Assembly (NCBI GenBank): GCA_002778785.1
Contig: PEZS01000001.1
Span: 1 to 64,000, forward strand
Reading direction: 5' to 3'
DNA: 64,000 nt
Origin: Bdellovibrionales bacterium CG10_big_fil_rev_8_21_14_0_10_45_34
GTDB taxonomy: Bacteria > Bdellovibrionota > Bdellovibrionia > Bdellovibrionales > 1-14-0-10-45-34
The translations under genes and the position numbers were made by a program. The notes below the pieces were generated by a model. The model was not told the origin of the DNA. It saw only the letters and a program-made list of their open reading frames with translations, and ran no database searches. How positions within the stretch are numbered: the stretch's first letter is position 1; each line of letters starts with the position of its first letter. Shown here piece after piece: positions 1 through 64,000 of this stretch.

Positions 1-74
1 ACCAAGAAACCAAGAAACCAAGAAACCAAGAAACCAAGAAACCAAGAAACCAAGAAACCAAGAAACCAAGAAAC
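1..74. repeat. 8-bp tandem repeat (unit ACCAAGAA)
   Basis: The window opens inside at least nine uninterrupted copies of an 8-bp unit, ending at about base 74, so the full copy number is unknown. The unit contains no T, so no reading frame through it can hit a stop codon on the + strand. The frame of the downstream HNH gene therefore stays open to the window edge. Eight is not a multiple of three, so a gain or loss of a copy would change the frame of anything translated through it. Confidence 0.95.
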
Positions 75-89
75 GAAAGCGAAGGCTGT

Positions 90-1292
90 ATGAAACCAGA
101 CAATGTCTTTTTAAGAAAGCTTCACACTAACGCCGTCGAAAAAACCGCAAAGTATTTAACTGCCGAAGCAGAACTTATCGAGGCTTTAGACGCGGTAGAA
201 AAATATAAGGCCTTTCTACGCCTTGGCTACGGAAGCCTTTGGACTTATTGCACGGAGGCATTGAACCTATCTGAATCCGTAACGGCCTGTTTTATCGGTG
301 TTATGAGAAAATCACGAGAGGTACCCGAGTTAAAAGAAGCCATTCGAGCAGGCGAGTTCTCGGTAGCAAAAGCGAGAAAAATCATCAGTGTCATCACACC
401 AGAGAACAAACAAACATGGCTTAAGCTGTGCAAAACCCTTCCCTGTAAAAAACTAGAAAAGGAAGTCGTGCTTGTTAGCCCGAAAGAAGCTGTTCATGAA
501 GGAGCGAGGTCGGAGCAAGAAAGTCGCATAAAGCTAACGATTGGTGTGAGCGAAGAGCTTTATGAGAAGTTTCAAAGGGCTCAAGATATTTTGTGTCAGC
601 GAACTCAAAGGCCACTTAACTATGAAGCGACACTTGAGCAAATCGTGGAGTTTTTTGTCGAAAAAGCGGATCCAATAAGAAAAGCCCAAAGGGCCACGGA
701 AAAACGGGCCCTGGTAAAAACTAAAAGGACAAGCTGCGACAGGGGGCGAGCGAGACATATAGAAAGGGCAACAAACGTAGCGACTGTAAAATCTAAAGGT
801 ACAACAGGCAACACCGGTCTTAAACACAAAGGAGAGGCGCGTAACAACAGTGAAGACAGTTCAAGGAGATCAAACGAAAATGCTGCAGATTTACTGTTCA
901 CAAGAACAACAAACCTAAGGTTGGAAGAACGAAGCCTAGAGCGCGAGCATCAAAACCTAGAAAAGAGTCACAATAGATTAAACGAAACTGCTAAAAGCCA
1001 GTTGTTCACAAGAACAGTAAAACTAAGGCTTAAAAGAAGGGCCCTGAACCGCGAGAAGCGAAGTCATCGCAAAAGCCTTCCGGCAGAAGTGCGCCACACA
1101 GTGATTTTACGCGATGGAAATCGCTGCGCCCACAAAAACAAAAGGGGCTTTCGCTGCCCTGAAAAAAAGTGGTTGGATTTTCATCATATCGTTCCAGTTT
1201 CGCAAGGAGGCAGAGACAATCCAGAGAATGTTACTATTCTTTGCAAGTCCCATCACCTTCAACATCACGCGGGAGAGAGGCCTTTCAGTTAG
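90..1292 (+). CDS. HNH endonuclease with helical N-terminal domain
   Basis: A 400-residue protein with a C-terminal HNH nuclease module. The final 70 residues carry the pattern LDFHHIVPVSQGG, then an Asn two residues on, then LCKSHH, which is the metal-binding and catalytic signature of HNH enzymes. The first ~200 residues are helical and resemble the DUF222-like front half of HNH proteins that occur in many copies in Bdellovibrio-type genomes. The basic linker (about residues 215-340) holds a duplicated ~19-residue block (LLFTRTTNLRLEERS and QLFTRTVKLRLKRRA). ATG 90 has a close AAGG upstream, so this start is plausible, but the frame is open through the 8-bp repeat and an upstream start is possible. 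The substrate is unknown. It may be a selfish or defensive nuclease, but nothing nearby settles this. Confidence 0.85.
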   Translation: MKPDNVFLRKLHTNAVEKTAKYLTAEAELIEALDAVEKYKAFLRLGYGSLWTYCTEALNLSESVTACFIGVMRKSREVPELKEAIRAGEFSVAKARKIISVITPENKQTWLKLCKTLPCKKLEKEVVLVSPKEAVHEGARSEQESRIKLTIGVSEELYEKFQRAQDILCQRTQRPLNYEATLEQIVEFFVEKADPIRKAQRATEKRALVKTKRTSCDRGRARHIERATNVATVKSKGTTGNTGLKHKGEARNNSEDSSRRSNENAADLLFTRTTNLRLEERSLEREHQNLEKSHNRLNETAKSQLFTRTVKLRLKRRALNREKRSHRKSLPAEVRHTVILRDGNRCAHKNKRGFRCPEKKWLDFHHIVPVSQGGRDNPENVTILCKSHHLQHHAGERPFS

Positions 1293-1451
1293 TCATTGTG
1301 TTGGTTCAAGTATTGGTGATCTAAAACTTGGAATAATCAGAAAGCTCCAGCGTCTCGCGAGGTTTTACGGCCACACGACTGGCGAAAAGTGTTACGAGTG
1401 GCTCGGCGGGAGGTGGGATACGAGTTTGCCAATTCAAACGAGTAGGCCCTG

Positions 1452-2243
1452 CTAACAATAAACTGCTGGCAGGCGGGCGGCGAGTTTAGGAAATGTGCGG
1501 CGGGCGTTTGCGATAGTTTGCAAACTTAAGGCTTCCAGCAAAATGTTATGCAAGGTTGCGACATAAGCGGCAGTATGAGGTAAGAAAACAGGAGTGTTCT
1601 TTTTGCCGCGCATAGGTACTGGCGCCAAAAAAGGAGCATCCGTCTCAACATGAATGCGATCCATCGGTATGGCCTTCACCGTCTCTCTTAATTCTTCAGC
1701 GTTTTTGAAAGTCACAACACCACTGATCGAAATATCAAAACCCTGATCAAGCGCTTGAAACGCTAGCCACCTAGAGCCGGTAAAGCAATGCAATACTCCG
1801 CTCACTTTAGTGCGATACTTTTTTAAAACCTCGACGGTCTCTTTTTCGGCATCTCTGGTGTGAATCTCAACGGGTAGGCCAAAGTGATGCGCCAAACTCA
1901 TTTGCTCCTCAAACACAGAAACCTGGGTTGGGCGCTCGGAATGTTCGTAATAATAATCAAGACCAATCTCGCCAACAGCCACAACTTCAGGCCGAGTAAG
2001 ATTTGCCTCAAAAAAATTGCTAGTGCTCTTTGTCCACTTTTTGGCCTCGTGTGGATGCACTCCCAATGTAGCGCTCACTTGTTTCGGATACTTTGCCGCC
2101 AACTCTAAAACAGTCTCGTGATCTTCTGGCTCCGTCGCTATTGTCACAACGTGATGAACGCCAACCTTTTCAGCCTCGGCAAGGGTTTCCTCTGGCGTGG
2201 TTTCAAGCATATTTAAGTGAGTGTGTAAATCAATCCAGTTCAA
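1452..2243 (-). CDS. tatD: TatD-family metal-dependent DNase
   Basis: A 263-residue TIM-barrel hydrolase of the TatD family, enzymes with 3'-5' exonuclease activity on single-stranded DNA and RNA in the cytoplasm. Metal-ligand motifs are in order: LHTHLN at the N-terminus (HxH), the Glu in VGEIGLDYY, EIHTRDA, LHCFTG and HVETDAPFLAP near residue 205. The length is typical. Translation appears to start at TTG 2243, two bases after the ricT stop, with a GAGGA ribosome site inside the end of ricT. It is therefore the last gene of a tmk-holB-ricT-tatD operon. tatD beside tmk and holB is a widespread arrangement. Confidence 0.93.
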   Translation of the reverse strand: MNWIDLHTHLNMLETTPEETLAEAEKVGVHHVVTIATEPEDHETVLELAAKYPKQVSATLGVHPHEAKKWTKSTSNFFEANLTRPEVVAVGEIGLDYYYEHSERPTQVSVFEEQMSLAHHFGLPVEIHTRDAEKETVEVLKKYRTKVSGVLHCFTGSRWLAFQALDQGFDISISGVVTFKNAEELRETVKAIPMDRIHVETDAPFLAPVPMRGKKNTPVFLPHTAAYVATLHNILLEALSLQTIANARRTFPKLAARLPAVYC

Positions 2244-2245
2244 AT

Positions 2246-3268
2246 TTAATTGTCCTCAAGGGAGCGAAGGTCATCCTCTGAGTCAGAGTCCATGCCATCA
2301 ACAAACTCTTCATTTTTAAAATTTGTGCCGTCGCCGTTTAAGGTGCGATCTTCTATAAGATCGCTGGCTTTCATCTTCTGAAAGTTTCCGTCGTCAAAAA
2401 GTACAACCACTTCTTTTTTAAGAACATCTAACCCCTGGACAACTCCGCAAGCCCCAGTGGTTTTGCACTTTACGCAGCCACCTTTTCTCGGAAGTCCTTT
2501 GCGGGCCTCAAGATAAGCATCTTCTTCGTACGCAAGGCAGCACTTTAGACGGCCACACATACCCGCCACCTTGGTCGGTTTAAGGCTGATCTCTTGATCT
2601 TTAGCCATTTTAATATTCACGCTGTGAAATCTTTTGAGAAATCGGCTACAGCAAACTTCTTGTCCGCAAGGTCCAATACTACCAAGCGCTTTCGTTACAT
2701 CGCGCGCACCAATTTGGCGCAGATCTACTCGCGCCTTTAATTTATGAACCAAGTCTTTTAAAAGCTCTCTAAAATCTACTCTGTTTTGTGCGGTAAAGTA
2801 GACAATGGCCTTTCTAAGATCGAGAGAGTATTCCACGCGTACAAGATTCATGTTCAATCTATAGAAAGTAATGGCGTCTTGAGCCTTCTTTTGAGCTTCC
2901 TTTTCTGTATCGCGCTTTTTGTTGAACTGAGCGAAGTCAGTCGCATCTGCCTTACGTTCAATCTTTGGCACTTTTAGCTTAAGAATATGGTTGTCTATCG
3001 TTAGAGGCGGCCTTGAAACCCATCCAAGCTGAAGCCCTTTCTCAGGCAGCTCTGCCACTACGGCTTCCTCTAAGACGAGCGGCATGTTACGAGCGTCAAA
3101 GTCGAACACCTGGCCCGTATCGGTAAATCGAATGCCTACAATTCTCAGTGGTGAAAACTCGGGCTCTTCTTGAAGCAAAAGGCTGGGCACCTGAGAAAAA
3201 TCAAGAGGGCTTGTTTTACCCAAAAATTCAGAGTCTTTTGGCAAGTTGACGAAATTTATCTGAGACAT
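2246..3268 (-). CDS. ricT: PSP1/RicT-family protein
   Basis: A 340-residue protein with a PSP1 C-terminal domain (RicT/YaaT family). In Bacillus subtilis, RicT belongs to the RicAFT complex, which binds Fe-S clusters and promotes RNase Y-dependent mRNA maturation. The family's cysteine-rich core is clear at about residues 190-250: GPCGQEVCCSRFL followed by AGMCGRLKCCLAYE. A further CVKCKTTGACG motif follows, then an acidic tail. It lies between holB and tatD with short spacings, the gene order seen in many bacteria. The role in this organism, where the Ric partners are not visible, is inferred from the family only. Confidence 0.9.
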   Translation of the reverse strand: MSQINFVNLPKDSEFLGKTSPLDFSQVPSLLLQEEPEFSPLRIVGIRFTDTGQVFDFDARNMPLVLEEAVVAELPEKGLQLGWVSRPPLTIDNHILKLKVPKIERKADATDFAQFNKKRDTEKEAQKKAQDAITFYRLNMNLVRVEYSLDLRKAIVYFTAQNRVDFRELLKDLVHKLKARVDLRQIGARDVTKALGSIGPCGQEVCCSRFLKRFHSVNIKMAKDQEISLKPTKVAGMCGRLKCCLAYEEDAYLEARKGLPRKGGCVKCKTTGACGVVQGLDVLKKEVVVLFDDGNFQKMKASDLIEDRTLNGDGTNFKNEEFVDGMDSDSEDDLRSLEDN

Positions 3269-3276
3269 AGAAGTAT

Positions 3277-4227
3277 TTACCTTTGTAGATGTTGATTGAG
3301 GTCTATTAAGAGTACCTCAAGGCTCAGTGACTTGTCGATAGTCCCTTGCCAATCCCTGGCAACTTGCTGAGATTTTTGGATGAAATCGAAGGGGAGCCCC
3401 CGTACTCGAACCCAGTCTTCAAAATCTTTTTTTCGGTCTAGATGGTACCTTGGAGCAAACCCGTTTGAAATGAGCCACATATCTATCGTGATAGAGCTGA
3501 GAAGTTCTGTGAAATCGTCGATATCAGAGAGCTCCTTAGCTAACTCTTTGCACTGAGGTGCGAACTGAAAACTAGAAGCCGTCGGGCTGAATAAAGCAAA
3601 CATCTTCTCTTTAAGGGCTAAAAACTCTTGAGACTGCCAGCGATCAACCCTTTCTTGAGAACCTAATTCAATCTCTTTGATCCAGTTATAATGGCTGCTG
3701 ATATCATTTGCCGAGGCCGGAGGTATGCGAAAAACCAAACAACGAGAAACAATTGTCGATGCCAGAGAATGCACATTGTCAGTTAAGAGAAAGAAGAATG
3801 TGCTTTCATGCGGCTCTTCTAGGGCTTTAAGTAAAGCATTGTAGGCAGATGCTGTCATTTTGTGAGCTTCTTCAACGATAACAGCGCGGCTTTTGTGAAT
3901 ACTCCTGAGGCCAAGCCATAGCTTAAGCTCTCGAACGCTTTCAACTCCTATCGAGGAGGTGGCTGATTTGATGATAAACAAAGACTCGTGCGCAAATTGT
4001 GAAACTCGTCTGCAAGAGGGGCATGCGCAGTCAGAGGCCCCTACAGATGAGCCTTCAGCAGACTCACTGGTGGAGCCTTCAGAAACCGGACAAATAAGAG
4101 TTTTGAGGGTAGCTACAAGGAGTTTGTGCAAGGATTCTTTAGAGGAGCTTTGCAAAATCCAAGAACTCTTGGCTCGCTCAGATCTAAAAGATTTTAAAAA
4201 CAATCTTGTGCGCTCGTCTTGCATCAT
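3277..4227 (-). CDS. holB: DNA polymerase III delta' subunit (divergent)
   Basis: A clamp-loader delta'-like AAA+ protein of 316 residues, which would help load the sliding clamp during replication. It keeps the zinc-module cysteines (CACPSCRRV), the Walker-B-like IVEEAHKMT, the NALLKALEEP segment and the SRC sensor motif (LASTIVSRC). The usual P-loop near the N-terminus is replaced by a non-glycine sequence, as is normal for delta' subunits that do not bind ATP. The longer reading frame begins at a TTG. The better start is the ATG at 4227, whose ATGA overlaps the tmk stop. The N-terminal zinc module also carries an inserted Ser/Glu-rich stretch. Confidence 0.85.
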   Translation of the reverse strand: MMQDERTRLFLKSFRSERAKSSWILQSSSKESLHKLLVATLKTLICPVSEGSTSESAEGSSVGASDCACPSCRRVSQFAHESLFIIKSATSSIGVESVRELKLWLGLRSIHKSRAVIVEEAHKMTASAYNALLKALEEPHESTFFFLLTDNVHSLASTIVSRCLVFRIPPASANDISSHYNWIKEIELGSQERVDRWQSQEFLALKEKMFALFSPTASSFQFAPQCKELAKELSDIDDFTELLSSITIDMWLISNGFAPRYHLDRKKDFEDWVRVRGLPFDFIQKSQQVARDWQGTIDKSLSLEVLLIDLNQHLQR

Positions 4228-4865
4228 TTTTGGCGGCACCAATCTAAAGCACGAATGTGTGAAGTCAATTCGCTAACAAGTTTCAGACTGTCTTTTGCGG
4301 CGTCAAGCACCAGCCAATTCGGCTGCTCAGAAGCCAGCTTTAAAAAGCCTTCTCTCACTTTTGTGTGAAAGTCCGCGCTCTCCTGCTCCATGCGATCAAG
4401 GGTCTCTCCGTTATGTTGGGCCTTCGCTTGCTTGCGCTTTAAGCTTTCCTCAACAGAGAGATCAAGCAGAACTGTCAAGTCGGGCTTTAAGCTTTCAGTG
4501 GCAAAGTCATTGAGCCATTCCACGGTATTGATTCCTAAATTTCTAGCTACGCCTTGAAAAACCGTCGAGCTGGCAGAAAAACGATCACAAAGCACCCAAG
4601 TGCCATTTTTTAGCGCTGGCTTAATGAGCTGTTCAACATGCTGGGCTCTTGAAGCCTCGTAAAGCAGTAACTCTGCCCTTGGGACGGGCGCGGTCTTAGG
4701 ATCAACTCTCAAAATTATATCTCTGATTTCTTCAGAAAGGGGCGTGCCGCCTGGCTCCCGCGTGTGAATATAATTGATTCTTTCGTGGGTCAAAAAATGA
4801 GAAAGCCCCCGCATAAGAGTCGATTTTCCGGCCCCATCGAGCCCTTCAAAAACAATGAATTTCAC
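4224..4865 (-). CDS. tmk: Thymidylate kinase
   Basis: dTMP kinase (dTMP + ATP to dTDP + ADP), 213 residues from the preferred start. Motifs: P-loop FEGLDGAGKST, the DRF-type substrate loop CDRFSASSTVFQG, the TREPGGTPLSE segment that contacts dTMP, and a lid region with RKQAKAQ. The reading frame continues upstream to an ATG at 4889. An AGGAG ribosome site (4874-4878) sits eight bases before GTG 4865, and the conserved protein begins there, so GTG 4865 is chosen. It is the first gene of the operon with holB, ricT and tatD, and is divergent from the aldolase gene. The promoter region is only about 80 bp. Confidence 0.95.
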   Translation of the reverse strand: MKFIVFEGLDGAGKSTLMRGLSHFLTHERINYIHTREPGGTPLSEEIRDIILRVDPKTAPVPRAELLLYEASRAQHVEQLIKPALKNGTWVLCDRFSASSTVFQGVARNLGINTVEWLNDFATESLKPDLTVLLDLSVEESLKRKQAKAQHNGETLDRMEQESADFHTKVREGFLKLASEQPNWLVLDAAKDSLKLVSELTSHIRALDWCRQK

Positions 4866-4947
4866 GTTCAGATTCTCCTGGCAATGCATCTTGCATTTTG
4901 CTCACTTCGTGAATAGAACCAAGTGGTTTCAAAGAAAGGACCTCAAG

Positions 4948-5871
4948 ATGACCAAAAGAGTCAAAGAGATTTTGAGTTGGTATGGCACAGAGAACGCGGG
5001 AACCCTCACTCAGATGGCCCGAATGATGAATACAGGAAATTTAGCTGGCACGGGCAAGTTAGTGATTTTACCGGTTGATCAAGGTTTTGAACACGGGCCC
5101 ACTCGCAGTTTTGCCAAGAACCCAGAGGCGTTTGACCCCGAGTACCACTATAAGTTGGCTATCGACTCTGGTTGTAACGCCTATGCGGCCCCACTTGGTT
5201 TTATTGAAGCCTGTGCTCGCGAGTTTGCCGGAGAAATCCCGCTTATTTTGAAGGTCAACAATTCAGAAATTCTTTATGATCAAAAAGCCCCTATTTCTGC
5301 CATCACGTCTCATGTAGACGACGCGCTAAGATTGGGTTGTGCGGCGATTGGCTTTACCATCTATCCCGGAAGCGCAGAGCGAAAGCAAATGTACGAAGAG
5401 CTTGCGCAGCTGACTTCAGAGGCAAAGGCCGCAGGCCTTGCTGTCATTGTATGGTCGTATGCTCGCGGAGAGAATTTGAGTAAAGAGGGCGAAACAGGCG
5501 TTGATGTTATTGCATACTCTGCTCACATTGCATGTCAGCTAGGTGCCAACATCGTAAAAGTGAAGCCTCCATCGGGTTTTGTTGAGCAAGCAGCTAATAA
5601 AAAAGCGATCACAGAAAATGAAATACCTACATCCACAATGGCTGAGCGCATTCGCTTTGTTGTAAAAAGTTGTTTTAACGGCAAGCGCGTTGTGATTTTT
5701 AGCGGCGGCGAGGCAAAGACAACTCCGCAATTGTTAGAAGAAGTTAAAGGCCTGGCAGATGGTGGAGCCTTTGGTAGTATTATGGGGCGCAATGCTTTTC
5801 AGCGACCTAAAGCAGAAGCGGTGCAGTTGCTCAAAGATGTTCAAAACATTTTTAAAGAGGCAAGGCCTTAA
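4948..5871 (+). CDS. fbaB: Class I fructose-bisphosphate aldolase (DhnA/FbaB type)
   Basis: A 307-residue Schiff-base aldolase of the archaeal/DhnA type, cleaving fructose 1,6-bisphosphate in glycolysis or making it in gluconeogenesis. Recognisable segments are VILPVDQGFEHGP, VIVWSYARG, the Schiff-base lysine region NIVKVKPPSGF, and the phosphate-binding FSGGEAKT and GSIMGRNAFQR. An in-frame ATG lies upstream at 4855, inside the tmk start region. ATG 4948 is preceded by AAAGGA at 4935-4940 with seven-base spacing and marks where homology begins. The next gene, lysS, starts about 70 bp downstream, so co-transcription is likely. Confidence 0.93.
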   Translation: MTKRVKEILSWYGTENAGTLTQMARMMNTGNLAGTGKLVILPVDQGFEHGPTRSFAKNPEAFDPEYHYKLAIDSGCNAYAAPLGFIEACAREFAGEIPLILKVNNSEILYDQKAPISAITSHVDDALRLGCAAIGFTIYPGSAERKQMYEELAQLTSEAKAAGLAVIVWSYARGENLSKEGETGVDVIAYSAHIACQLGANIVKVKPPSGFVEQAANKKAITENEIPTSTMAERIRFVVKSCFNGKRVVIFSGGEAKTTPQLLEEVKGLADGGAFGSIMGRNAFQRPKAEAVQLLKDVQNIFKEARP

Positions 5872-5943
5872 TGTCTTGAACCTGTTAAGTTGGAGCTATT
5901 TCGGTGTCCGAAGAAATCGGGGCCGTGCTGTAAGGGAAGTATC

Positions 5944-7449
5944 GTGGCAGAGACTTTGAATCCAGAAACTGAACAGATAGATGAAAACATTTTGCGCGCA
6001 GAAAAGCGGCGAAAACTTGAAGCTATGCGAGCGGAAGGAATTAATCCCTACCCTTACAGGTTTGATAAAAATTCAAGCACCACCGAAATCCTTCAAAAAT
6101 TCGAAAGCCTACAAGCCGGAGAAAAAAACCTTGATTCTAAAGGAACTCGCGTAGCCGGAAGACTGATGGCCCGAAGAATCATGGGTAAGGCTTCGTTTTT
6201 GAATATTCGCGACGAAAGCGGCGACCTACAACTCTACATGAGAGTGGGGGAGCTTCCTTCTGAAGATTTAAAGGTTTTCGAACTTTTAGAAATTGGTGAT
6301 ATAATTGGCGTCGAAGGTTTTGTGTTTCGCACTCAAAAAGGAGAGCTAAGTCTTCATTGCGAACGCTTAACTTGCTTATCAAAGTCTTTAGAGCCTTTAC
6401 CAGAAAAGTTTCACGGCATTGCCGACGTTGAAATCAAATATCGCCACCGTCATCTCGATTTAATTATGAGCCATGAGTCACGTGAGGTTTTTAAAACACG
6501 AAGCAAGATTATCAAAGAAATTCGTAGTTACCTTGATGATGCCGGTTTTTTAGAGGTTGAGACACCTATTTTGCAGCCAATCTATGGCGGTGCAGCTGCG
6601 AAGCCGTTTACTACCCACCACAACACACTTGATATGCAGCTTTATCTAAAGATTTCTCCTGAGCTTTATCTGAAGCGCCTGATCGTCGGTGGTTTTGAAA
6701 AGGTCTATGATTTGAATCGAAACTTTCGTAACGAAGGAATTGATCGCTCGCACAATCCCGAATTTACGATGATCGAATGGTACGAGGCCTACACTGACTA
6801 CTTTGATCAAATGGTGCGATTTGAAAATCTGGTGGCCCAAGTAAGTAAGGCTGTTCGCGGAACGACAAAATTCGAGTATCAGGGGCGAGAGATTGATTTT
6901 ACTCCGCCTTGGCCAAGGCTCAAAGTGATTGAAGAGATCAAAAAGAAGTGCGGGTTAGACCCTTACACGCTCAGTGACGGTGAGCTTTTTAAATTGTGCA
7001 GAAGCAAGGGCGTTGCTATTGAGGCCCCTCTCTCGACCGGTGAAATGGTTATGAAGCTGTTTGAAGTTCTCTGTGAGCCAGATATTTGGCACCCTAGTTT
7101 TATTATGGATTTCCCGCTAGAAGTTTCTCCGCTTACTAAGATTCACCGGGAAGACAAAAGACTTGTTGAGCGATTTGAACCCTACGCAGCCGGGATGGAA
7201 ATCGGTAACTCCTATTCGGAGCTGAACGATCCGGTTGATCAGCGGGAGCGTCTAAAACAACAAGAGTCTCAACGTGCAAAAGATGAAGAAGCGCATCCGA
7301 TGGATGAAGACTTTCTTCACGCCATCGACGTAGGAATGCCGCCCACTGGTGGCGTCGGCCTTGGTGTAGAACGTCTTGTAATGATCTTAACGGATCGGCC
7401 CAGCATTAGAGATATTATATTGTTTCCGACAATGAAGTTTAAGCGCTAG
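5944..7449 (+). CDS. lysS: Lysyl-tRNA synthetase (class II)
   Basis: A 501-residue class II aminoacyl-tRNA synthetase charging tRNA-Lys. It has an N-terminal OB-fold anticodon-binding domain (about residues 50-150), motif 2 around FRNEGIDRSHNPEFTMIEWY, and motif 3 GVGLGVERLVMILTD followed by SIRDIILFP. The frame is open from an ATG at 5890, but AAGGGA at 5932-5937 places the start at GTG 5944. This removes an unlikely cysteine-rich leader. The length and motifs match bacterial LysS throughout. No truncation is seen. Confidence 0.96.
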   Translation: MAETLNPETEQIDENILRAEKRRKLEAMRAEGINPYPYRFDKNSSTTEILQKFESLQAGEKNLDSKGTRVAGRLMARRIMGKASFLNIRDESGDLQLYMRVGELPSEDLKVFELLEIGDIIGVEGFVFRTQKGELSLHCERLTCLSKSLEPLPEKFHGIADVEIKYRHRHLDLIMSHESREVFKTRSKIIKEIRSYLDDAGFLEVETPILQPIYGGAAAKPFTTHHNTLDMQLYLKISPELYLKRLIVGGFEKVYDLNRNFRNEGIDRSHNPEFTMIEWYEAYTDYFDQMVRFENLVAQVSKAVRGTTKFEYQGREIDFTPPWPRLKVIEEIKKKCGLDPYTLSDGELFKLCRSKGVAIEAPLSTGEMVMKLFEVLCEPDIWHPSFIMDFPLEVSPLTKIHREDKRLVERFEPYAAGMEIGNSYSELNDPVDQRERLKQQESQRAKDEEAHPMDEDFLHAIDVGMPPTGGVGLGVERLVMILTDRPSIRDIILFPTMKFKR

Positions 7450-7564
7450 CGTTCAGACGTGTGCGCTGAGTTCAAGTGATGAAATTAAGCGCAGAAGCTT
7501 ATGTGCTAAAGCTTAGGCGCTGAAGGAACGATAAGGCATGTCGCCGCCAAAGCATTTGATCATT

Positions 7565-8563
7565 TCACCAATTGCTAAGCTCTGCTTCTAGGATCCCGTC
7601 GAGTCGGCTTTCGATCTGGCCGCGAATTTCGAAGAGCTTTAGCTGCATATCCGTCCAACGTGCCTGATAATTTCTAGATGATGCTCCTTCGCGGATATTA
7701 GCCATTAAACATGGCCTTGAGTTCATTCCATCGGTCTCATTAGATGGTCCATTGATTTTGCTATTGATTTTTGCATCTACTTCTTGCAATAGCGCTGAGT
7801 AAAGGCGCGCGTAAGGTGAATTCAAATTGGGTTGTCTCGGTTTGTTAAAGATTTCAGAAAGTTTTAAAACGTAGAAGCCGTTGCGCGTATCGCGCACAAG
7901 GTTTTGCACAAAAAGGCTTGATTTACCTTCCTTGAACCTCTTGATTTTTGTGCCATAGTCCATTGAACCAACGTAGAGGTGCAGAATTGGAGAAGAATTA
8001 ACTTGCGAGTGCCCCTGCTTGTCGTAGGCAAACAATGCGGCCTGCGTATAGGCGCTCGAGGGGCCCAAACAAGCTGCGTTCATGGCTTGTGTCAGATCAG
8101 CAATAAGAGGCCTCGGCGACCGTGCAGAAGCACTTAGAAGGTCAACAAAGGTTTTCAGGTCTCCACCACTAGGGCGGCATTGAAATCTATTGAAGCGCTT
8201 ATGAACTTTGTCATAGAAGGTGCGTGCGTAAGTTTCGGTGGCACTCGGATCTTGGCGTCTGAGATTCGTATTAAGCTCTGGCATTTCAGAGATTACTTCT
8301 CGAGCGATTTTTGCTGCCATAAAAGCTTTTGAATAGAGCATCTTTTCGGTGGAGCCTATTGCATTTTCGGAATTAAGGAGATCTTGAACTCTATTGGTCG
8401 TGATCATCTCATCAATGGAGGCAATAATCGCGCCTTGTTCTATCAAGCGATCTAGTTTTTCTTCGCATGTAGCATACTGAAACCTAGCGGCTGAAAACGC
8501 CACTAACGCAAACTGAGTCGATAAGACTATCGTCAACTTCAAAACCAATTTAAATGAACTCAT
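7565..8563 (-). CDS. Secreted protein of unknown function
   Basis: A 332-residue protein that I do not recognise. The N-terminus (MSSFKLVLKLTIVLSTQFALVAFSAARF) has a short basic region and a hydrophobic stretch consistent with a Sec signal peptide, so export to the periplasm or outside is likely. The mature part is mixed alpha and polar, with four cysteines spread through it (YATCEEK, RFQCRPS, AACLGPS, RPCLMAN) that could form disulphides. No catalytic motif is evident. It stands alone, converging on lysS and followed upstream by an 820-bp gene-free stretch. Confidence 0.75.
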   Translation of the reverse strand: MSSFKLVLKLTIVLSTQFALVAFSAARFQYATCEEKLDRLIEQGAIIASIDEMITTNRVQDLLNSENAIGSTEKMLYSKAFMAAKIAREVISEMPELNTNLRRQDPSATETYARTFYDKVHKRFNRFQCRPSGGDLKTFVDLLSASARSPRPLIADLTQAMNAACLGPSSAYTQAALFAYDKQGHSQVNSSPILHLYVGSMDYGTKIKRFKEGKSSLFVQNLVRDTRNGFYVLKLSEIFNKPRQPNLNSPYARLYSALLQEVDAKINSKINGPSNETDGMNSRPCLMANIREGASSRNYQARWTDMQLKLFEIRGQIESRLDGILEAELSNW

Positions 8564-9383
8564 CTTTGTCTCCCATTTTTAATCTTCGTCATTGCGTACA
8601 TCTGTCGTCATACTATCTAAGGTATCCAGCACATCTTTGATCAACTTTAATCGCCAATATGATTCAGTTATTTTGGCAGCTATACTTTTTTGCATGCACA
8701 ATTGCCGTTCTACAAACAGGCCGAGTGGCTAACTTCTTTACGTATTGTCGATGCATGGCATTGTCTCCTTAAAGCATTTCAAAGGCTTTAAAAACTGGGC
8801 GATGCCCACCTGTTTAATGGGTGTTAATGGGTGCCGTCCCAAAGTTTGTTGAAAGACAACCCTAGGCCCGGCTAATAGTTTGTGTTGTGGTGATTCTATC
8901 ACAGGAGTTCCCATAATTTGTTGTTTTGAAATCATTCCCAATCTGTTCAAAAGTTCAACACCAGCAGAAATCAAGTATACTTCTGTGGCACCCAAAGCCA
9001 AGGTAGCTCAGATAGTTGAGGTTTTCTATTCTTTGAGCCTTAATGTTACTGTTCTTGCGAACAACTGACTTGCGGAATTTTTACTCGAGCTTTTCGTGCG
9101 AGCGAACCTGTCCTTCGGTTAACCTGTATTTGCAAGCTTCTGTTCCTGTGCCTGCCATTTAGTATATTGTTCATCAATAGAAAAATAATTGAGCTTCGTG
9201 CATTTCGGGCCTGTGCCTAAGGCCCCAACTAAGCGTATCAATTCGAGGCGAGGCTCGTATCGTTTTAGAATCAAATATCAAATTCTTTTAGATTTCCTTA
9301 ACCATGCCCGATACTAGACCTAAGTGAATACAGGTGGCGGCATTCGCCCCTGAAAAATAGTTCTTATCTCATGGGGTTGTGCG
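8564..9383. other. 820-bp stretch without a convincing gene
   Basis: Only short overlapping reading frames on both strands around 8738-9068, none with a recognisable product or good ribosome site. A 10-bp direct duplication (TTAATGGGTG twice) occupies 8814-8833. A tRNA D-arm-like string (GGTAGCTCAG, near 9001) is not followed by a T-arm in register. The stretch may hold the promoters of the two flanking genes and possibly decayed sequence. Confidence 0.6.
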
Positions 9384-11366
9384 TTGGCAGTATCAAAGAG
9401 AGAAAAGATAAATAAAGAAAATCACTTTCAACAGGCGATTTGGCATAGTGCCAATCGCTCCGGTCAAGTCAATCGCTCCGGTCAAGTCAATCGAACGGGT
9501 AGGGCTATATCGCTTTCCATTAGGGCGCACCTCACTGAAGAAATGGCGATACTCGCATTCTTACTCAGTCTCATTTTAGCTCTTATCCCCGGTATTGTTC
9601 ACGCGCAAGATTACGTAGAAGGCGAAGTCATCGTTAAACTCAAAAAGACGGCGCTCGGTAAGAGTTCGCCCTTTCAAAGTAAGCTCACTCAAAAAGGGAT
9701 AGTCGCCAAGTCTTCTGTGTCGATGGGAAATACTGTTGCACTTAAAGCAGAGGGGCTAAGCACCTCACAACTCATTGGTGAACTCTCAAATGACCCCGAT
9801 GTGGAGTATGTCGAGCCCAATTACATCATTCGTAAGTCAGAAATTATAGAGGAAGGCGCCAGAAAGTATACGGCATCAGAACTTGCGACATATTATTCTT
9901 CTCCATCAGGCTTTTCGACCTACCTCACCGAAGCTCCCATTCACCTGCAGGACACGTGGCCAGAGGTAACAGGTACAGGAACTCCGATTGTTGCTATTAT
10001 AGATAGCGGAATTGATCCAAACCATTCGGCACTCAGTGACGCTCTTTGGAGCAATCTTTATGAAATTCCAAACAACGGTATTGATGATGATGGCAACGGC
10101 TACGTTGACGATACGTACGGCTGGAACTTTGTGAACAATTCCAAAACACCGGTCGATTGTGATGGGCACGGAACTCACGTTGCCGGGATCATTCGCGGCA
10201 CTGGCCAAGATATTTATGCTACGCCAGTTCCGTCTCCTATCGTCAAAATCATGGTGCTTAAGTTTCTTGATTGCAGCGGTTCTGGTACCACGGCCGACGC
10301 TATCAATGCCATTTACTATGCTGTTCGAAACGGAGCGACAATTTTAAATAATTCGTGGGGCGGCGGATCTTACTCAAAGGCGCTTCACGAGGCGATCGCA
10401 TTTTCTTACCAACTGAACGTTTTATTTGTGGCAGCTGCGGGTAACACTGCGAACAATAATGATTTGAGCCCTATTTACCCTGCTGCCTATGATGTGCCTA
10501 ACATTATCTCGGTTGCAGCTACGACAGATATTGATAACGTGGCGAGCTTTTCTAACTTCGGATTCACCTCGGTTGATGTGGGTAGCCCTGGTGTGCGAAT
10601 TCTAAGCACCTATCCAGGTGATCTCTTCTACGAGATGTCCGGAACATCCATGGCAGCTCCGTTTGTAGCTGGAATCGCCAGCCTCATTTCTCGCCAGCGA
10701 ACTGACTTAGGTGGTTATCAAATACGCCAAATTATACTGAGTTCTTCAGAGTCAAAATCGCCACTCGTCGGCAAGGTCTCTAGCCAAGCTCGAGTGAATG
10801 CCTATAATGCTGTAGCCTATTCAAAAACAGTTGATGCCGACGGAAATTTGCCGGCATATCAGGCCAACTTAAGCGCGCCAGATCGTGGTCTCGCCTCAAG
10901 CGGTGGATCCGGTGGTGGTTGTGGTTTGGTAGGTGAAGTCTACCGAAAGATGAACGGTGGTGGCACGCCGCCGTCTTCTGGCGGGCGCTCCTTCGGACTC
11001 ATGGTTTTACTGCTCTTGCCACTAGTAATACTCTTAATCATAAGAAGTAGACTTGTTCAGGTGGATCAGCGTCGATACGAACGCTTCAGGGTCAATTCGA
11101 GTGTCACACTAGAAATTGGCGGAGAAAAACTGATAGGTCAGGTCAACTCCATTTCGCTCGGTGGTGCTGGACTTAAGCTAGATCGCTTCCTGGAAAAAGG
11201 CAGTGTCGTTAAGATGATGATTGCAGATCCAGAAGGTCAGTCGGCTACCATTGAAGTCGAAGGACATATTGTTTGGTCTCAAGAGAAAAAGGCCTACGGC
11301 GTCGAGTTCTTTAAGACTAACGCTATGGCCCTTGAGCGCCTCGCCAAAGGCGGAGCTAAGTCGTAG
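9384..11366 (+). CDS. Subtilisin-like serine protease with C-terminal membrane anchor and PilZ domain
   Basis: 660 residues with an unusual architecture. A signal-peptide-like segment (about residues 54-77, ending VHAQD) is followed by an inhibitor-I9-like propeptide (VIVKLKK through VEYVEPNYI). The S8 peptidase domain follows, with catalytic Asp207 (IIDSGID), His262 (GHGTHVAG) and Ser422 (SGTSMAAP) and an oxyanion Asn in AAGNT. A Gly/Ser/Cys-rich linker (about 505-535) leads to one transmembrane helix (about 536-551) and a positive RSR stop. The C-terminal ~98 residues form a PilZ domain (RRYER, SISLGG). Topology predicts the protease outside the inner membrane and PilZ in the cytoplasm. The start is uncertain: TTG 9384 gives a long leader with repeats, while ATG 9543 would begin directly at the signal peptide. 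Confidence 0.92.
   Translation: MAVSKREKINKENHFQQAIWHSANRSGQVNRSGQVNRTGRAISLSIRAHLTEEMAILAFLLSLILALIPGIVHAQDYVEGEVIVKLKKTALGKSSPFQSKLTQKGIVAKSSVSMGNTVALKAEGLSTSQLIGELSNDPDVEYVEPNYIIRKSEIIEEGARKYTASELATYYSSPSGFSTYLTEAPIHLQDTWPEVTGTGTPIVAIIDSGIDPNHSALSDALWSNLYEIPNNGIDDDGNGYVDDTYGWNFVNNSKTPVDCDGHGTHVAGIIRGTGQDIYATPVPSPIVKIMVLKFLDCSGSGTTADAINAIYYAVRNGATILNNSWGGGSYSKALHEAIAFSYQLNVLFVAAAGNTANNNDLSPIYPAAYDVPNIISVAATTDIDNVASFSNFGFTSVDVGSPGVRILSTYPGDLFYEMSGTSMAAPFVAGIASLISRQRTDLGGYQIRQIILSSSESKSPLVGKVSSQARVNAYNAVAYSKTVDADGNLPAYQANLSAPDRGLASSGGSGGGCGLVGEVYRKMNGGGTPPSSGGRSFGLMVLLLLPLVILLIIRSRLVQVDQRRYERFRVNSSVTLEIGGEKLIGQVNSISLGGAGLKLDRFLEKGSVVKMMIADPEGQSATIEVEGHIVWSQEKKAYGVEFFKTNAMALERLAKGGAKS
9453..9488 (+). 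repeat. 18-bp tandem duplication in the protease leader
   Basis: Two exact copies of AATCGCTCCGGTCAAGTC followed by a degenerate third copy. In frame they encode repeated NRSGQV units in the extended N-terminal leader of the protease, before its signal peptide. Copy changes would keep the frame. If translation really starts at ATG 9543, this repeat is in the untranslated leader instead. Confidence 0.9.
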
Positions 11367-11740
11367 TAGTGTTGGAGGGGAGTCCTTCACTCCTCTCACA
11401 CTCGATAAACTCGGTTTATAGACCTGCCTATAACAGTCTTCTAGTCATTTGACATCCCAGGTTAAGAAGGAATTTGCTCTAGCAGACGCCTTCGGTCATC
11501 TATGTGGTCATCTGAGATAGTAGGTTGAGTCGCCAAAAGGCGATGAGAAATATGATAATCATGCGCTCTTGCGGCAAAAGTGGGCAAGCGACCCGGGCTT
11601 CACAGTTCTCAAAAGAAAAGCGGCCGAACATTCTCATCCAGTTTTCATTTCAATCTGGACATTTGAGCTTTTGCTTTTTAACTTCTGATAGTCACCTGTT
11701 TTACTTTCGATGAATTGGCAACGCTTGGAGTCGCAACAAA
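11367..11740. other. Intergenic region before sdhCAB
   Basis: 374 bp between the protease and sdhC. Apart from the hairpin at 11375-11397, I see no gene with a convincing start or product. A 62-codon frame at 11525-11713 has no recognisable features and is left out. The region should contain the sdh promoter, but I cannot place it with confidence. Confidence 0.5.
11375..11397 (+). terminator. Stem-loop after the protease gene
   Basis: GAGGGGAGT, a five-base loop CCTTC, then ACTCCTCTC form a 9-bp stem with one G-T pair just after the stop codon at 11366. No run of T follows, so it is a weak candidate for an intrinsic terminator. It may instead be an RNA-stabilising hairpin. Confidence 0.45.
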
Positions 11741-12406
11741 ATGGATCGAATTAGCCATTATTTTTTTTCAACGATAGGTTCTAAAAAAGTCGTGGGTCTT
11801 GCAGGGCTCGCATTAGCCGGCTTTGTGCTTTCTCATATGGCGGGCAACATGCTAATTCTTGTAAGCCCAAAAGATTACAACACCTACGCCCATGCGCTCA
11901 TAACAAATCCACTGATCTACTTGGCAGAAGCAGGTTTAATTGCCTTTTTCTTGGCGCACATCATTTTGGGAATCGTGCTGACTGTAAAAAACAGAATGGC
12001 TAAAGGTACCACTTATGCGGTCTCTGCTAAAGGGGACAAGTCGGCCTCGTACGCATCGCGAACGATGGTCTATCAGGGTATCGTTATCGGAGTGTTTTTA
12101 GTTTATCACTTGGTTACTTTCAAATTCGGTCCTTATTACGAAGTGACTTATGATGGCGTTTTAATGAGAGATCTTCACCGGCTGGTGATTGAAGTCTTTC
12201 AAAAACCTGCCTACGTAGTTTGGTACGTCTTCTGTGTTGGCGTTTTGGGTTATCATCTAAGTCATGGTGTTTATTCTTCCTTTCAAACACTCGGCTTCTA
12301 TCACGCAAGGTACACGCCTTATATCAAGTGCATTTCTGTAATTTATGGAATTCTCATCGGGGCAGGTTTTATGGTTCAGCCCTTATATGTTTATCTGTTT
12401 GACTAG
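11741..12406 (+). CDS. sdhC: Succinate dehydrogenase cytochrome b subunit (five-helix, type B)
   Basis: A 221-residue integral membrane protein of the single-subunit, di-haem cytochrome b558 family that anchors SdhAB and passes electrons to quinone. Five hydrophobic segments lie at about residues 15-40, 58-80, 105-125, 155-178 and 195-218. Candidate axial histidines are in LSHMAGN, YAHALI, FLAHIIL, VYHLVTF and GYHLSHGVY. It is followed by sdhA and sdhB, giving the C-A-B order of type B succinate:quinone reductases, which usually pair with menaquinone. Such enzymes can also run as fumarate reductases, and the direction cannot be read from sequence alone. Confidence 0.93.
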   Translation: MDRISHYFFSTIGSKKVVGLAGLALAGFVLSHMAGNMLILVSPKDYNTYAHALITNPLIYLAEAGLIAFFLAHIILGIVLTVKNRMAKGTTYAVSAKGDKSASYASRTMVYQGIVIGVFLVYHLVTFKFGPYYEVTYDGVLMRDLHRLVIEVFQKPAYVVWYVFCVGVLGYHLSHGVYSSFQTLGFYHARYTPYIKCISVIYGILIGAGFMVQPLYVYLFD

Positions 12407-12470
12407 TATTGCTTCAAAAAAGTTTTAGGCGCTCTGACAGTTCACGAATACAGCTAAGTGAGGAACAAGA

Positions 12471-14387
<1,917 letters not shown>

Positions 14388-14398
14388 AGGATCAAAGA

Positions 14399-15160
14399 AT
14401 GAGCGAAAATAAGAAGATGACGATTTATCTACGTGTTTGGCGTCAGCAGTCTGTTCAAAGTGAGGGGCAACTCGTTGATTACACAGTTAAAGATGTTTCC
14501 CCAGATATGTCCTTTCTTGAAATGTTCGATGTACTTAACCAGCAACTCATTAAAAAAGGCGAAGAACCCATTGTGTTTGACCATGATTGCCGAGAGGGAA
14601 TTTGTGGTACTTGTTCAATGACTATTGACGGAGTTCCTCATGGGCCAGAAAAGGGCGTGGCTACTTGCCAACTACATATGAGAAGTTATTCCGACGGGGA
14701 CTCAATCGTCGTAGAGCCTTTTCGGGCCAAAAGCTTTTCAATTATCAAAGATCTTTCGGTAGACAGATCGGCTTTTGATCGCATTGTCGGCGCAGGTGGC
14801 TATGTGTCAGTTAACACTGGCAGTGCTCAAGACGCGAACAATCTTCCGGTACCAAAGGAAGATGCCGATCGGGCCTTTGACTTTGCAACTTGTATTGGTT
14901 GCGGAGCTTGTGTGGCCGCATGTAAAAACGGTTCTGCTATGTTGTTTGTCGGAGCAAAGGTCGCTCAGCTCTCGTTACTTCCACAGGGACAAGCAGAGAG
15001 AACTCGCCGTGCTATTAACATGGTCGCACAAATGGACGAAGAAGGGTTTGGCGCTTGTTCAACAACAGGAGCTTGCTCTGCAACTTGCCCTAAAGAGATT
15101 AGCCTTGAGGCCATTGCTCGGCTAAACCGCGAATACACCCGCGCCAAACTCAAATCCTAA
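14399..15160 (+). CDS. sdhB: Succinate dehydrogenase / fumarate reductase iron-sulfur subunit
   Basis: 253 residues. The N-terminal ferredoxin domain carries the [2Fe-2S] cysteines in [11 protein letters not shown] and the later Cys in ATCQLH. The C-terminal half carries the [4Fe-4S] and [3Fe-4S] motifs [14 protein letters not shown] and [15 protein letters not shown]. It relays electrons from SdhA to the cytochrome b subunit. The ribosome site AAAGGA lies eight bases upstream of ATG 14399. The stop codon lies within the left arm of a perfect 38-bp inverted repeat. Confidence 0.96.
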
Positions 15161-15248
15161 AGGTACTAAAGGTACGGAGTCACTTGTGGGACTCGACGCG
15201 TTAGACTCACCGAGTCCCACAAGTGACTCCGTACCTTTAGTACCTTTA
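15158..15248. repeat. Perfect 38-bp inverted repeat with 15-base loop
   Basis: The arms at 15158-15195 and 15211-15248 are exact reverse complements, and the loop is 15196-15210. The left arm begins with the sdhB stop codon and contains a short direct repeat, AAAGGTAC twice in tandem separated by one base. It lies between sdhB (+) and a small membrane gene (-), so it could act as a two-way terminator, although no strong T-run follows. Its length and perfection also resemble a REP/MITE-type mobile palindrome. No second copy was noticed in this window. Confidence 0.95.
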
Positions 15249-15260
15249 TTCTTCTTGGGT

Positions 15261-15524
15261 TTAAGAAAAAGTGGGGCCTTGGTTGGGGCGTGAACTTCCG
15301 TCTGACTTATTTGCTTCGTTCTGAGCAGCAGGTGTCTTGCCTCTATCAAGTGCCCAAAGAATAAGGCCCATAGAAACACTGATTAACACCAGTACGCCCA
15401 TAGTTCTGCCAATGAGATCATTAGCAATGTCTTTTTGAATGATTCCCAAAATCCACAAGATGCCAATAGTTGCAGCGTCAAGGACACTAACTATAAAGAA
15501 TAATTGCCAGACTTTTATTTTCAT
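15261..15524 (-). CDS. Small two-helix membrane protein, unknown function
   Basis: 87 residues from ATG 15524, with two hydrophobic segments (about residues 4-28 and 35-57) and a polar, Asn/Ser-rich C-terminal tail (KTPAAQNEANKSDG). An upstream GTG at 15557 would add eleven residues, and neither start has a strong ribosome site. I do not recognise the family. It converges on sdhB across the large inverted repeat and is divergent from lemA. Confidence 0.6.
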   Translation of the reverse strand: MKIKVWQLFFIVSVLDAATIGILWILGIIQKDIANDLIGRTMGVLVLISVSMGLILWALDRGKTPAAQNEANKSDGSSRPNQGPTFS

Positions 15525-15754
15525 AAACCCCATCCAATACTTAAGTAGTCTATACACCTCTTTTTAAATGCGCCAAAGTAACGTCGTCGAGCTAGACCCT
15601 CAGCTAGGGCATATCTCTCGGCCACAGAGGGCTCGTATCTAACCCAACTAGACCATTCGGTTCGACTCTTCGTTTCAATCTTGAGCTTCCATGAAAATCT
15701 ATTTATTCGTGCATATGTTCCTCCGATAAAGATTCGTTGCCGGAGGGGTGTCGC

Positions 15755-16342
15755 GTGAATCATTTTTGGCTGATCTTCATTGGAGTCGTGTTGGCAAGTT
15801 TCGGTGGTATGATGGTGAACATATATAACGGACTCGTTCGCCTCAGAAGCCAGGTCGAAAGAGCTTGGGCAAATATAGAAGTTGTCCTTAAACAACGATT
15901 CGACGAGATTCCTCAAATCGTGCAAGTCGTTGAACAATATGCTGGCTATGAATCAAGTGTTCTTAAGGACCTTGCGCAAGCAAGAACTCGCTACGGATCT
16001 GCCGGTTCAGTGGGGCAAAAAATCAAAGCGGCCCAAGATATGAGCATTGCGCTCAGCGGAGTGATGGCCATCGGAGAAGCGTATCCAGAGTTGAAGGCCA
16101 ACGAAAATTTCAAACAGCTTCAGCAGCGAGTCTCCGCACTAGAAAGCCAAATTGCCGATCGTCGAGAGACCTACAACGATGTTATCGCTAACTTTAACGC
16201 AAGAATTGAGCAGTTCCCGGATGTATTCGCCGCGAAGTTTTTGAATTATCAACGGCAAGAAATGTTCAAGGCCACCGAACAAGAGCGAAACACCATTCCG
16301 AGCTTAAAGATGAATCTGCCAGGTTCAAGAGCTGCTAGCTAA
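15755..16342 (+). CDS. lemA: LemA family protein
   Basis: A 195-residue LemA-family protein: a single N-terminal membrane helix (about residues 2-20) followed by a helical-bundle domain. The family signature is clear in IYNGLVRLRSQVERAWANIEVVLKQR, with P and L positions matching LemA, and in YNDVIANFNARIEQFPDVFAAK near the end. Its biochemical function is not established. The start is GTG 15755, eight bases after GGAGG. The next gene encodes a GIDE-like protein, a pairing seen repeatedly for bacterial LemA proteins and suggesting a joint membrane role. Confidence 0.9.
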   Translation: MNHFWLIFIGVVLASFGGMMVNIYNGLVRLRSQVERAWANIEVVLKQRFDEIPQIVQVVEQYAGYESSVLKDLAQARTRYGSAGSVGQKIKAAQDMSIALSGVMAIGEAYPELKANENFKQLQQRVSALESQIADRRETYNDVIANFNARIEQFPDVFAAKFLNYQRQEMFKATEQERNTIPSLKMNLPGSRAAS

Positions 16343-16452
16343 TTCGTAGCAGGAAAACAGTGGAATACTGTGGAGTTACTAGAGTGTAGGCGATGAACAA
16401 TGAAAAATAGGCACTTTAAAAGAGCGACGAGCATAGAAAGCTTTGAGTACGC

Positions 16453-17805
16453 ATGGAGAGGCTGATAATAGCAAGCTTCATCGCAGGAGCCTATCTACTC
16501 TTTGACGCCTTCAAAAGAAGTCAGAGACGGAGAAAAGTTGAGGATACTCCGCGAAGCCGCATAGAGACGGCCCCTCAGGGGCATGTCGAGTTTGAAGGCT
16601 TTGCATGGCCTTTAGGAGAAACTACGGTAGCTGCCGACGGCAATGACAGCGTCTATTACACGTTCGAACTTCAAAAGAAAGAGAAAACAGGGTCAGGTAA
16701 GTCGCGCCGAAGCAAATGGACGACCATTTTTTCAAAGTACCACATTCTTCCAATTTACGTTTTCGACGGATCTGGGCTCGCCATTGTCGATCCCTCTTCA
16801 GCCAAGCTAGAGCTCGTAAAAAAAGCGAATCGGAGATGGGCTCTGCTTGATCATGAGACAAAGCAAAGGATCAGAGACTTCGTTGCAGATAAGAAAGCAA
16901 TTAGACTGCCTTCATGGGGGCTTTTAGGTAACTTTTTAGGTCCTAGCTATCGCATCAAACAATGTCAAATATGCGTGGGTGCGCCCCTTTATGTGAGCGG
17001 ACATTTTAAGTCGCTTCAAACTCAGACGACTCAGTCGGCTGCACTCGCAGAGTTTTATAAACTCGTCTATGACACGAGCACGCAGCGACTGCGAAACAAT
17101 GCAGCGATCTTAGATACCAACAATGATTCAAAGATCTCTGCAAAGGAGATAAGAAGAGGCTACCCAATTGCTGCACAGATTGCTTTGAGAAGAGCTGAAG
17201 AAAAACCTGGAAGCGACGGTAGTGATGTGCACGCCAGTTCTCACTTTCAGATTTATGGCACAGTTGGAAGTAGTGATCACGAAGATCTCTTCGTGTCTGA
17301 TCTTCATGAAGAGCATTTGTCGAATCATCTCGGAAGAGCACTCGCACTGCGATACGCTGCAGGTGCAATGCTCTTGGCTTTGGCGATGGGACTGGGTGTT
17401 GATATGCTCAACGGTAACTTCAACCGGAGAAGCAAACGATCGGTATCGCCCAAACAACATGCAACAAAACAGAGTTCGCCGGCGGCTACAACGCATCCTT
17501 CGAATGCAGACCAAGGCGATTCACCTACTACTTTGGGAGTTGGCTCAGTTCGCCAAATTGATCGAAAAGTTGCAATTGCCGATAGCGTGAGCCACGAGAG
17601 TGCTTTGATAGAGAGTGAAGAAAAACAGCACGAAGATTCGCCCGTGCTGCTGCATGAAAGATGTGTGGGCGGCGATCAAGTTTCTTGTAGAACTCTCGTG
17701 TTTCGCAGTGAGAACTACCAGCTTTCTGAGAAACATATCAGCTATTACAAACATCGAGCCTGCCAGCTCGGTGCAAAATCCCTTTGCGAAACCAAGGCGC
17801 CATAA
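16453..17805 (+). CDS. GIDE-like membrane protein with an EF-hand motif
   Basis: 450 residues. An N-terminal membrane helix (about residues 4-20) precedes a domain resembling the GIDE/MUL1-like region found beside LemA in bacteria (HVEFEGFAWPL, SKWTTIFSKY, FDGSGLAIVDPSSA). Around residues 220-232, DTNNDSKISAKE fits the canonical calcium-binding EF-hand loop (acidic or Asn/Ser at positions 1, 3, 5 and 9, Glu at 12). A second membrane segment lies at about 297-315. The last ~50 residues hold five cysteines in a Sel1-like spacing (RCVGGDQVSCRTL and ACQLGAKSLC). No RING domain is present, so ubiquitin-ligase activity should not be inferred. The partner is lemA, 110 bp upstream. Confidence 0.75.
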   Translation: MERLIIASFIAGAYLLFDAFKRSQRRRKVEDTPRSRIETAPQGHVEFEGFAWPLGETTVAADGNDSVYYTFELQKKEKTGSGKSRRSKWTTIFSKYHILPIYVFDGSGLAIVDPSSAKLELVKKANRRWALLDHETKQRIRDFVADKKAIRLPSWGLLGNFLGPSYRIKQCQICVGAPLYVSGHFKSLQTQTTQSAALAEFYKLVYDTSTQRLRNNAAILDTNNDSKISAKEIRRGYPIAAQIALRRAEEKPGSDGSDVHASSHFQIYGTVGSSDHEDLFVSDLHEEHLSNHLGRALALRYAAGAMLLALAMGLGVDMLNGNFNRRSKRSVSPKQHATKQSSPAATTHPSNADQGDSPTTLGVGSVRQIDRKVAIADSVSHESALIESEEKQHEDSPVLLHERCVGGDQVSCRTLVFRSENYQLSEKHISYYKHRACQLGAKSLCETKAP

Positions 17806-17906
17806 TTTTAAGTTAAAATGAGGGTATTTGTTGCTGACGGCATCACAAGCTTCAACTAGATGTCACAAACTCAATTAAAGGTTTCCAGCAGTCACATGGC
17901 GAACAA

Positions 17907-19262
17907 CTATGGGTATTTCCAGCTGGCTTTCGTTAAGCGATTGTCAATCGCGATAGATAAGCTTGAGCCAATCGGTAAAGGCAATATCGCCATCCAATCA
18001 AAATCAGAATGTTCAAAGTCTCTGAGAATTCCAAACAGAGACTTTGCTAGTTCGGCATCCCAATCTTTGGGGGCCTGAGTGTACAGCTCACGAAATTCAA
18101 TTTGGCCAAGCACATTCTTAAAGTGCTCCTTCAAGGGTTGCTCAATAAGCTCAAGTGAAAGTACAAGGCCTCGCTTTTGCTGTTTTGATTGCTGAAAATC
18201 TGGGTACAGCGTTTCTAGTTTTTCAAGAAGAACTTCTGCAAGGCGCTGCTTACCCGAATGCTCGTTTAATCCGAGGCTGCTACAAGTAGCTTTGTTGAAA
18301 TAGATGAGGGGTTTGTCGGGTGCGTAGTGCGAAGGCATTTCACCAGGGGCTATATTTTCAGGGGCTATGCCACCACCGCGGGCGATGCTTTCCGCAGGGG
18401 ATGTGCTTCCAGGGGGTATGTCTTCCTTGGGTTCAATTTGCGTATGATCCAAGCGCTCAGATATTTGTCCTGCAGATTTCACACCGGCCAACTCTTTCGA
18501 TGTGATTTTCCATCCCATTTCTTGAAGCAGACTCACGTCAAAGGCTCCGGGGCGCAAGAGTGCGAATTGTTTTTTTGGATAGAACTGCACAATCGTCGAC
18601 TCAATTCCAATTGCAGTGGGCCCGCTATCGAGGATCAAAGGAATTTCTCCGCAAAGATCGTCAAAGACATGAGCAGCAGAAGTTGGGCTTACATGACCAA
18701 AACGGTTAGCGCTTGGTGCACAGAGTGGCTCCTTGAGTAGGGCTAAAACTTCCGCAAAGACGGGATGGGCTGGGGAGCGAAGGGCAACTGTGGGTTGTCC
18801 ACTGGTCGCCGTGTCTGAGACGTGGGAATGCTTCGGTAAAACGACTGTGAGTGGCCCTGGCCAGTGAGCCCGAAGTGTTCGCTCGATGAGCTCGAGAGTT
18901 TCATGGTCAAACAATAGAGAAATGTCGCTGGAGAGAACTTTAAGTTCTACCAGGTGATCGATCCAGACCATTCTTTCATCAAAAGATTTACTCTGAAGTT
19001 TGTGCAAAATCTGAGCGAAGCGATCAGACGAAGTAGGTGTTTCACCCCCTACGTGCTCAGGAACTGGAACGTGTACGATCAAGGGATCGTGAGACGGGCG
19101 ACCCTTGGCCTTAAAAATCTTTTTTAGCGCTGCTTTGTCAAACGTGCGTCCCGCCAGTCCGTAAACGGTCTCTGTGGGTAGGGCAACGATGGATCCTTTT
19201 TTTAAAAGGTTCACAGCTTTTAATATCGCGTTCGCGTTAGCGGGAAGAATTTCGGTTAACAT
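17907..19262 (-). CDS. tsaC: Threonylcarbamoyl-AMP synthase (Sua5/TsaC), enlarged
   Basis: 451 residues with a YrdC/Sua5 domain that makes threonylcarbamoyl-AMP for the t6A37 tRNA modification. Motifs are GSIVALPTETVYGLAG, FKAKGRPSHDPLIVHV, LCAPSANRFGHVSPT and IGIESTIV. A C-terminal Sua5-type domain is joined by a linker ending in the family's SHYAPDKPL. Two oddities stand out. About 50 extra residues are inserted after VHVPVPEH, before the WPGPLTVVLPK segment. The linker is a Pro/Gly/Ala/Ser-rich run of near-repeats (IPPGSTSPAESIARGGGIAP). Both enlarge the protein beyond the usual ~330-350 residues of Sua5. The reading frame is intact. Confidence 0.9.
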   Translation of the reverse strand: MLTEILPANANAILKAVNLLKKGSIVALPTETVYGLAGRTFDKAALKKIFKAKGRPSHDPLIVHVPVPEHVGGETPTSSDRFAQILHKLQSKSFDERMVWIDHLVELKVLSSDISLLFDHETLELIERTLRAHWPGPLTVVLPKHSHVSDTATSGQPTVALRSPAHPVFAEVLALLKEPLCAPSANRFGHVSPTSAAHVFDDLCGEIPLILDSGPTAIGIESTIVQFYPKKQFALLRPGAFDVSLLQEMGWKITSKELAGVKSAGQISERLDHTQIEPKEDIPPGSTSPAESIARGGGIAPENIAPGEMPSHYAPDKPLIYFNKATCSSLGLNEHSGKQRLAEVLLEKLETLYPDFQQSKQQKRGLVLSLELIEQPLKEHFKNVLGQIEFRELYTQAPKDWDAELAKSLFGILRDFEHSDFDWMAILPLPIGSSLSIAIDNRLTKASWKYP

Positions 19263-19832
19263 CAGTGGGCATCGCTCATACGGTTGATCTGAATCTGGCG
19301 TAGGTCTTTGTGTTGCATAGTGGCAATGTACGATTCGCCGAGGGCCTTCAAAATGTCAACACATCGCCCCTAAAACTCCCGTCAAACCTCTATCAGAACT
19401 CCTATGGCCGAAATACAATTTAGCGGATGGTTACTGAATAGAGTTGTTAGTTTAGTATCAATCTGGCCCCACTTTTTTTTATGCACCACTCGCCATAATT
19501 TCTACTTATGAAGCTCATCCCAGGGACTTTTTCAAAGAAGTGAAAACTCCCATAAACTTCAGGACTAAAGGCCGAAACGACACCAAAAGTCCTGGCACCA
19601 ACGTTGCTTTATGTAAAGACAACCCGCCCGACCCCCCGCAATCGCGGAGACCTAAGAGTCGGCACTATCCTACCATCAATCCTATCCAGATGAAGGGGGC
19701 AACAAGCCTCCCCTTCAGCCTTTGTGGCTCATCGAAAACGAATACGGCACCAACGTTATTAACAGAGGATCCGGTACCTAGCGCGATCGATAAGTCTTCG
19801 TCACTATCGATGTTTCATCAGCCATTCTAAGA
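19263..19832. other. 570-bp stretch without a convincing gene
   Basis: It lies between the divergent-side start of tsaC and the 3' end of hmgA. A 96-codon frame on the + strand (19540-19830) lacks a ribosome site and any recognisable feature. The string GCACCAACGTT occurs twice, near 19597 and 19749. A GAAGGGGGC...GCCTCCCCTTC stem near 19691-19716 could be an hmgA transcript-end hairpin, with a bulge and no T-run. Nothing else is supported. Confidence 0.5.
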
Positions 19833-21128
19833 CTAAGGCTTGAAATTTCTAGGAAGTTTCTTCCAGCAATCCAAGTAGTCATTCTGCAACAAGCCTGGCT
19901 CAGACAAAGCCCACTTTGTAGGAGTAAAAACATGCCGGCTCTCCCACATAAAGGCCATGGTGTTGTCGAGTTTCATTGGCTTTAACTGACTCTCAGTTGC
20001 CTTTTTAAAAGCTTCAACATCGGGCCCATGCCCCGACATGGAATTGTGCAGACTTGAGGCTCCGGGCACGAAGCCTGTTTCTTTAGCATCATAGGTGCCG
20101 CAAATCATTCCCATATACTCACTCATCAAATTTCTATGGTAGTAGGGTGGACGAAACGTGTCTTCTGCCACCATCCAGCGCGGTGGAAAAATAGCGAAAT
20201 CAAAATTGGCAAATCCGGGTTTCTCACTGGCGGATGTAAGCACCGTGAAAATCGACGGATCAGGGTGATCAAAACTTATAGTGCCGATAGTGTTAAACTT
20301 TCGAAGGTCATACTTGTACGGAAAGTAATTGCCATGCCAGGCAATGACATCAAGCGGATGCCCCGGCGTTTGAGTTTTAAAAATGCGATCCTGGTACTTC
20401 CAGAAGAGAGTGGCAGAGTCTGGCTCGTCAAAGTAGTGGGCGACAGGAGCCAAAAAATCTCTCGGACTGGCTAGTCCGTTCGACCCTATAGGACCTAGCT
20501 CGGGCAAGCGAAAGGGTGAACCGCAGTTTTCAAGCACATATCCGGCGCAGGAACTACCCGATGCGTCGCTCGAGCGTACTTGAAACTTTACTCCTCTAGG
20601 GATAACGGCAAATTCAAGAGGCTCCACCACTAAAATGCCAAACTCGGTAAGGATCTCAAGCTCTCCTTGATAAGGAATAATCATCCACTCGCCATCAGAG
20701 GATATCAAAAACTCGTTGAGAGAAGAATCATTGAAGTTGTAGAGAAAAACATGTCCACCCTGCTGGCCGCTGCCATTAGAAACTATGCATCTTAAGCTTT
20801 TTAGAAAGCTCGTAGAAGCGGTACCCCGTAGAGGATTCCACCGGTACTGCTCTGGTGAGGGCTTTGCCAGTTCAGCAAGAGAATCAGTAAGGAGGGTAGG
20901 CTCTTCAACAAAACTCGAATGTCCTACGGTGGGTTTAATTCTGTAAAGCCAAGATCTCAAATTAAGTTCTCGCGGAGCGGTGAAGCTACTACCGCTGAGC
21001 TGCTCAGCATAAAGCCCGAACTTGGGTCTCTGTGGGGAATTACCTCGCTCCGGAAGCGCTCCTGGTAAGGCTTCTGAGCAATGATAGTTAGGAAATCCAG
21101 AAAGATACTTTGGTTGTTTGCGGCTCAT
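19833..21128 (-). CDS. hmgA: Homogentisate 1,2-dioxygenase
   Basis: A 431-residue non-haem iron dioxygenase that opens the ring of homogentisate to maleylacetoacetate in phenylalanine/tyrosine breakdown. Hallmarks are the N-terminal YLSGFPNYHCSEALPGALP, the cupin segment with IPRGVKFQV, and the iron-ligand region PPYYHRNLMSEYMG. A second conserved stretch, SLHNSMSGHGPDVEAF, follows. The frame extends 12 codons further, but AGGAG lies five bases before ATG 21128 and homology begins there. No other genes of the homogentisate pathway are adjacent. Confidence 0.95.
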   Translation of the reverse strand: MSRKQPKYLSGFPNYHCSEALPGALPERGNSPQRPKFGLYAEQLSGSSFTAPRELNLRSWLYRIKPTVGHSSFVEEPTLLTDSLAELAKPSPEQYRWNPLRGTASTSFLKSLRCIVSNGSGQQGGHVFLYNFNDSSLNEFLISSDGEWMIIPYQGELEILTEFGILVVEPLEFAVIPRGVKFQVRSSDASGSSCAGYVLENCGSPFRLPELGPIGSNGLASPRDFLAPVAHYFDEPDSATLFWKYQDRIFKTQTPGHPLDVIAWHGNYFPYKYDLRKFNTIGTISFDHPDPSIFTVLTSASEKPGFANFDFAIFPPRWMVAEDTFRPPYYHRNLMSEYMGMICGTYDAKETGFVPGASSLHNSMSGHGPDVEAFKKATESQLKPMKLDNTMAFMWESRHVFTPTKWALSEPGLLQNDYLDCWKKLPRNFKP

Positions 21129-21314
21129 AAATCTCCTATATCTCAAAATGAGATCGGCGGCCACTCACCCTGCGGCCGGTAGACTTTCTTGGCAGCGCCT
21201 TTGTGAGGTGAGCTGTTTCTTTTGTGACTGTAGCAATGGGCCAAAAGCCTGTATAGGCTATCGACAATATTTTAAAGAGTTAGCCTTGTTCAGTTTTAAT
21301 CCGATCCTTTAAGT

Positions 21315-21803
21315 ATGCGTCAAATCACTCATTTAGTAGTATTCCGCTTTCGGATCGTGACCCTGTTTTTAGGGACTATTTGCACTTGTTCATTTGCCAG
21401 CCAGGCGTGGGCCGGAAACTTTAGGTACACTTCACCACCTTTGGGCCTTGAAATCGAAGATCATGTGCGAGTCCAAGAAGACCCACAGTTTGAGAGCTAT
21501 TTAAAATCGCGTGCGCAAGAAGAAGTGACAAACGAAAAATACCGCAAGGCTGAAGTCAAAAAAAGGTACGAGCAATTGGAAGTCGAAGAGAATCAGCGGC
21601 GTGCTCAGGTCAAAAAGCGCAGGGAGCAACGAGTTCAAAGAAAGATCGCCTCTGTGAATCAGCACGATAGAGCCGAGCGCGTATGGCAGGCCAAGCATGA
21701 GCAGGCCGAAAAAGCCTACGCGATCAAGCGGCGAGAAGAAGCTGGTCAGGCTGAAGAGCTTAGAATGCGTCGACTCAAAGCCTACTCTCATTCGAAGCGC
21801 TAG
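21315..21803 (+). CDS. Secreted highly charged coiled-coil protein
   Basis: 162 residues, family not recognised. The first ~33 residues (hydrophobic FRIVTLFLGTICTCSFASQAWAG) look like a signal peptide with an AxA-like cleavage site. The mature part from about residue 55 is almost entirely Lys/Arg/Glu/Gln (YRKAEVKKRYEQLEVEENQ) and should form a long helix or coiled coil. A periplasmic structural or binding role is possible but unproven. It ends 49 bp before hemF. Confidence 0.6.
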   Translation: MRQITHLVVFRFRIVTLFLGTICTCSFASQAWAGNFRYTSPPLGLEIEDHVRVQEDPQFESYLKSRAQEEVTNEKYRKAEVKKRYEQLEVEENQRRAQVKKRREQRVQRKIASVNQHDRAERVWQAKHEQAEKAYAIKRREEAGQAEELRMRRLKAYSHSKR

Positions 21804-21852
21804 TACGCGCGGGCCTGTTGAAAGAAATGCAACTCCGTGTATAGTTGGCAAC

Positions 21853-22740
21853 ATGCTAAACAAAGAGAGTATTCGCGATTACTTACTGTCCTTGCAAGAT
21901 AACATTTGCCAAGCGCTAACAGACATCAACGAGGCAGGATTTCAAGAGGACCATTGGCAGCGCGACGGCGGCGGCGGTGGCAGAACCCGAGTTTTTAGTG
22001 ACAACGGCAAACTTCTTGAAAAGGGTGGAGTTAACTTTTCAGAGGTTTTCGGAGAGTTTAGCCCTGAGTTCGCGAAGACCCTTCCCAAAGGCGAGGGCAC
22101 CAGCTTCTATGCGACCGGAGTTTCTCTTGTGCTCCACCCCAAAAATCCTTATGTACCTACAGTTCATGCGAATTACCGGTATCTCGAACGCGGTGGCGTG
22201 GGTTGGTTCGGGGGTGGATGCGACTTAACTCCTTATTACCCTTTTCATGAAGACATAGTTCACTTTCATAAAACCTATAAAGACGCTCTCGACGATTTCG
22301 ATCCAGTATTGTATCCAAAGTTTAAGAAAGCCTGCGATGAGTATTTTTATTTGCCACATCGCCTTGAAACTAGAGGTGTGGGCGGCATTTTCTTTGACTA
22401 TGAAGAAGCCACAAACGAGATGTATTCTTTAGTACAAAAGCTCGGCAATCAGTTTGTACCATCTTACCTGCCCATCGCTTCCAAAAGACTCGAGCACTCA
22501 TTTACCGAGAAAGAGAAAACCTTCCAAGAGATCCGGCGCGGGCGTTACGTGGAGTTCAATCTCATCTACGATCGCGGTACACTATTTGGCTTAAAGACCG
22601 GCGGAAGAATCGAGTCGATTCTGATGTCGCTTCCGAAGCATGCGCAGTGGCATTATAGTTACGAGCCAGAGCCCAATTCGGCTGAGGCTAGGCTCAAGGA
22701 ATACCTCAAGCCCACGGACTGGCTCGCCAAACTTATCTAA
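21853..22740 (+). CDS. hemF: Oxygen-dependent coproporphyrinogen III oxidase
   Basis: 295 residues from ATG 21853. HemF converts coproporphyrinogen III to protoporphyrinogen IX using O2 in haem synthesis. Family blocks are VHANYRYLERGGVGWFGGG, DLTPYYPFHEDIVHFH, RGVGGIFFDYE, RGRYVEFNLIYDRGT and ESILMSLP. An upstream in-frame start overlapping the previous gene adds 52 unrelated residues and is rejected. Use of the oxygen-dependent enzyme indicates aerobic growth. The stop overlaps the convergent htpG stop by four bases. Confidence 0.95.
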   Translation: MLNKESIRDYLLSLQDNICQALTDINEAGFQEDHWQRDGGGGGRTRVFSDNGKLLEKGGVNFSEVFGEFSPEFAKTLPKGEGTSFYATGVSLVLHPKNPYVPTVHANYRYLERGGVGWFGGGCDLTPYYPFHEDIVHFHKTYKDALDDFDPVLYPKFKKACDEYFYLPHRLETRGVGGIFFDYEEATNEMYSLVQKLGNQFVPSYLPIASKRLEHSFTEKEKTFQEIRRGRYVEFNLIYDRGTLFGLKTGGRIESILMSLPKHAQWHYSYEPEPNSAEARLKEYLKPTDWLAKLI

Positions 22741-24659
22741 TTCAGTTCGGCTGAGAGCAGCAACTCGGACACTTGCTTTGCAAAAGCGCCGGGATTTTCT
22801 ATCGAAGAACCCTCGCTAAGCAGCGCCTGATTTACCAGGAAGGCGCCCCATTGGATTTGCTTTTCCTTAGACGCTTTTGAAAGTTTATCAATTAAAGGAT
22901 GTTCAGGGTTAATCTCCAAAATGCGCTTTGGTTTTTGATTCTGACCAAGCCCCATAGTTGACATCATTTTCTCTAATCGGGCTGAGGGGTCATAAGCTCC
23001 AGAAACTAAGCAAACTGCAGAGTCTTTCATTCGCTCTGATAGTTGCACTTCACGGACGCCCTCTTTGAGAGATTCATTAAGATTAGTAAGCAACTCCTTA
23101 TATTTTTCATCCCATATCGACTTTAGCTTTTCTCTTTCAGACTTCTGCTCGGTTGTGAGCAAATCAACACCCTCTTTAGTGATCGCCTGAAGACGTTTAC
23201 CTTCGTATTCCCCAATGAGATCAACGATCCAATCATCAATTGTATCAATGAAATAAATGACTTCAATGCCGTTGGCCATGGCCTGCTCCACATGGGGGCT
23301 AGACTTCATAGTCGCAAGATTATCGCCTGTAATGTAGAAGATGCTTGTTTGATCTTCTTTCATGCGAGAAATATAGTCCTTTAAGCTTGATGGATTCTCA
23401 CTGGTTGAAGAATTAAACAACATAAGATCTAAGAGAGCCGATTTGTGGTCGGCATCAACGGCGATACCTTCTTTGAGGGTAGTTCCAAATTCCTTCCAGA
23501 ATGCCAGATAGTTCTCAGGTTCTTTGTTTTTCATTTCAGACAGCGTTTTTAAAATCTTTGAAACCAGAGACTTTTTAATCTGAACCACTTGACGATCTTG
23601 TTGCAGCATTTCTCTAGAAACGTTGAGAGACAAATCACTACTGTCAACTACGCCTTTAACAAATCGCAGGTACTCAGGCAGAATGCTTTCGCAGTCGCCC
23701 ATAATGAACACACGTTTAGCATAGAGGCTGAGCCCCCATTTCGTGTCTCGATAGTTGAAATTAAATGGACGCTTTGAGGGTATATAAAGAAGACTGGAAA
23801 ACTCTAATGTACCTTCTGCGCGGAAGTGAACGGTTTTTAATGGGTCAGCCCATTCGTGTGTTAAGTGTTTGTAGAATTCGTTGTACTCGTCGGGTTTGAT
23901 TTCAGACGGTGATCTCAACCAAAGTGCTTTTTGCGAATTGAGAGTTTGATCTTCAACAACTTCCTCAAATTCCCCTTCGATCACCTTGCCCTCAGAATCT
24001 TTTTTGGGGACTTCCGACTTACTCATCATTTTGATCGGGTAGGATATAAAATCAGAATACTTTTTAATGAGAGATTTAATTTGGTGTTCGTCGATGAAGT
24101 CGAGTTCGTTATCCTCTTCTTCAAACGTTTTTAACTTTAGTGAGATTGTCGTGCCAGGGCCTTCAGGGCGGGGAGCCTCAGAAACCGTGTACTCTCCAGC
24201 TCCACTAGACTTCCATACTGTGCCGCTGCTGGTGCCAGCTTTCTGTGTGTGAACAGTCACTTCATCCGCAACCATAAACGCGGAGTAAAAGCCTACTCCA
24301 AATTGACCAATGAGCTCGGGATTTGCTGAAAGATCCTTTTTAAGCTGCGCCCACTTTTTTGTCCCGCTATGAGCAATCGTCCCGAGGTACTCTTCAACCT
24401 CTTGGGTGGTCATACCAATTCCGTTATCTTTGATCTTAAGAATTCGGTGGGGCTCATCGATTTCGAGTCGCACAGCCAGTTCGTCTGAAGTCGCTACATT
24501 CCCATCAGAAAGTCCTTCGACACGCCTTTTATCGAGGGCATCGCTAGCATTTGAAATAAGCTCCCTTAAAAAAACTTCCTTTTTTGAATAAAGGGAATGG
24601 ATCATTAGATCCAAGATTTCTTTAATTTCTGCCTGAAACGTCTTTACCTGAGTCGACAT
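22737..24659 (-). CDS. htpG: Chaperone HtpG (Hsp90 family)
   Basis: 640 residues, full length. The N-terminal GHKL ATPase domain has ELISNASDALDK, DNGIGM, GQFGVGFYSAF and a Gly-rich lid. The middle domain includes RGVVDSSDLSLNVSREMLQ (here KGVVDSSDLSLNVSRE), and a C-terminal dimerisation domain follows. It is an ATP-dependent cytosolic chaperone that helps remodel client proteins, often with DnaK. AGGAGAGGC lies just upstream of ATG 24659. No CIRCE-type inverted repeat was noticed in the ~180 bp upstream. Confidence 0.97.
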   Translation of the reverse strand: MSTQVKTFQAEIKEILDLMIHSLYSKKEVFLRELISNASDALDKRRVEGLSDGNVATSDELAVRLEIDEPHRILKIKDNGIGMTTQEVEEYLGTIAHSGTKKWAQLKKDLSANPELIGQFGVGFYSAFMVADEVTVHTQKAGTSSGTVWKSSGAGEYTVSEAPRPEGPGTTISLKLKTFEEEDNELDFIDEHQIKSLIKKYSDFISYPIKMMSKSEVPKKDSEGKVIEGEFEEVVEDQTLNSQKALWLRSPSEIKPDEYNEFYKHLTHEWADPLKTVHFRAEGTLEFSSLLYIPSKRPFNFNYRDTKWGLSLYAKRVFIMGDCESILPEYLRFVKGVVDSSDLSLNVSREMLQQDRQVVQIKKSLVSKILKTLSEMKNKEPENYLAFWKEFGTTLKEGIAVDADHKSALLDLMLFNSSTSENPSSLKDYISRMKEDQTSIFYITGDNLATMKSSPHVEQAMANGIEVIYFIDTIDDWIVDLIGEYEGKRLQAITKEGVDLLTTEQKSEREKLKSIWDEKYKELLTNLNESLKEGVREVQLSERMKDSAVCLVSGAYDPSARLEKMMSTMGLGQNQKPKRILEINPEHPLIDKLSKASKEKQIQWGAFLVNQALLSEGSSIENPGAFAKQVSELLLSAELN

Positions 24660-24837
24660 TGCCGCCTCTCCTTTGGTTTATTCTGATGGGTTACTATGAA
24701 TTTCCGAGCTGGCGCTGGGGCTCGCTCGCTACCTTCCACCAAGTGATTAGTGTCAATATGGGTAGGTTCGTCCAGAAATCAAGTCTTTAGGGGCCCTTAA
24801 AGTTCAGTGATCCCCTAAAATTCTCGAAAACAAAGGT

Positions 24838-25140
24838 GTGAGCGAAGTCAGAAAATCCTCGATTGGTGCGCGAAAAAAGTTGATATGGGGCAGGGTAGCT
24901 ACGATTCTCGCCGTTTCGACTTTAATGATGGCTATAGCTGCCAGCTATTGGGTGAGGCTTGGGTGGCTCCCAGGTGATATTTATATAAAAAAATGGGATG
25001 TCTCCTTTTACCTGCCGCTCACCTCGTCCGCCTTGGTGGGTTTAGTCATGACGGTCTTCTATCTCATATTAGTGCGAACCGTGTCTCAGTTTGGGTATTC
25101 GAGGTCAAGAGTAAAAGCTGAGTTCGCTAAAAACCGATAA
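24838..25140 (+). CDS. Small two-helix membrane protein, unknown
   Basis: 100 residues starting at a GTG. Two hydrophobic segments (about residues 20-42 and 57-80) are flanked by basic ends (RKKLIWGR, SRSRVKAEFAKNR). The short extracytoplasmic loop contains WLPGDIYIKKWD. I do not recognise the family. A clear intrinsic terminator follows 22 bases after the stop, supporting a separately transcribed real gene. Confidence 0.55.
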   Translation: MSEVRKSSIGARKKLIWGRVATILAVSTLMMAIAASYWVRLGWLPGDIYIKKWDVSFYLPLTSSALVGLVMTVFYLILVRTVSQFGYSRSRVKAEFAKNR

Positions 25141-25162
25141 GTCTAGTGAGCGGAAAAAATGA

Positions 25163-25188
25163 GGCCTCTTCGTGAGGTCAGATTTTTT
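25163..25188. terminator. Intrinsic terminator after the small membrane gene
   Basis: Stem GGCCTC (25163-25168), loop TTCGT, stem GAGGTC (25174-25179), then AGA and six T residues. An A-run upstream (25154-25159) mirrors the T-run, so the structure could work in both directions. It ends just before the ribosome site of the next gene. Confidence 0.75.
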
Positions 25189-25205
25189 CACAATTGGAGG
25201 TCTAT

Positions 25206-26447
25206 ATGTCTCGCGCCTGTACGTTGAACTCCGAGACTAAAGAATGTAAGGCTTTTTTAAGCTTTCTAATATTAACGCTAGCATTTGCTGTTAGCGGGTG
25301 TGGCGTTTTGACTGAGGAGCTCTCAAGTACGAGTACCGATGTTCTAAACCCTGTTTTTGATCCAGATGGCGACGGGGCTGATCCCACTCCGACCCCGACT
25401 CCTGAAGTTATAGAAAAAACCTATCTTGGCGTAGTTGGCAATACCGCCGATGGTGGATTTACACTCTTTGAGGTTAATACCTCTAATGGCTCACTCGAAC
25501 AGAAAGCTGAGGATACAGCGGTTGGCGCTTATGCCAATTACGTAGTTGCCTCTCCGGATGGGAAAAACGTTTACACTTCCAACATGACCGGAAGCGTGAC
25601 TAAGATCGATGTTAATGCCGAGACAGGAGCTACAAGTAAGTCATCAGTAACGGTTGGATCATCTAACAGAACGATGTCGGTACATCCGAGCGGTAAGTTT
25701 GTTTTTGTTGGAGAATCTTTAAACCCCACAAGTAAGATACATGCTTTGTCGCGCGATCTCTCGTCTGGGGATTTGGCGCCGGTTGGAACTATCAACACCT
25801 ATGTGCGTCTAAGGGGCCGAATGTCTTTCGGACTTGATGGAGGGGTGCTATTCGCTCCCAATTGGCAATCACCGAGTATTTCTCAGCTTGCCGTCTCCTT
25901 GACTACTGGGGTGCTTACTGGGCTAACTCCCGATGCGGTACCCACAGGTGAATCACGCACGTTAGACACGGTTGTTTCGCCAGATGGCAAACACCTCTAC
26001 ACACCAAATGACTGGAATAATCGAATTCGAGGGTTTGATATCGATCCAACCACTGGGGCTTTAGCCGCTATGGTTACACCGTCATTTACTATGACGGGAC
26101 TGGCTGCGATAATTTCAATGGCTATGACTCCTAATGGCAAATGTATATTTGGCGGGGGCTGGGGGAGTGGGAAAGTATTTGCAGCATCGAGAAATGCAAC
26201 AACAGGAGAGCTCACTTACTTAGATGTGACAACCTACGAAACGGCGATATCGCAAACAGAGATCGATTCGTCAGGAAAGTTTATGTATGTTTCAAGGTAT
26301 GCATCTACTAACAATCTTTATGGGTTTGCGATTGACCAAGAAGCTTGCACCTACACTCTACTCGATGGGTTTCCGAAAACAATCGCCTACGGTGCGCTGA
26401 ACTCATTAATCATTTTTAATGCCAGTTACGAAGAACAAGCTGAGTAA
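25206..26447 (+). CDS. Lipoprotein with lactonase-like seven-bladed beta-propeller
   Basis: 413 residues from ATG 25206, with GGAGG five bases upstream. The signal peptide ends in the lipobox VSGC, so the protein should be lipid-anchored. After a Pro/Thr linker (DPTPTPTPE) come repeated blades with the pattern VxxSPDGKxxY (VASPDGKNVYTSN, VSPDGKHLYTPN, MTPNGKCIFGG, DSSGKFMYVSR). These are typical of the 6-phosphogluconolactonase/YncE-type propellers. Catalytic lactonase activity is not implied, and exported members often have unknown or binding roles. Divergent duplication of blades is visible, and no frameshift is seen. Confidence 0.8.
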   Translation: MSRACTLNSETKECKAFLSFLILTLAFAVSGCGVLTEELSSTSTDVLNPVFDPDGDGADPTPTPTPEVIEKTYLGVVGNTADGGFTLFEVNTSNGSLEQKAEDTAVGAYANYVVASPDGKNVYTSNMTGSVTKIDVNAETGATSKSSVTVGSSNRTMSVHPSGKFVFVGESLNPTSKIHALSRDLSSGDLAPVGTINTYVRLRGRMSFGLDGGVLFAPNWQSPSISQLAVSLTTGVLTGLTPDAVPTGESRTLDTVVSPDGKHLYTPNDWNNRIRGFDIDPTTGALAAMVTPSFTMTGLAAIISMAMTPNGKCIFGGGWGSGKVFAASRNATTGELTYLDVTTYETAISQTEIDSSGKFMYVSRYASTNNLYGFAIDQEACTYTLLDGFPKTIAYGALNSLIIFNASYEEQAE

Positions 26448-26527
26448 ATTTTATGGCGGCGAAAGCTGCTCAGGATTAACTCATATGTAACAACGCCGCC
26501 CACTTTCCTATCACTTGAGCTAGGCAC

Positions 26528-27730
26528 TTAAAGCAGCGAGGGAAATTTAATAAGGTCCCGGGCGATATTCTTCTGATGAGCCTCTATCGTGCCGCCACCT
26601 ATCTCAAGAAGCTTAGCATCTCTCCAAAGACGCTCAACAACGTACTCGCCTACGTACCCATATCCTCCGAGAACTTGTATTGCGCGGTCGGCAATCGCTT
26701 TAGAGCCTTTTGAGGCGATCAACTTCACCCCGTCTGAATCGAGCCTGTTTCCGGAATCGGTAAGATCCATCATTCGAGCCGTTTCGTAAACGTAGGCTTT
26801 CATCGCGCGGTACTCGGCGAAACTCTCTGCAATATATGATTGAATTTGCCCAAACTGGTTTAGTCGCTGCCCAAAAGCCATTCGTTCGTTCGCATATTTA
26901 TTCATAATCTCGACACATCGGCGAGCAATCCCAACCCCCATAGCGGCGAGCGTGACTCTTTCAATCTCAAGGTTCTTCATCATGTGGCCGAGCGAATCAC
27001 CCTCTTGGCCGATAAGGTGCGAGGAAGGCACTTTGCAGCTTTCAAAAACAAGTTCTGCTGTATTAGAGGCGCGCATTCCTAACTTGTCTTTTATCTTTTG
27101 TCCTACTGAGAAACCGGGGAAGCCTCTTTCAACTATAAAAGTTGAAAGCAATGGCCTACCATCGATCTCGCCAGTTTTTGCATACACCCAAACGAGATCG
27201 CAGGGAGTTCGGCTTTCATCAATAGTGCCGTTGGTAATCCACATTTTTCTGCCTTGCAGAATATAGTGATCGCCTTCTTTTTTTGCTGTCGTTTCCATCG
27301 CCAAGACATCAGTTCCAACGGCGGGCTCCGACATTGCCATCGCTCCGACATGCTCTCCGGAGCAAAGCCGAGGTAAGAACTTCTGTTTTTGCTCCTCTGA
27401 GCCATTGAAGCTCAAATTGTTTACAAAAAGCATCGAGTGAGCTAGGTAGGCCAAGCAAAAACCTGGATCCGCTGCCGACAGTTCTTCATGGGCTATGACA
27501 GCTGCGAGTGCGTCCATTCCTGAACCGCCGTGGTTCGGGTCAGCCGTGATCCCCAGAAGTCCAAGTTCTCCAAGTTTTCTAAACAGATCCAAATTGAATA
27601 TTTCTTTAGAGTCGTACTCCTGAGCCTGTGGTTCCACCTCGGCCTGCACAAAACTACGAACGGTTTCTCTGAGCATTTTGTGCTCATCGGTGGGATTGTA
27701 AAGATCCATTTCTTTGTATTGAGTATCCAT
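26528..27730 (-). CDS. Acyl-CoA dehydrogenase
   Basis: A 400-residue FAD-dependent acyl-CoA dehydrogenase introducing an alpha-beta double bond. Signatures are AMSEPAVGTDVLAMETTA (flavin/substrate contact), WITNGTIDE, QKIKDKLGMRASNTAELVFESCKVP and the C-terminal QVLGGYGYVGEYVVERLWRD, with the GG(T)xE motif GGGTIEAHQ. The residue pattern resembles isovaleryl-CoA or short-branched-chain dehydrogenases, but substrate specificity cannot be fixed from sequence alone. GGAGC precedes ATG 27730. A second acyl-CoA dehydrogenase lies 139 bp upstream in the same direction. Confidence 0.92.
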   Translation of the reverse strand: MDTQYKEMDLYNPTDEHKMLRETVRSFVQAEVEPQAQEYDSKEIFNLDLFRKLGELGLLGITADPNHGGSGMDALAAVIAHEELSAADPGFCLAYLAHSMLFVNNLSFNGSEEQKQKFLPRLCSGEHVGAMAMSEPAVGTDVLAMETTAKKEGDHYILQGRKMWITNGTIDESRTPCDLVWVYAKTGEIDGRPLLSTFIVERGFPGFSVGQKIKDKLGMRASNTAELVFESCKVPSSHLIGQEGDSLGHMMKNLEIERVTLAAMGVGIARRCVEIMNKYANERMAFGQRLNQFGQIQSYIAESFAEYRAMKAYVYETARMMDLTDSGNRLDSDGVKLIASKGSKAIADRAIQVLGGYGYVGEYVVERLWRDAKLLEIGGGTIEAHQKNIARDLIKFPSLL

Positions 27731-27869
27731 CTAAGCTCCTGGTAGAAAACATTGCTCTGACGCTACAGCTATTTCACTCGCGAACCGCCACTCAAAACAA
27801 ACCCTGAATATCTCGATTTATTAAAAATCTAAACCAAAACTGTCCGCGGGTGGCAGCTCGACAGTAATT

Positions 27870-29018
27870 CTAGGAAAGTTCTGCCTTTGCAATGGTCTGT
27901 AGTTGCATATTACTCGTTCCTTCGTAAATCTGTCCGATCTTTGAATCGCGAAAAAACTTTTCAACGGGGTATTCTTTTGTGAATCCGTTTCCGCCGAACA
28001 AATCCACCGCCATAGAACAAATTTTCTCTGAGGCCTTTGAAGAGAAGTACTTTGCCATAGCGGCTTCTTGCAAAAAGGGTTTACCGGCATCTTTCAGCCT
28101 GGCCGCATTGTAAACAAGAAGTCTCGCTGCTTCTAGCTGAGTGCGCATTTCAGCAAGCTGGAACTGAACGGCTTGAAAGCTTGCTAGGGGGTTGCCAAAC
28201 TGTTCTCGAGTTTTTATGTAGCCTTTCGCTGCTTCATAAGCACCTTGAGCTATGCCAATCATCTGCGCGCCTATACCGATTCTTCCTTCGTTAAGTGTCT
28301 CTATTGCTACCTTATAACCCTTGCCGACTTCTCCCAGTATGTTTTCTTGTGGTATTTCGCAGTTTTCAAAAAGTAGTTCGCAAGTTGAGCTAGCTCTAAT
28401 TCCGAGTTTATCTTCTTTTTTTCCGATCTTGAAGCCTGCTGACCCTCTCTCTACGATGAAAGCCGTGATGCCTTTATAACCCTGGCTAGGGTCAACGTTA
28501 GCAAAAGCAATAAAAACATCTGCTTCATTGGCATTTGTGATCCAGAGCTTGTGTCCATTAAGCACATAGCCATCGTTTTTTTTGTCAGCCTTAAGCTTAA
28601 GCGCGAAGGCATCTGACCCGCTAACACTTTCACTGAGTGCGTAAGCGCCTATACACTCACTCGCCAGTCTGGGGAGATATTTTTTCTTTTGTTCAGAATT
28701 CGCCCATTTTAAAAACGCATTTGTCACAAGAGTATTCTGTACATCGACCAATACGCTTACAGAGCCGTCGACACGTCCTATTTCTTCAACCGCGAGGCAG
28801 GCGTTGAAGAATGTGCTGCCTGCTCCGCCAAATTCTTCTGGGGTTTCAATGCCCATCAATCCAATCTCAAAGAGCTTTTTTATGAGGCCCTTGTCCATTT
28901 GAGCTTCGTGATCCATTTGAGAGACTAGAGGCCGAATTTCGCCTTCGGCAAACTGCCTCACAGCATCGCGGAAGTCCGCTTCGTCGCTAGATAGTAGTGA
29001 TGTAGCTTGTGGATTCAT
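27870..29018 (-). CDS. Acyl-CoA dehydrogenase (second)
   Basis: A 382-residue paralogue of the neighbouring dehydrogenase. It has ALSESVSGSDAFALKLKA, LWITNANEADVFIAFA, KEDKLGIRASSTCELLFENC and the flavin-contact DLFGGNGFTKEYPVEKFFRD, and ends with the catalytic-Glu motif YEGTSNMQLQTIA. The EGTSxMQ ending is typical of short-chain or butyryl-CoA-type enzymes, where the Glu is the general base. The frame is open to 29057, but ATG 29018 follows a GGGGG-rich ribosome site. With the downstream paralogue and the MeaB/mutase genes it suggests acyl-CoA catabolism from amino acids or fatty acids. Confidence 0.92.
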   Translation of the reverse strand: MNPQATSLLSSDEADFRDAVRQFAEGEIRPLVSQMDHEAQMDKGLIKKLFEIGLMGIETPEEFGGAGSTFFNACLAVEEIGRVDGSVSVLVDVQNTLVTNAFLKWANSEQKKKYLPRLASECIGAYALSESVSGSDAFALKLKADKKNDGYVLNGHKLWITNANEADVFIAFANVDPSQGYKGITAFIVERGSAGFKIGKKEDKLGIRASSTCELLFENCEIPQENILGEVGKGYKVAIETLNEGRIGIGAQMIGIAQGAYEAAKGYIKTREQFGNPLASFQAVQFQLAEMRTQLEAARLLVYNAARLKDAGKPFLQEAAMAKYFSSKASEKICSMAVDLFGGNGFTKEYPVEKFFRDSKIGQIYEGTSNMQLQTIAKAELS

Positions 29019-29135
29019 GTATGCGCCCCCTGATGACCGTGTTCTTCGCTGATGCAAGGTAAATGCCGATGCTACAGCGAACCTATGAGATGATGCTCGA
29101 CAAGAATGCTTAGAATTAGTTGAAAAATCAAGTGA

Positions 29136-29519
29136 TTAGGGCGTGAGCTCATCAATGAGCTCTATCTGGACTCTTTGCTGACACTCCGTGCACAGATCTA
29201 TCAGCGGAAATTGAGGCGGTGACTCGGCAATCACAAATGGCTTGTCGCAACTAGGACATGTTCCGAGACCACCCCTGACCTTTGCCGCTTGCCGATAAGA
29301 AAAAATGCCAACAATAATTGTAGTAAGCAATCCAAGCGGCACCAGAAGAAAGTGAAGAATTGGAACAAAGGCAAATCCGGCAGTAGCAAGAAGGATAATT
29401 CCCGCTGCTTTAGCACTGCGCTTCAGGCGTTCGCCTTCGTCGTAAGTAAGGATTTCGACCTCACCTCTGGTAAGCTTGTCTTCGTACTTAAGATTTACTA
29501 ATTTGGTCTTGGCATTCAT
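29136..29519 (-). CDS. Membrane protein with a C-terminal zinc-ribbon-like motif
   Basis: 127 residues. Two hydrophobic segments lie at about residues 38-55 and 57-76 (GIILLATAGFAFVPILHFLL and GLLTTIIVGIFSY). After them come two CxxC pairs (CPSCDKP and LCTEC, about 20 residues apart) consistent with a small zinc ribbon. Function is unknown. The gene sits between the acyl-CoA dehydrogenase pair and an HD-domain gene, 45 bp from the latter. Confidence 0.6.
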   Translation of the reverse strand: MNAKTKLVNLKYEDKLTRGEVEILTYDEGERLKRSAKAAGIILLATAGFAFVPILHFLLVPLGLLTTIIVGIFSYRQAAKVRGGLGTCPSCDKPFVIAESPPQFPLIDLCTECQQRVQIELIDELTP

Positions 29520-29564
29520 ATCGGTAAGCTAGCAAGAAATTTTGCTTAAGCAAACCCTTACCCG

Positions 29565-31028
29565 CTAGGAGATTTTGAGAGGAATGTCCTCTTTGAAGGC
29601 CATTTTCTGCATTCTCTCCAATACTCCGTTTTTCTCAAGGAGCTCCATGCTTTTGTGGCCCACGTAAATTCGTGGAACAAAGTTTCTGTATTGGCTTAAG
29701 ATTCTTACAACACTATTCGAAACTTCAACGAGAAGTTTGGGCTCCCCATGCCTCGTCAAAATTTTAACTGGGTCTCTTAGGAGTAAAGGATGCATGTTCT
29801 TACTCTCTTTAGCTTCCTTTGTGACAGAAGTGTGATCTTTGGTAAACTGAACATCTCGATTTGGTATGTCAAAGATCATCCAAGCATTCGGGTCAAGTTT
29901 CATAAGCTCTGCCGACAACCACTCACTAGCGCGCTGAATTTCTTTTATCACTTGGGCCTTGTGCTCGGTGCTTTGTAAAAGAGTCGGTTCGACCGGAGCA
30001 ATTTTAATTTGTTTGGGTGCAATGCGCATCGCGAGCATTTCGCAAAGTTCACGAATGACGGGATGACTCTTTTCTTGCGCAAGGTATTCATGAACCTTTG
30101 CCATAAAATAGCTGTCATTAAATGTAAAGTACTTGGACGGCTTTTGAGTAATGTCTTGAGTGAGCTCATCGAACGAAAAAGCCTGTCCCATCTCTAAAAA
30201 ATACTCTGCGATTTTAGCTGCTATGAGGTCAAACTTGTATCCGGTGCTGTCTTCTATAATTTGCGAATACCAAAAAAACCGAGAAATCAAAAAATATTCC
30301 GCAACGTTGAGACCTGATTCGTGTACGCAAAGTATTTTCTGGCCGTTGTAATCAACGGCTACCAAACTTTTTAAAAGCTGATCTAAGTCGTATACTCCGT
30401 ATTTGACCCCCGTGTGGTGAGCGTCACGCAAAAGATAATCCATACGGTCGGCGTCGATGTCCGAGTGTAGAAGTTGGTTAGCTAACACCAGCGGAGAGTT
30501 GCCGCCGATCGTCTCGGACAAATCTCTAGGATCTATGCCGCCTTCACGCAAGATAGGAGTAATCCCCCCCGGAAAGTCAGTGTTTTGTATGATGTGACTT
30601 CCGAGGCGCTCGTGGTTTGCCATTGGAAGCTGAAAACCATGGTCTCTCTGACGCTTCCAGTGGTTAATGTAGGCAAGTTCAATCGTGTGAGAGAATGGAA
30701 AGGTGCCAATGTCATGTAACAATGCTGCGAGCCGCATCTTTCGATGAAACTCAGTTTGAGGGTCACGCACTTTAGGATTGAAAAGCTTCTCATCGGAGAC
30801 AGCAAGACCAATAGCCTTGAGGACACGATCCATTACATGGAGCACGCCAAGGGCATGAGAAAACCTTGTATGAGTGGCCCCTGGAAAGAGGTAAAATGTG
30901 AATCCGAGTTGTTTAATCCATCGGAGGCGCTGGTAGTACGCTGTCTCGACGATTTCATCTTCGGTTTTGGTGAGAGAGATTGTTCCATGAATGTTGTCGG
31001 ATATCATTTTCTTAAAAATCGCCATCAC
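29565..31028 (-). CDS. HD-superfamily phosphohydrolase (dNTPase/SAMHD1-like)
   Basis: 487 residues with an HD metal-dependent phosphohydrolase domain. The metal ligands are His58 (TRFSHALGV), His105-Asp106 (ALLHDIGTFPFSH) and Asp in LLHSDIDADRMDYLLRD. These match the broad group that includes dGTPases and SAMHD1-like proteins. The first residues (NIHGTISLTKTEDEIVET and QRLRWIKQLG) also fit this group. The substrate may be dNTPs, but this is inferred. Start choice is weak: GTG 31028, ATG 31025 and ATG 31007 are all possible. No partner gene is evident. Confidence 0.85.
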   Translation of the reverse strand: MMAIFKKMISDNIHGTISLTKTEDEIVETAYYQRLRWIKQLGFTFYLFPGATHTRFSHALGVLHVMDRVLKAIGLAVSDEKLFNPKVRDPQTEFHRKMRLAALLHDIGTFPFSHTIELAYINHWKRQRDHGFQLPMANHERLGSHIIQNTDFPGGITPILREGGIDPRDLSETIGGNSPLVLANQLLHSDIDADRMDYLLRDAHHTGVKYGVYDLDQLLKSLVAVDYNGQKILCVHESGLNVAEYFLISRFFWYSQIIEDSTGYKFDLIAAKIAEYFLEMGQAFSFDELTQDITQKPSKYFTFNDSYFMAKVHEYLAQEKSHPVIRELCEMLAMRIAPKQIKIAPVEPTLLQSTEHKAQVIKEIQRASEWLSAELMKLDPNAWMIFDIPNRDVQFTKDHTSVTKEAKESKNMHPLLLRDPVKILTRHGEPKLLVEVSNSVVRILSQYRNFVPRIYVGHKSMELLEKNGVLERMQKMAFKEDIPLKIS

Positions 31029-31138
31029 TCTAAGAATAGCGAATTTTTTATGACTTGATGATTTCTTTAAAGTAATCGGGACTGGCCGATGGTCTAGCCT
31101 TGTGAAAACTGATTCATACTAACGAGGTACCTTGAGCC

Positions 31139-32305
31139 TCATTTTTGCGATATGCGAAGCTTTTGACCGGCTGAGAGGGGATCGAGTTCCCCCGAACGGA
31201 TTTTCTCTGAGAGAAGAGAAATTTCCGCAGAGTGGGCCGTTAGCCAAACTTCGTAGTTAGCCCGCAGCTCAGCCTCGAACCAACTCACCAACTGATTTTG
31301 GCGTCGCTTCTGAAAGGCGCTCCCTAACAGTTGCCTATCAACGAAGGTCTTTATTGCATCAAAAAACTCATGCCATCCAAAATCAGAAATAGAGCTTAAT
31401 GGTATTACGCTTGGAGCGCTTTCGTCGCTTGCGAATAAAATTGAAAATGCCTGAGAGAGCATCTTTGCGGCACTTTGGGATTCTTTAACTTTGGAGCCAT
31501 CAGCCTTGTTCACGACAACAAGGTCTGCAAACTCTAGGATTCCTCGCTTGATTCCTTGAAGGTCATCGCCAGCATTCGCGATGGTCAAAACAACAAAAAC
31601 ATCCACCATGTCGGCAACGGCATACTCACTTTGGCCGACTCCAACGGACTCAACGATGATTCGGTCAAATCCCGCGGCTTCGCACAATGCTATCGAAACT
31701 TGAGTGGATCGAGTCACGCCCCCCATGGCGCCTCTTGAGGGCGAGGGGCGAATGAAAGCTTCTTTTGCACGCGAGAGCTCTTGCATTCGAGTCTTATCGC
31801 CCAGAATGCTGCCACCTGAAACCGGACTTGAGGGATCAACAGCTAACACCGCTACCTTATGGCCTTGTGCTATTAGGCTTAGTCCGAATCGTTCGATAAA
31901 GGTGCTTTTTCCAGCGCCAGGGGGGCCGGTAATACCAATTCGTAGAGTTTCAATGTCCGGGTCGACTGCATCTATAGGGTTTTTTGTAGTCACTTCAGAT
32001 GCAAGTGTTCGGGTTATAAGGTTCTTGTCTCGGTTCGTATCGGAGAGATTGATTTTCGACGGAAATGCTCTAATGCGCTCCTTCTTAGTCGTAGGGTCAG
32101 TTCCTTTTTGGGGCTTTCGTGATGAGGTAAATTGCTTAAGCTCATTGAGAAGTTTTTGAACAAAATCTCTGTCGGCCTTGAGAGAGCTTTCTGCCAAAGA
32201 AATTGCGCGCGCTAGATAAGCGGGATTGCCTTTCTTGATATTTTCTGCAAATTCTTTAAGGGCCAATTCTTTCAAGTTCTCTCTCGCAATTTGGTAGGCC
32301 CCCAA
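31139..32305 (-). CDS. meaB: MeaB-type G3E GTPase, chaperone of methylmalonyl-CoA mutase
   Basis: A 388-residue SIMIBI GTPase. It has Walker [14 protein letters not shown], switch segments including the [18 protein letters not shown] region and [17 protein letters not shown], the Walker-B-like position, and NKAD for guanine recognition. MeaB loads and protects adenosylcobalamin in methylmalonyl-CoA mutase. The mutase gene lies about 0.9 kb away in the same orientation, separated by an oppositely oriented lipoprotein gene. The N-terminus is ~100 residues longer than in minimal MeaB and contains a basic linker ([12 protein letters not shown]). Start is TTG 32305. Confidence 0.93.
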
Positions 32306-32538
32306 GTTTCGAAGAAAAACTAATCTGGAGACACATAGTTACTACTTTTTCAAAAGCAAACAGCTGCCTATTGAAGCTAGCACCTATAGAATTTCAGCAT
32401 TTAGTAAAGCCATCAAGAACTATTGAATTTCTTATTGGACCCGCTAATGGGGAGTCACATGCAAAAAGTTCAATAGTAGCGTGTCAGTTTGACTCCAAAC
32501 TGGGGGGCGAGATATTGGTGCGAGCTCTTGGAGGTTTT

Positions 32539-33219
32539 GTGAGTTTACTAAAAATGAGGACATTACTAACAATCGGTATGATCGGTGTGCTATCGGGCTG
32601 CCTTCAACTTAGGGAAGACAAAATAATTGTTAGAGCCAAACTTCCTGTTGACCATGAATATGCCGGTAACGGGCGGCTCTGTATGCGGGTTATCAATAAC
32701 AATGAGTTTAAGTATGAAACCCTTAAACTGTGCCAAGACGAGATTGTAGTCAGTAACTCAAGCTTCTCATTTAATACGACTCTTGAAAGTCATATCCCAA
32801 GAGGTGTCGATCTTATCGAGGTAGCATCTGTCGATAAGATAAGGTTTTCTGTCGAAAGAAAGGCCGAGGGTTCCGACAAAGTGGAAGTGTTCAACTACCA
32901 AGGAATCCTTCAGCGCATCTCTAGGGATAATCAAGGAATCAAGGTAGATCTAGAGTTTGTGGCTGCAAACCGTCATAAAGTCGCACCGCTTGCGGACATT
33001 GAATACGGCTGCAACCTTTATTTTAACCGAAACTATCATTTAGATCACAATCCCGAAGTTGCAGTGCAAACCTGTGTTGCATGGAAGATTTCTCCAAGCG
33101 GAAGCAGTTTGTGCAGGGATCGAGTCGATAACAATAGACCTATCTCGAACGCTGTCGCCTTCAACAAGCAGATGGAATGCCTAGAAGACGTCGCGTTTGA
33201 ACAAGGAACTTTAAAGTAG
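32539..33219 (+). CDS. Lipoprotein of unknown function
   Basis: 226 residues from GTG 32539, which has GGAGG (32530-32534) four bases upstream. The reading frame extends further 5' but without a signal. The leader [15 protein letters not shown] ends in a good lipobox, so it is probably lipid-anchored in the envelope. The mature part is predominantly beta-like with several cysteines (LCMRV, KLCQD, YGCNLYF, VQTCVAW, SLCRDR, MECLED). I do not recognise the family. It overlaps the 3' end of the convergent mutase gene by nine bases. Confidence 0.65.
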
Positions 33220-36162
33220 ATTCTTCTCGATCTTGTCAACCAACTCTAGTGCGGCCTTGGTGATCATCGTACCCGGGCGGAAGATAGCTACTGCGCCGGC
33301 CCGAAACAGTGCCTCATCATCATCGGGTGGGATAACTCCGCCAACGACTATAAGAATATCAGCTCGACCTTGTTTAGTGAGCTCCTTCTTAAGGGATGGA
33401 ACAAGTGTTAAATGTCCAGCGGCAAGTGAGCTCATACCGACCACATGAACGTCATTCTCGATAGCCTGCTTAGCCGTTTCTTCTGGGGTTTGAAACAACG
33501 GACCCACGTCAACATCAAAACCCATATCAGCAAACGCGGTCGCAATAACCTTTTGCCCACGGTCATGACCGTCCTGGCCAATCTTAGCCACCAAAATGCG
33601 GGGCGGCCTTCCGTGTTGGGTGTGAAAAGTTTTAACTCTCTGTATGACTTTACTGATGTCGCCTTGGTTTTGTTTCATCTCTTTACTGAACACTCCTGTA
33701 ATCATTTGTGTCGGAGCTTTATGCCTTCCAAATACCTTTTCGAGCGCGTAGCTCATTTCGCCCAAAGTGGCTTTAGCCCGAGCGGCCACAACACATGCCT
33801 CCAATAAGTTTTGATTTGCGATTTTGGCTGCAACAGTCAGCTTATTTAAAGCAGCCTCCACTTCGCTCTCAGAGCGGGAGCTCTTGAGCTGCTTAAGTCT
33901 CTCAACCTGAAGGGTTCGAACTTTAGAATTGTCGACTTTTAATACTTCAACGTGTTCACTCAAAGGTTCTACAAAGCAATTCACGCCAACAACACTTTGC
34001 GCACCTGACTCGATCCAGGCCTGTGTACGGGCAGCCGACTCTTCGATGCGCATTTTAGGTATACCTGCCTCGATGGCTTTAGCCATTCCGCCAAGTTCCT
34101 CAACTTCTTTAATGTGGACCATCGCTTTTTCAAATAGTTCTTGAGTGAGTGTCTCCACAAAGTGGCTACCCCCCCAAGGATCAACAGTTTTCGTCGCGTC
34201 GGTGGACGAAGCGATGTATTTTTGTGTGTTCCTTGCAATCTCGGCACTCATTTCAGTAGGGAGCGCAAGAGCTTCGTCAAAAGAATTTGTGTGTAAGCTT
34301 TGCGTGTGACCGTGAACGGCGGCCATCGCCTCAATCGTTGTTCGCGTCACATTGTTGTACACATCTTTAGCCGTCAAACTCCAACCAGAGGTTTGGCAGT
34401 GCGCCCGTAGCGAAGTTGCCTTCTCACTTTTTGGCGAAAATTGCTTGAGCATATGGGCCCAAAGCTTTCTTCCGGCACGCAGTTTCGCAACTTCTACGAA
34501 ATAGTTCATGCCGATAGCCCAAAAAAACGACAGTCTCGGCCCCAACTGATCGATCGAAAGACCTTTTTGAATCCCTGCACGCACGTATTCTAGCCCATCG
34601 CAAATCGTGTAGGCCAGTTCAAGATCAGCGGAAGCTCCGGCTTCGTGCATGTGATAGCCTGAAATACTAATCGAGTTGAACTTGGGCATTTCCTTTGCGG
34701 TGTATTCAAAAATATCGGCGACAATTCTCATCGACTCAGCCGGCGGATAAATATAGGTGTTTCGAACCATAAACTCTTTAAGAATATCATTTTGAATGGT
34801 TCCTGTGAGCTTCGAGCGAGGCACACCTTGTTCTTCGGCGGCAACAATATAAAGAGCCATAATCGGAAGTACAGCCCCGTTCATCGTCATAGATACGCTC
34901 ATCTTATCAAGCGGGATCTGATCAAAAAGAATTTTCATATCCGAGATCGAATCTATGGCTACTCCAGCCATTCCTACGTCTCCTGTAACGCGTGGATGGT
35001 CGGAGTCGTATCCGCGATGAGTGGCCAAATCAAAAGCAATCGAAAGACCCATCTGACCCTTCGACAAATTATCGCGGTAAAAACGATTGCTCTCTTCAGC
35101 CGTAGAAAAACCTGCGTACTGCCGAATTGTCCAAGGCCGAGTAAGATACATAGTTGGGTAGGGGCCCCTAGTGAACGGACTGACACCGGGAAGGTCTTCG
35201 CTCTCTTCGACCGAAAAGTCTTTATAGCCCAGCTTAAAATCAATTCCCTCACGGGCAGTCATAAAGACGAAGTCTTGATCCAGTTTGGGCATCAAAGTAT
35301 TTCGTAGTGCCTTGATGGATTTTTCTTCCCACTTAAGATCGGTTGGACTCGAGTTACCTTTCGCTTTTCGCAAGCTGAGGTCGTCACAGGTTTGATCCAG
35401 ATTTTTAAGAGCCATCTTTGCAAGAGTGTGGGTGGCAGCTTCTATCCAGTAAGCGCCTCGCGCGGCATCTGAAGTTTTGCCGAAGTGGCATTCTTCAAGC
35501 AGAATCCAGTGCGTGAGATCAGCGATGCGAAGGGCATCTTCAAATCTAGCATCGGACTTTTCAAAAATCGGATGAATCACCATGGCATCGCAGCCGCCAA
35601 GAACTGCTGTTGCTGCCCGCTGGGTCGACTGTATCAAAGAGTTCCATCCGCGGAGCCCATCAGTTTGTTTGGAGGTTATCTTTGCAATCAAACAAAAATT
35701 TGATTTGCCGCCAGCGGCCAAATTCAAAAGTGCTCTGAGGGCTCTGAGCTTTGCGATCTCTAAAAAGGTTAAATCACCAACGCCAATCTCAATACCAACA
35801 TAGGAGGATTGATCTGCACTCACAAAGTGGGCCAGCCCGTAGGCGATTTGATTCTCTGGGGTGAGATCATCCGGAATAGAAATAGAATTTGCGGGAATTG
35901 TTCGTGTTTCTTTAAACCGCTCGATCGAAGGGGCGCTGTCTGAAGCAAAAGGTATTCTTATCCAGTCGTAGCGCCCCTCAAAGTAGCGAGCCGGACAAGT
36001 CAGCGGAAAAATATCGAAAAACTCGCTGCTGTTTTGTTGAAAGTAGACGCTAGAGAGGCCGATTAGGGGCGCTGGCTGATATTTCAGCAAGTCATCGAGT
36101 TTCACTCCCTTTGTACCTTCGCGCACCTGCTCGAGCCAAAACTCGAAATTCTTGGATTTCAT
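33211..36162 (-). CDS. Methylmalonyl-CoA mutase, large-subunit type with reduced small-subunit-like N-terminus
   Basis: 983 residues. From about residue 325 it is a complete adenosylcobalamin-dependent mutase: [19 protein letters not shown], the TIM barrel with [29 protein letters not shown] and [18 protein letters not shown]. The C-terminal B12-binding domain has the DxHxxG motif DGHDRG. It isomerises methylmalonyl-CoA and succinyl-CoA, joining Val/Ile/odd-chain fatty acid breakdown to the TCA cycle. The first ~300 residues look like a shortened MutA-type small subunit ([52 protein letters not shown]) fused in frame. MutA alone is normally about 600 residues or more, so this half is much reduced. 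MeaB is encoded nearby. Confidence 0.92.
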
Positions 36163-36312
36163 AGGTTGACAGTAGAGGACAAAACCCCGGTTTTTTCAAG
36201 AAGATGCGAGGTTTCGTTTCAAGAAAGACCAGAAATTTGGTAGTCATGGTTAACCAAGGCGTGAAGCCTATTTCTACTACACGATTTTTTTACACGTGAA
36301 TCTGGAGCGTAA

Positions 36313-36993
36313 ATGGACATTCTTGAGATTGCGGTTAAGATTTTATTCTTCTTTGTGCCTTTTTTATTTGCTTTGTCTTTTCATGAGTTTGCGCACGGAT
36401 GGGTGGCCAAGCGTATGGGAGACAACACGGCAGAGATGATGGGCCGCCTCAATTTAAACCCACTCTCGCATGCAGATCCGCTAGGTACATTCGTGCTACC
36501 GCTCTCAGCGCTTTTGATCTCTGCAACGACAGGAGCTGCACCGTTCTTTTTTGGTTGGGCCAAACCTGTGCCAGTCAACTCTCGTAACTTAACAAAACCT
36601 AAGCACCAGATGTTTTGGATTGCTTTAGCCGGTCCGCTGTCGAATATTTTTCTCGCTTTCGTGGGCGCATTCGTTTACCAGCTTTTCGTACTTAAGCTCA
36701 ATCATGTCTCGTATGCCGGTGGTGTGATGGAGCTGACCAGCTTCTTCATCATCATTAACTTATTCTTAGCAGTGTTCAATTTGCTTCCGCTACATCCACT
36801 CGACGGCGGAAAGATCATTTCACGCTTTCTTTCTGTGGAGCTAGATCGCAAGCTCGAGCATTTAAGCCAATACTCCTTTTTAATATTTATGGGACTCATT
36901 CTCTTTGGCGCTTTTGCTTATTTGGCGATTCCTGTTTATTACGTTCGAAACGTCTTTCTGTGGGTTTGGGCAAATTTGATTGGATTGGTATGA
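36313..36993 (+). CDS. Site-2 protease family (M50) membrane metalloprotease
   Basis: 226 residues with several hydrophobic helices. The zinc-binding HEFAH motif sits in the second half of the first helix (FALSFHEFAHGWVAKRMGD), and the third ligand region NLLPLHPLDGGK lies near residue 160. This is the YwhC/YdiL-like M50 group without PDZ domains. Such proteins cut within membranes, but their substrates are unknown. GGAGCG lies before ATG 36313. The TGA stop overlaps the trpS ATG, and this gene leads the trpS-scpA-scpB operon, an arrangement found in many bacteria. Confidence 0.9.
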   Translation: MDILEIAVKILFFFVPFLFALSFHEFAHGWVAKRMGDNTAEMMGRLNLNPLSHADPLGTFVLPLSALLISATTGAAPFFFGWAKPVPVNSRNLTKPKHQMFWIALAGPLSNIFLAFVGAFVYQLFVLKLNHVSYAGGVMELTSFFIIINLFLAVFNLLPLHPLDGGKIISRFLSVELDRKLEHLSQYSFLIFMGLILFGAFAYLAIPVYYVRNVFLWVWANLIGLV

Positions 36994-38021
36994 CAGAGCA
37001 AAAGTCAGAAAAAAAGCCAGCGATGAAACGGGTCATGAGCGGTATGCGAACAACGGGTTCGCTACATATTGGTAATTATTTTGGGTCTTTGATTAATTAC
37101 GTAAAACTTCAGAACGAAGGGTACGAATGTTTTTTCGGAGCAATGGATTGGCACGCACTCACAACGTCCTACCGTGATTCTGAAAGTGTGGGTAATTATA
37201 CCCGTGACATCATCGCCGACTGGCTTGCATGGGGAGTCGATCCAGAAAAATCTGTTGTTTATATACAAAGCAAACTTCCGGAGCTTTTGGAACTCACGAT
37301 GGTATTTGCCAATCTCACACCGATGGGTTGGCTTGAGCGAGTCACAACCTGGAAAGACGCTATCGAAGAAATGAAATCCACCGACACCCACAATTTGGGA
37401 CGATTTATGTACCCGGTTCTTCAGGCGGCGGACATAGCCATCTTTAATGGTGAAGCCGTGCCGGTGGGTAAAGATCAAGTGCCTCACCTTGAGCTCAGCC
37501 GAGACATCATTCAAAGATTCAATAGAATCTACGGGGTGACCCTCAAAGAGCCGCAGCCTCTCTTAACAGAAAATCCGCTTGTGCCTGGTACGGACGGTCG
37601 AAAGATGAGCAAGTCCTACGGCAATATCATACCGCTAACGGAAGAGGCAAAGTCTTCGGAAAAGCGGATCAAGAAAATGCAAACGGATCCAGCCAGGGTG
37701 CGGCGTGAAGACCCAGGGGAGCCTACAAAGTGCCCTGTGTACTATATCCACAAACTCTACTCGAGCGACGACGATTTGGCTTGGGTTGAAAAGGGCTGCC
37801 GTTCGGCCGGAATCGGCTGCGGGGACTGTAAGGGGCGTCTGATCGAGAACCGCGAAAAAGTCATGAGTGGGCCCCGTCAAAGAAAGAATGAACTCTTGAA
37901 CAACAAGCAAGAACTTGATTCAATCTTGTCCAGGGGTTGCGATCGGGCCCGCGCGGAGGCGGCAAAAACAATGGCCTCAGTGCGTAAAGCCATGAAATGG
38001 TCGGGAGGAAGTTTTTCGTGA
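36990..38021 (+). CDS. trpS: Tryptophanyl-tRNA synthetase
   Basis: A 343-residue class I synthetase charging tRNA-Trp. The HIGH-type motif is TGSLHIGNYFGSL and the KMSKS motif is GRKMSKSYGNIIPL, with the Rossmann fold between them. ATG 36990 overlaps the upstream stop as ATGA. An upstream start inside the M50 gene is not needed. A cysteine pair (GIGCGDCKG) occurs near residue 285, a feature also seen in some bacterial TrpRS. The stop overlaps the scpA start. Confidence 0.95.
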   Translation: MTEQKSEKKPAMKRVMSGMRTTGSLHIGNYFGSLINYVKLQNEGYECFFGAMDWHALTTSYRDSESVGNYTRDIIADWLAWGVDPEKSVVYIQSKLPELLELTMVFANLTPMGWLERVTTWKDAIEEMKSTDTHNLGRFMYPVLQAADIAIFNGEAVPVGKDQVPHLELSRDIIQRFNRIYGVTLKEPQPLLTENPLVPGTDGRKMSKSYGNIIPLTEEAKSSEKRIKKMQTDPARVRREDPGEPTKCPVYYIHKLYSSDDDLAWVEKGCRSAGIGCGDCKGRLIENREKVMSGPRQRKNELLNNKQELDSILSRGCDRARAEAAKTMASVRKAMKWSGGSFS

Positions 38022-39232
38022 GTGTTCACGTTTCGTTGGACCAGTTTGAAGGTCCATTGGGTTTACTTCTCTATTTGATTCGAAAAGATGAGTTGGATAT
38101 TTATGATATTCCTATTCATCGAATTACAGAGCAGTATCTTGACCAGATCAAAAAAATCGTGGAGCTAGATCTTGAAGCTGCAGGCGATTTCGTTGCCATG
38201 GCGGCAACCTTGCTTCAAATCAAATCCCAGATGCTGGTGCCTTCTTACAACGAAGTGGGTGAGCCTATCGAAGTCGAAGACCCGCGCAAAACGCTGGTTC
38301 AGCGCCTTCTGGAATATCAAACGATACAAGAGGGAGCACGTTTGCTCTCCCAAAGGCCCTGGCTGGGGCGTGAGCAATGGGCTCGAGGAATTCGTGAGAA
38401 TATCGACGCAAATTCTGATGAAATTGACCTCGATGATAAAGGCCTCTTTGCGCTCATTTCCTCTTTTCGCACTGTCATGCGAAAGATCAAAAAGAAAGTT
38501 CACAAAGTGGCAGCGAGTGGCCAGAGTGTGGCTTCACGAATTCTCGAACTAAAGCGATGGTTGGTTCCCGATAAGCGTGTGGAGCTGCACGAACTACTAG
38601 CGCAAGAAATGGAGTTTAACCGGAGTTCGCATGGCGTCGACAGCTCTTCTGCTTCTTCGGCTCAGCCAAAAGCCGTTTCAGAAAAACTATTGATTAGCTT
38701 TTTATCCGTTTTAGAACTCACAAAATTGGGCTTCTTAAGAATTTTTCAATCGGACGTCTACGGGCCTTTATGGCTAACTCCGATTAAAGAAATTTCGGAT
38801 GATGTTGTAAATCGAGTTGAAGAATTCGACGCACAAGATCCTAATGCGACTGCCGAAAAGTGGGCCAGTCTCGCTGAGAATGAAGTTTTGAGTGAGGCAG
38901 CAGAAGCCGATGAAAATTCAAACTTGAATATAGGCCAAAGCGCGAACGTTAACTCTAGTGAATCTGGTTATGAAAATTTAGGTGTTGAAGGGAGTTTGAA
39001 TTTAAAGAGAAGCCCACATACAGAGGCAAACGCAAACGCAGATGCACATGCAAATTTGATTCCAAATGAAGAAATGAATTCTTCTCACATATCCGATACC
39101 GAACTTGCTCTTGGCGCTGACAAGTCAGAGGAGTTCAATGACTTACAAAATGAAATGTCGCCGACTGCGGAGTATGCAACGGATGACGATATAATAGCTG
39201 CTGAAAAAGAATTGGGTTTAGATTCGTTCTAA
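38018..39232 (+). CDS. scpA: Segregation and condensation protein A with long acidic tail
   Basis: 404 residues. The first ~275 are a ScpA kleisin: LDQFEGPLGLLLYLIRKDELDIYDIPI at the Smc-head-binding N-terminus, and a winged-helix C-terminal part including LLISFLSVLELTKLG. ScpA links the heads of Smc and binds ScpB in chromosome condensation. GTG 38018 overlaps the trpS stop and has GGGAGGAA seven bases upstream. From about residue 290 the protein continues as an Asn/Glu/Ser/Ala-rich low-complexity tail (TEANANADAHANL) that ordinary ScpA lacks. Confidence 0.92.
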   Translation: MSVHVSLDQFEGPLGLLLYLIRKDELDIYDIPIHRITEQYLDQIKKIVELDLEAAGDFVAMAATLLQIKSQMLVPSYNEVGEPIEVEDPRKTLVQRLLEYQTIQEGARLLSQRPWLGREQWARGIRENIDANSDEIDLDDKGLFALISSFRTVMRKIKKKVHKVAASGQSVASRILELKRWLVPDKRVELHELLAQEMEFNRSSHGVDSSSASSAQPKAVSEKLLISFLSVLELTKLGFLRIFQSDVYGPLWLTPIKEISDDVVNRVEEFDAQDPNATAEKWASLAENEVLSEAAEADENSNLNIGQSANVNSSESGYENLGVEGSLNLKRSPHTEANANADAHANLIPNEEMNSSHISDTELALGADKSEEFNDLQNEMSPTAEYATDDDIIAAEKELGLDSF

Positions 39233-39258
39233 AAAGACTTAAGACAACGGAGTGGATT

Positions 39259-40680
39259 TTGGCAAAAAACAATAAAAGCGGCAAAGTGAAAGCATTGAGC
39301 GAAAACGCCATAAAGGCTGCAATCGAATTTACGAGTGAAAGCGATAGTGCAAAAGACCGTGAGATTGACTATGAGATTGACTATCAGAATGACAGTGAAA
39401 ATAGCACTGATACATCTGGTACAGACACAATAAGTATTGGTTCAATGAAGGCAAGCTTCGAAGAAGAAGATAAAAGGCACCAGTTGGCTGATGAATTCGA
39501 CGAGATTGTTGAAGAAACTGAATCATTATCAGAAGAGTCCCAGCCTTCTGTAGCGGAGTTCTCATTAGAAGAAGAGTCTGAAATGGAAGACCCGGATTTT
39601 ACCGGCTCTGAATTTGACGAACTTGAACTAAAGGCCACAGAGCTTGATAAAACTGAAAAAAACGATTCAGAAGAGTCAGCTTCTGAAGAACTACAAGAAT
39701 CGGTAAATGTCTCAGGAACAGAACTCGAAGCGTTTGAGTCGGCGGAAATCGAAGAAACTGAATTTATAGAAGCCTCTCAAGTAAAGTCTATCTTAGAGAG
39801 CATATTGTTTAGCACAGACAAGCCTTTGAGTTTTGATCTTATCCATCAGGCGTTTAAAGGCTCAAACGTCACCCGTGCTGAGCTTCGCAGTGCTTTAGAA
39901 TCTTACCAGATTGATCTTGCTGATAGTCAAAGGGGCGTGACTTTAGAGATTGTCGCCAACGGTTACCAGCTGAGGACAAAAATAGACAATCAAGAGTATC
40001 TCAAGAGAATGATCAAAGGGCGTCCGTTCAAAGTTTCAGGGCCAGCGTTAGAAGTGCTTTCGATTGTTGCCTACAAACAGCCGATCGTGAAGTCTGAGGT
40101 CGATCAGATTCGTGGAGTGGAGTCGGGCCATTTGCTTCGAGCCTTAATGGATCGCGGACTTATAAAATTTGGCGAACGCAGTGATTTGCCTGGTAAGCCA
40201 ATGAACTATGAATCAACACGGAAGTTTCTAGAGATATTTGGGCTTAGGAATCTTAAAGAGCTTCCTAGTCTTTCAGATATTGAAAGTCTGATTCCAGAGG
40301 GCATAGACGAGGTCGAAGAAAAGCCAAAGCTTGCTGATCTGACTGACGATCTAAGTATGAAGGCAGGCGTCACTTACTCAGAGGGCGAACAGGAACTCGA
40401 GAGAATAACCGGTCAACTTACAGAAATTTCGGCAACGACTGAGTTTTTTGAACAAGAAAAGATTCGAGAAAAAGCGCGCAAAGACAAAGAGCGCGCCGAA
40501 GACGTTAAAGAATTGCTGGCGTTAGGTAGAGAAGTGCCATTTAAAGATGTTCGATGGCTTGAAAAATACGAACGGGAATTACTAGCTAACAGTGAACCCC
40601 CAATAGATGAATCCGGGATGAGTTCACCAGCGAGCGGCGAAGCCATAACTTCTTTGGAGTCAGAAGAAAGCCTCAGCTAA
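39259..40680 (+). CDS. scpB: Segregation and condensation protein B with acidic extensions
   Basis: 473 residues. The conserved ScpB tandem winged-helix region spans about residues 170-350: VKSILESILFSTDKPLSF, LEVLSIVAYKQPI, IRGVESGHLLRALMDRGLI and the FLEIFGL end. It dimerises and binds ScpA in the Smc complex. About 170 N-terminal residues are nearly all Glu/Asp/Ser/Thr (with tandem EIDYEIDYQND), and the ~120-residue C-terminal tail is charged. Typical ScpB is ~200 residues. The start is TTG 39259, with GGAG upstream. Confidence 0.92.
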   Translation: MAKNNKSGKVKALSENAIKAAIEFTSESDSAKDREIDYEIDYQNDSENSTDTSGTDTISIGSMKASFEEEDKRHQLADEFDEIVEETESLSEESQPSVAEFSLEEESEMEDPDFTGSEFDELELKATELDKTEKNDSEESASEELQESVNVSGTELEAFESAEIEETEFIEASQVKSILESILFSTDKPLSFDLIHQAFKGSNVTRAELRSALESYQIDLADSQRGVTLEIVANGYQLRTKIDNQEYLKRMIKGRPFKVSGPALEVLSIVAYKQPIVKSEVDQIRGVESGHLLRALMDRGLIKFGERSDLPGKPMNYESTRKFLEIFGLRNLKELPSLSDIESLIPEGIDEVEEKPKLADLTDDLSMKAGVTYSEGEQELERITGQLTEISATTEFFEQEKIREKARKDKERAEDVKELLALGREVPFKDVRWLEKYERELLANSEPPIDESGMSSPASGEAITSLESEESLS

Positions 40681-41057
40681 ATCAATGATGTCTCTTTGAC
40701 TCTTTCAGGGAGCTCTAGAGCCGCCCGTTCCCATTCCAAAAGCATGTCGTAGTCCTCAGGGCGCAGAATCGTTAGATCATCACCTGGATGTCTAGGCGTT
40801 AAGATCACTTCAATGCTGTGTCGCTTGAGTCCCTCAGCTGCAAGACTTGGCTTTTCACTGAGAGCGATGCTGTAGCGGTTTGTCTCTACATTCTTAAAGT
40901 ATTCTGTAACTTTCGTTCGCAGTTGAATAACTGAATCGGCTCCGCCAAGGCAATGAAAGCTATATTTTATTTGAGCTGGCTTTTCTCTTGTACCGTAAAC
41001 CGGAGATGAATAGCGAAAATGACGTAACCCCGAATCGAACAACCCCCTAATTTTCAT
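40677..41057 (-). CDS. Conserved-looking hypothetical protein
   Basis: 126 residues, not recognised. No signal peptide or membrane segment. Mixed composition with a basic N-terminus (MKIRGLFDSGLRHFRY) and an acidic C-terminal part rich in Glu and Leu. Its stop overlaps the convergent scpB stop by four bases, and it starts 94 bp downstream of the next leftward gene. The coding statistics look real, but the function is unknown. Confidence 0.5.
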   Translation of the reverse strand: MKIRGLFDSGLRHFRYSSPVYGTREKPAQIKYSFHCLGGADSVIQLRTKVTEYFKNVETNRYSIALSEKPSLAAEGLKRHSIEVILTPRHPGDDLTILRPEDYDMLLEWERAALELPERVKETSLI

Positions 41058-41150
41058 AACTTACCCCCATCACTTGCATAGTTGGCCCATTGCCAACCTG
41101 TCAACTTTCAGACACGAACGACTGTTCGATGGGTTAAAGGTGTATAATTA

Positions 41151-42377
41151 TTACAGTTCGCTTAATGCGTTAGAGAGGGCCGAGCGCCTCACACAGTCCA
41201 TCGCAAATACGAAAGCTTTAACAGAGAGCCGTTTGCTGTAATCCACGCTCTCTTCACTGAGCGCTCTTAAAAACTTTCCGCAGTTGGCGTTAGATAGCAG
41301 CTGCACTCCAGCGCCGGCGTCAAAGGCGGGGATCTCGGTGAGCGGCTCACTCACCATCTTTTCGCGAATTTTAGCCAAGGTATCCGAAAACTCGGGTGTG
41401 CCTAATATTGCAGCCACCAGCGAGCTTGAAAAAAGGAAGGGTGCTATCTTTTGAGTATTATCAGGGGCCGCTAAATACTGAAATGCTGCGCTCAGTTTCG
41501 GCGACGCAGCTGTTTGCGTAGCAAGTCTGCCAAACATGGGAGCAGCGAAAGTAAGTCCGCGCGAAATCACGGAGATCGAGATTTTAGAGGCCCAAGTGAA
41601 TGCGAGCCCCGAAATGCGAAAAATAGGAACCATTGCAGCTGTAGCGCTAAAACGACTCAGGAAAGACCATGCACGTATTTTGTGCTCAATTTCATTGCTG
41701 AGGGCGATGCCATTTTCTTTACTGCAATCAAGTACTCCCAACATGAGCATTCGATCTTCTTGCGCATTATGAACGTAGGGTAGGCCGAGCCGATTGCGAA
41801 TCAGCAATTCAAACGATTCTTTTTCAAGAAATGTAGCGCCACCCCACGCCTTCATAGTTTGAGTGTACATCGACCAATAGAGGGTCAGCCTTTCTTTGGA
41901 AGTAGATTGGCATAGGTACTTGCCTACTAAATAGGCTTCGTGCATTTCTTTTTTACGCTGGTCGGCTCTCTTTGCGCGCCTTAGGCCCACAGCTTGCGCA
42001 CATGCAAAGGCCTGCCTACGCGGAACAGCTGTCAAATACTGATTGAGAATGGTTTTGAAGGGCTCGCTCGTGGATACCGAATGCGTAGTTGACGAGATAC
42101 TTTCTTCTCTAGAATTCTCAATCTGCAGGTTAGAAAGCCTCGTGTTTCTTTGCAAGTTGTGACGTTCGCGTGTATTTGCGCTTTCATAACCGCAGTACTT
42201 TTGTAGGTCGTGCTTTAATTCAAGTTGAAATGTTTTTGGGTCCTGTTTTAATTCAAGTGGAAACTGAGATTCCGCATGTACCGATTGTGCAAGTGGGAGT
42301 AGTAAAAAAAATAAAGGAACACTAAAAAGAGTTCCTTGAATTCGTTTGGCGTTGGGGTTTGAAGGCGACAAAGTCAT
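41151..42377 (-). CDS. Secreted protein of unknown function
   Basis: 408 residues. A signal peptide is likely (GTLFSVPLFFLLLPLAQSVHAES). Just after it lies a small internal duplication (FPLELKQDPKTFQ and LELKHDLQ). Cysteines are scattered (KYCGYE, AFACAQ, KYLCQS, LDCSKE, NANCGKF, AMDCVRR). A moderately hydrophobic stretch in the second half may associate with membranes. I do not recognise the family. The next gene upstream (42396-43385) encodes another exported unknown 18 bp away, so the two may form an operon. Confidence 0.65.
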   Translation of the reverse strand: MTLSPSNPNAKRIQGTLFSVPLFFLLLPLAQSVHAESQFPLELKQDPKTFQLELKHDLQKYCGYESANTRERHNLQRNTRLSNLQIENSREESISSTTHSVSTSEPFKTILNQYLTAVPRRQAFACAQAVGLRRAKRADQRKKEMHEAYLVGKYLCQSTSKERLTLYWSMYTQTMKAWGGATFLEKESFELLIRNRLGLPYVHNAQEDRMLMLGVLDCSKENGIALSNEIEHKIRAWSFLSRFSATAAMVPIFRISGLAFTWASKISISVISRGLTFAAPMFGRLATQTAASPKLSAAFQYLAAPDNTQKIAPFLFSSSLVAAILGTPEFSDTLAKIREKMVSEPLTEIPAFDAGAGVQLLSNANCGKFLRALSEESVDYSKRLSVKAFVFAMDCVRRSALSNALSEL

Positions 42378-42395
42378 ATTTGGTGGTAAAGCTTA

Positions 42396-43385
42396 TTAAG
42401 GCGCATTCATAAGTTGCATACTTTCATACATCTCAATAGTCTGCTCCATTTTCATTTCTATCTCTGCGATTTGCGCAAGTTTAGTTGCCATATCAGACCA
42501 TTCGACATAGGCGTAGTAGGCAAACCCTGCAGAACTAATAATAAAAATAGTGCCCATATGTTCGGTCATGGCTCCCATGGCCGTCTTTGAAGTGCGCTTA
42601 ACGTATTTCGCAAAAACGTCAACATATTTGGCCGCCGACAACAATGCTTCTCCTCCTGGGACGGTTCGGCCTACCTTCATCGCAAGTTTGGAGAATTTGA
42701 ATTGAATGGTGTCAAAAACTCCCTTTGGCTTATATTTGGGGTTGTTGAGATTGTCATCAATGGCAAGGTCAACACCTTTCGATGCTCCATAGGTCTTTGC
42801 TAGCTCGAACATCGCCCGAGCACCCGTATATGCGGTACGTGCATTTACCCCTACGTAAGCTGCAGCCGTCCCAGTAAGCATCATCGAATGAAAAAGAAAA
42901 TTCTGTCGAAGCTGTCGCACTGACTCGAGACTATTCCTTAACTCAAAAAAGACGTTTTGCTTTGTTGTCGAAGCTGGATCTAATTCATCTTCTTGACTCT
43001 CAAGAAAGTTTTTGGTTCTAGCGACGGTAGGTGAATCTACAATTGTGGCGTCAATGAGTCGAGGTTCTAAGGAGGACGAGTAAAAACTTCGCATCTCAGA
43101 CTCGGCCTTACTAATTAGGTATTGTGCCTCTGACAACTTCACTTTGATGTTCTTCTTCGCTTCTTCTAAGGCTTCCCCAAAGGCGGGGTCATTAGCTTGC
43201 GCTCGAGTCACTTCAGATGTGACAAGCACAACTGGACTACCGTCGTCTTCAGAATCATGAACTTCCATTGCGTGCCCTAAAGTGGGTACTCCACCTGCCA
43301 ACAAAGCAGCAAAAAAGTAGTTGATTGCCACCTCCCAATGAGGCCTGGCAAATGTGCTATCTGAAAGTGTATGCTTGAAGGACAT
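42396..43385 (-). CDS. Exported protein of unknown function
   Basis: 329 residues from ATG 43385, which has AGGAGAAG upstream. An N-terminal hydrophobic segment (YFFAALLAGGVPTLGHAME) suggests a signal peptide. Downstream are long helical stretches (ALEEAKKNIKVKLSEAQYL) and a membrane-like segment near residues 285-305 (MGTIFIISSAGFAYYAY). There is no recognised domain. It probably forms an operon with the gene at 41151-42377. Upstream lies a ~385-bp gene-free stretch. Confidence 0.6.
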   Translation of the reverse strand: MSFKHTLSDSTFARPHWEVAINYFFAALLAGGVPTLGHAMEVHDSEDDGSPVVLVTSEVTRAQANDPAFGEALEEAKKNIKVKLSEAQYLISKAESEMRSFYSSSLEPRLIDATIVDSPTVARTKNFLESQEDELDPASTTKQNVFFELRNSLESVRQLRQNFLFHSMMLTGTAAAYVGVNARTAYTGARAMFELAKTYGASKGVDLAIDDNLNNPKYKPKGVFDTIQFKFSKLAMKVGRTVPGGEALLSAAKYVDVFAKYVKRTSKTAMGAMTEHMGTIFIISSAGFAYYAYVEWSDMATKLAQIAEIEMKMEQTIEMYESMQLMNAP

Positions 43386-43770
43386 TGAACTTCTCCTGTC
43401 TATTGAACTTGTGAAAAACGCCATCCAAAGTAATGCAGACATTGAACCAGTTTAAGCCCAATTTAGCGGGGACTACGCACTCGTCCGCTCATAATATTTT
43501 CAAAAAGTTTGCCTTTATTGCGCCTCCTGACCCAACACTTGACCGACTTGCCTCATGTTAAAGGGCACCGAGAGGTGGGGAGTTGTAAGGGTTAAGAATG
43601 ACTTGGTTTCTAGGGGAAAGCCTCAGAACTTGTAGTCGCTTTAACTTGAGTCAACGAAGCTAAAACGGAACGTGATAGTCAGAGTGGCACCATCGGACTT
43701 GGTATTGACTTTGCTCTTATAGAGGCGGGGTGGGCAAGTTGGCCCTTGCACTATTTATAAGGGGGAATTC
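43386..43770. other. Intergenic region between divergent exported-protein genes
   Basis: A 385-bp region between two divergent genes, which must hold both promoters. I see no supported gene, no strong hairpin and no clear -24/-12 sigma-54 element. A GGGGG run (43760-43765) serves as the ribosome site for the ATG at 43771. Confidence 0.5.
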
Positions 43771-44865
43771 ATGTCGTTCAATGGAGGAAAGCAAAAGGTA
43801 GGTTGCCAAGCAGTCGCTCAGGGGGGCGGCGGGGAAGCATTCATTAAGAATATAAAAGACACCTTTGCGTGGCTTTGTGCCGTTATGTCGTTACTTATGT
43901 TAGTTGCGGTAGCTGCAGACGCACAGTCACAAAGGGTCTTGAATATCGGAAAGGGCGAGCAGAGTACTGTGGCGAGGCTTCGTAATTCTAAAACGGTACC
44001 AATCTACGAAACTCAAACTTATACAACTACCTGCACAGATACAGTCCTAGCAGGTCATCGACAAGAATGTCAGGTCGTCAGGGAGCAATGTCGCACAGAA
44101 AATGTATGTCCAAACCGTAGGGGTGCCCAGTGTCGCCAAGAGAGAGTTTGTACGGGCGGACATCGCGAGTGTCGCTCCGTTCCCTACTACGAAACTGTTT
44201 ACTACAGTTGCGAGCGAACACGCACAGTCGTCGTCGGCTATGAAACCGTTAAAGAGACGTCAACCGACATTGCCGTAAGAGTTGCGAGCGATTCTTCACG
44301 AGCATTGAGTGGTCAAGAGAAGTTGCTTATCGTGGTTGATGACGACGCTGAGCTGAAAGTTAAAGGTGAGGGGCTTGACGGGGCAAATCTTGTCGAGATC
44401 AAGCGTAACCTGAAGACTGACTACACTTCTTCTATCTCGAATATCATTTCAGGCGAGATTCTTGTTGATATCATTGATGCAGCACCACTGAAACAAAAAA
44501 TGAATCTCTCAATGGGTCAGATCGAAAGACGAGGCGCAACTGTTTCATTTATCGTTAAGGATGATCTTGATCTATCAACTTTCAGGGTTCACTTAGAGTT
44601 TGAAGAGGATAAGTTTCTAGCAAACAAAGTGTTGTTTGATGGAATACTCAGCGAGCAACACCTAAAATTGCAAGCGACGGCAGGCGGAACACTCGTGAGC
44701 ATCGATCTTAGCAAGCTAAGTCTTCGACACTCTCTTGATAGATCAAAGAGGCACAGAATTGAACTTCGACTCGAGCTTGATCGTGATGTAGCCGAGTACC
44801 TTAACTCCGAATCAGATGTAAAATCCATTAACGTCGAGAAAGTGATTAAGACCAAGCTGAACTAG
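43771..44865 (+). CDS. Secreted cysteine-rich protein of unknown function
   Basis: 364 residues. A hydrophobic segment at about residues 28-48 (FAWLCAVMSLLMLVAVAADAQ) is probably a signal peptide with an extended n-region. Residues ~78-165 form a cysteine-rich segment with twelve or so Cys in alternating short patterns (TTTCTDTV, RQECQVVREQC, ENVCPN, AQCRQERVC, RECRSVPYYETVYYSC). The segment is bracketed by tyrosine-rich near-repeats (IYETQTY, YYETVYY, GYETVKE). The C-terminal half appears beta-rich. The family is unknown. A strong terminator follows the stop. Confidence 0.65.
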   Translation: MSFNGGKQKVGCQAVAQGGGGEAFIKNIKDTFAWLCAVMSLLMLVAVAADAQSQRVLNIGKGEQSTVARLRNSKTVPIYETQTYTTTCTDTVLAGHRQECQVVREQCRTENVCPNRRGAQCRQERVCTGGHRECRSVPYYETVYYSCERTRTVVVGYETVKETSTDIAVRVASDSSRALSGQEKLLIVVDDDAELKVKGEGLDGANLVEIKRNLKTDYTSSISNIISGEILVDIIDAAPLKQKMNLSMGQIERRGATVSFIVKDDLDLSTFRVHLEFEEDKFLANKVLFDGILSEQHLKLQATAGGTLVSIDLSKLSLRHSLDRSKRHRIELRLELDRDVAEYLNSESDVKSINVEKVIKTKLN

Positions 44866-44891
44866 TGGTGACCCCTTGGCCTTGATACCCA

Positions 44892-44922
44892 AGAGGCTTC
44901 CGTAAGGAAGCCTCTTTTTTTT
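44892..44922 (+). terminator. Strong intrinsic terminator
   Basis: A perfect 10-bp stem (AGAGGCTTCC / GGAAGCCTCT) with tetraloop GTAA at 44902-44905, followed by a run of T to 44922. It ends the transcript of the cysteine-rich secreted protein, 27 bases after its stop. Confidence 0.93.
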
Positions 44923-45037
44923 GGTACCACATTAACCGGCATGTCAAACGCCCAGCGGAATTCGTATAAAAACTTTGTGATGGGGTAAATCGCCACTTTT
45001 TTGAAGCCTTGTCGAAATGATGGGTTAATCTGCCTCT

Positions 45038-46021
45038 ATGTTGGAAGTAGAAGCAGAATCAGTTCGAGGTTTAGATTTAATCGGCTCAAACGAAAAGTTT
45101 ATTAGAGTGGTAAGAATTGCCCAAAAGATAGCCCCAAGCCGAGCGAGCGTCATGCTCTCTGGCGAGAGCGGCTCTGGCAAAGATGTTTTGGCTCGCTACA
45201 TTCACGAAATCAGCGACAGACGAGCCGGCCCTTTCGTGGCAATCAACTGCTCAGCGATTCCGAAAGACTTAATGGAGTCAGAACTTTTTGGGCACAGCAG
45301 AGGTGCATTTACAGGCGCTGTCGAAAAAAAGATGGGACAGTTCGAAGAGGTCTCGGGGGGAACGCTCTTTTTAGATGAAATCGCCGACTTGCACCCAAGC
45401 CTACAAGCAAAACTGTTAAGAGTGTTACAAGAAGGAAAGATCAAACGGGTAGGCGAGAACCAGTTTCGACCGATCAATATCAGACTTATATGCGCCACTC
45501 ATAAAGATCTTAAAAAAGAGGTTTGTGAAGGTCGTTTTCGCGATGATTTGTTTTTTAGAATAAACGTTGTGCCAATTGAAATTCCGGCTCTGCGCGACAG
45601 AAAAGTTGATATAGTGCCCTTATCTGAACATTTTTTGAGAAAACATGTTCGGCTCAATCATTTAAAGGTACTTGGTTTTACCGAGTCTGCGCTGAAGGCA
45701 CTCGTAGAATACAGTTGGCCAGGCAATATTAGAGAGCTTGAGAACCTGATTGAGAGGTCATGTCTTCTTTGTGAAAACGATTGGGTGACAGAAGAGGATT
45801 TGGGTATTGAGGCGAATCGCCTACATGGTTTTGATCGAACGGAGAATTTCTCAAAAGTGGGCTCTAATGGTGAGATCGCTCCTCTTGCAGAGATAGAAAT
45901 GAATTACATCAATCACGTACTTGATCTCAACAACGGCTGCCGAGAGAAAACAGCTAGTCAGCTCGGGATTGACCGAAAAACTTTGTACCGACGGCTTTTA
46001 AGCTCGCATGCCACCCACTAG
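45038..46021 (+). CDS. Sigma-54-dependent activator without a sensory domain
   Basis: 327 residues that consist almost only of the AAA+ domain and a C-terminal Fis-type helix-turn-helix. Motifs are Walker A SGESGSGKD, the sigma-54-contacting ELFGHSRGAFTGA, Walker B GGTLFLDEIADL, the sensor region and arginine finger (FRDDLFFRIN), WPGNIRELENL, and the DNA-binding ASQLGIDRKTLYRRL. It has no receiver, GAF or other N-terminal sensor, so its activity may be controlled by level, a partner protein or another domain encoded elsewhere. Its target promoters cannot be assigned here. Confidence 0.92.
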   Translation: MLEVEAESVRGLDLIGSNEKFIRVVRIAQKIAPSRASVMLSGESGSGKDVLARYIHEISDRRAGPFVAINCSAIPKDLMESELFGHSRGAFTGAVEKKMGQFEEVSGGTLFLDEIADLHPSLQAKLLRVLQEGKIKRVGENQFRPINIRLICATHKDLKKEVCEGRFRDDLFFRINVVPIEIPALRDRKVDIVPLSEHFLRKHVRLNHLKVLGFTESALKALVEYSWPGNIRELENLIERSCLLCENDWVTEEDLGIEANRLHGFDRTENFSKVGSNGEIAPLAEIEMNYINHVLDLNNGCREKTASQLGIDRKTLYRRLLSSHATH

Positions 46022-46037
46022 TTGCCGACTAATGCAA

Positions 46038-47082
46038 TCAAAACAATTGAAGCTGGTTTGCGGTGTCGGGTTTGGCTTCTGACTTCTCAGAAAGTCGAAC
46101 ACCAATACCGATAAGTCGCACGGGTTTCTTTGCTCGATTATAGGCTGCAGCAACGAGATCTGAAAAGCTCGCGACTGTGGGCAAAGTTCTGTTGGCTCGT
46201 TCGAGAGTGGTTTGCGAAAAGTCATAAAACTTGATTTTGACAACATGGCCAGAAATGGCTTCAGTGGCATTTGCTTTAGTTAGTCTTTGCTTAAAGTTTT
46301 CATAAAGTTTTGGCAGTTGCTCCAGGCATTCTTCAATCGACTTTAGGTCTGTGAAGTAGGTATTCTCTACGCTCAATGATTTTCGCACGCTACTAGTTGA
46401 AACTGGGCGGTTATCTATACCTCGACTTAGTTCGTAGAGTCTTTGCTCCCCACCTGCCGAAGTGGGTACTAAGCTCGGTGAGCGAGCATTTTTGCAAGTC
46501 TGCACAATTCATAAGATTTAAGGAGTGCATTTTTTGAGTAGTGACTTTGCCCACACCAGGAATGCGCTCTACCTTAAGGCTGAGCATAAAGTCCGAAACC
46601 ATATTTGGAGTAATCGTGAACTGACCGTTGGGCTTCTTCCAGTCGCTGGTTACTTTCGCCAAAAACTTATTCGGTGCAATCCCGGCTGAGGCTGTGAGTC
46701 GCAGTTCTTGAAAAATGCGCTTTCGAATTTCTAGAGCAGTTCTGCTAGCGATGCCTTCATTGCGTTCGCAATTGGTTAAATCAAGATAGGCTTCATCTAA
46801 CGAAAGCGGTTCGATGAGGTCTGTATAGTCTTTGAAGATTTTTCGGATTTTGTAGCTTTCCGCTTTGTACTTATCAAAATTTACAGGCAATATAACAAGA
46901 TTAGGGCACAGCTTAAGTGCCGTCTTTGTGGGCATTGCCGAACGCAGTCCAAACTTGCGCGCCTCATAGCTCGCGGTTGTAAGAACGCCTCGATTAAGGC
47001 CACCGACTGCAACGGGCTTTCCCTTTAGTTTAGGATTGTCTCTTACTTCAACGGCAGCAAAAAAACAGTTGCTTATATTGAT
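46038..47082 (-). pseudogene. dinB: Decayed dinB (DNA polymerase IV)
   Basis: A Y-family translesion polymerase gene in at least two pieces. The N-terminal part (VEVRDNPKLKGKPVAVGG, EARKFGLRSAMP, SLDEAYLDLT, SAGIAPNKFLAKVTSDWKKP) reads on to HFGRWGAK and then falls out of frame near 46440. One extra base puts LYELSRGIDNRPVSTSS and the little-finger domain in a second frame, ending in the beta-clamp-binding-like QLQLF at 46038. At the 5' end the frame has no ATG, GTG or TTG. The usual DMD-type motif that holds a catalytic Asp is replaced by ISN before CFFAAVE. Two separate lesions make a pseudogene more likely than a sequencing error, though the internal frameshift alone could be one. Confidence 0.85.
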
Positions 47083-47237
47083 GCTTTCAGTAGTTCTATC
47101 GCACTTTCTACCTCTTGGCCGACCTTAGATTTTGGATCAAGATACGGAACGATTGCCGAGACCTCCCTCGCGTAAATCCAAAATTCTTCGCCATAAGTCT
47201 TTTCAAGAAGTTTTTCTTCAACAGCCACTCTACGCAT
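47073..47237 (-). pseudogene. ICMT-like C-terminal remnant
   Basis: A 54-codon frame from ATG 47237 to the stop at 47073, too short for usual gene calls. RRVAVEEKLLEKTYGEEF followed by Ala-Arg-Glu-Val and Val-Pro-Tyr-Leu matches the cytosolic C-terminal tail of isoprenylcysteine carboxyl methyltransferase-type membrane enzymes (pattern EExLLxxxxGxxYxxYxxxVPxxIP). The membrane helices that should precede it are missing. Instead the frame runs back into the 3' end of the large lipoprotein gene. It overlaps the broken 5' end of dinB. Probably a deletion joined these fragments. Confidence 0.55.
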
Positions 47238-47248
47238 CACGATAGAGT

Positions 47249-50200
47249 TTAGGGCGACTGATGAACTGTCCCATCTGCGCCAGCTTCGTTGTCACTTGTG
47301 CCACCGGTCACAAAGATTTTGGCTGCATCGAAGGCAGAGCCAGAACCCCTTACGACAGCAATGCGGCCGCCTCCTCCGCCACCGCATTGACGGCCAGTTG
47401 AGGAAGACGTACGGCCATTGCCACCACGTGCATACAAACCATTGGAGCTTCCAACAATTGAGACGGTGCCTCCTGCATTGATATAAATGCTACCCCCGGC
47501 CCCACCGGCTCCGCAAAAGCTGACATGCTGCTCTCCATCTTGCCCATCTGCGGATATAGTCGAACTGGTGGTCATATTGAAATTGCCCGTGAGCTGTATC
47601 GATATTGCACCCCCACCATTTCCGCCTTCGTTTTCACTGACCGACCAGATCCAGGTGTCTGTTGCGCCACCGCCTGAGCCAAAAGTTATCGGAGCAGTGT
47701 TTGATCCGTATGTCGAACCGCCGTTAGCGCCGGCGAAGTTCCCTGCGCCCCCAGTTCCACCATGCCCACCGCCCCCGGCTGCTAAGTAGGTTCGATCGCT
47801 CGCGCCACCGCCAGTTCCTTCTCCCGAATATGAGGCATTAGTTGAGTTTCCTCCAACATGTCCTAGCCCTGAAGCCGAGACAAGAGAAGATACGCCCAAA
47901 GAAAGATTGGTAGCATTAATGGTTACGTTCCCCCAAACTCCGGAGTGATCCAAAATTGTCACGTCGCCGCCCATGCTGATTGTAAAGCGTGCTTCTGTAT
48001 CTGAATTAAACAATCGACCTTGCCAGGCTGTTGCAGAGCCTATCACGAGATTACCAGTGCCTGAAACTGTATACCCATCAGGAATCCACTTAGCGTACTC
48101 AACATAGCAAGTTGTATTTAAAGTGCCCGAATCACAGATGCTATCAGCCGTAGCGTATTCGTAGCTTAATGTGCCTCTGCCGCCCGCGGTCCCGGCTGAG
48201 TATTTACCGGGAATTCGGCTAAAAGCTCCAGTATCCCCGGAAGGATTCCAGCCGTTTGTTAAGTAGATCTTTGTCGAAGGATCAATCCATATGCGTCCAC
48301 CACCGCCTGCGCCACCGCCATTTGCACCTGGCTCGCCCTGTGCGCCCACAGCCTCCAATCTTGTAGAAAAAGTTGTGATAGCCAGAGTATCCGCTGTAAG
48401 TCTTAAAGTCCCGCCCGAGCCGCCGCCGACGGCGCCGCTATTGCCAGGGCTTCCGGTCGAATTTATATTGCCTGTTACAGACAATGTGTTAGCAGCCCGC
48501 AAGTCTAAGCGTCCGCCACCAGTTCCTGCTCCGTCGTAGCCACCTAAACCAGCGGTAGCACCGCCAGAGCCATAGTCGGTTGGGTTAGTAGCACTGCCAT
48601 AAGTTGAGCCGCCATCGGAGCCAATTACGCGACCTCTACCGCCAGCACCGCCATAACCTCCGCCGCCGCCATTAAATGTACCGCTGTCTTCACCTCGAAT
48701 ACCTCCGCCAGGGCCAGCGCCAATACCCCTTGAAGTTCCGCCGTTCCAACCAGAGGCACCAGGGTATCCTACCCCATAGGAAGTAACTGTACCGGCTACC
48801 GTTATATTAGTAGCCGAAATCGGCCAAAAATTGCCGGTCATCGTTCCGCCGGCGTTCACCGTGAGATTTCCCGTTAGGTTGAGTGAGACGTCTTTCAGTC
48901 GCTCGTAATTGATGATGTGGCCACCACTTGCAACGATTAGATTTCCTGACCCTGTAATATTGCTTCCTGCTGGGACATACTTTGTTGAGCTCACTGTACA
49001 TGTAGTCGATAGATCACCAGAGTCGCAAAGCGCTGTACTCCAGTTGGCTACTGTATGCTCATAGATTCCGTCTTCGCCAGGGTCGTGACTTCCTGAAAGC
49101 CCCATTAAATAAACTCTTGTAGAACTGAGCAGCCTTGGCGACACCACCTTGATGTAACCCCCAGCTCCACCGCCAGAGCCTCTGTAAGATGGTGTTAAAT
49201 TCATACCAGAGTTGCCTCCGCGAGCGACAAGTCTGATGTCGCCAGAAAAGGAACTTGCTTCGACATAAATACTTCCGCCCGAGCCGCCAGCACCATTTAC
49301 ATTACCATGTACGGCGCCGCTACCACCACAGACACCTGCGATGTGGCCAGCCGGAGAAGTACTGATCGTTCCCGATGCAACTAAGCGAATGCGTCCGCCT
49401 CCGCTTCCGCCGGCAGCATAGGTACCCGCGCCGCCCCCCCCCGAGCCGTAGGAGTTGGCAAGACTACTTGAGCCGTAGACAGCCGCCACGGTAGCACCGC
49501 TTTCAGACTCTCCGCCAAGCCCAGCATGACTTGCGCCCGAGCAGGCTGTTCCAGATCCTGCATTAAAGCAGGTGCCGCCCCCACTACCTTGCCCGGTTAT
49601 GTTGGAGTTACCAGTACGGTGGCCCCCTAATCCCCCAAGTCCAGACGCATTGATACTAGCCGAACATGCTGCCACATCCGCCGGCGTTCCGGTAAAATTC
49701 ATATTCACGGCTGTGATTTGCACGTTTGCGTTGATGCGACTTGCGCCATTGATGCTTAAATCACCTGTTAGAGCGATCGTAAAATCCTGCATGTTGTTAA
49801 GGTTTCTAAGCTGTCCGGTGTTTGTAATCGTCAGATTATTTGCGTTGATCGTTGCTCCGTTAGGAACATCTTGGACCGTCGTAACAGTACAAGTGGTGGT
49901 AAAGTCACCAGAGTCGCACGATATCGGCGTGATAATTATCGTTGCATCAGCAGTCAAAACACCAACTCCGCCAGATCCTGTTAAGTCCGGCTTTGTGGCC
50001 CTGATTACGATTGTTCCAATCGTGTCACTGCTGATCCCATTTCCTGAAAAGTCAGCTGTACCAGAGGACGCAGCTTCGGTCAGTGTGCCAGAGAGTGTTC
50101 CTGGTCCCGAGTGTTTACTAATGGCAATAGTAGCTGATGAGTCGACCCCTGTATCAACAACGTTACCAAAAGCATCTCTGACTTGCACAATCCCTTGGGG

Positions 50201-52110
50201 GTTGAAAGCTGTAGAAAACTTTGCATGTGTTGCTGGTGCAGTTGTAAAGACAAGTTGGTTAGCTGCTGCATGAGTGATCGTAAATCCATTAGAGGCTTGC
50301 GTCAGCGTACCAATGCCGCCCGACCCTGATAGATCTTGCTTAGTCGCCGTCATAACTTTTGCGCCAGCAGCGGTCATATCAAGTCCAGAGAAAGTTGCAA
50401 TCCCGTCAGAAGCTGTAGCAACAGCAGTTCCGTTCAGTGATCCTGTCCCTGTTGTGATCGAAAGCGTGACTTGGGCTGTGCTATCCACACCGGATGTAAT
50501 ACGGTTACCATGAGCATCAACGATATGCACAAGTGGCTGCTGAGCAAAGTCCACACCAGCCACTGTAGATGTACTTGGCTGCTGAGCAAACAACAGACTT
50601 ACAGCTGGGCCGTGAGTAAAGATAACCGAGCCACCAGATACAGCTATTGGAGTCGTTAGAGAAAGAGTTTTGCTCTCGGCTCGTGTAGAGGCCAAAGTAC
50701 ATGTGCTTACGCCAGAAGCATTTGAAACAGAGCAACCGCCATACGTGTTCGTACTTCCCGTATCGGTGGCACTAAATGTCGGCGTAACCCCTTGCAGTGG
50801 ACACATAGAGGCATTCAAAAGTGTGACTGTTACAGTCGAAGTCGCTGTGCCGTTAGCTACAACGGGCGTCGTACCGGTAATTGTTGTATTGGCCGAAGCG
50901 GCAGTTGCATCTACGATAAAATCATAGAGGCCCCCCGAGGCAATAAGCGTTGATCCACTTGTTCGTTTTGCCTCTACGGAAAGCTTGTAGCTACCACTGG
51001 CAAGCGTGCATCCCGTCGGCGAAAAAGTTGTCGAAGTCGTGTTTTGTGTAGCACAAGCGACGGTCGTGCCATCGATCTGGTAGACAGTGACATCGTAGGA
51101 ATCAGCATTTGATGAGGCTCCCCAAGCAAACGTGGGGCTAGATCCAGAAGTTAAACAAATATCACCAATCGAATCAGCTCCACCCGTTACGCCCGTGATA
51201 GAAAACACACCCATCGCTGTAGGGTCATAGTTAAAGTCATGTTGAACCACGCTTGAGACTCTGCCGGCCCTGTCATAGGCACGCACATATAAAGTGTGAG
51301 ATCCTACGCTAAGACCACTTACCGTGTAGTCACTTCCATAGGGACAGGCAGTAAAAGCTCCAGAGTTGAGTCTGCACTCTGTGCGCTGAACACCACTGCC
51401 GGAGTCGGTCGCATTAAACCGAAAGGTAGCGGAGTGTCGACATTCACAACACTTCCAGGAGTTGATGTGAATGACACAACAGGAGCCGTGCGATCCAGCA
51501 TAAAGTAAGGACGCTTGAGTGCGGACTTCGCTTTACCGCTTCTTCCTACTGCCTGTACTGTGATCCGTACAAGCGTGTCTTCCGGAATACCGCAGTTTTC
51601 CATCAAAAGAGAGAAATCCGTTACAGAAAGACTGCAGACAAGACTGTCTTCATCATCTGCTAATTTCACGCGAACAATGTATCTTGCAGCGTTTTCACTT
51701 TCTGACCACTCAATGGAGGGTTCTGTGTCTGCATAGACAATTTGATTTTCATCTTCGATTTCTTCGCCATGAAGCTTTTGAAGCTGAAACTCCGAAAGCG
51801 GAAGTTCCCCTGAAGACAGATCCTTCAAGCTTTCTTCAACAAATCCACAGGAAGAGAGTGTGCTCAATGTAAGAATTGCTAACAGACTCTTTACAACAAC
51901 TAATGGCTGCAGAGAGAATTTGGACAAACTAATATGTGCTAGCTTTGGGGCACTCCAAGTCGCTATTTTAGAAGCCTTTTGTAGAAACGAATGCTTTAGA
52001 AGTCTCATTCTAAGAAGCTGTGCCCCCAGAAAATATCCCTGCGGCGTTATTGCAACTCGTTTTTCCCTAGTCATCTTGGTTTGTTTCTGAGTCTTCAACA
52101 TACGTCCCAC
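47249..52110 (-). pseudogene. Very large glycine-rich surface lipoprotein, interrupted by a frameshift
   Basis: Two adjoining frames form one ~1620-residue protein. The 5' part (51319-52110) has a long basic leader and lipobox LSSC, then an acidic region and an Ig-like domain (APVVSFTSTPGSVVNVDTP). The frame is lost near 51427-51432. After removing one missing base the domain continues as TFRFNATDSGSGVQRTEC and on into the 3' frame (47249-51286). The rest has Ig/filamin-like repeats, including a pair with SLLFAQQPSTSTVAG and QLVFTTAPATHAKFS. Three ~300-residue modules follow, each beginning CDSG...TTC (near 49.92, 49.02 and 48.13 kb) and ending in Gly/Ser-rich runs. It is probably an outer-surface adhesin or structural protein. 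It is either a recent mutant or a one-base sequencing error. Confidence 0.8.
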
Positions 52111-52322
52111 CTCAGTTTACCTTTTCGGTGGGTGAAGCGACTAACTTAAGACAAATGTGCCAGGCGTATTTTTAGGAGGCACCGCCCCCTCGTTAGCTAA
52201 GCAATTTCAATCCAGCCCCGACAAATTCAAGTCTAATCTCAAAAGGAATCTTCATTCGACTTATCTCGAGACAAATGGCCCCAAGGCAAAATAACTGGTC
52301 GAATCCTGGGGCCCCCCGATGC

Positions 52323-52472
52323 TTAACCGTGGCCGCCCATCAAGAAGGGCTCGTTGCGGGTGTCTTGCTGCTGAAGATCTTTAAACTCAGCAAAGTACTC
52401 CGAAACAACAATGCGAACGTCCTCGAGATGCGGAAATCTTACGAGCTGCCTTCGGAATTCACCCGGGTTCAC
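52323..52472 (-). CDS. Possible 49-residue small protein
   Basis: A frame from GTG 52472 to TAA at 52323, below usual length cut-offs. AGGAA lies about seven bases before the GTG. The product is compact and amphipathic (EFRRQLVRFPHLEDVRIVVS, then EYFAEFKDLQQQ) and ends in a glycine/histidine tail (LMGGHG). It looks like real coding sequence, either a small intact gene or the C-terminus of a truncated one, since an in-frame stop precedes the GTG. I do not recognise it. It lies between the large lipoprotein gene and the tRNA fragment. Confidence 0.45.
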   Translation of the reverse strand: MNPGEFRRQLVRFPHLEDVRIVVSEYFAEFKDLQQQDTRNEPFLMGGHG

Positions 52473-52600
52473 TTTTGTTTCCTAACGGCTATTATGAGAA
52501 ATCGAAGGAAATCTTAGCGGTCGAACGCAAATCAAAAACGCTCATGGATAAAAACTATCTACAGTTAAGTGAAGAGCCGAAGAGCCAGGGCCTGGGCAAA

Positions 52601-52659
52601 TGGTGATCCCGGCATGACTTGAACATGCGACCCTCAGTTTAGGAAACTATAGCTCTGTC
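52601..52659 (-). other. 3' fragment of a tRNA-Arg(CCU) gene, candidate attachment site
   Basis: Read on the minus strand, the segment matches tRNA positions from the D-arm to the CCA end in exact register. It has D-stem 3' strand GAGC, anticodon arm with loop TTCCTAA (anticodon CCU), variable GGGTC, T-arm GCATG-TTCAAGT-CATGC, acceptor CGGGATC, discriminator A, then CCA. The 5' acceptor strand (expected GATCCCG) and most of the D-loop are absent, and the sequence diverges there. The anticodon stem has an A-A mismatch. It cannot be a functional tRNA. Such 3' tRNA pieces are typical scars of tyrosine-integrase insertion. Confidence 0.8.
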
Positions 52660-52927
52660 GAGCAAAGTGTGTGAATAAAAATTTGTAAGACATTGGAATG
52701 ATTCATTTTCTAGTTCTGCAAATTGATCGATTTCGAATTTTCCAGAGTGACAGTCAGACGTATCTAAGTTGTTGAATCTACGTTGCGCCTACGTTCCATT
52801 ACCAAACATTTTCCGGCAATTTCCCCGTCATTTGACATTCGAGTGGTCGACCCGACATTTTAGACTGAGGGTCGATCAGGGGCCCCCCTCTCCAAAAAAG
52901 ATTTCCCGCATTTTTCCAATACTTATT

Positions 52928-53236
52928 TTAGGTAACTCGCCCCTTATCCGGGCCCTCCAAGACGAGCTTTAGTTGACCGCCGCACGCTTCAACAATTTTG
53001 CGTAGGGTTTGGATCTCATAGCGGTCGTACTCAGGGTTTTCATAACGACTAATTGCTGAGGCGGTGGTCCGCACACGTTTTGCGACCTGCACCTGAGTGA
53101 GATTGGATTGCAAACGAAGACGTTCCAATTGTTCACCAATAGAGAGTTTTTCGAATTCTTCCTCAAATCCTTTTCGAAATTTAGGATTCTTGAGTTTCTC
53201 TTCAAGCCATCCCTTCGTTTTTGCGGTTTTTCTCAT
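52928..53236 (-). CDS. higA: HigA-type antitoxin (XRE family)
   Basis: 102 residues with a helix-turn-helix of the Cro/C1 type at about residues 35-90 (LRLQSNLTQVQVAKRVRTTASAISRYENP). The segment TLRKIVEACGGQLKLVL after it is typical of HigA-like antitoxins. It would bind and neutralise the adjacent toxin and repress the pair. The start overlaps the end of the toxin frame by four bases, with the toxin gene first, the usual HigBA order. Confidence 0.85.
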   Translation of the reverse strand: MRKTAKTKGWLEEKLKNPKFRKGFEEEFEKLSIGEQLERLRLQSNLTQVQVAKRVRTTASAISRYENPEYDRYEIQTLRKIVEACGGQLKLVLEGPDKGRVT

Positions 53237-53577
53237 CGGCTGCTCCTTTTTGAAAAATCTATTTTTATCTTTTCGGCCCGCACAATTTCGCCCATCGGTG
53301 TCTTGTCGCTTTTCTTTAAGAAGCCGTGGGTTAAAATCACACGCTTGCCGACGAAAAAGAAATACAGTACTCGTCCCTGATCGGCCTTGAATTCAAAACG
53401 CTGATCTGTTCCGGTTAAGTGTTTGAACTTCTGCTCATTGAAGATCTTGCCGACATCGCCCATCGTTTTAAAAAGGGCCGCAAATTTCAGTTGTGTATTT
53501 AATGGCTTAGACTCAAGCCAATCTTCCGCCGGAGCCGAGCCGTCTCCGCCAATAAAAAACTGGATGCTAAATATATT
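53233..53577 (-). CDS. higB: HigB/Gp49-like toxin lacking a normal start codon
   Basis: The C-terminal 76 residues from ATG 53463 (GRVLYFFFVGKRVILTHGF, then KKSDKTP) match the end of HigB/Gp49-type ribosome-dependent mRNA endonucleases. The conserved domain continues upstream in the same frame (SIQFFIGGDGSAPAEDWLES, then LKFAALFKTMG) to about 53577. No ATG, GTG or TTG is available there: the candidates are ATA (53574), ATC or ATT, and a stop lies at 53584-53586. Either a rare start is used, only a truncated form is made, or the toxin is inactivated. A complete domain would be ~115 residues. The antitoxin gene follows and overlaps. Confidence 0.65.
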   Translation of the reverse strand, partial: NIFSIQFFIGGDGSAPAEDWLESKPLNTQLKFAALFKTMGDVGKIFNEQKFKHLTGTDQRFEFKADQGRVLYFFFVGKRVILTHGFLKKSDKTPMGEIVRAEKIKIDFSKRSSR

Positions 53578-53647
53578 TCTATTTTAAGAATCGATCAGGA
53601 GTAGTAGAACTTGAATCCACAAAATCTTTCGCCTCAGTCTCTACGCT

Positions 53648-53872
53648 TTAGTCGTATTCTAAACTAAAGATTTTCTTTTTCCCCCTGACTCCAGATACGA
53701 GTTCGACTGAGCTTTTTGGAAGTCCAAAATGTTTCGATAGAAGCTCCCGAATTCTTTCGTTGGCTTTACCGTCAACCGGTGGCACATGCACACGCACAAT
53801 ATAGCTGCCGTCATTTTGTTTTTCTACAGATTCGACCTTTGAGTTCGTTTTAACGGAGACAGAAATCTTCAT
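53648..53872 (-). CDS. YggU/UPF0235 (DUF167) family protein
   Basis: A 74-residue protein of the DUF167 family. It has VHVPPVDGKANERIRELLSK and the following GLPKSSVELVSGVRGKKKIF, which match the conserved core. The family's biochemical role is not established. It is normally ~80-100 residues, so this is a compact but complete member. Its start lies seven bases after the stop of the upstream phnA-like gene, so the two are probably co-transcribed. Confidence 0.88.
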   Translation of the reverse strand: MKISVSVKTNSKVESVEKQNDGSYIVRVHVPPVDGKANERIRELLSKHFGLPKSSVELVSGVRGKKKIFSLEYD

Positions 53873-53878
53873 TCGTTA

Positions 53879-54235
53879 CTATGCCTTCCTCACAAATTCA
53901 GATTTCAAATTGATTGATCCTACGCCATCAATTTTGCAGGCAATATTATGACCATCGTCAGCATCAGTAAGTCGGATGTTGCGGACTTTAGTTCCACCCT
54001 TCACTGAACTCGATGAGCCTTTAATCTTTAGATCTTTGATGACGATGACCGAATCGCCGTTGATGAGAACGTTACCGTTGGCATCTCGAACGGATTTATC
54101 CTCAACGCCTTCAGAAACGGCACTCGATTCCACTGCATCTTTGGCCCACTCATGTGAGCACTCGGGGCAAACCCAAAGGTTCCCATCCACATATACATTT
54201 GCAGAACTACATTTTGGACATTGATCCTGGACCAT
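53879..54235 (-). CDS. yjdM: PhnA/YjdM family zinc-ribbon protein
   Basis: 118 residues. An N-terminal zinc ribbon ([21 protein letters not shown]) is followed by the PhnA domain ([20 protein letters not shown] and [20 protein letters not shown]). Despite the historical name, the family has no proven role in phosphonate breakdown. The insert between the two parts is Ser/Glu-rich. It lies directly upstream of the YggU-family gene. The upstream 271 bp to the divergent yoaK-like gene would hold the promoter. Confidence 0.92.
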
Positions 54236-54506
54236 AGCGTCCTCTCATTTATAAAACTGGCCTCTGTGTGAAATCAGTTTTCGAAGGCAAATTCAACTAG
54301 GCATCCCGATTTCTTACTACACCAAAATTGTGTGAGCAAACTCCATCCTGAGACGATGTTGTGGGCTTCGATAGTGGCCCATCAGCGTGTCTTTTGTCAG
54401 TTAAGAAACATTCAACTTTGTACGCTGGAGCATTTGAGCTACCCCCGAAGTCCGCAAGCCAAACTTAATTGTCATTTGAAGAGAAAGGTCCTATAAATAT
54501 AAGCTT

Positions 54507-55253
54507 ATGTTCAGTCATCATTTTGATCAAGAGCCCGACACGAGGGTTACTCTGCATTGGTTTATGTTGAGTTTTAGCGGAGGCTGCATAAATGCGGGCG
54601 GCTTTCTTGCTACCGGCAAATTCGTCAGCCACGTGACCGGATTTGCTACGCTCTTTGGCGTCGACATTGCGAATTACCAGATAGAGGCAGCGTTGGGAAT
54701 TGTCTCTGTCCCTCTCTTCTTTTTAATGGGGGCCTTTGTTGCTGGGCTATTGATTGATCGTCCCATCTCCCAGGGAAAAAAACCTCATTTCGACTGGGTC
54801 ATGGGGCTGAGTGCCATCTGCCTTTTTCTCGCTGCCGGAGGTGGTGAGATGCTGCTATTCGGGAAGTTTACGGATGTGGTTGGGTTAAAACAGAACTATT
54901 CACTTTTGGTGCTCCTCTGCCTTGCAAGCGGTCTTCAAAACGGAGCGATTACTTCCTCCTCGGGTCGATCCGTAAGAACAACTCATTTGACAGGCCTTAC
55001 TACTGATCTTGGACTCGGACTGGCTCGTACTCTCACTTTTGATCTGAAGAAAAATACGTTTCAGAAGGAAACACGGGCAAATTATCTACGGATCGGTTCA
55101 ATCCTTTCGTTTGTCGCGGGCTCGGCATTTGGAGCATGGATATTTATAAAGGTTGAATACAAAGGATTCATTTTTTCCGCGCTGATCGCTGCCTACGCTG
55201 CTTGGCACGGCAGAAAAGCCAAGGTTGTCGCTCATGTTATACCTCCACCATAG
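54507..55253 (+). CDS. YoaK family (DUF1275) membrane protein
   Basis: 248 residues with about six hydrophobic helices. The family pattern is visible: FSGGCINAGGFLATGKFVSH near the N-terminus, and SGLQNGAITSSSGRSVRTTH followed by LTGLTTDLG in the middle. YoaK/DUF1275 proteins are predicted inner-membrane proteins of unknown transport function. ATG 54507 is used, and an upstream GAGAAAGG is a possible ribosome site. It is transcribed toward the carbonic anhydrase gene and converges with it. Confidence 0.85.
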   Translation: MFSHHFDQEPDTRVTLHWFMLSFSGGCINAGGFLATGKFVSHVTGFATLFGVDIANYQIEAALGIVSVPLFFLMGAFVAGLLIDRPISQGKKPHFDWVMGLSAICLFLAAGGGEMLLFGKFTDVVGLKQNYSLLVLLCLASGLQNGAITSSSGRSVRTTHLTGLTTDLGLGLARTLTFDLKKNTFQKETRANYLRIGSILSFVAGSAFGAWIFIKVEYKGFIFSALIAAYAAWHGRKAKVVAHVIPPP

Positions 55254-55343
55254 GTGAGGGCTTCATTTTGAAGGCTGTCAGCATTTCAAGACTGAATCCA
55301 CCGCGCTCAAGAACTAAACCCGGACCAGTGCATGTGTACCGAA

Positions 55344-56078
55344 CTATTGTTTCAATATTTCGACTCTCCCACTATCAAGATCATAGTAGCCACTGACAAT
55401 CAGAAGTTGTTTAGACTCCAGCCTCGCACGCAAAACGGGCCTTGAGTTCATCAGCTTGGTCCGAACTAGATCCACGTGAGCTCTGGAGACAAGATCAATT
55501 GGGTCTCCCTCTTTACCTTGCACGAGATCAATCGCAGGGGAGATTGCATCTACCAGAGTTCCGATGTGCCCCTCGTATTGATTGTGGACTGCAGCTTCTA
55601 TGGCGCCACATCGTTCATGACCTAGAATAAAAATGAGAGAGACACCCAGATGAACCGCTGCGTATTCCATACTTGCAATAACTGCGTCATCGATAATATT
55701 TCCAGCTTCGCGAACTACGAAAAGATCGCCAATACCCTGATCAAAAATTATCTCCGGGGGAACCCGTGAGTCGGCGCATCCCAAAATTGCAGCAATTGGG
55801 TGCTGTTCGTTCGAAACCTCCCTCACACGACTTCGACTCTGATCCGGATGAATCAAGCGATCTTGGACATAGCGTTGATTGCCTTCGAAAAGCTTTCTCA
55901 GGGCCTGCTCTGACCCCAACGACAAAGCACGGGGCGCATTACCTAAAACTTGCGTTTCAGGTTTGAGCTCACCATGACCACAGCCAACGACAGCAAAACT
56001 GAGTATCAAAACATAAATAAAGCGCGGCACTAAAGGGCCCCTTCCGCTGTGGCTTGCAATTGACCGACAAAATTTCAC
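55344..56078 (-). CDS. Beta-class carbonic anhydrase, predicted lipoprotein
   Basis: 244 residues from GTG 56078, which has GAGGGGG just upstream. Longer starts would overlap the malic enzyme gene. The zinc ligands are in ILGCADSRVPPEIIFD (Cys, with the Asp-Arg dyad) and ILGHERCGA (His, Cys), with VVREAGNIID as the family block. The enzyme interconverts CO2 and bicarbonate. Unlike most beta-class enzymes it starts with an export signal ending in the lipobox VVGC, so it should act in the periplasm or at the cell surface. It directly follows maeB, a CO2-releasing enzyme, in the same direction. Confidence 0.85.
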   Translation of the reverse strand: MKFCRSIASHSGRGPLVPRFIYVLILSFAVVGCGHGELKPETQVLGNAPRALSLGSEQALRKLFEGNQRYVQDRLIHPDQSRSRVREVSNEQHPIAAILGCADSRVPPEIIFDQGIGDLFVVREAGNIIDDAVIASMEYAAVHLGVSLIFILGHERCGAIEAAVHNQYEGHIGTLVDAISPAIDLVQGKEGDPIDLVSRAHVDLVRTKLMNSRPVLRARLESKQLLIVSGYYDLDSGRVEILKQ

Positions 56079-56100
56079 TCTCCCCCTCGCAATTACTTCA

Positions 56101-58431
56101 CTAAAGTAGGGTACTCTGTGTTTCATCAAACTTGTACGAAGTTTTCGTCCGGCCTGATTTATCAGAAGCCTGTATCTGAAGTGCAGTCATAACAATCGTG
56201 TTGAAAATGCTTTCCACAGAACTTGCGCGAGCAACAACGTTTGAGGGTCGCCTCAGGCCCATGATGAAGGGACCAAGAACTTCTCCGCCACCGAGTTGTT
56301 GCAAAAGTTTGTAGGCGATATTTCCACTTTCAAGATTTGGGAAAATCAAAATATTTGCCCCACTTTTTATTTCACAGAACGGAAAAATCCGTTTGACGAT
56401 ATCTGAGTCAATAGCTGTGTCGGCCTGCATATCTCCATCGACAACCAGATCTGGCCTTAGAGTCCTTATTATTTGGGTGGCCTGTTGCATCTTTCGTGGA
56501 ACGCCCTCTAGCCCCGTAAAATTGGAATAACTTAGCATTGCAATTTTTGGAGAAAAGCCAAAATACTCCGCTGCCTTGGAGGAGTGGATGGCAATCTTTG
56601 CAAGATCCTCAGCTGAGGGGCACTTATTGATCGACGTGTCCGCAAAGAAAAGAATTTTTCCTTTAAAAAGAATCAAATTAAGTCCGGCGGCTAGGCCGCT
56701 CTTGCCAACACCGATGGTTTGCAAAATTGGCCTTACGCAATCCGGATAATTCTGCGAAGCCCCACAAACAAGTCCATCGGCCTTTCCGAGGGCAACAGCG
56801 ATCGCGGCACGGTAAAAATTGTTCTCCAATAGCCGTGCAGCCTCAGACTTCGTCACCCCTTTTCTCTTCCTATTTTCAAACAAAAGTTGGGTGAATTCTT
56901 TGGAGTCATTTAGATCCCTCGGGTTGACAATTTCGATGTTTTCTAACCCGGTCAGTCCAAGCTCATCAATTGCAGAAGTGATCTCTTTCCGATCTCCAAT
57001 TAGAACCGGATACGCTAAACGTTCTTCAACTACAGAACTTACAGCCTTCAGTATCTTGTGGTTATCTCCCTCAGGAAAAATTATGCGCGGAAGTCGCAAA
57101 CATGCTTCCTCAAGATTTTTCTTAACCCTGTGTAAAACCGATCTAATAAAACATTTTGTTGGCCCTTGAATTGACTCAAGTCGATCCTTGTATTTTTCGA
57201 AATCGGCGATAGGCAATTTTGCGACACCCGAATCCATAGCTGCTTTGGCAACGGCTGGGGTAACTGCGAGTAGGACTCTGCGATCAAAGGGTTTTGGCAA
57301 AATATAGTTTGGTCCGAATTTAAAGGACCTATCTCCGTAGGCATGGGAAACACTGTCGGGAACATCTTCTCGCGCAAGAGCCGCGATGGCATATGTCGCA
57401 GCAAGCATCATTTCTGGATTTATTTCTGAAGCTCTGACATCAAGTGCTCCGCGAAAAATATATGGAAATCCCAGCAGGTTGTTAACTTGGTTGGGAAAAT
57501 CGCTTCTTCCGGTTGCAACTATAGCTTTTGGATGAACCTTTCTTACTGCTTCAGGGTCGATTTCTGGAGTCGGATTAGCTAGAGCGAAAATGATTGGGCG
57601 ACTTTTCATCCCTTTAATCATGTCAGCGGTTACAACATTCCCAGCGCTTAATCCTATCAGCACATCAGCATTGTCCAACGCTTGCACCAAAGTACGCGAC
57701 GAGGTGTCTTGAGCAAATGCGCCTTTGTATTTGTCCATATCAAGAGTCCGCCCCGAATAAACAACTCCGTTAACATCACACATTGTGATCTGAGATTTTG
57801 GGACACCTATCCTCATTAGCATGTTTGCGCAAGCAACAGCTGCGGCCCCGGCACCGCAGAAGACGACGTTTATATTTTTCACATCCCTTTTGGTAAGGTG
57901 ACAAGCGTTCAGGAGGGCGGCACTGACTACAATTGCAGTTCCATGTTGGTCGTCATGGAAAACAGGAATAGAAAGTTCCTTTTTTAGGGCCTCTTCGATT
58001 TCAAAACATTCTGGAGCTCGAATATCCTCTAGGTTAATCCCGCCGAAAGTAGGTTCAAGAGCCCGAACAGCAGTTATGAACTCAGATGTGGAGCGAGCGT
58101 TGAGCTCTAGATCGAACACATCGATGTCTGCGAATTGTTTAAATAGAACAGCCTTGCCTTCCATCACCGGTTTACCTGCCAAAGGGCCGATGTTCCCAAG
58201 TCCGAGAACAGCTGTGCCATTTGTAATCACCGCTACCAGATTTCCTTTAGACGTATAAGAGTATGCACTATCAGGGTTCTTCGCTATTTCTTTGCAGGGG
58301 GCTGCGACGCCCGGTGTGTAGGCGAGTGAAAGCAATTGGTCAGAGTGACAAGGCTTGCTTGAAACAACTTCAATTTTTCCGGGTCTACCTTCCGAATGGT
58401 ACGTCAAAGCGTCCTTGTCAAAATGATTCAC
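56101..58431 (-). CDS. maeB: NADP-dependent malic enzyme with phosphotransacetylase domain
   Basis: 776 residues, the normal length of MaeB. The N-terminal malic enzyme domain has YTPGVAAPCKEIAKN, GLGNIGPLAGKPVMEGKAVL, FGGINLEDIRAPECFEIE and the nucleotide-binding VFCGAGAAAVACANML. The C-terminal ~330 residues resemble phosphate acetyltransferase (FPEGDNHKILKA, DGLVCGASQNYPDCVRP). In MaeB this domain is thought to be regulatory rather than catalytic. It converts malate to pyruvate, CO2 and NADPH. GTG 58431 follows a GGGAGGAGC ribosome site. It follows a run of small overlapping genes and is probably the distal end of their operon. Confidence 0.95.
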   Translation of the reverse strand: MNHFDKDALTYHSEGRPGKIEVVSSKPCHSDQLLSLAYTPGVAAPCKEIAKNPDSAYSYTSKGNLVAVITNGTAVLGLGNIGPLAGKPVMEGKAVLFKQFADIDVFDLELNARSTSEFITAVRALEPTFGGINLEDIRAPECFEIEEALKKELSIPVFHDDQHGTAIVVSAALLNACHLTKRDVKNINVVFCGAGAAAVACANMLMRIGVPKSQITMCDVNGVVYSGRTLDMDKYKGAFAQDTSSRTLVQALDNADVLIGLSAGNVVTADMIKGMKSRPIIFALANPTPEIDPEAVRKVHPKAIVATGRSDFPNQVNNLLGFPYIFRGALDVRASEINPEMMLAATYAIAALAREDVPDSVSHAYGDRSFKFGPNYILPKPFDRRVLLAVTPAVAKAAMDSGVAKLPIADFEKYKDRLESIQGPTKCFIRSVLHRVKKNLEEACLRLPRIIFPEGDNHKILKAVSSVVEERLAYPVLIGDRKEITSAIDELGLTGLENIEIVNPRDLNDSKEFTQLLFENRKRKGVTKSEAARLLENNFYRAAIAVALGKADGLVCGASQNYPDCVRPILQTIGVGKSGLAAGLNLILFKGKILFFADTSINKCPSAEDLAKIAIHSSKAAEYFGFSPKIAMLSYSNFTGLEGVPRKMQQATQIIRTLRPDLVVDGDMQADTAIDSDIVKRIFPFCEIKSGANILIFPNLESGNIAYKLLQQLGGGEVLGPFIMGLRRPSNVVARASSVESIFNTIVMTALQIQASDKSGRTKTSYKFDETQSTLL

Positions 58432-58485
58432 AGTAGCTCCTCCCGGAGATGTCCTAAAAAAGAGTAGCTCATCAGAGATAAAGCT

Positions 58486-58635
58486 CTAAGAGTCCTCATG
58501 GTTCTCATCCCCATTCTGAGATGATTCACTTTCCAAGGCCTTTCTGAAGTGCTTGAGGCCCCAAAAAAATAAAACAACAAACCCCAAATAGAGTACAAAG
58601 AAAACTCCTGATACCCATCGCATATCAAATGCCAC
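58486..58635 (-). CDS. 49-residue single-helix membrane protein
   Basis: GTG 58635 to the stop at 58486, with AGGAGG nine bases upstream. After a short N-terminus, one strongly hydrophobic helix (about residues 8-26: VSGVFFVLYLGFVVLFFWG) is followed by a basic HFRK and an acidic, Asn/Ser-rich tail (ESSQNGDENHEDS). This suggests an N-out, C-in single-pass protein. The family is not recognised. Its start lies inside the end of the preceding 60-residue frame, and maeB begins 54 bp after it. A structurally similar 46-residue protein is encoded upstream (59871-60011). Confidence 0.65.
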   Translation of the reverse strand: MAFDMRWVSGVFFVLYLGFVVLFFWGLKHFRKALESESSQNGDENHEDS

Positions 58636-58807
58636 AATGGAATTCCTCCTGCCAGCCAATTTCCAAATTCTCTGAGCCAACATTAGGAGGTCCCTTTGCA
58701 AACAAATTTGATTCCTTGGCCGATCGCCGGTCGAAGCTGGAATCTGACTTGATAAGTTGAGATACTTTAGCAAATGACTTCGAAAGATCTCTAATTGTAA
58801 TTTGCAT
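58625..58807 (-). CDS. 60-residue small protein, unknown
   Basis: ATG 58807 lies inside the last codons of the DAC-like gene (overlap 17 bases), with GGAG about six bases before it. The protein is soluble-looking and charged (DLSKSFAKVSQLIKSDSSF, SAKESNLFAKG) with a single Cys at the end (EEFHCGI). Its stop overlaps the start of the 49-residue membrane protein. The packed overlaps suggest translational coupling, which favours a real gene. I do not recognise it. Confidence 0.5.
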   Translation of the reverse strand: MQITIRDLSKSFAKVSQLIKSDSSFDRRSAKESNLFAKGPPNVGSENLEIGWQEEFHCGI

Positions 58808-59861
58808 TTGATACTCCGAGCTCGACGACCCCGTCTTGGGACTTGTATATAACGGCCGACAGTTGTTTTCCTAGGTGTGAACGCAGGACTTCAAAAGCTC
58901 TTCTTCTGGCTCCCCCCATAACTGATCCAGAATCTTTTGAATCAAGAGAAGAGCCCTTGATAAAGCAGCTATAGCCGACAATAGCACCCACTGTATCGAC
59001 CACCGTAATTCCATCCATACTCGCCATTCGACGAATCAGCTGACTCCAAGCAACTAATTGCTGATGGGAATCGCGCATATCTGATTCCATAAGTTTTGAA
59101 ATGCCAAATGAAACTTCGATTCGCTTTTCGAGTAAAATACCATCTCGAAAGAAAGAAGGAACGCTCTTTTGATGAGGAATCACGGCAAGTAAAGTTCCAT
59201 GGTTCGAGTGCAGAATGTCTACGCCCAATCGATTGTAAAAGGATTGCAGCTTACTTTTTAGTTCTGACGGTGCATCCTTTGTCGCAATCTTCATAAAATT
59301 TCGAATCATGTCTTTTGGATTTACGACCTCTTCGTGGTCTCCCATCATATTTACGAATTGAAAAAGCCCCAGGCCACACCGGACCTCAATAAAGCTCCGT
59401 CCGAGTCGGGCTAACCCAATAACTTTTAGATCTTTGTTTTTATTCTGTCTTAGCCGCTCAAATGGTGTCGGGTTTACAGGAGAAGGGTCTGTTCTAAATA
59501 TTCCATAGCTTATGGCCCTGTTTTTAAGTATTGCGTAGACCGCCCACTCGCGTCCTTCGGTAAGAGGTGCGGATTGTCTAAAGGCTTGATGTACCGTTTC
59601 CCGATTTTGCGGTCCTGATCCGATCAATATTGGATCAATGCCATGAGCAACCGATAGAATCTCCTCCACATCTTCTCCGATAAAGACCGTCGGAAAGAGG
59701 TCGGTACCTTCCTCGCGATACATCGATAAAACAACAATAAACTCCGCTAGTAAATCCGCAGCAATATCCGATTGCTGAAAATCAGAAACGAAGGGAGTGA
59801 TTTGTGACTGAAGGTAGCTACGAAAAGAAAGCACTCCCGTGTGATTTCTAAATTCTGCCAT
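58791..59861 (-). CDS. DisA_N/DAC-like nucleotide-domain protein
   Basis: 356 residues, no membrane segment. The C-terminal ~90 residues look like a diadenylate-cyclase (DisA_N) fold: DGITVVDTVGAIVGYSCFI stands where active enzymes have the DGA motif (here Asp283-Gly-Ile), and GGARRRAFEVL stands where they have the GxRHRA motif (here RRR, about 319-321). The replaced residues argue for a sensor or binding relative (such as the DACNV-type families) rather than an active c-di-AMP synthase. The first ~280 residues are an unrecognised mixed alpha/beta domain. It is flanked by two small membrane-protein genes and lies in the run from gcvH-like to maeB. The fold call is by motif only. Confidence 0.55.
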   Translation of the reverse strand: MAEFRNHTGVLSFRSYLQSQITPFVSDFQQSDIAADLLAEFIVVLSMYREEGTDLFPTVFIGEDVEEILSVAHGIDPILIGSGPQNRETVHQAFRQSAPLTEGREWAVYAILKNRAISYGIFRTDPSPVNPTPFERLRQNKNKDLKVIGLARLGRSFIEVRCGLGLFQFVNMMGDHEEVVNPKDMIRNFMKIATKDAPSELKSKLQSFYNRLGVDILHSNHGTLLAVIPHQKSVPSFFRDGILLEKRIEVSFGISKLMESDMRDSHQQLVAWSQLIRRMASMDGITVVDTVGAIVGYSCFIKGSSLDSKDSGSVMGGARRRAFEVLRSHLGKQLSAVIYKSQDGVVELGVSNANYN

Positions 59862-59870
59862 TGTGAGCCA

Positions 59871-60011
59871 TCATTCTGGTCTGCTATCTTTTTTGTCGTT
59901 TTCGTCGGTATTCTTTGAAATTCCAAGCAGTTCAGGAAAAAGAAACATACCTAAGAAGTAAACAGCAACTATTAAAATTAGGATTCCGGCCATAACTATT
60001 TCTATGCTCAC
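59871..60011 (-). CDS. 46-residue single-helix membrane protein
   Basis: A frame too short for standard calls: GTG 60011 overlaps the stop of the Fur-family gene as GTGA, and the stop is at 59871, ten bases before the DAC-like gene. The protein has one hydrophobic helix (about residues 5-26: IVMAGILILIVAVYFLGMFL), then PELLGIS and a highly charged tail (KNTDENDKKDSRPE). This single-pass design with an acidic/basic tail echoes the 49-residue protein downstream. The tight overlap supports translation. Function is unknown. It may be an accessory subunit or an anchor for the DAC-like protein. Confidence 0.6.
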   Translation of the reverse strand: MSIEIVMAGILILIVAVYFLGMFLFPELLGISKNTDENDKKDSRPE

Positions 60012-60460
60012 AAACTCACCTCGACTTGGTTTTCTGATTCACAATCGGAGCACTGACCATAAAAAACTACGGAAAGGTTAGCTTTAGAAAAATCATGAAT
60101 CTCTTTAAGAGACTTTTCGATTCGGCGGAACAGTTTTGGATCACCAATTTTCACATCTCCACAGCCCTTACAAATGTAGTAGTGATGGACCTTGTTCCCA
60201 AAAATAAACTGATAGGCCTTTCCGGTCTTTGGAAGATACAATTCTTGAATCAGATCAAGCGAGATTAACTTTTCGATATTTCTATAAATTGTTGTGCGAT
60301 CAACCTCGGGCAGGTTGCTTGCAACATACTCTTGGATTTCTTTGCTACTTACGTGCCTTCTTTGATTATCAAGGAAGAGCTGAATCAAAAGCTTCTTCGA
60401 CGGAGTCATGCGAAGTCCTTTTGATTTCAAATATGCAAACAGTTCTTCTTGTTTCTTCAC
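60008..60460 (-). CDS. Fur-family transcriptional regulator
   Basis: 150 residues from GTG 60460, preceded by AAAGGA. The frame reaches GTG 60478. It has a winged-helix DNA-binding half (LRMTPSKKLLIQLFL, EVDRTTIYRNIEKLISLDLI) and a dimerisation half with the HHYYICKGCGDV and GQCSDCES CxxC pairs that hold a structural zinc. Fur relatives sense iron (Fur), zinc (Zur), peroxide (PerR) or other metals, and the sequence does not decide which. It lies within the operon after the GcvH-like and methyltransferase genes. A perfect inverted repeat before that operon (61623-61674) is a natural candidate for its operator. Confidence 0.9.
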   Translation of the reverse strand: MKKQEELFAYLKSKGLRMTPSKKLLIQLFLDNQRRHVSSKEIQEYVASNLPEVDRTTIYRNIEKLISLDLIQELYLPKTGKAYQFIFGNKVHHYYICKGCGDVKIGDPKLFRRIEKSLKEIHDFSKANLSVVFYGQCSDCESENQVEVSL

Positions 60461-60462
60461 AG

Positions 60463-61137
60463 CTATTCCTTTATCCACATCGTCAGGTGGCCACTTTCAA
60501 TATGTCGACTCTCAACCATTTTCCAATCATTTGGTACGCGACCTCCGTAACCGTGGAAAGTAATGAGAACTTTTCCAGGCTTAGCCCATGCAAGTTGCCG
60601 AAAGACCTCTGAGGTGTACCGTGCATAGTTCCTCACCGCAAAATCAATATTGTTTTCAATTGTTCCAGATTCGTCATCGGCGATTTGCTCCTGGAATGGG
60701 TTGTAAAGGTAGTAAATGTCAAAAAGACTCCAATTTAGGTCAAGCATGTTCATTTGAACAATCGAAATATCTTTGAAGCCGTTGACATCAACAATGTGGT
60801 TCGCAATCTCGACGAAGTTTTCGCGTTGCTCGATGCCAAACACTTCATAGTTTGTCAAAATTCTTAGCAGAAAGCAGAGCTTTCCAACTCCGCAGCCGAT
60901 ATCGATTAAAGACCTTCGATCCATCGGTCTAATCCATTCTGAAATCTGTCGAGCCACATCGATCGAAGACCAATGAATGGCTGATTGTCGTTGATAGTAG
61001 GGGGGGAAAATTAGATCAAACTCTGAATCCTCAACAGGTTCTCCCGAGCGGAGCTTTTCGATGATTCCACTTTCCAAGAGGGGCTCGTTGGAAAACGTTT
61101 TAGAAAATCGGTCAAGATTTCGAGATAGACTATGCAT
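60463..61137 (-). CDS. SAM-dependent methyltransferase (class I)
   Basis: 224 residues from ATG 61137, which lies inside the end of the GcvH-like gene with GAGG upstream. The SAM-binding motif is LIDIGCGVGKLCFLL at about residues 85-99, followed by an acidic motif II position (VFGIEQREN). A YYLYNPFQEQI segment near residue 145 occupies the post-IV motif where substrate-selecting residues usually lie. The N-terminal ~60 residues are helical. The substrate is unknown. Its place between a lipoyl-carrier-like protein and a Fur regulator suggests a shared task. Confidence 0.75.
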   Translation of the reverse strand: MHSLSRNLDRFSKTFSNEPLLESGIIEKLRSGEPVEDSEFDLIFPPYYQRQSAIHWSSIDVARQISEWIRPMDRRSLIDIGCGVGKLCFLLRILTNYEVFGIEQRENFVEIANHIVDVNGFKDISIVQMNMLDLNWSLFDIYYLYNPFQEQIADDESGTIENNIDFAVRNYARYTSEVFRQLAWAKPGKVLITFHGYGGRVPNDWKMVESRHIESGHLTMWIKE

Positions 61138-61564
61138 CCAAAACCTCAATTTCCTGATCCAATTGATGAACTAGCGAATCCATTCCATTTTGGTTTCGAC
61201 ATTCCGATGCACGCACCAAAGTTGCCAAGTCTTTCTCATCGTTCATTTCAACAACAATGATCCATCCCCCGTTGAAAGGGTCGTCGTTCAAAATTCCTGG
61301 ATCCGTGAAAAGACTCTCATTTACTTCGATTAGTGTGCCCGAGACCGGACTAACGAAATCATGCGTAAATTTCACGGACTCAATTGAAAATAAACTCTCG
61401 CCCTTGTGGACCAGCTTTCCGATGTCAGGTAAATCTAAAAAAAGAACTTCACCAAGCCAACTCAAGCGAAAGTCTGTCAGTCCAATGGATACTAAATTTT
61501 CATCGACCCGGATCCATTCACCATTGTGAGAAAGATAGAGATTTTCTGAGACAGTAAAATTCAT
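61130..61564 (-). CDS. GcvH-like lipoyl-carrier protein
   Basis: 144 residues. The first ~125 match glycine-cleavage H protein: SHNGEWIRVDENLVSIGLTD at the start, and the lipoyl-lysine loop IESVKFTHDFVSPVSGTLIE with Lys65. NDDPFNGGWIIVVEM follows. The C-terminus carries ~20 extra residues (a Gln/Asp-rich helix). No gcvT, gcvP or lipoyl-attachment genes lie in the window, so it may be a specialised paralogue rather than part of a local glycine-cleavage system. It is first in the operon, with methyltransferase and Fur genes after it, and is preceded by the 21-bp inverted repeat. Other GcvH-like proteins serve in sulfur metabolism or lipoate relay. Confidence 0.85.
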   Translation of the reverse strand: MNFTVSENLYLSHNGEWIRVDENLVSIGLTDFRLSWLGEVLFLDLPDIGKLVHKGESLFSIESVKFTHDFVSPVSGTLIEVNESLFTDPGILNDDPFNGGWIIVVEMNDEKDLATLVRASECRNQNGMDSLVHQLDQEIEVLDA

Positions 61565-61622
61565 TTTCAGACCCTTCTATTGTCACAAGGGGATTAAAAC
61601 ATTCATAATATGCCCTTTAATA

Positions 61623-61674
61623 TAACTGCATCATGTTGCATTAGCAAAATAATTAATGCAACATGATGCAGTTA
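61623..61674. promoter_or_regulatory. 21-bp perfect inverted repeat upstream of the gcvH-like operon
   Basis: Arms 61623-61643 and 61654-61674 are exact reverse complements around a 10-base AT-rich centre. Each arm contains TGCATCATGTTGCA (or its complement), itself a near-palindrome. The whole therefore reads as two adjacent operator-like palindromes. It lies 59 bases upstream of the gcvH-like start, in the leader or promoter of an operon that encodes a Fur-family regulator. It could be that regulator's binding site. It could also form an RNA hairpin, but no T-run follows on either strand. Confidence 0.75.
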
Positions 61675-61793
61675 GGTACCGTCTGTTTTTCAGAAAGCAT
61701 CCGAGTTTGAATCGATAGTTAGCCGAGATAGGCAGAATCAGGACTCGGGAAAAAACGCATGCAAAATAGCTACAAAGATGAGGCTAGGATGGT

Positions 61794-61880
61794 CTAGATT
61801 CCATTCAAGATGTTAAGATCTATTTTGTTTCCCTCGTGAATCAATCCCTTTAATATCTTGCCTTTAATCAGCATCGTCAT
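61794..61880 (-). CDS. Possible 28-residue small protein
   Basis: ATG 61880 to the TAG at 61794, beginning two bases after the stop of the 59-residue membrane-protein gene. The product is short and amphipathic (MLIKGKILKGLIHEG). There is only a weak ribosome site, so the call rests mainly on position. It may be a chance frame in the region before the inverted repeat. Confidence 0.25.
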   Translation of the reverse strand: MTMLIKGKILKGLIHEGNKIDLNILNGI

Positions 61881-61882
61881 AG

Positions 61883-62062
61883 TTACTTAGTTTTCCCAAC
61901 AAGCTGCTGATTAACCGAAAGCATTCGAATTAGGCCCGTCCTCTTGCTCGAAAATGCCTTTTGTTGAATGTCTGTAAGAACCGAAACAAATACGCCAGTA
62001 ATCACCAAAATTCCAATCAGTCGAAATAGAATTGGAAATACTCTAAATACTATTGAATCCAT
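61883..62062 (-). CDS. 59-residue membrane protein
   Basis: ATG 62062 with GGAGG five bases upstream (CGCGGAGGCACCT). One long hydrophobic helix (about residues 4-29: IVFRVFPILFRLIGILVITGV), then a basic, Gln/Ser-containing tail (QQKAFSSKRTG, NQQLVGKTK) that should be cytoplasmic. I do not recognise it. It lies 67 bp after the LanM-like gene in the same direction, so it probably belongs to the kinase-peptide-LanM-like group. It is too short for the length cut-off of most gene finders. Confidence 0.6.
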   Translation of the reverse strand: MDSIVFRVFPILFRLIGILVITGVFVSVLTDIQQKAFSSKRTGLIRMLSVNQQLVGKTK

Positions 62063-62129
62063 AGGTGCCTCCGCGAAAAGGAAAGCTTCCTTTTTTGTGA
62101 AAGTCCAACAGTACAGTTGGGGTTTGGAG

Positions 62130-63176
62130 TCATTTCTTTAGGGTGAACGAGCTGCCCGTATATTCGTTTTTAAATGAGTTTTGATCGATTTTGATGGCCT
62201 TGTCATTCCAGCCGAAGGTCATCGGTTCTCTGAGATCGAAAATACGAGCTAAAAGAAATGTTCCTTGAGCCACCTTCTGCTCTAGTTGTGTTGGGCTTAT
62301 CAATAGGTCCGAGATCGGGCGCGCATGCCGCTCAACTTCCGATCTCATACCTCCTAAATCAGAGAGCACAGGGACTCCATCGAACGCTAGGCTCGAAATC
62401 CAATAGAGATCCCGCTCACCAATCAGTTTAAAAAAGTAAGGGACATCGCCGCGCTCAAGTTGAACTCGCTCTTCAAGCAATAAATCTTCAATACTAATTT
62501 CGCCAGCAAGATGGGCGAGGTAGTATTTGGTATTTCTTAAAATCACTCGAATCGGAACGGTGGAATTTATCTTCTCGCTAAGTAGTGATCGTAATGGATC
62601 TATGTTTTGAAAAACAATGTCGAAGAGATCGAAGTACCCAGCTAAAATTCTTCGTTTCTGATCCGCCGTAAACGAAGCGAGTCCGCTCCCGATGTTTTGT
62701 GCGCCCGATCTTTCAAACGACAGGTCTTTGTATGGTAAGAGCGCTGTTTCGCTGGGAAGCAATAAGTTGGTTAGAGCAACCTCAGCATCTATGACTTGAA
62801 GTCCGCCTTTTGTAGGGACCAAATTATGTTTATGAAGATCACGTATTCCAAAAATATATGAATACGCAAGAATGACACCAAATGAATAAAAGTGGGGGTC
62901 ATCTATCTCGATGCCTTCAGGGGAAACTATTTCTCGCGAAATGCCTTCCCAATCATTGATCCGTTGGATTTCTAAATTAAATAAGTATGACGATAGTGTT
63001 CTTGAATCATTACGACCACTTTTTTCAAAGAACGGTGCTAAGACGCTATCATTTCCAAAAAATAGTTGTTCCCAAAAAATGGAGCGAGGCTTCCGATACC
63101 AAGGACCGGAAGCCTGCTCAAAGCGTTGCACGCTTTTGCCGAAGTTATGTTTATCCGCGACAAAAGCAGATCGCAT
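62130..63176 (-). CDS. LanM-dehydratase-like kinase-fold protein
   Basis: 348 residues. The segment YSFGVILAYSYIFGIRDLHK followed by HN, and QVIDAEVALTNLL, resembles the kinase-fold active site of LanM dehydratases (DUF4135): Asp113, His115 and Asn118 of the DxHxxN motif, and Asp130-x-Glu132. This is a stand-alone domain of about a third the size of a LanM: there is no C-terminal cyclase and no zinc-ligand region. The early FWEQLFFGND region may hold the N-lobe. Family kinases phosphorylate Ser/Thr before dehydration, so this could phosphorylate or dehydrate a peptide or small molecule. ATG 63176 overlaps the stop of the 24-residue peptide gene as TAATG, indicating coupling. A remote aminoglycoside-kinase relationship is the alternative reading. 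Confidence 0.5.
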   Translation of the reverse strand: MRSAFVADKHNFGKSVQRFEQASGPWYRKPRSIFWEQLFFGNDSVLAPFFEKSGRNDSRTLSSYLFNLEIQRINDWEGISREIVSPEGIEIDDPHFYSFGVILAYSYIFGIRDLHKHNLVPTKGGLQVIDAEVALTNLLLPSETALLPYKDLSFERSGAQNIGSGLASFTADQKRRILAGYFDLFDIVFQNIDPLRSLLSEKINSTVPIRVILRNTKYYLAHLAGEISIEDLLLEERVQLERGDVPYFFKLIGERDLYWISSLAFDGVPVLSDLGGMRSEVERHARPISDLLISPTQLEQKVAQGTFLLARIFDLREPMTFGWNDKAIKIDQNSFKNEYTGSSFTLKK

Positions 63177-63250
63177 TAGTGACCACTTTCTCCGCCTTCA
63201 AAGGCCTCCGACTGAGTGATCAACTCGTCGAGATTAATTTCGATTGGCAT
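63176..63250 (-). CDS. 24-residue peptide, candidate precursor or signalling peptide
   Basis: A complete tiny gene: ATG 63250 has GGGAG six bases upstream (AAGGGAGTACCT), and the stop TAA (63178-63176) shares a base with the ATG of the LanM-like gene. The product begins MPIEINLDELITQ and ends in an acidic, glycine-rich tail (FEGGESGH) with Ser22 near the end and no cysteine. Its start lies inside the end of the histidine-kinase gene. The arrangement peptide then modifying-like enzyme resembles RiPP gene pairs, and the GG could mark a leader/core boundary. But the lack of Cys excludes lanthionine rings, and the peptide is unusually short. It may instead be a regulatory peptide or a coupling leader. 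Confidence 0.55.
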   Translation of the reverse strand: MPIEINLDELITQSEAFEGGESGH

Positions 63251-64000
63251 AGGTACTCCCTTCGTTTGATCCGCGATGACCAGAAATTTGGGCATCATCA
63301 GACCTGTTTAAAATTGAAATCTGCATATTTGCTAAATTGGATTTAGATATTAGGCGAATGCGATTTCGTCTTGCTTCCGAGATAACGGGATCACTATCAG
63401 CCATGCCCGTTATCAAACGAGCCTCTAGTGCGAGATCGTAGCGCGCAATAAGATCGATACCATTTGTGTGATCGGTCTTTAAGTCATAGTCCATGAAGTA
63501 GACTCTCGAACCAAAGTCTCCAGGTCCATGCTGCGCCATCCATAATTCAAATTCTTGCGCCGAATATAGGTTCACTCTCTTAACGCCACTGTCCTCGGGA
63601 ATCTTTAATTGCCAGCACTGGTGAATTAGCGGATCGTCGTCAAGAATCACGACAGTCTGAGTTTTATCTATTTCGATAGAAGGCAGTTCGCTTGCCTTCG
63701 CCGTTACCGGGAACTCTAATTTGACAGTTGTTCCGCTGCCAATCTCTGAATCGATCTCGATTTTTCCGCCAAGTGTTTGAATCGTAGAGAGTGCGTGCGA
63801 TAAACCTAGCCCTGTCCCATTCGGTTTTCCAAAAGTCGCGCCCTCTTTCATCAATAGAGGCAAACGATCTTTAGGAATTCCACATCCTGTATCTTTTATG
63901 GATATAGCGGCTTGATTCTTGGTTAGTTGGACAGAAACCTCAATTTTGCCTTTAGCAGAGATAGATTCTCCTGCATTGTCTAAAATATTTCTAAACATCG
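63234..64000 (-). CDS. Hybrid histidine kinase, 5' end beyond the window
   Basis: The 3' part of a gene running in from the right edge, at least 255 residues. The visible part starts in the HATPase_c domain: the N box RNILDNAGESI, the G1 motif IKDTGCGIP and the G2 motif GTGLGLSHAL. It then enters a receiver-like domain with acidic residues (VVILDDDPLIHQCW), the phospho-acceptor position in YFMDYDL, a Thr position and a Lys in RLISKSNL. The sensor and dimerisation regions lie outside the window. The stop lies inside the peptide gene (overlap 17 bases). It probably senses a signal and passes phosphate to a receiver, but no separate response regulator is visible. Confidence 0.85.
   Translation of the reverse strand, partial: MFRNILDNAGESISAKGKIEVSVQLTKNQAAISIKDTGCGIPKDRLPLLMKEGATFGKPNGTGLGLSHALSTIQTLGGKIEIDSEIGSGTTVKLEFPVTAKASELPSIEIDKTQTVVILDDDPLIHQCWQLKIPEDSGVKRVNLYSAQEFELWMAQHGPGDFGSRVYFMDYDLKTDHTNGIDLIARYDLALEARLITGMADSDPVISEARRNRIRLISKSNLANMQISILNRSDDAQISGHRGSNEGSTYANRN

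Follow-up and report, generated by a model that had tools for sequence, protein, structure and literature searches.

Gram-positive bacteria are well known for modified peptide signals; their two-component peptide autoinducer systems combine a precursor, its modifying enzyme, an exporter and a histidine kinase in one operon. Another route is exemplified by the pheromone-binding protein PrgZ, which supplies an ABC importer and a receptor in the cytoplasm. Among modifying enzymes that resemble LanM, PoyF belongs to a multi-enzyme pathway acting on a long precursor, that of polytheonamide.

LanM-like dehydratases without a cyclase have been described before: PoyF, which has no cyclization domain (PMC9505594), and EmbM (PMC9259500) are the closest known enzymes to the one considered here. 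EmbM, whose layout is similar, proved to be phosphorylation-only, a behaviour attributed to its mutated elimination residues, and it illustrates that a dehydration predicted from homology can fail (PMC9259500).

The locus described here lies at the end of the window, that is, the whole stretch of 64,000 nucleotides that was analysed. With EmbM and its precursor EmbA from ‘Ca. Eudoremicrobium malaspinii’, the source of phospeptin (PMC9259500), it has in common a cyclase-less LanM dehydration domain, a Cys-free precursor and a linear product, the latter being a prediction in our case; as in EmbM, the stand-alone dehydration domain is the single recognisable modifying enzyme of the operon. The mutated elimination residues of EmbM leave phosphothreonine, whereas those of the window enzyme are intact. 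The leader of EmbA is of Nif11 type and has a Gly-Gly site (PMC9505594), whereas the window precursor, with its 24 residues and the motif EINLDEL, is too short for a Nif11-like leader. A histidine kinase and a response regulator are mentioned near EmbM, whereas a cassette of binding protein, MFS protein and sigma54 activator with a motif-bearing micro-precursor was not reported (PMC9259500, PMC9505594). PoyF, unlike the presumable function of the window system, is not part of a signalling cassette. The dehydratase fold and nine catalytic residues are common to the window enzyme and the class II lanthipeptide synthetases (LanM) CylM (PDB 5DZT) and LicM2 (6ST5), in contrast to which it is about a third of the size and has no cyclase, its putative substrate has no Cys in the core and its genome encodes no LanC. 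With PrgZ of conjugative plasmids (PDB 4FAJ), the system shares an OppA-type binding protein for a (here putative) peptide signal near conjugation genes; the partner of this protein, though, is a membrane histidine kinase, and a permease was not seen. As in the Gram-positive autoinducer systems, precursor, enzyme, exporter and kinase are found together, with likely positive feedback; the enzyme type, export by MFS protein or Sec, the periplasmic binding-protein receptor and the sigma54 activator are different.

Layout of the locus and the full operon

The sequence and its open reading frames confirm the layout given in the original prediction. Positions of the four genes in the window and of three further genes on the same contig are as follows:

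61883 to 62062, minus strand: small membrane protein, 59 aa, with GGAGG upstream; a neighbour only
62130 to 63176, minus strand: stand-alone LanM-type dehydratase (DUF4135), 348 aa, without cyclase, as assigned by Pfam, AlphaFold model, PDB matches and residue mapping
63176 to 63250, minus strand: precursor peptide, 24 aa, with its ATG at 63250 preceded by AAGGGAG
63234 to 64000, minus strand: 3' part of the hybrid histidine kinase gene; the whole gene (contig 63234-65021, 595 aa) runs beyond the window
contig 66526-65018, minus strand, outside the window: SBP_bac_5 binding protein
contig 67715-66507, minus strand, outside the window: MFS protein
contig 68737-67682, minus strand, outside the window: sigma54 activator remnant

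The end of the kinase gene (63234) overlaps the 24-codon gene by 17 nt, with the claimed GGGAG ribosome site contained in AAGGGAG, and the TAATG at 63176 is such that the stop of the peptide gene and the start of the dehydratase gene have one base in common, again as described. The operon is cut by the window edge, and its remaining genes were found further along the same contig (locus L002), in the order sigma54 activator remnant, MFS protein, SBP_bac_5 binding protein, hybrid histidine kinase, peptide and 348-aa protein. The MFS and binding-protein genes overlap by 20 nt and the binding-protein and kinase genes by 4 nt, which argues for a single transcript.

The small membrane protein, which the original prediction had grouped with the system, is a real open reading frame with a real GGAGG; its membership was rejected, since it matches no Pfam family, has no homologue near any related dehydratase and is thus not conserved with the cassette. 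Elsewhere in the window, a methyltransferase gene (60463-61149), whose product weakly resembles the defence protein MADS2 (E 1e-9), overlaps a gene for a GcvH-like lipoyl protein (61130-61564), with a Fur-family gene nearby, and a 356-aa protein without Pfam match is encoded at 58791-59861.

The dehydratase and its precursor peptide

The 348-aa protein matches the Pfam family DUF4135 (PF13575, LanM dehydratase domain) with E 4.9e-13, as do all members of the enzyme family that were scanned (13/13); its match to the NCBIfam LanM family is local only and far below the cut-off. An AlphaFold model built from 13 sequences (pLDDT 86.2, pTM 0.90) finds CylM as its best PDB match (E 5.8e-9, Z 17.4 over 286 residues) and LicM2 as the second, followed by PI3K/VPS34 kinases with Z about 11. 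Profile and structure thus favour the LanM/PI3K-type kinase fold that had been proposed from the motifs of DxHxxN...DxE type, here D113-L-H115-x-x-N118 and D130-x-E132, over an unrelated fold. In CylM, mutagenesis has established residues for phosphorylation (K274, D347, H349, N352, D364) and for elimination (D252, H254, R506, T512) (PMC4550811). Placed on the 348-aa protein by profile alignment, the former correspond to K29, D113, H115, N118 and D130, and the latter to D8, H10, R210 and T216; the window protein has all nine, giving an intact predicted active site, and almost all are kept in the other aligned homologues. The exception is the enzyme of locus L022, which has lost several catalytic residues and looks degenerate.

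The protein ends at 348 aa without a match to PF05147, so that the description as short and cyclase-less holds, and no LanC-like protein was found anywhere in the genome. A LanC acting in trans was considered and is ruled out by this absence. Judged by sequence and model, the enzyme is a stand-alone LanM-type dehydratase domain. A “modifying or phosphorylating enzyme” had been proposed: the modifying role is supported, and plain phosphorylation appears less probable than dehydration, since the elimination residues are kept. Because these residues are intact, unlike those of EmbM, a dehydrated linear peptide is predicted.

Of 140 genomes from the same order, 18 encode homologues of the enzyme, with 21 loci giving strong matches, and nine further genomes of the phylum sample encode them too; a contig scan with the single window protein yielded only one distant locus, in Myxococcales. 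At the thresholds used, no homologues were found on plasmids, phages or viral contigs, and neither the dehydratase nor the kinase or the MFS protein has a good match among anti-phage defence families.

The 24-aa peptide, MPIEINLDELITQSEAFEGGESGH, consists of the leader motif EINLDEL and a Ser/Gly tail, with a net charge of about -6. It is free of Cys, the ground on which the original prediction had excluded classical lanthipeptide chemistry. Its Ser22 is Ser in all five nearest relatives. The expectation that the frame be conserved beside homologues of the enzyme is borne out: a short ORF lies directly upstream of the enzyme gene at 21/21 loci of the order. Nearly all upstream peptides contain a motif like [IV][DN]L[DEK]xLE or [ILVF][DN][LIV]xx[LIV], followed by a short Ser/Thr/Gly-rich tail; L025 has IIELSEIE. 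Of 40 short ORFs directly preceding homologues, 20 contain the leader motif, compared with 58 of 4790 at other positions, a forty-fold contrast, for which the Fisher p of 1e-26 is optimistic, since the motif was defined after the peptides were seen. Ser and Thr make up 29.5% of the last ten precursor residues compared with 13.3% in neighbouring proteins (p 1.6e-9), and at least one lies within the last six residues in all 20 precursors counted. In three close relatives, dN of the precursor is far below dS, the last 35 codons having 0 amino-acid changes and 3-6 synonymous ones: the precursors of close relatives are under purifying selection. A precursor gene with a leader motif is thus conserved beside its maturase, the pairing known from RiPPs, and on the comparative sequence data the 24-codon gene is a true precursor gene.

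This bears directly on the notion that the frame is a translational coupling device only and that the enzyme acts on another substrate. The overlap of the frame with both its neighbours in the window, including the TAATG, is what such a device would look like. The motif and the Ser/Thr-rich tail are, in contrast, also kept where the precursor, of 66-113 aa, bears a signal peptide and its gene is in most cases free of overlap with that of the enzyme, which together with the dN well below dS makes a pure coupling device very improbable.

Cassette partners, regulation and genomic context

The binding protein of the window's operon matches PF00496 (SBP_bac_5) with E 1.1e-19, and its solved relatives are mostly peptide-binding proteins of the OppA family, PrgZ among them. 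An OppA-family binding protein is encoded at 20/21 loci of the order and additionally at L067, L068 and L076; binding protein and motif precursor occur together at 23 of 24 loci, and the former is found at none of the RiPP-type family members. No ABC permease was seen alongside it among the cassette neighbours identified, which, together with the co-occurrence, is in keeping with a receptor dedicated to the cognate peptide. A histidine kinase adjoins nearly all loci with a binding protein where the contig is long enough. The window kinase (HATPase_c, E 1.8e-18 by Pfam) has two predicted TM helices and a periplasmic segment of ~95 aa, as read from its sequence, and its tail bears the hallmarks of a receiver (DDD, D57 and K106 in tail numbering), which are conserved in relatives; Pfam calls no receiver in the window copy.

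Two export routes appear to be used alternatively. An MFS-type gene is present at 13/14 loci whose precursor has no signal peptide and at 0/6 loci whose precursor has a hydrophobic N-terminal (Sec) signal; among independent loci, such a split would have a probability of 2e-4. Independence is only partial here: both labels are clustered on the tree, so that the exclusivity is partly inherited, and the main independent switch, L067, has its MFS gene at a contig edge. The assignment of L025 rests on 12 predicted TM segments, with no match in Pfam. By either route, the peptide seems destined for export from the cytoplasm. As in autoinducer systems, one cassette provides a precursor, a route of export and a histidine kinase, and the peptide-signalling system suggested by the original prediction gains support from the exporter, the OppA-like binding protein and the sigma54 activator, all conserved and encoded outside the window, from which a signalling function would follow by inference.

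Two genomes encode a pair of divergent cassettes with different peptide tails (L015 and L016 in G058; L058 and L059 in G104), as expected for separate signal types. At two loci, MFS exporter and OppA-like protein are fused into a protein of about 880 aa beside the dehydratase (L065:1127-3769, confirmed by Pfam, and L076:4784-7432). Two genes are split into two open pieces each, a binding protein (L015:4510-6033) and a dehydratase (L076:7429-8471); they may be decayed copies or assembly errors.

In relatives with a complete cassette, the first gene encodes a receiver-bearing sigma54 activator. A -24/-12 site, TGGCAY-N5-TCGCT, precedes the activator start by exactly 42 nt in L015, L016, L058 and L060, and is located just before the likely start in L059; exact matches number only 2-9 per genome tested. 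The position of the site before the cassette's own activator suggests positive feedback. The window's genome has suffered damage here: homology of its activator begins at about residue 146 of the relatives, so that the receiver is missing, an in-frame TAG lies within the AAA+ domain, and virB4 on the other strand is without about its first 206 codons. The activator remnant (C1:67682-68737; L002:12683-13738, minus strand) abuts the truncated virB4 (C1:68696-70582; L002:13697-15583, plus strand). One deletion that joined the two, removing the promoter and early T4SS genes, would explain both truncations. The reading frames of MFS protein, binding protein, kinase, peptide and dehydratase all remain open. 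For this particular copy, the original prediction thus needs correcting, as the activator is broken; with activator and promoter lost, the copy may be a relic or rewired, either silent or under other control.

To the right of the cassette lie genes for VirB4, TrbL/VirB6, TrbI/VirB10, an FtsK-type ATPase and a tyrosine integrase, which places the cassette in or beside a decayed integrative conjugative element. The integrase gene (C1:80864-82444; L078:5965-7545) ends 7 nt from tRNA-Arg(CCT), with the T4SS and FtsK-type genes to its left, and this is probably the right end of the element. A search among 16-mers for the left border, in the form of another att copy of the 3' end of tRNA-Arg, found none. 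In about five lineages (L002, L015, L016, L020/L021/L023 and L060), VirB4 genes are situated close to the cassette, a proximity that would arise by accident with a probability of about 4e-5 to 3e-4, assuming a 2-3% chance per locus. No convincing sigma54 sites precede T4SS genes in the cassette loci examined, so that control of conjugation by the cassette, for which proximity speaks, is an idea and not a result.

Family members outside the cassette have ordinary RiPP surroundings. Upstream of the lone DUF4135 enzyme of L069, three nearly identical genes (1644-2054, 2446-2856 and 3888-4298) encode 136-aa precursor-like proteins with a Gly-Gly leader and a hydrophobic core, likely forming a RiPP cluster. 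A second lone-DUF4135 group (L071, L072, L073, L074 and L075) has glycosyltransferase-like and PqqD-like neighbours; proteins of the PqqD-like and radical SAM types occur at L071, L072 and L073, the radical SAM protein at L073, and the precursor-like peptides of L071, L072 and L074 have Cys-containing tails. In Myxococcales, a lone DUF4135 gene (L026:4956-6522) adjoins a gene for a precursor-like protein of 130 aa that has a GG leader and repeated S-C-H-G-E motifs; the equivalent of CylM H349 is Leu in its product. With such surroundings, the enzymes look like RiPP dehydratases by descent, of which the signalling cassette is a specialised use.

Proposed mechanism, alternatives and meaning

The locus is probably, albeit with considerable reservation, the end of a peptide-autoinducer operon, whose exported dehydrated peptide is sensed by the binding protein and the kinase. 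Gene order, fold, catalytic residues, conservation of the precursor, the promoter in relatives and the split between exporter and signal peptide were read from sequence or model; chemistry, export, sensing and regulon we infer as follows: (i) the very short precursor, with its leader motif [IV][DN]L[DE]xL and a Ser/Thr/Gly tail of about 10-14 residues, would be bound by the stand-alone dehydratase; (ii) the enzyme would phosphorylate Ser/Thr of the tail, most likely Ser22, and eliminate the phosphate to give a linear dehydroalanine peptide, there being neither cyclase nor Cys; (iii) the MFS protein would export the modified peptide, whereas sister systems would use the Sec signal peptide of the precursor instead; (iv) outside, the OppA-type binding protein, which lacks an ABC permease, may capture the mature peptide and present it to the hybrid histidine kinase; (v) the kinase would control the receiver-bearing sigma54 activator, which may drive its own operon from the -24/-12 promoter in positive feedback, and possibly the neighbouring conjugation genes too. 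No dedicated leader peptidase was identified, which counts against this explanation.

The main rival, unlikely as we consider it, keeps the same signalling cassette and lets the enzyme stop after phosphorylation, the signal being a linear phosphopeptide as in phospeptin. Cyclase-less EmbM indeed turns a Cys-free precursor into a diphosphorylated end product (PMC9259500, PMC9505594), and the equivalent of T216 is Ser in L019, L065 and L066 and Asp in L022; it is the intact elimination residues of the window protein and most homologues, those of EmbM being reported as mutated, that tip the balance towards dehydration. Somewhat less probable still is an antimicrobial RiPP, with binding protein, kinase and MFS protein serving autoinduction or self-protection. 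Lanthipeptides are often autoregulated, and the GG-leader or Cys-rich precursors beside the family members at L069, L071, L072 and L074 are typical of RiPP clusters. The window peptide, in contrast, is acidic, with about 10-14 residues after the leader motif and neither Cys nor rings; no lanthipeptide-type immunity ABC transporter is among the neighbours identified, and paralogous cassettes that diverge, each with its own sensor, are more suggestive of signal types.

Binding protein and kinase might instead respond to peptides of the environment, such as those of prey or nutrients, the modified peptide being the output of the response. OppA-family proteins bind many peptides, as this would require; the pairing of binding protein and motif precursor at all but one of the 24 loci and at none of the RiPP-type ones, with no permease seen, speaks for a cognate ligand and makes environmental sensing improbable.

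If the autoinducer operon is taken as the preferred reading, a wider proposal can be put forward tentatively, as a possibility that falls well short of the reading itself: a Gram-negative-type pheromone class, in which a short linear dehydroamino-acid peptide made by a lone LanM enzyme is perceived by an orphan OppA-type receptor with a kinase, induces itself through sigma54, travels with conjugative elements in several lineages and controls their transfer. In the literature searched (on DUF4135, and on lanthipeptides and peptide signalling in Bdellovibrio), there was no description of a motif precursor with binding protein, kinase and sigma54 activator. One published genome-mining screen discarded DUF4135 proteins shorter than 500 residues (PMC10676384) and another started from LanC (PMC7268733); both would miss the window system by design.

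The conserved exporter, binding protein, sensor and switch have the look of a system for chemical messaging in Gram-negative-type bacteria that has not been described before and is often situated next to conjugation genes. If true, this would give lone LanM dehydratases a natural role and tie a peptide signal to conjugation in a way that can be tested; with 24 aa and 348 aa, precursor and enzyme would also be a very short pair to study and engineer. Should a signalling function be shown, the combination may deserve its own class among modified-peptide autoinducer systems.
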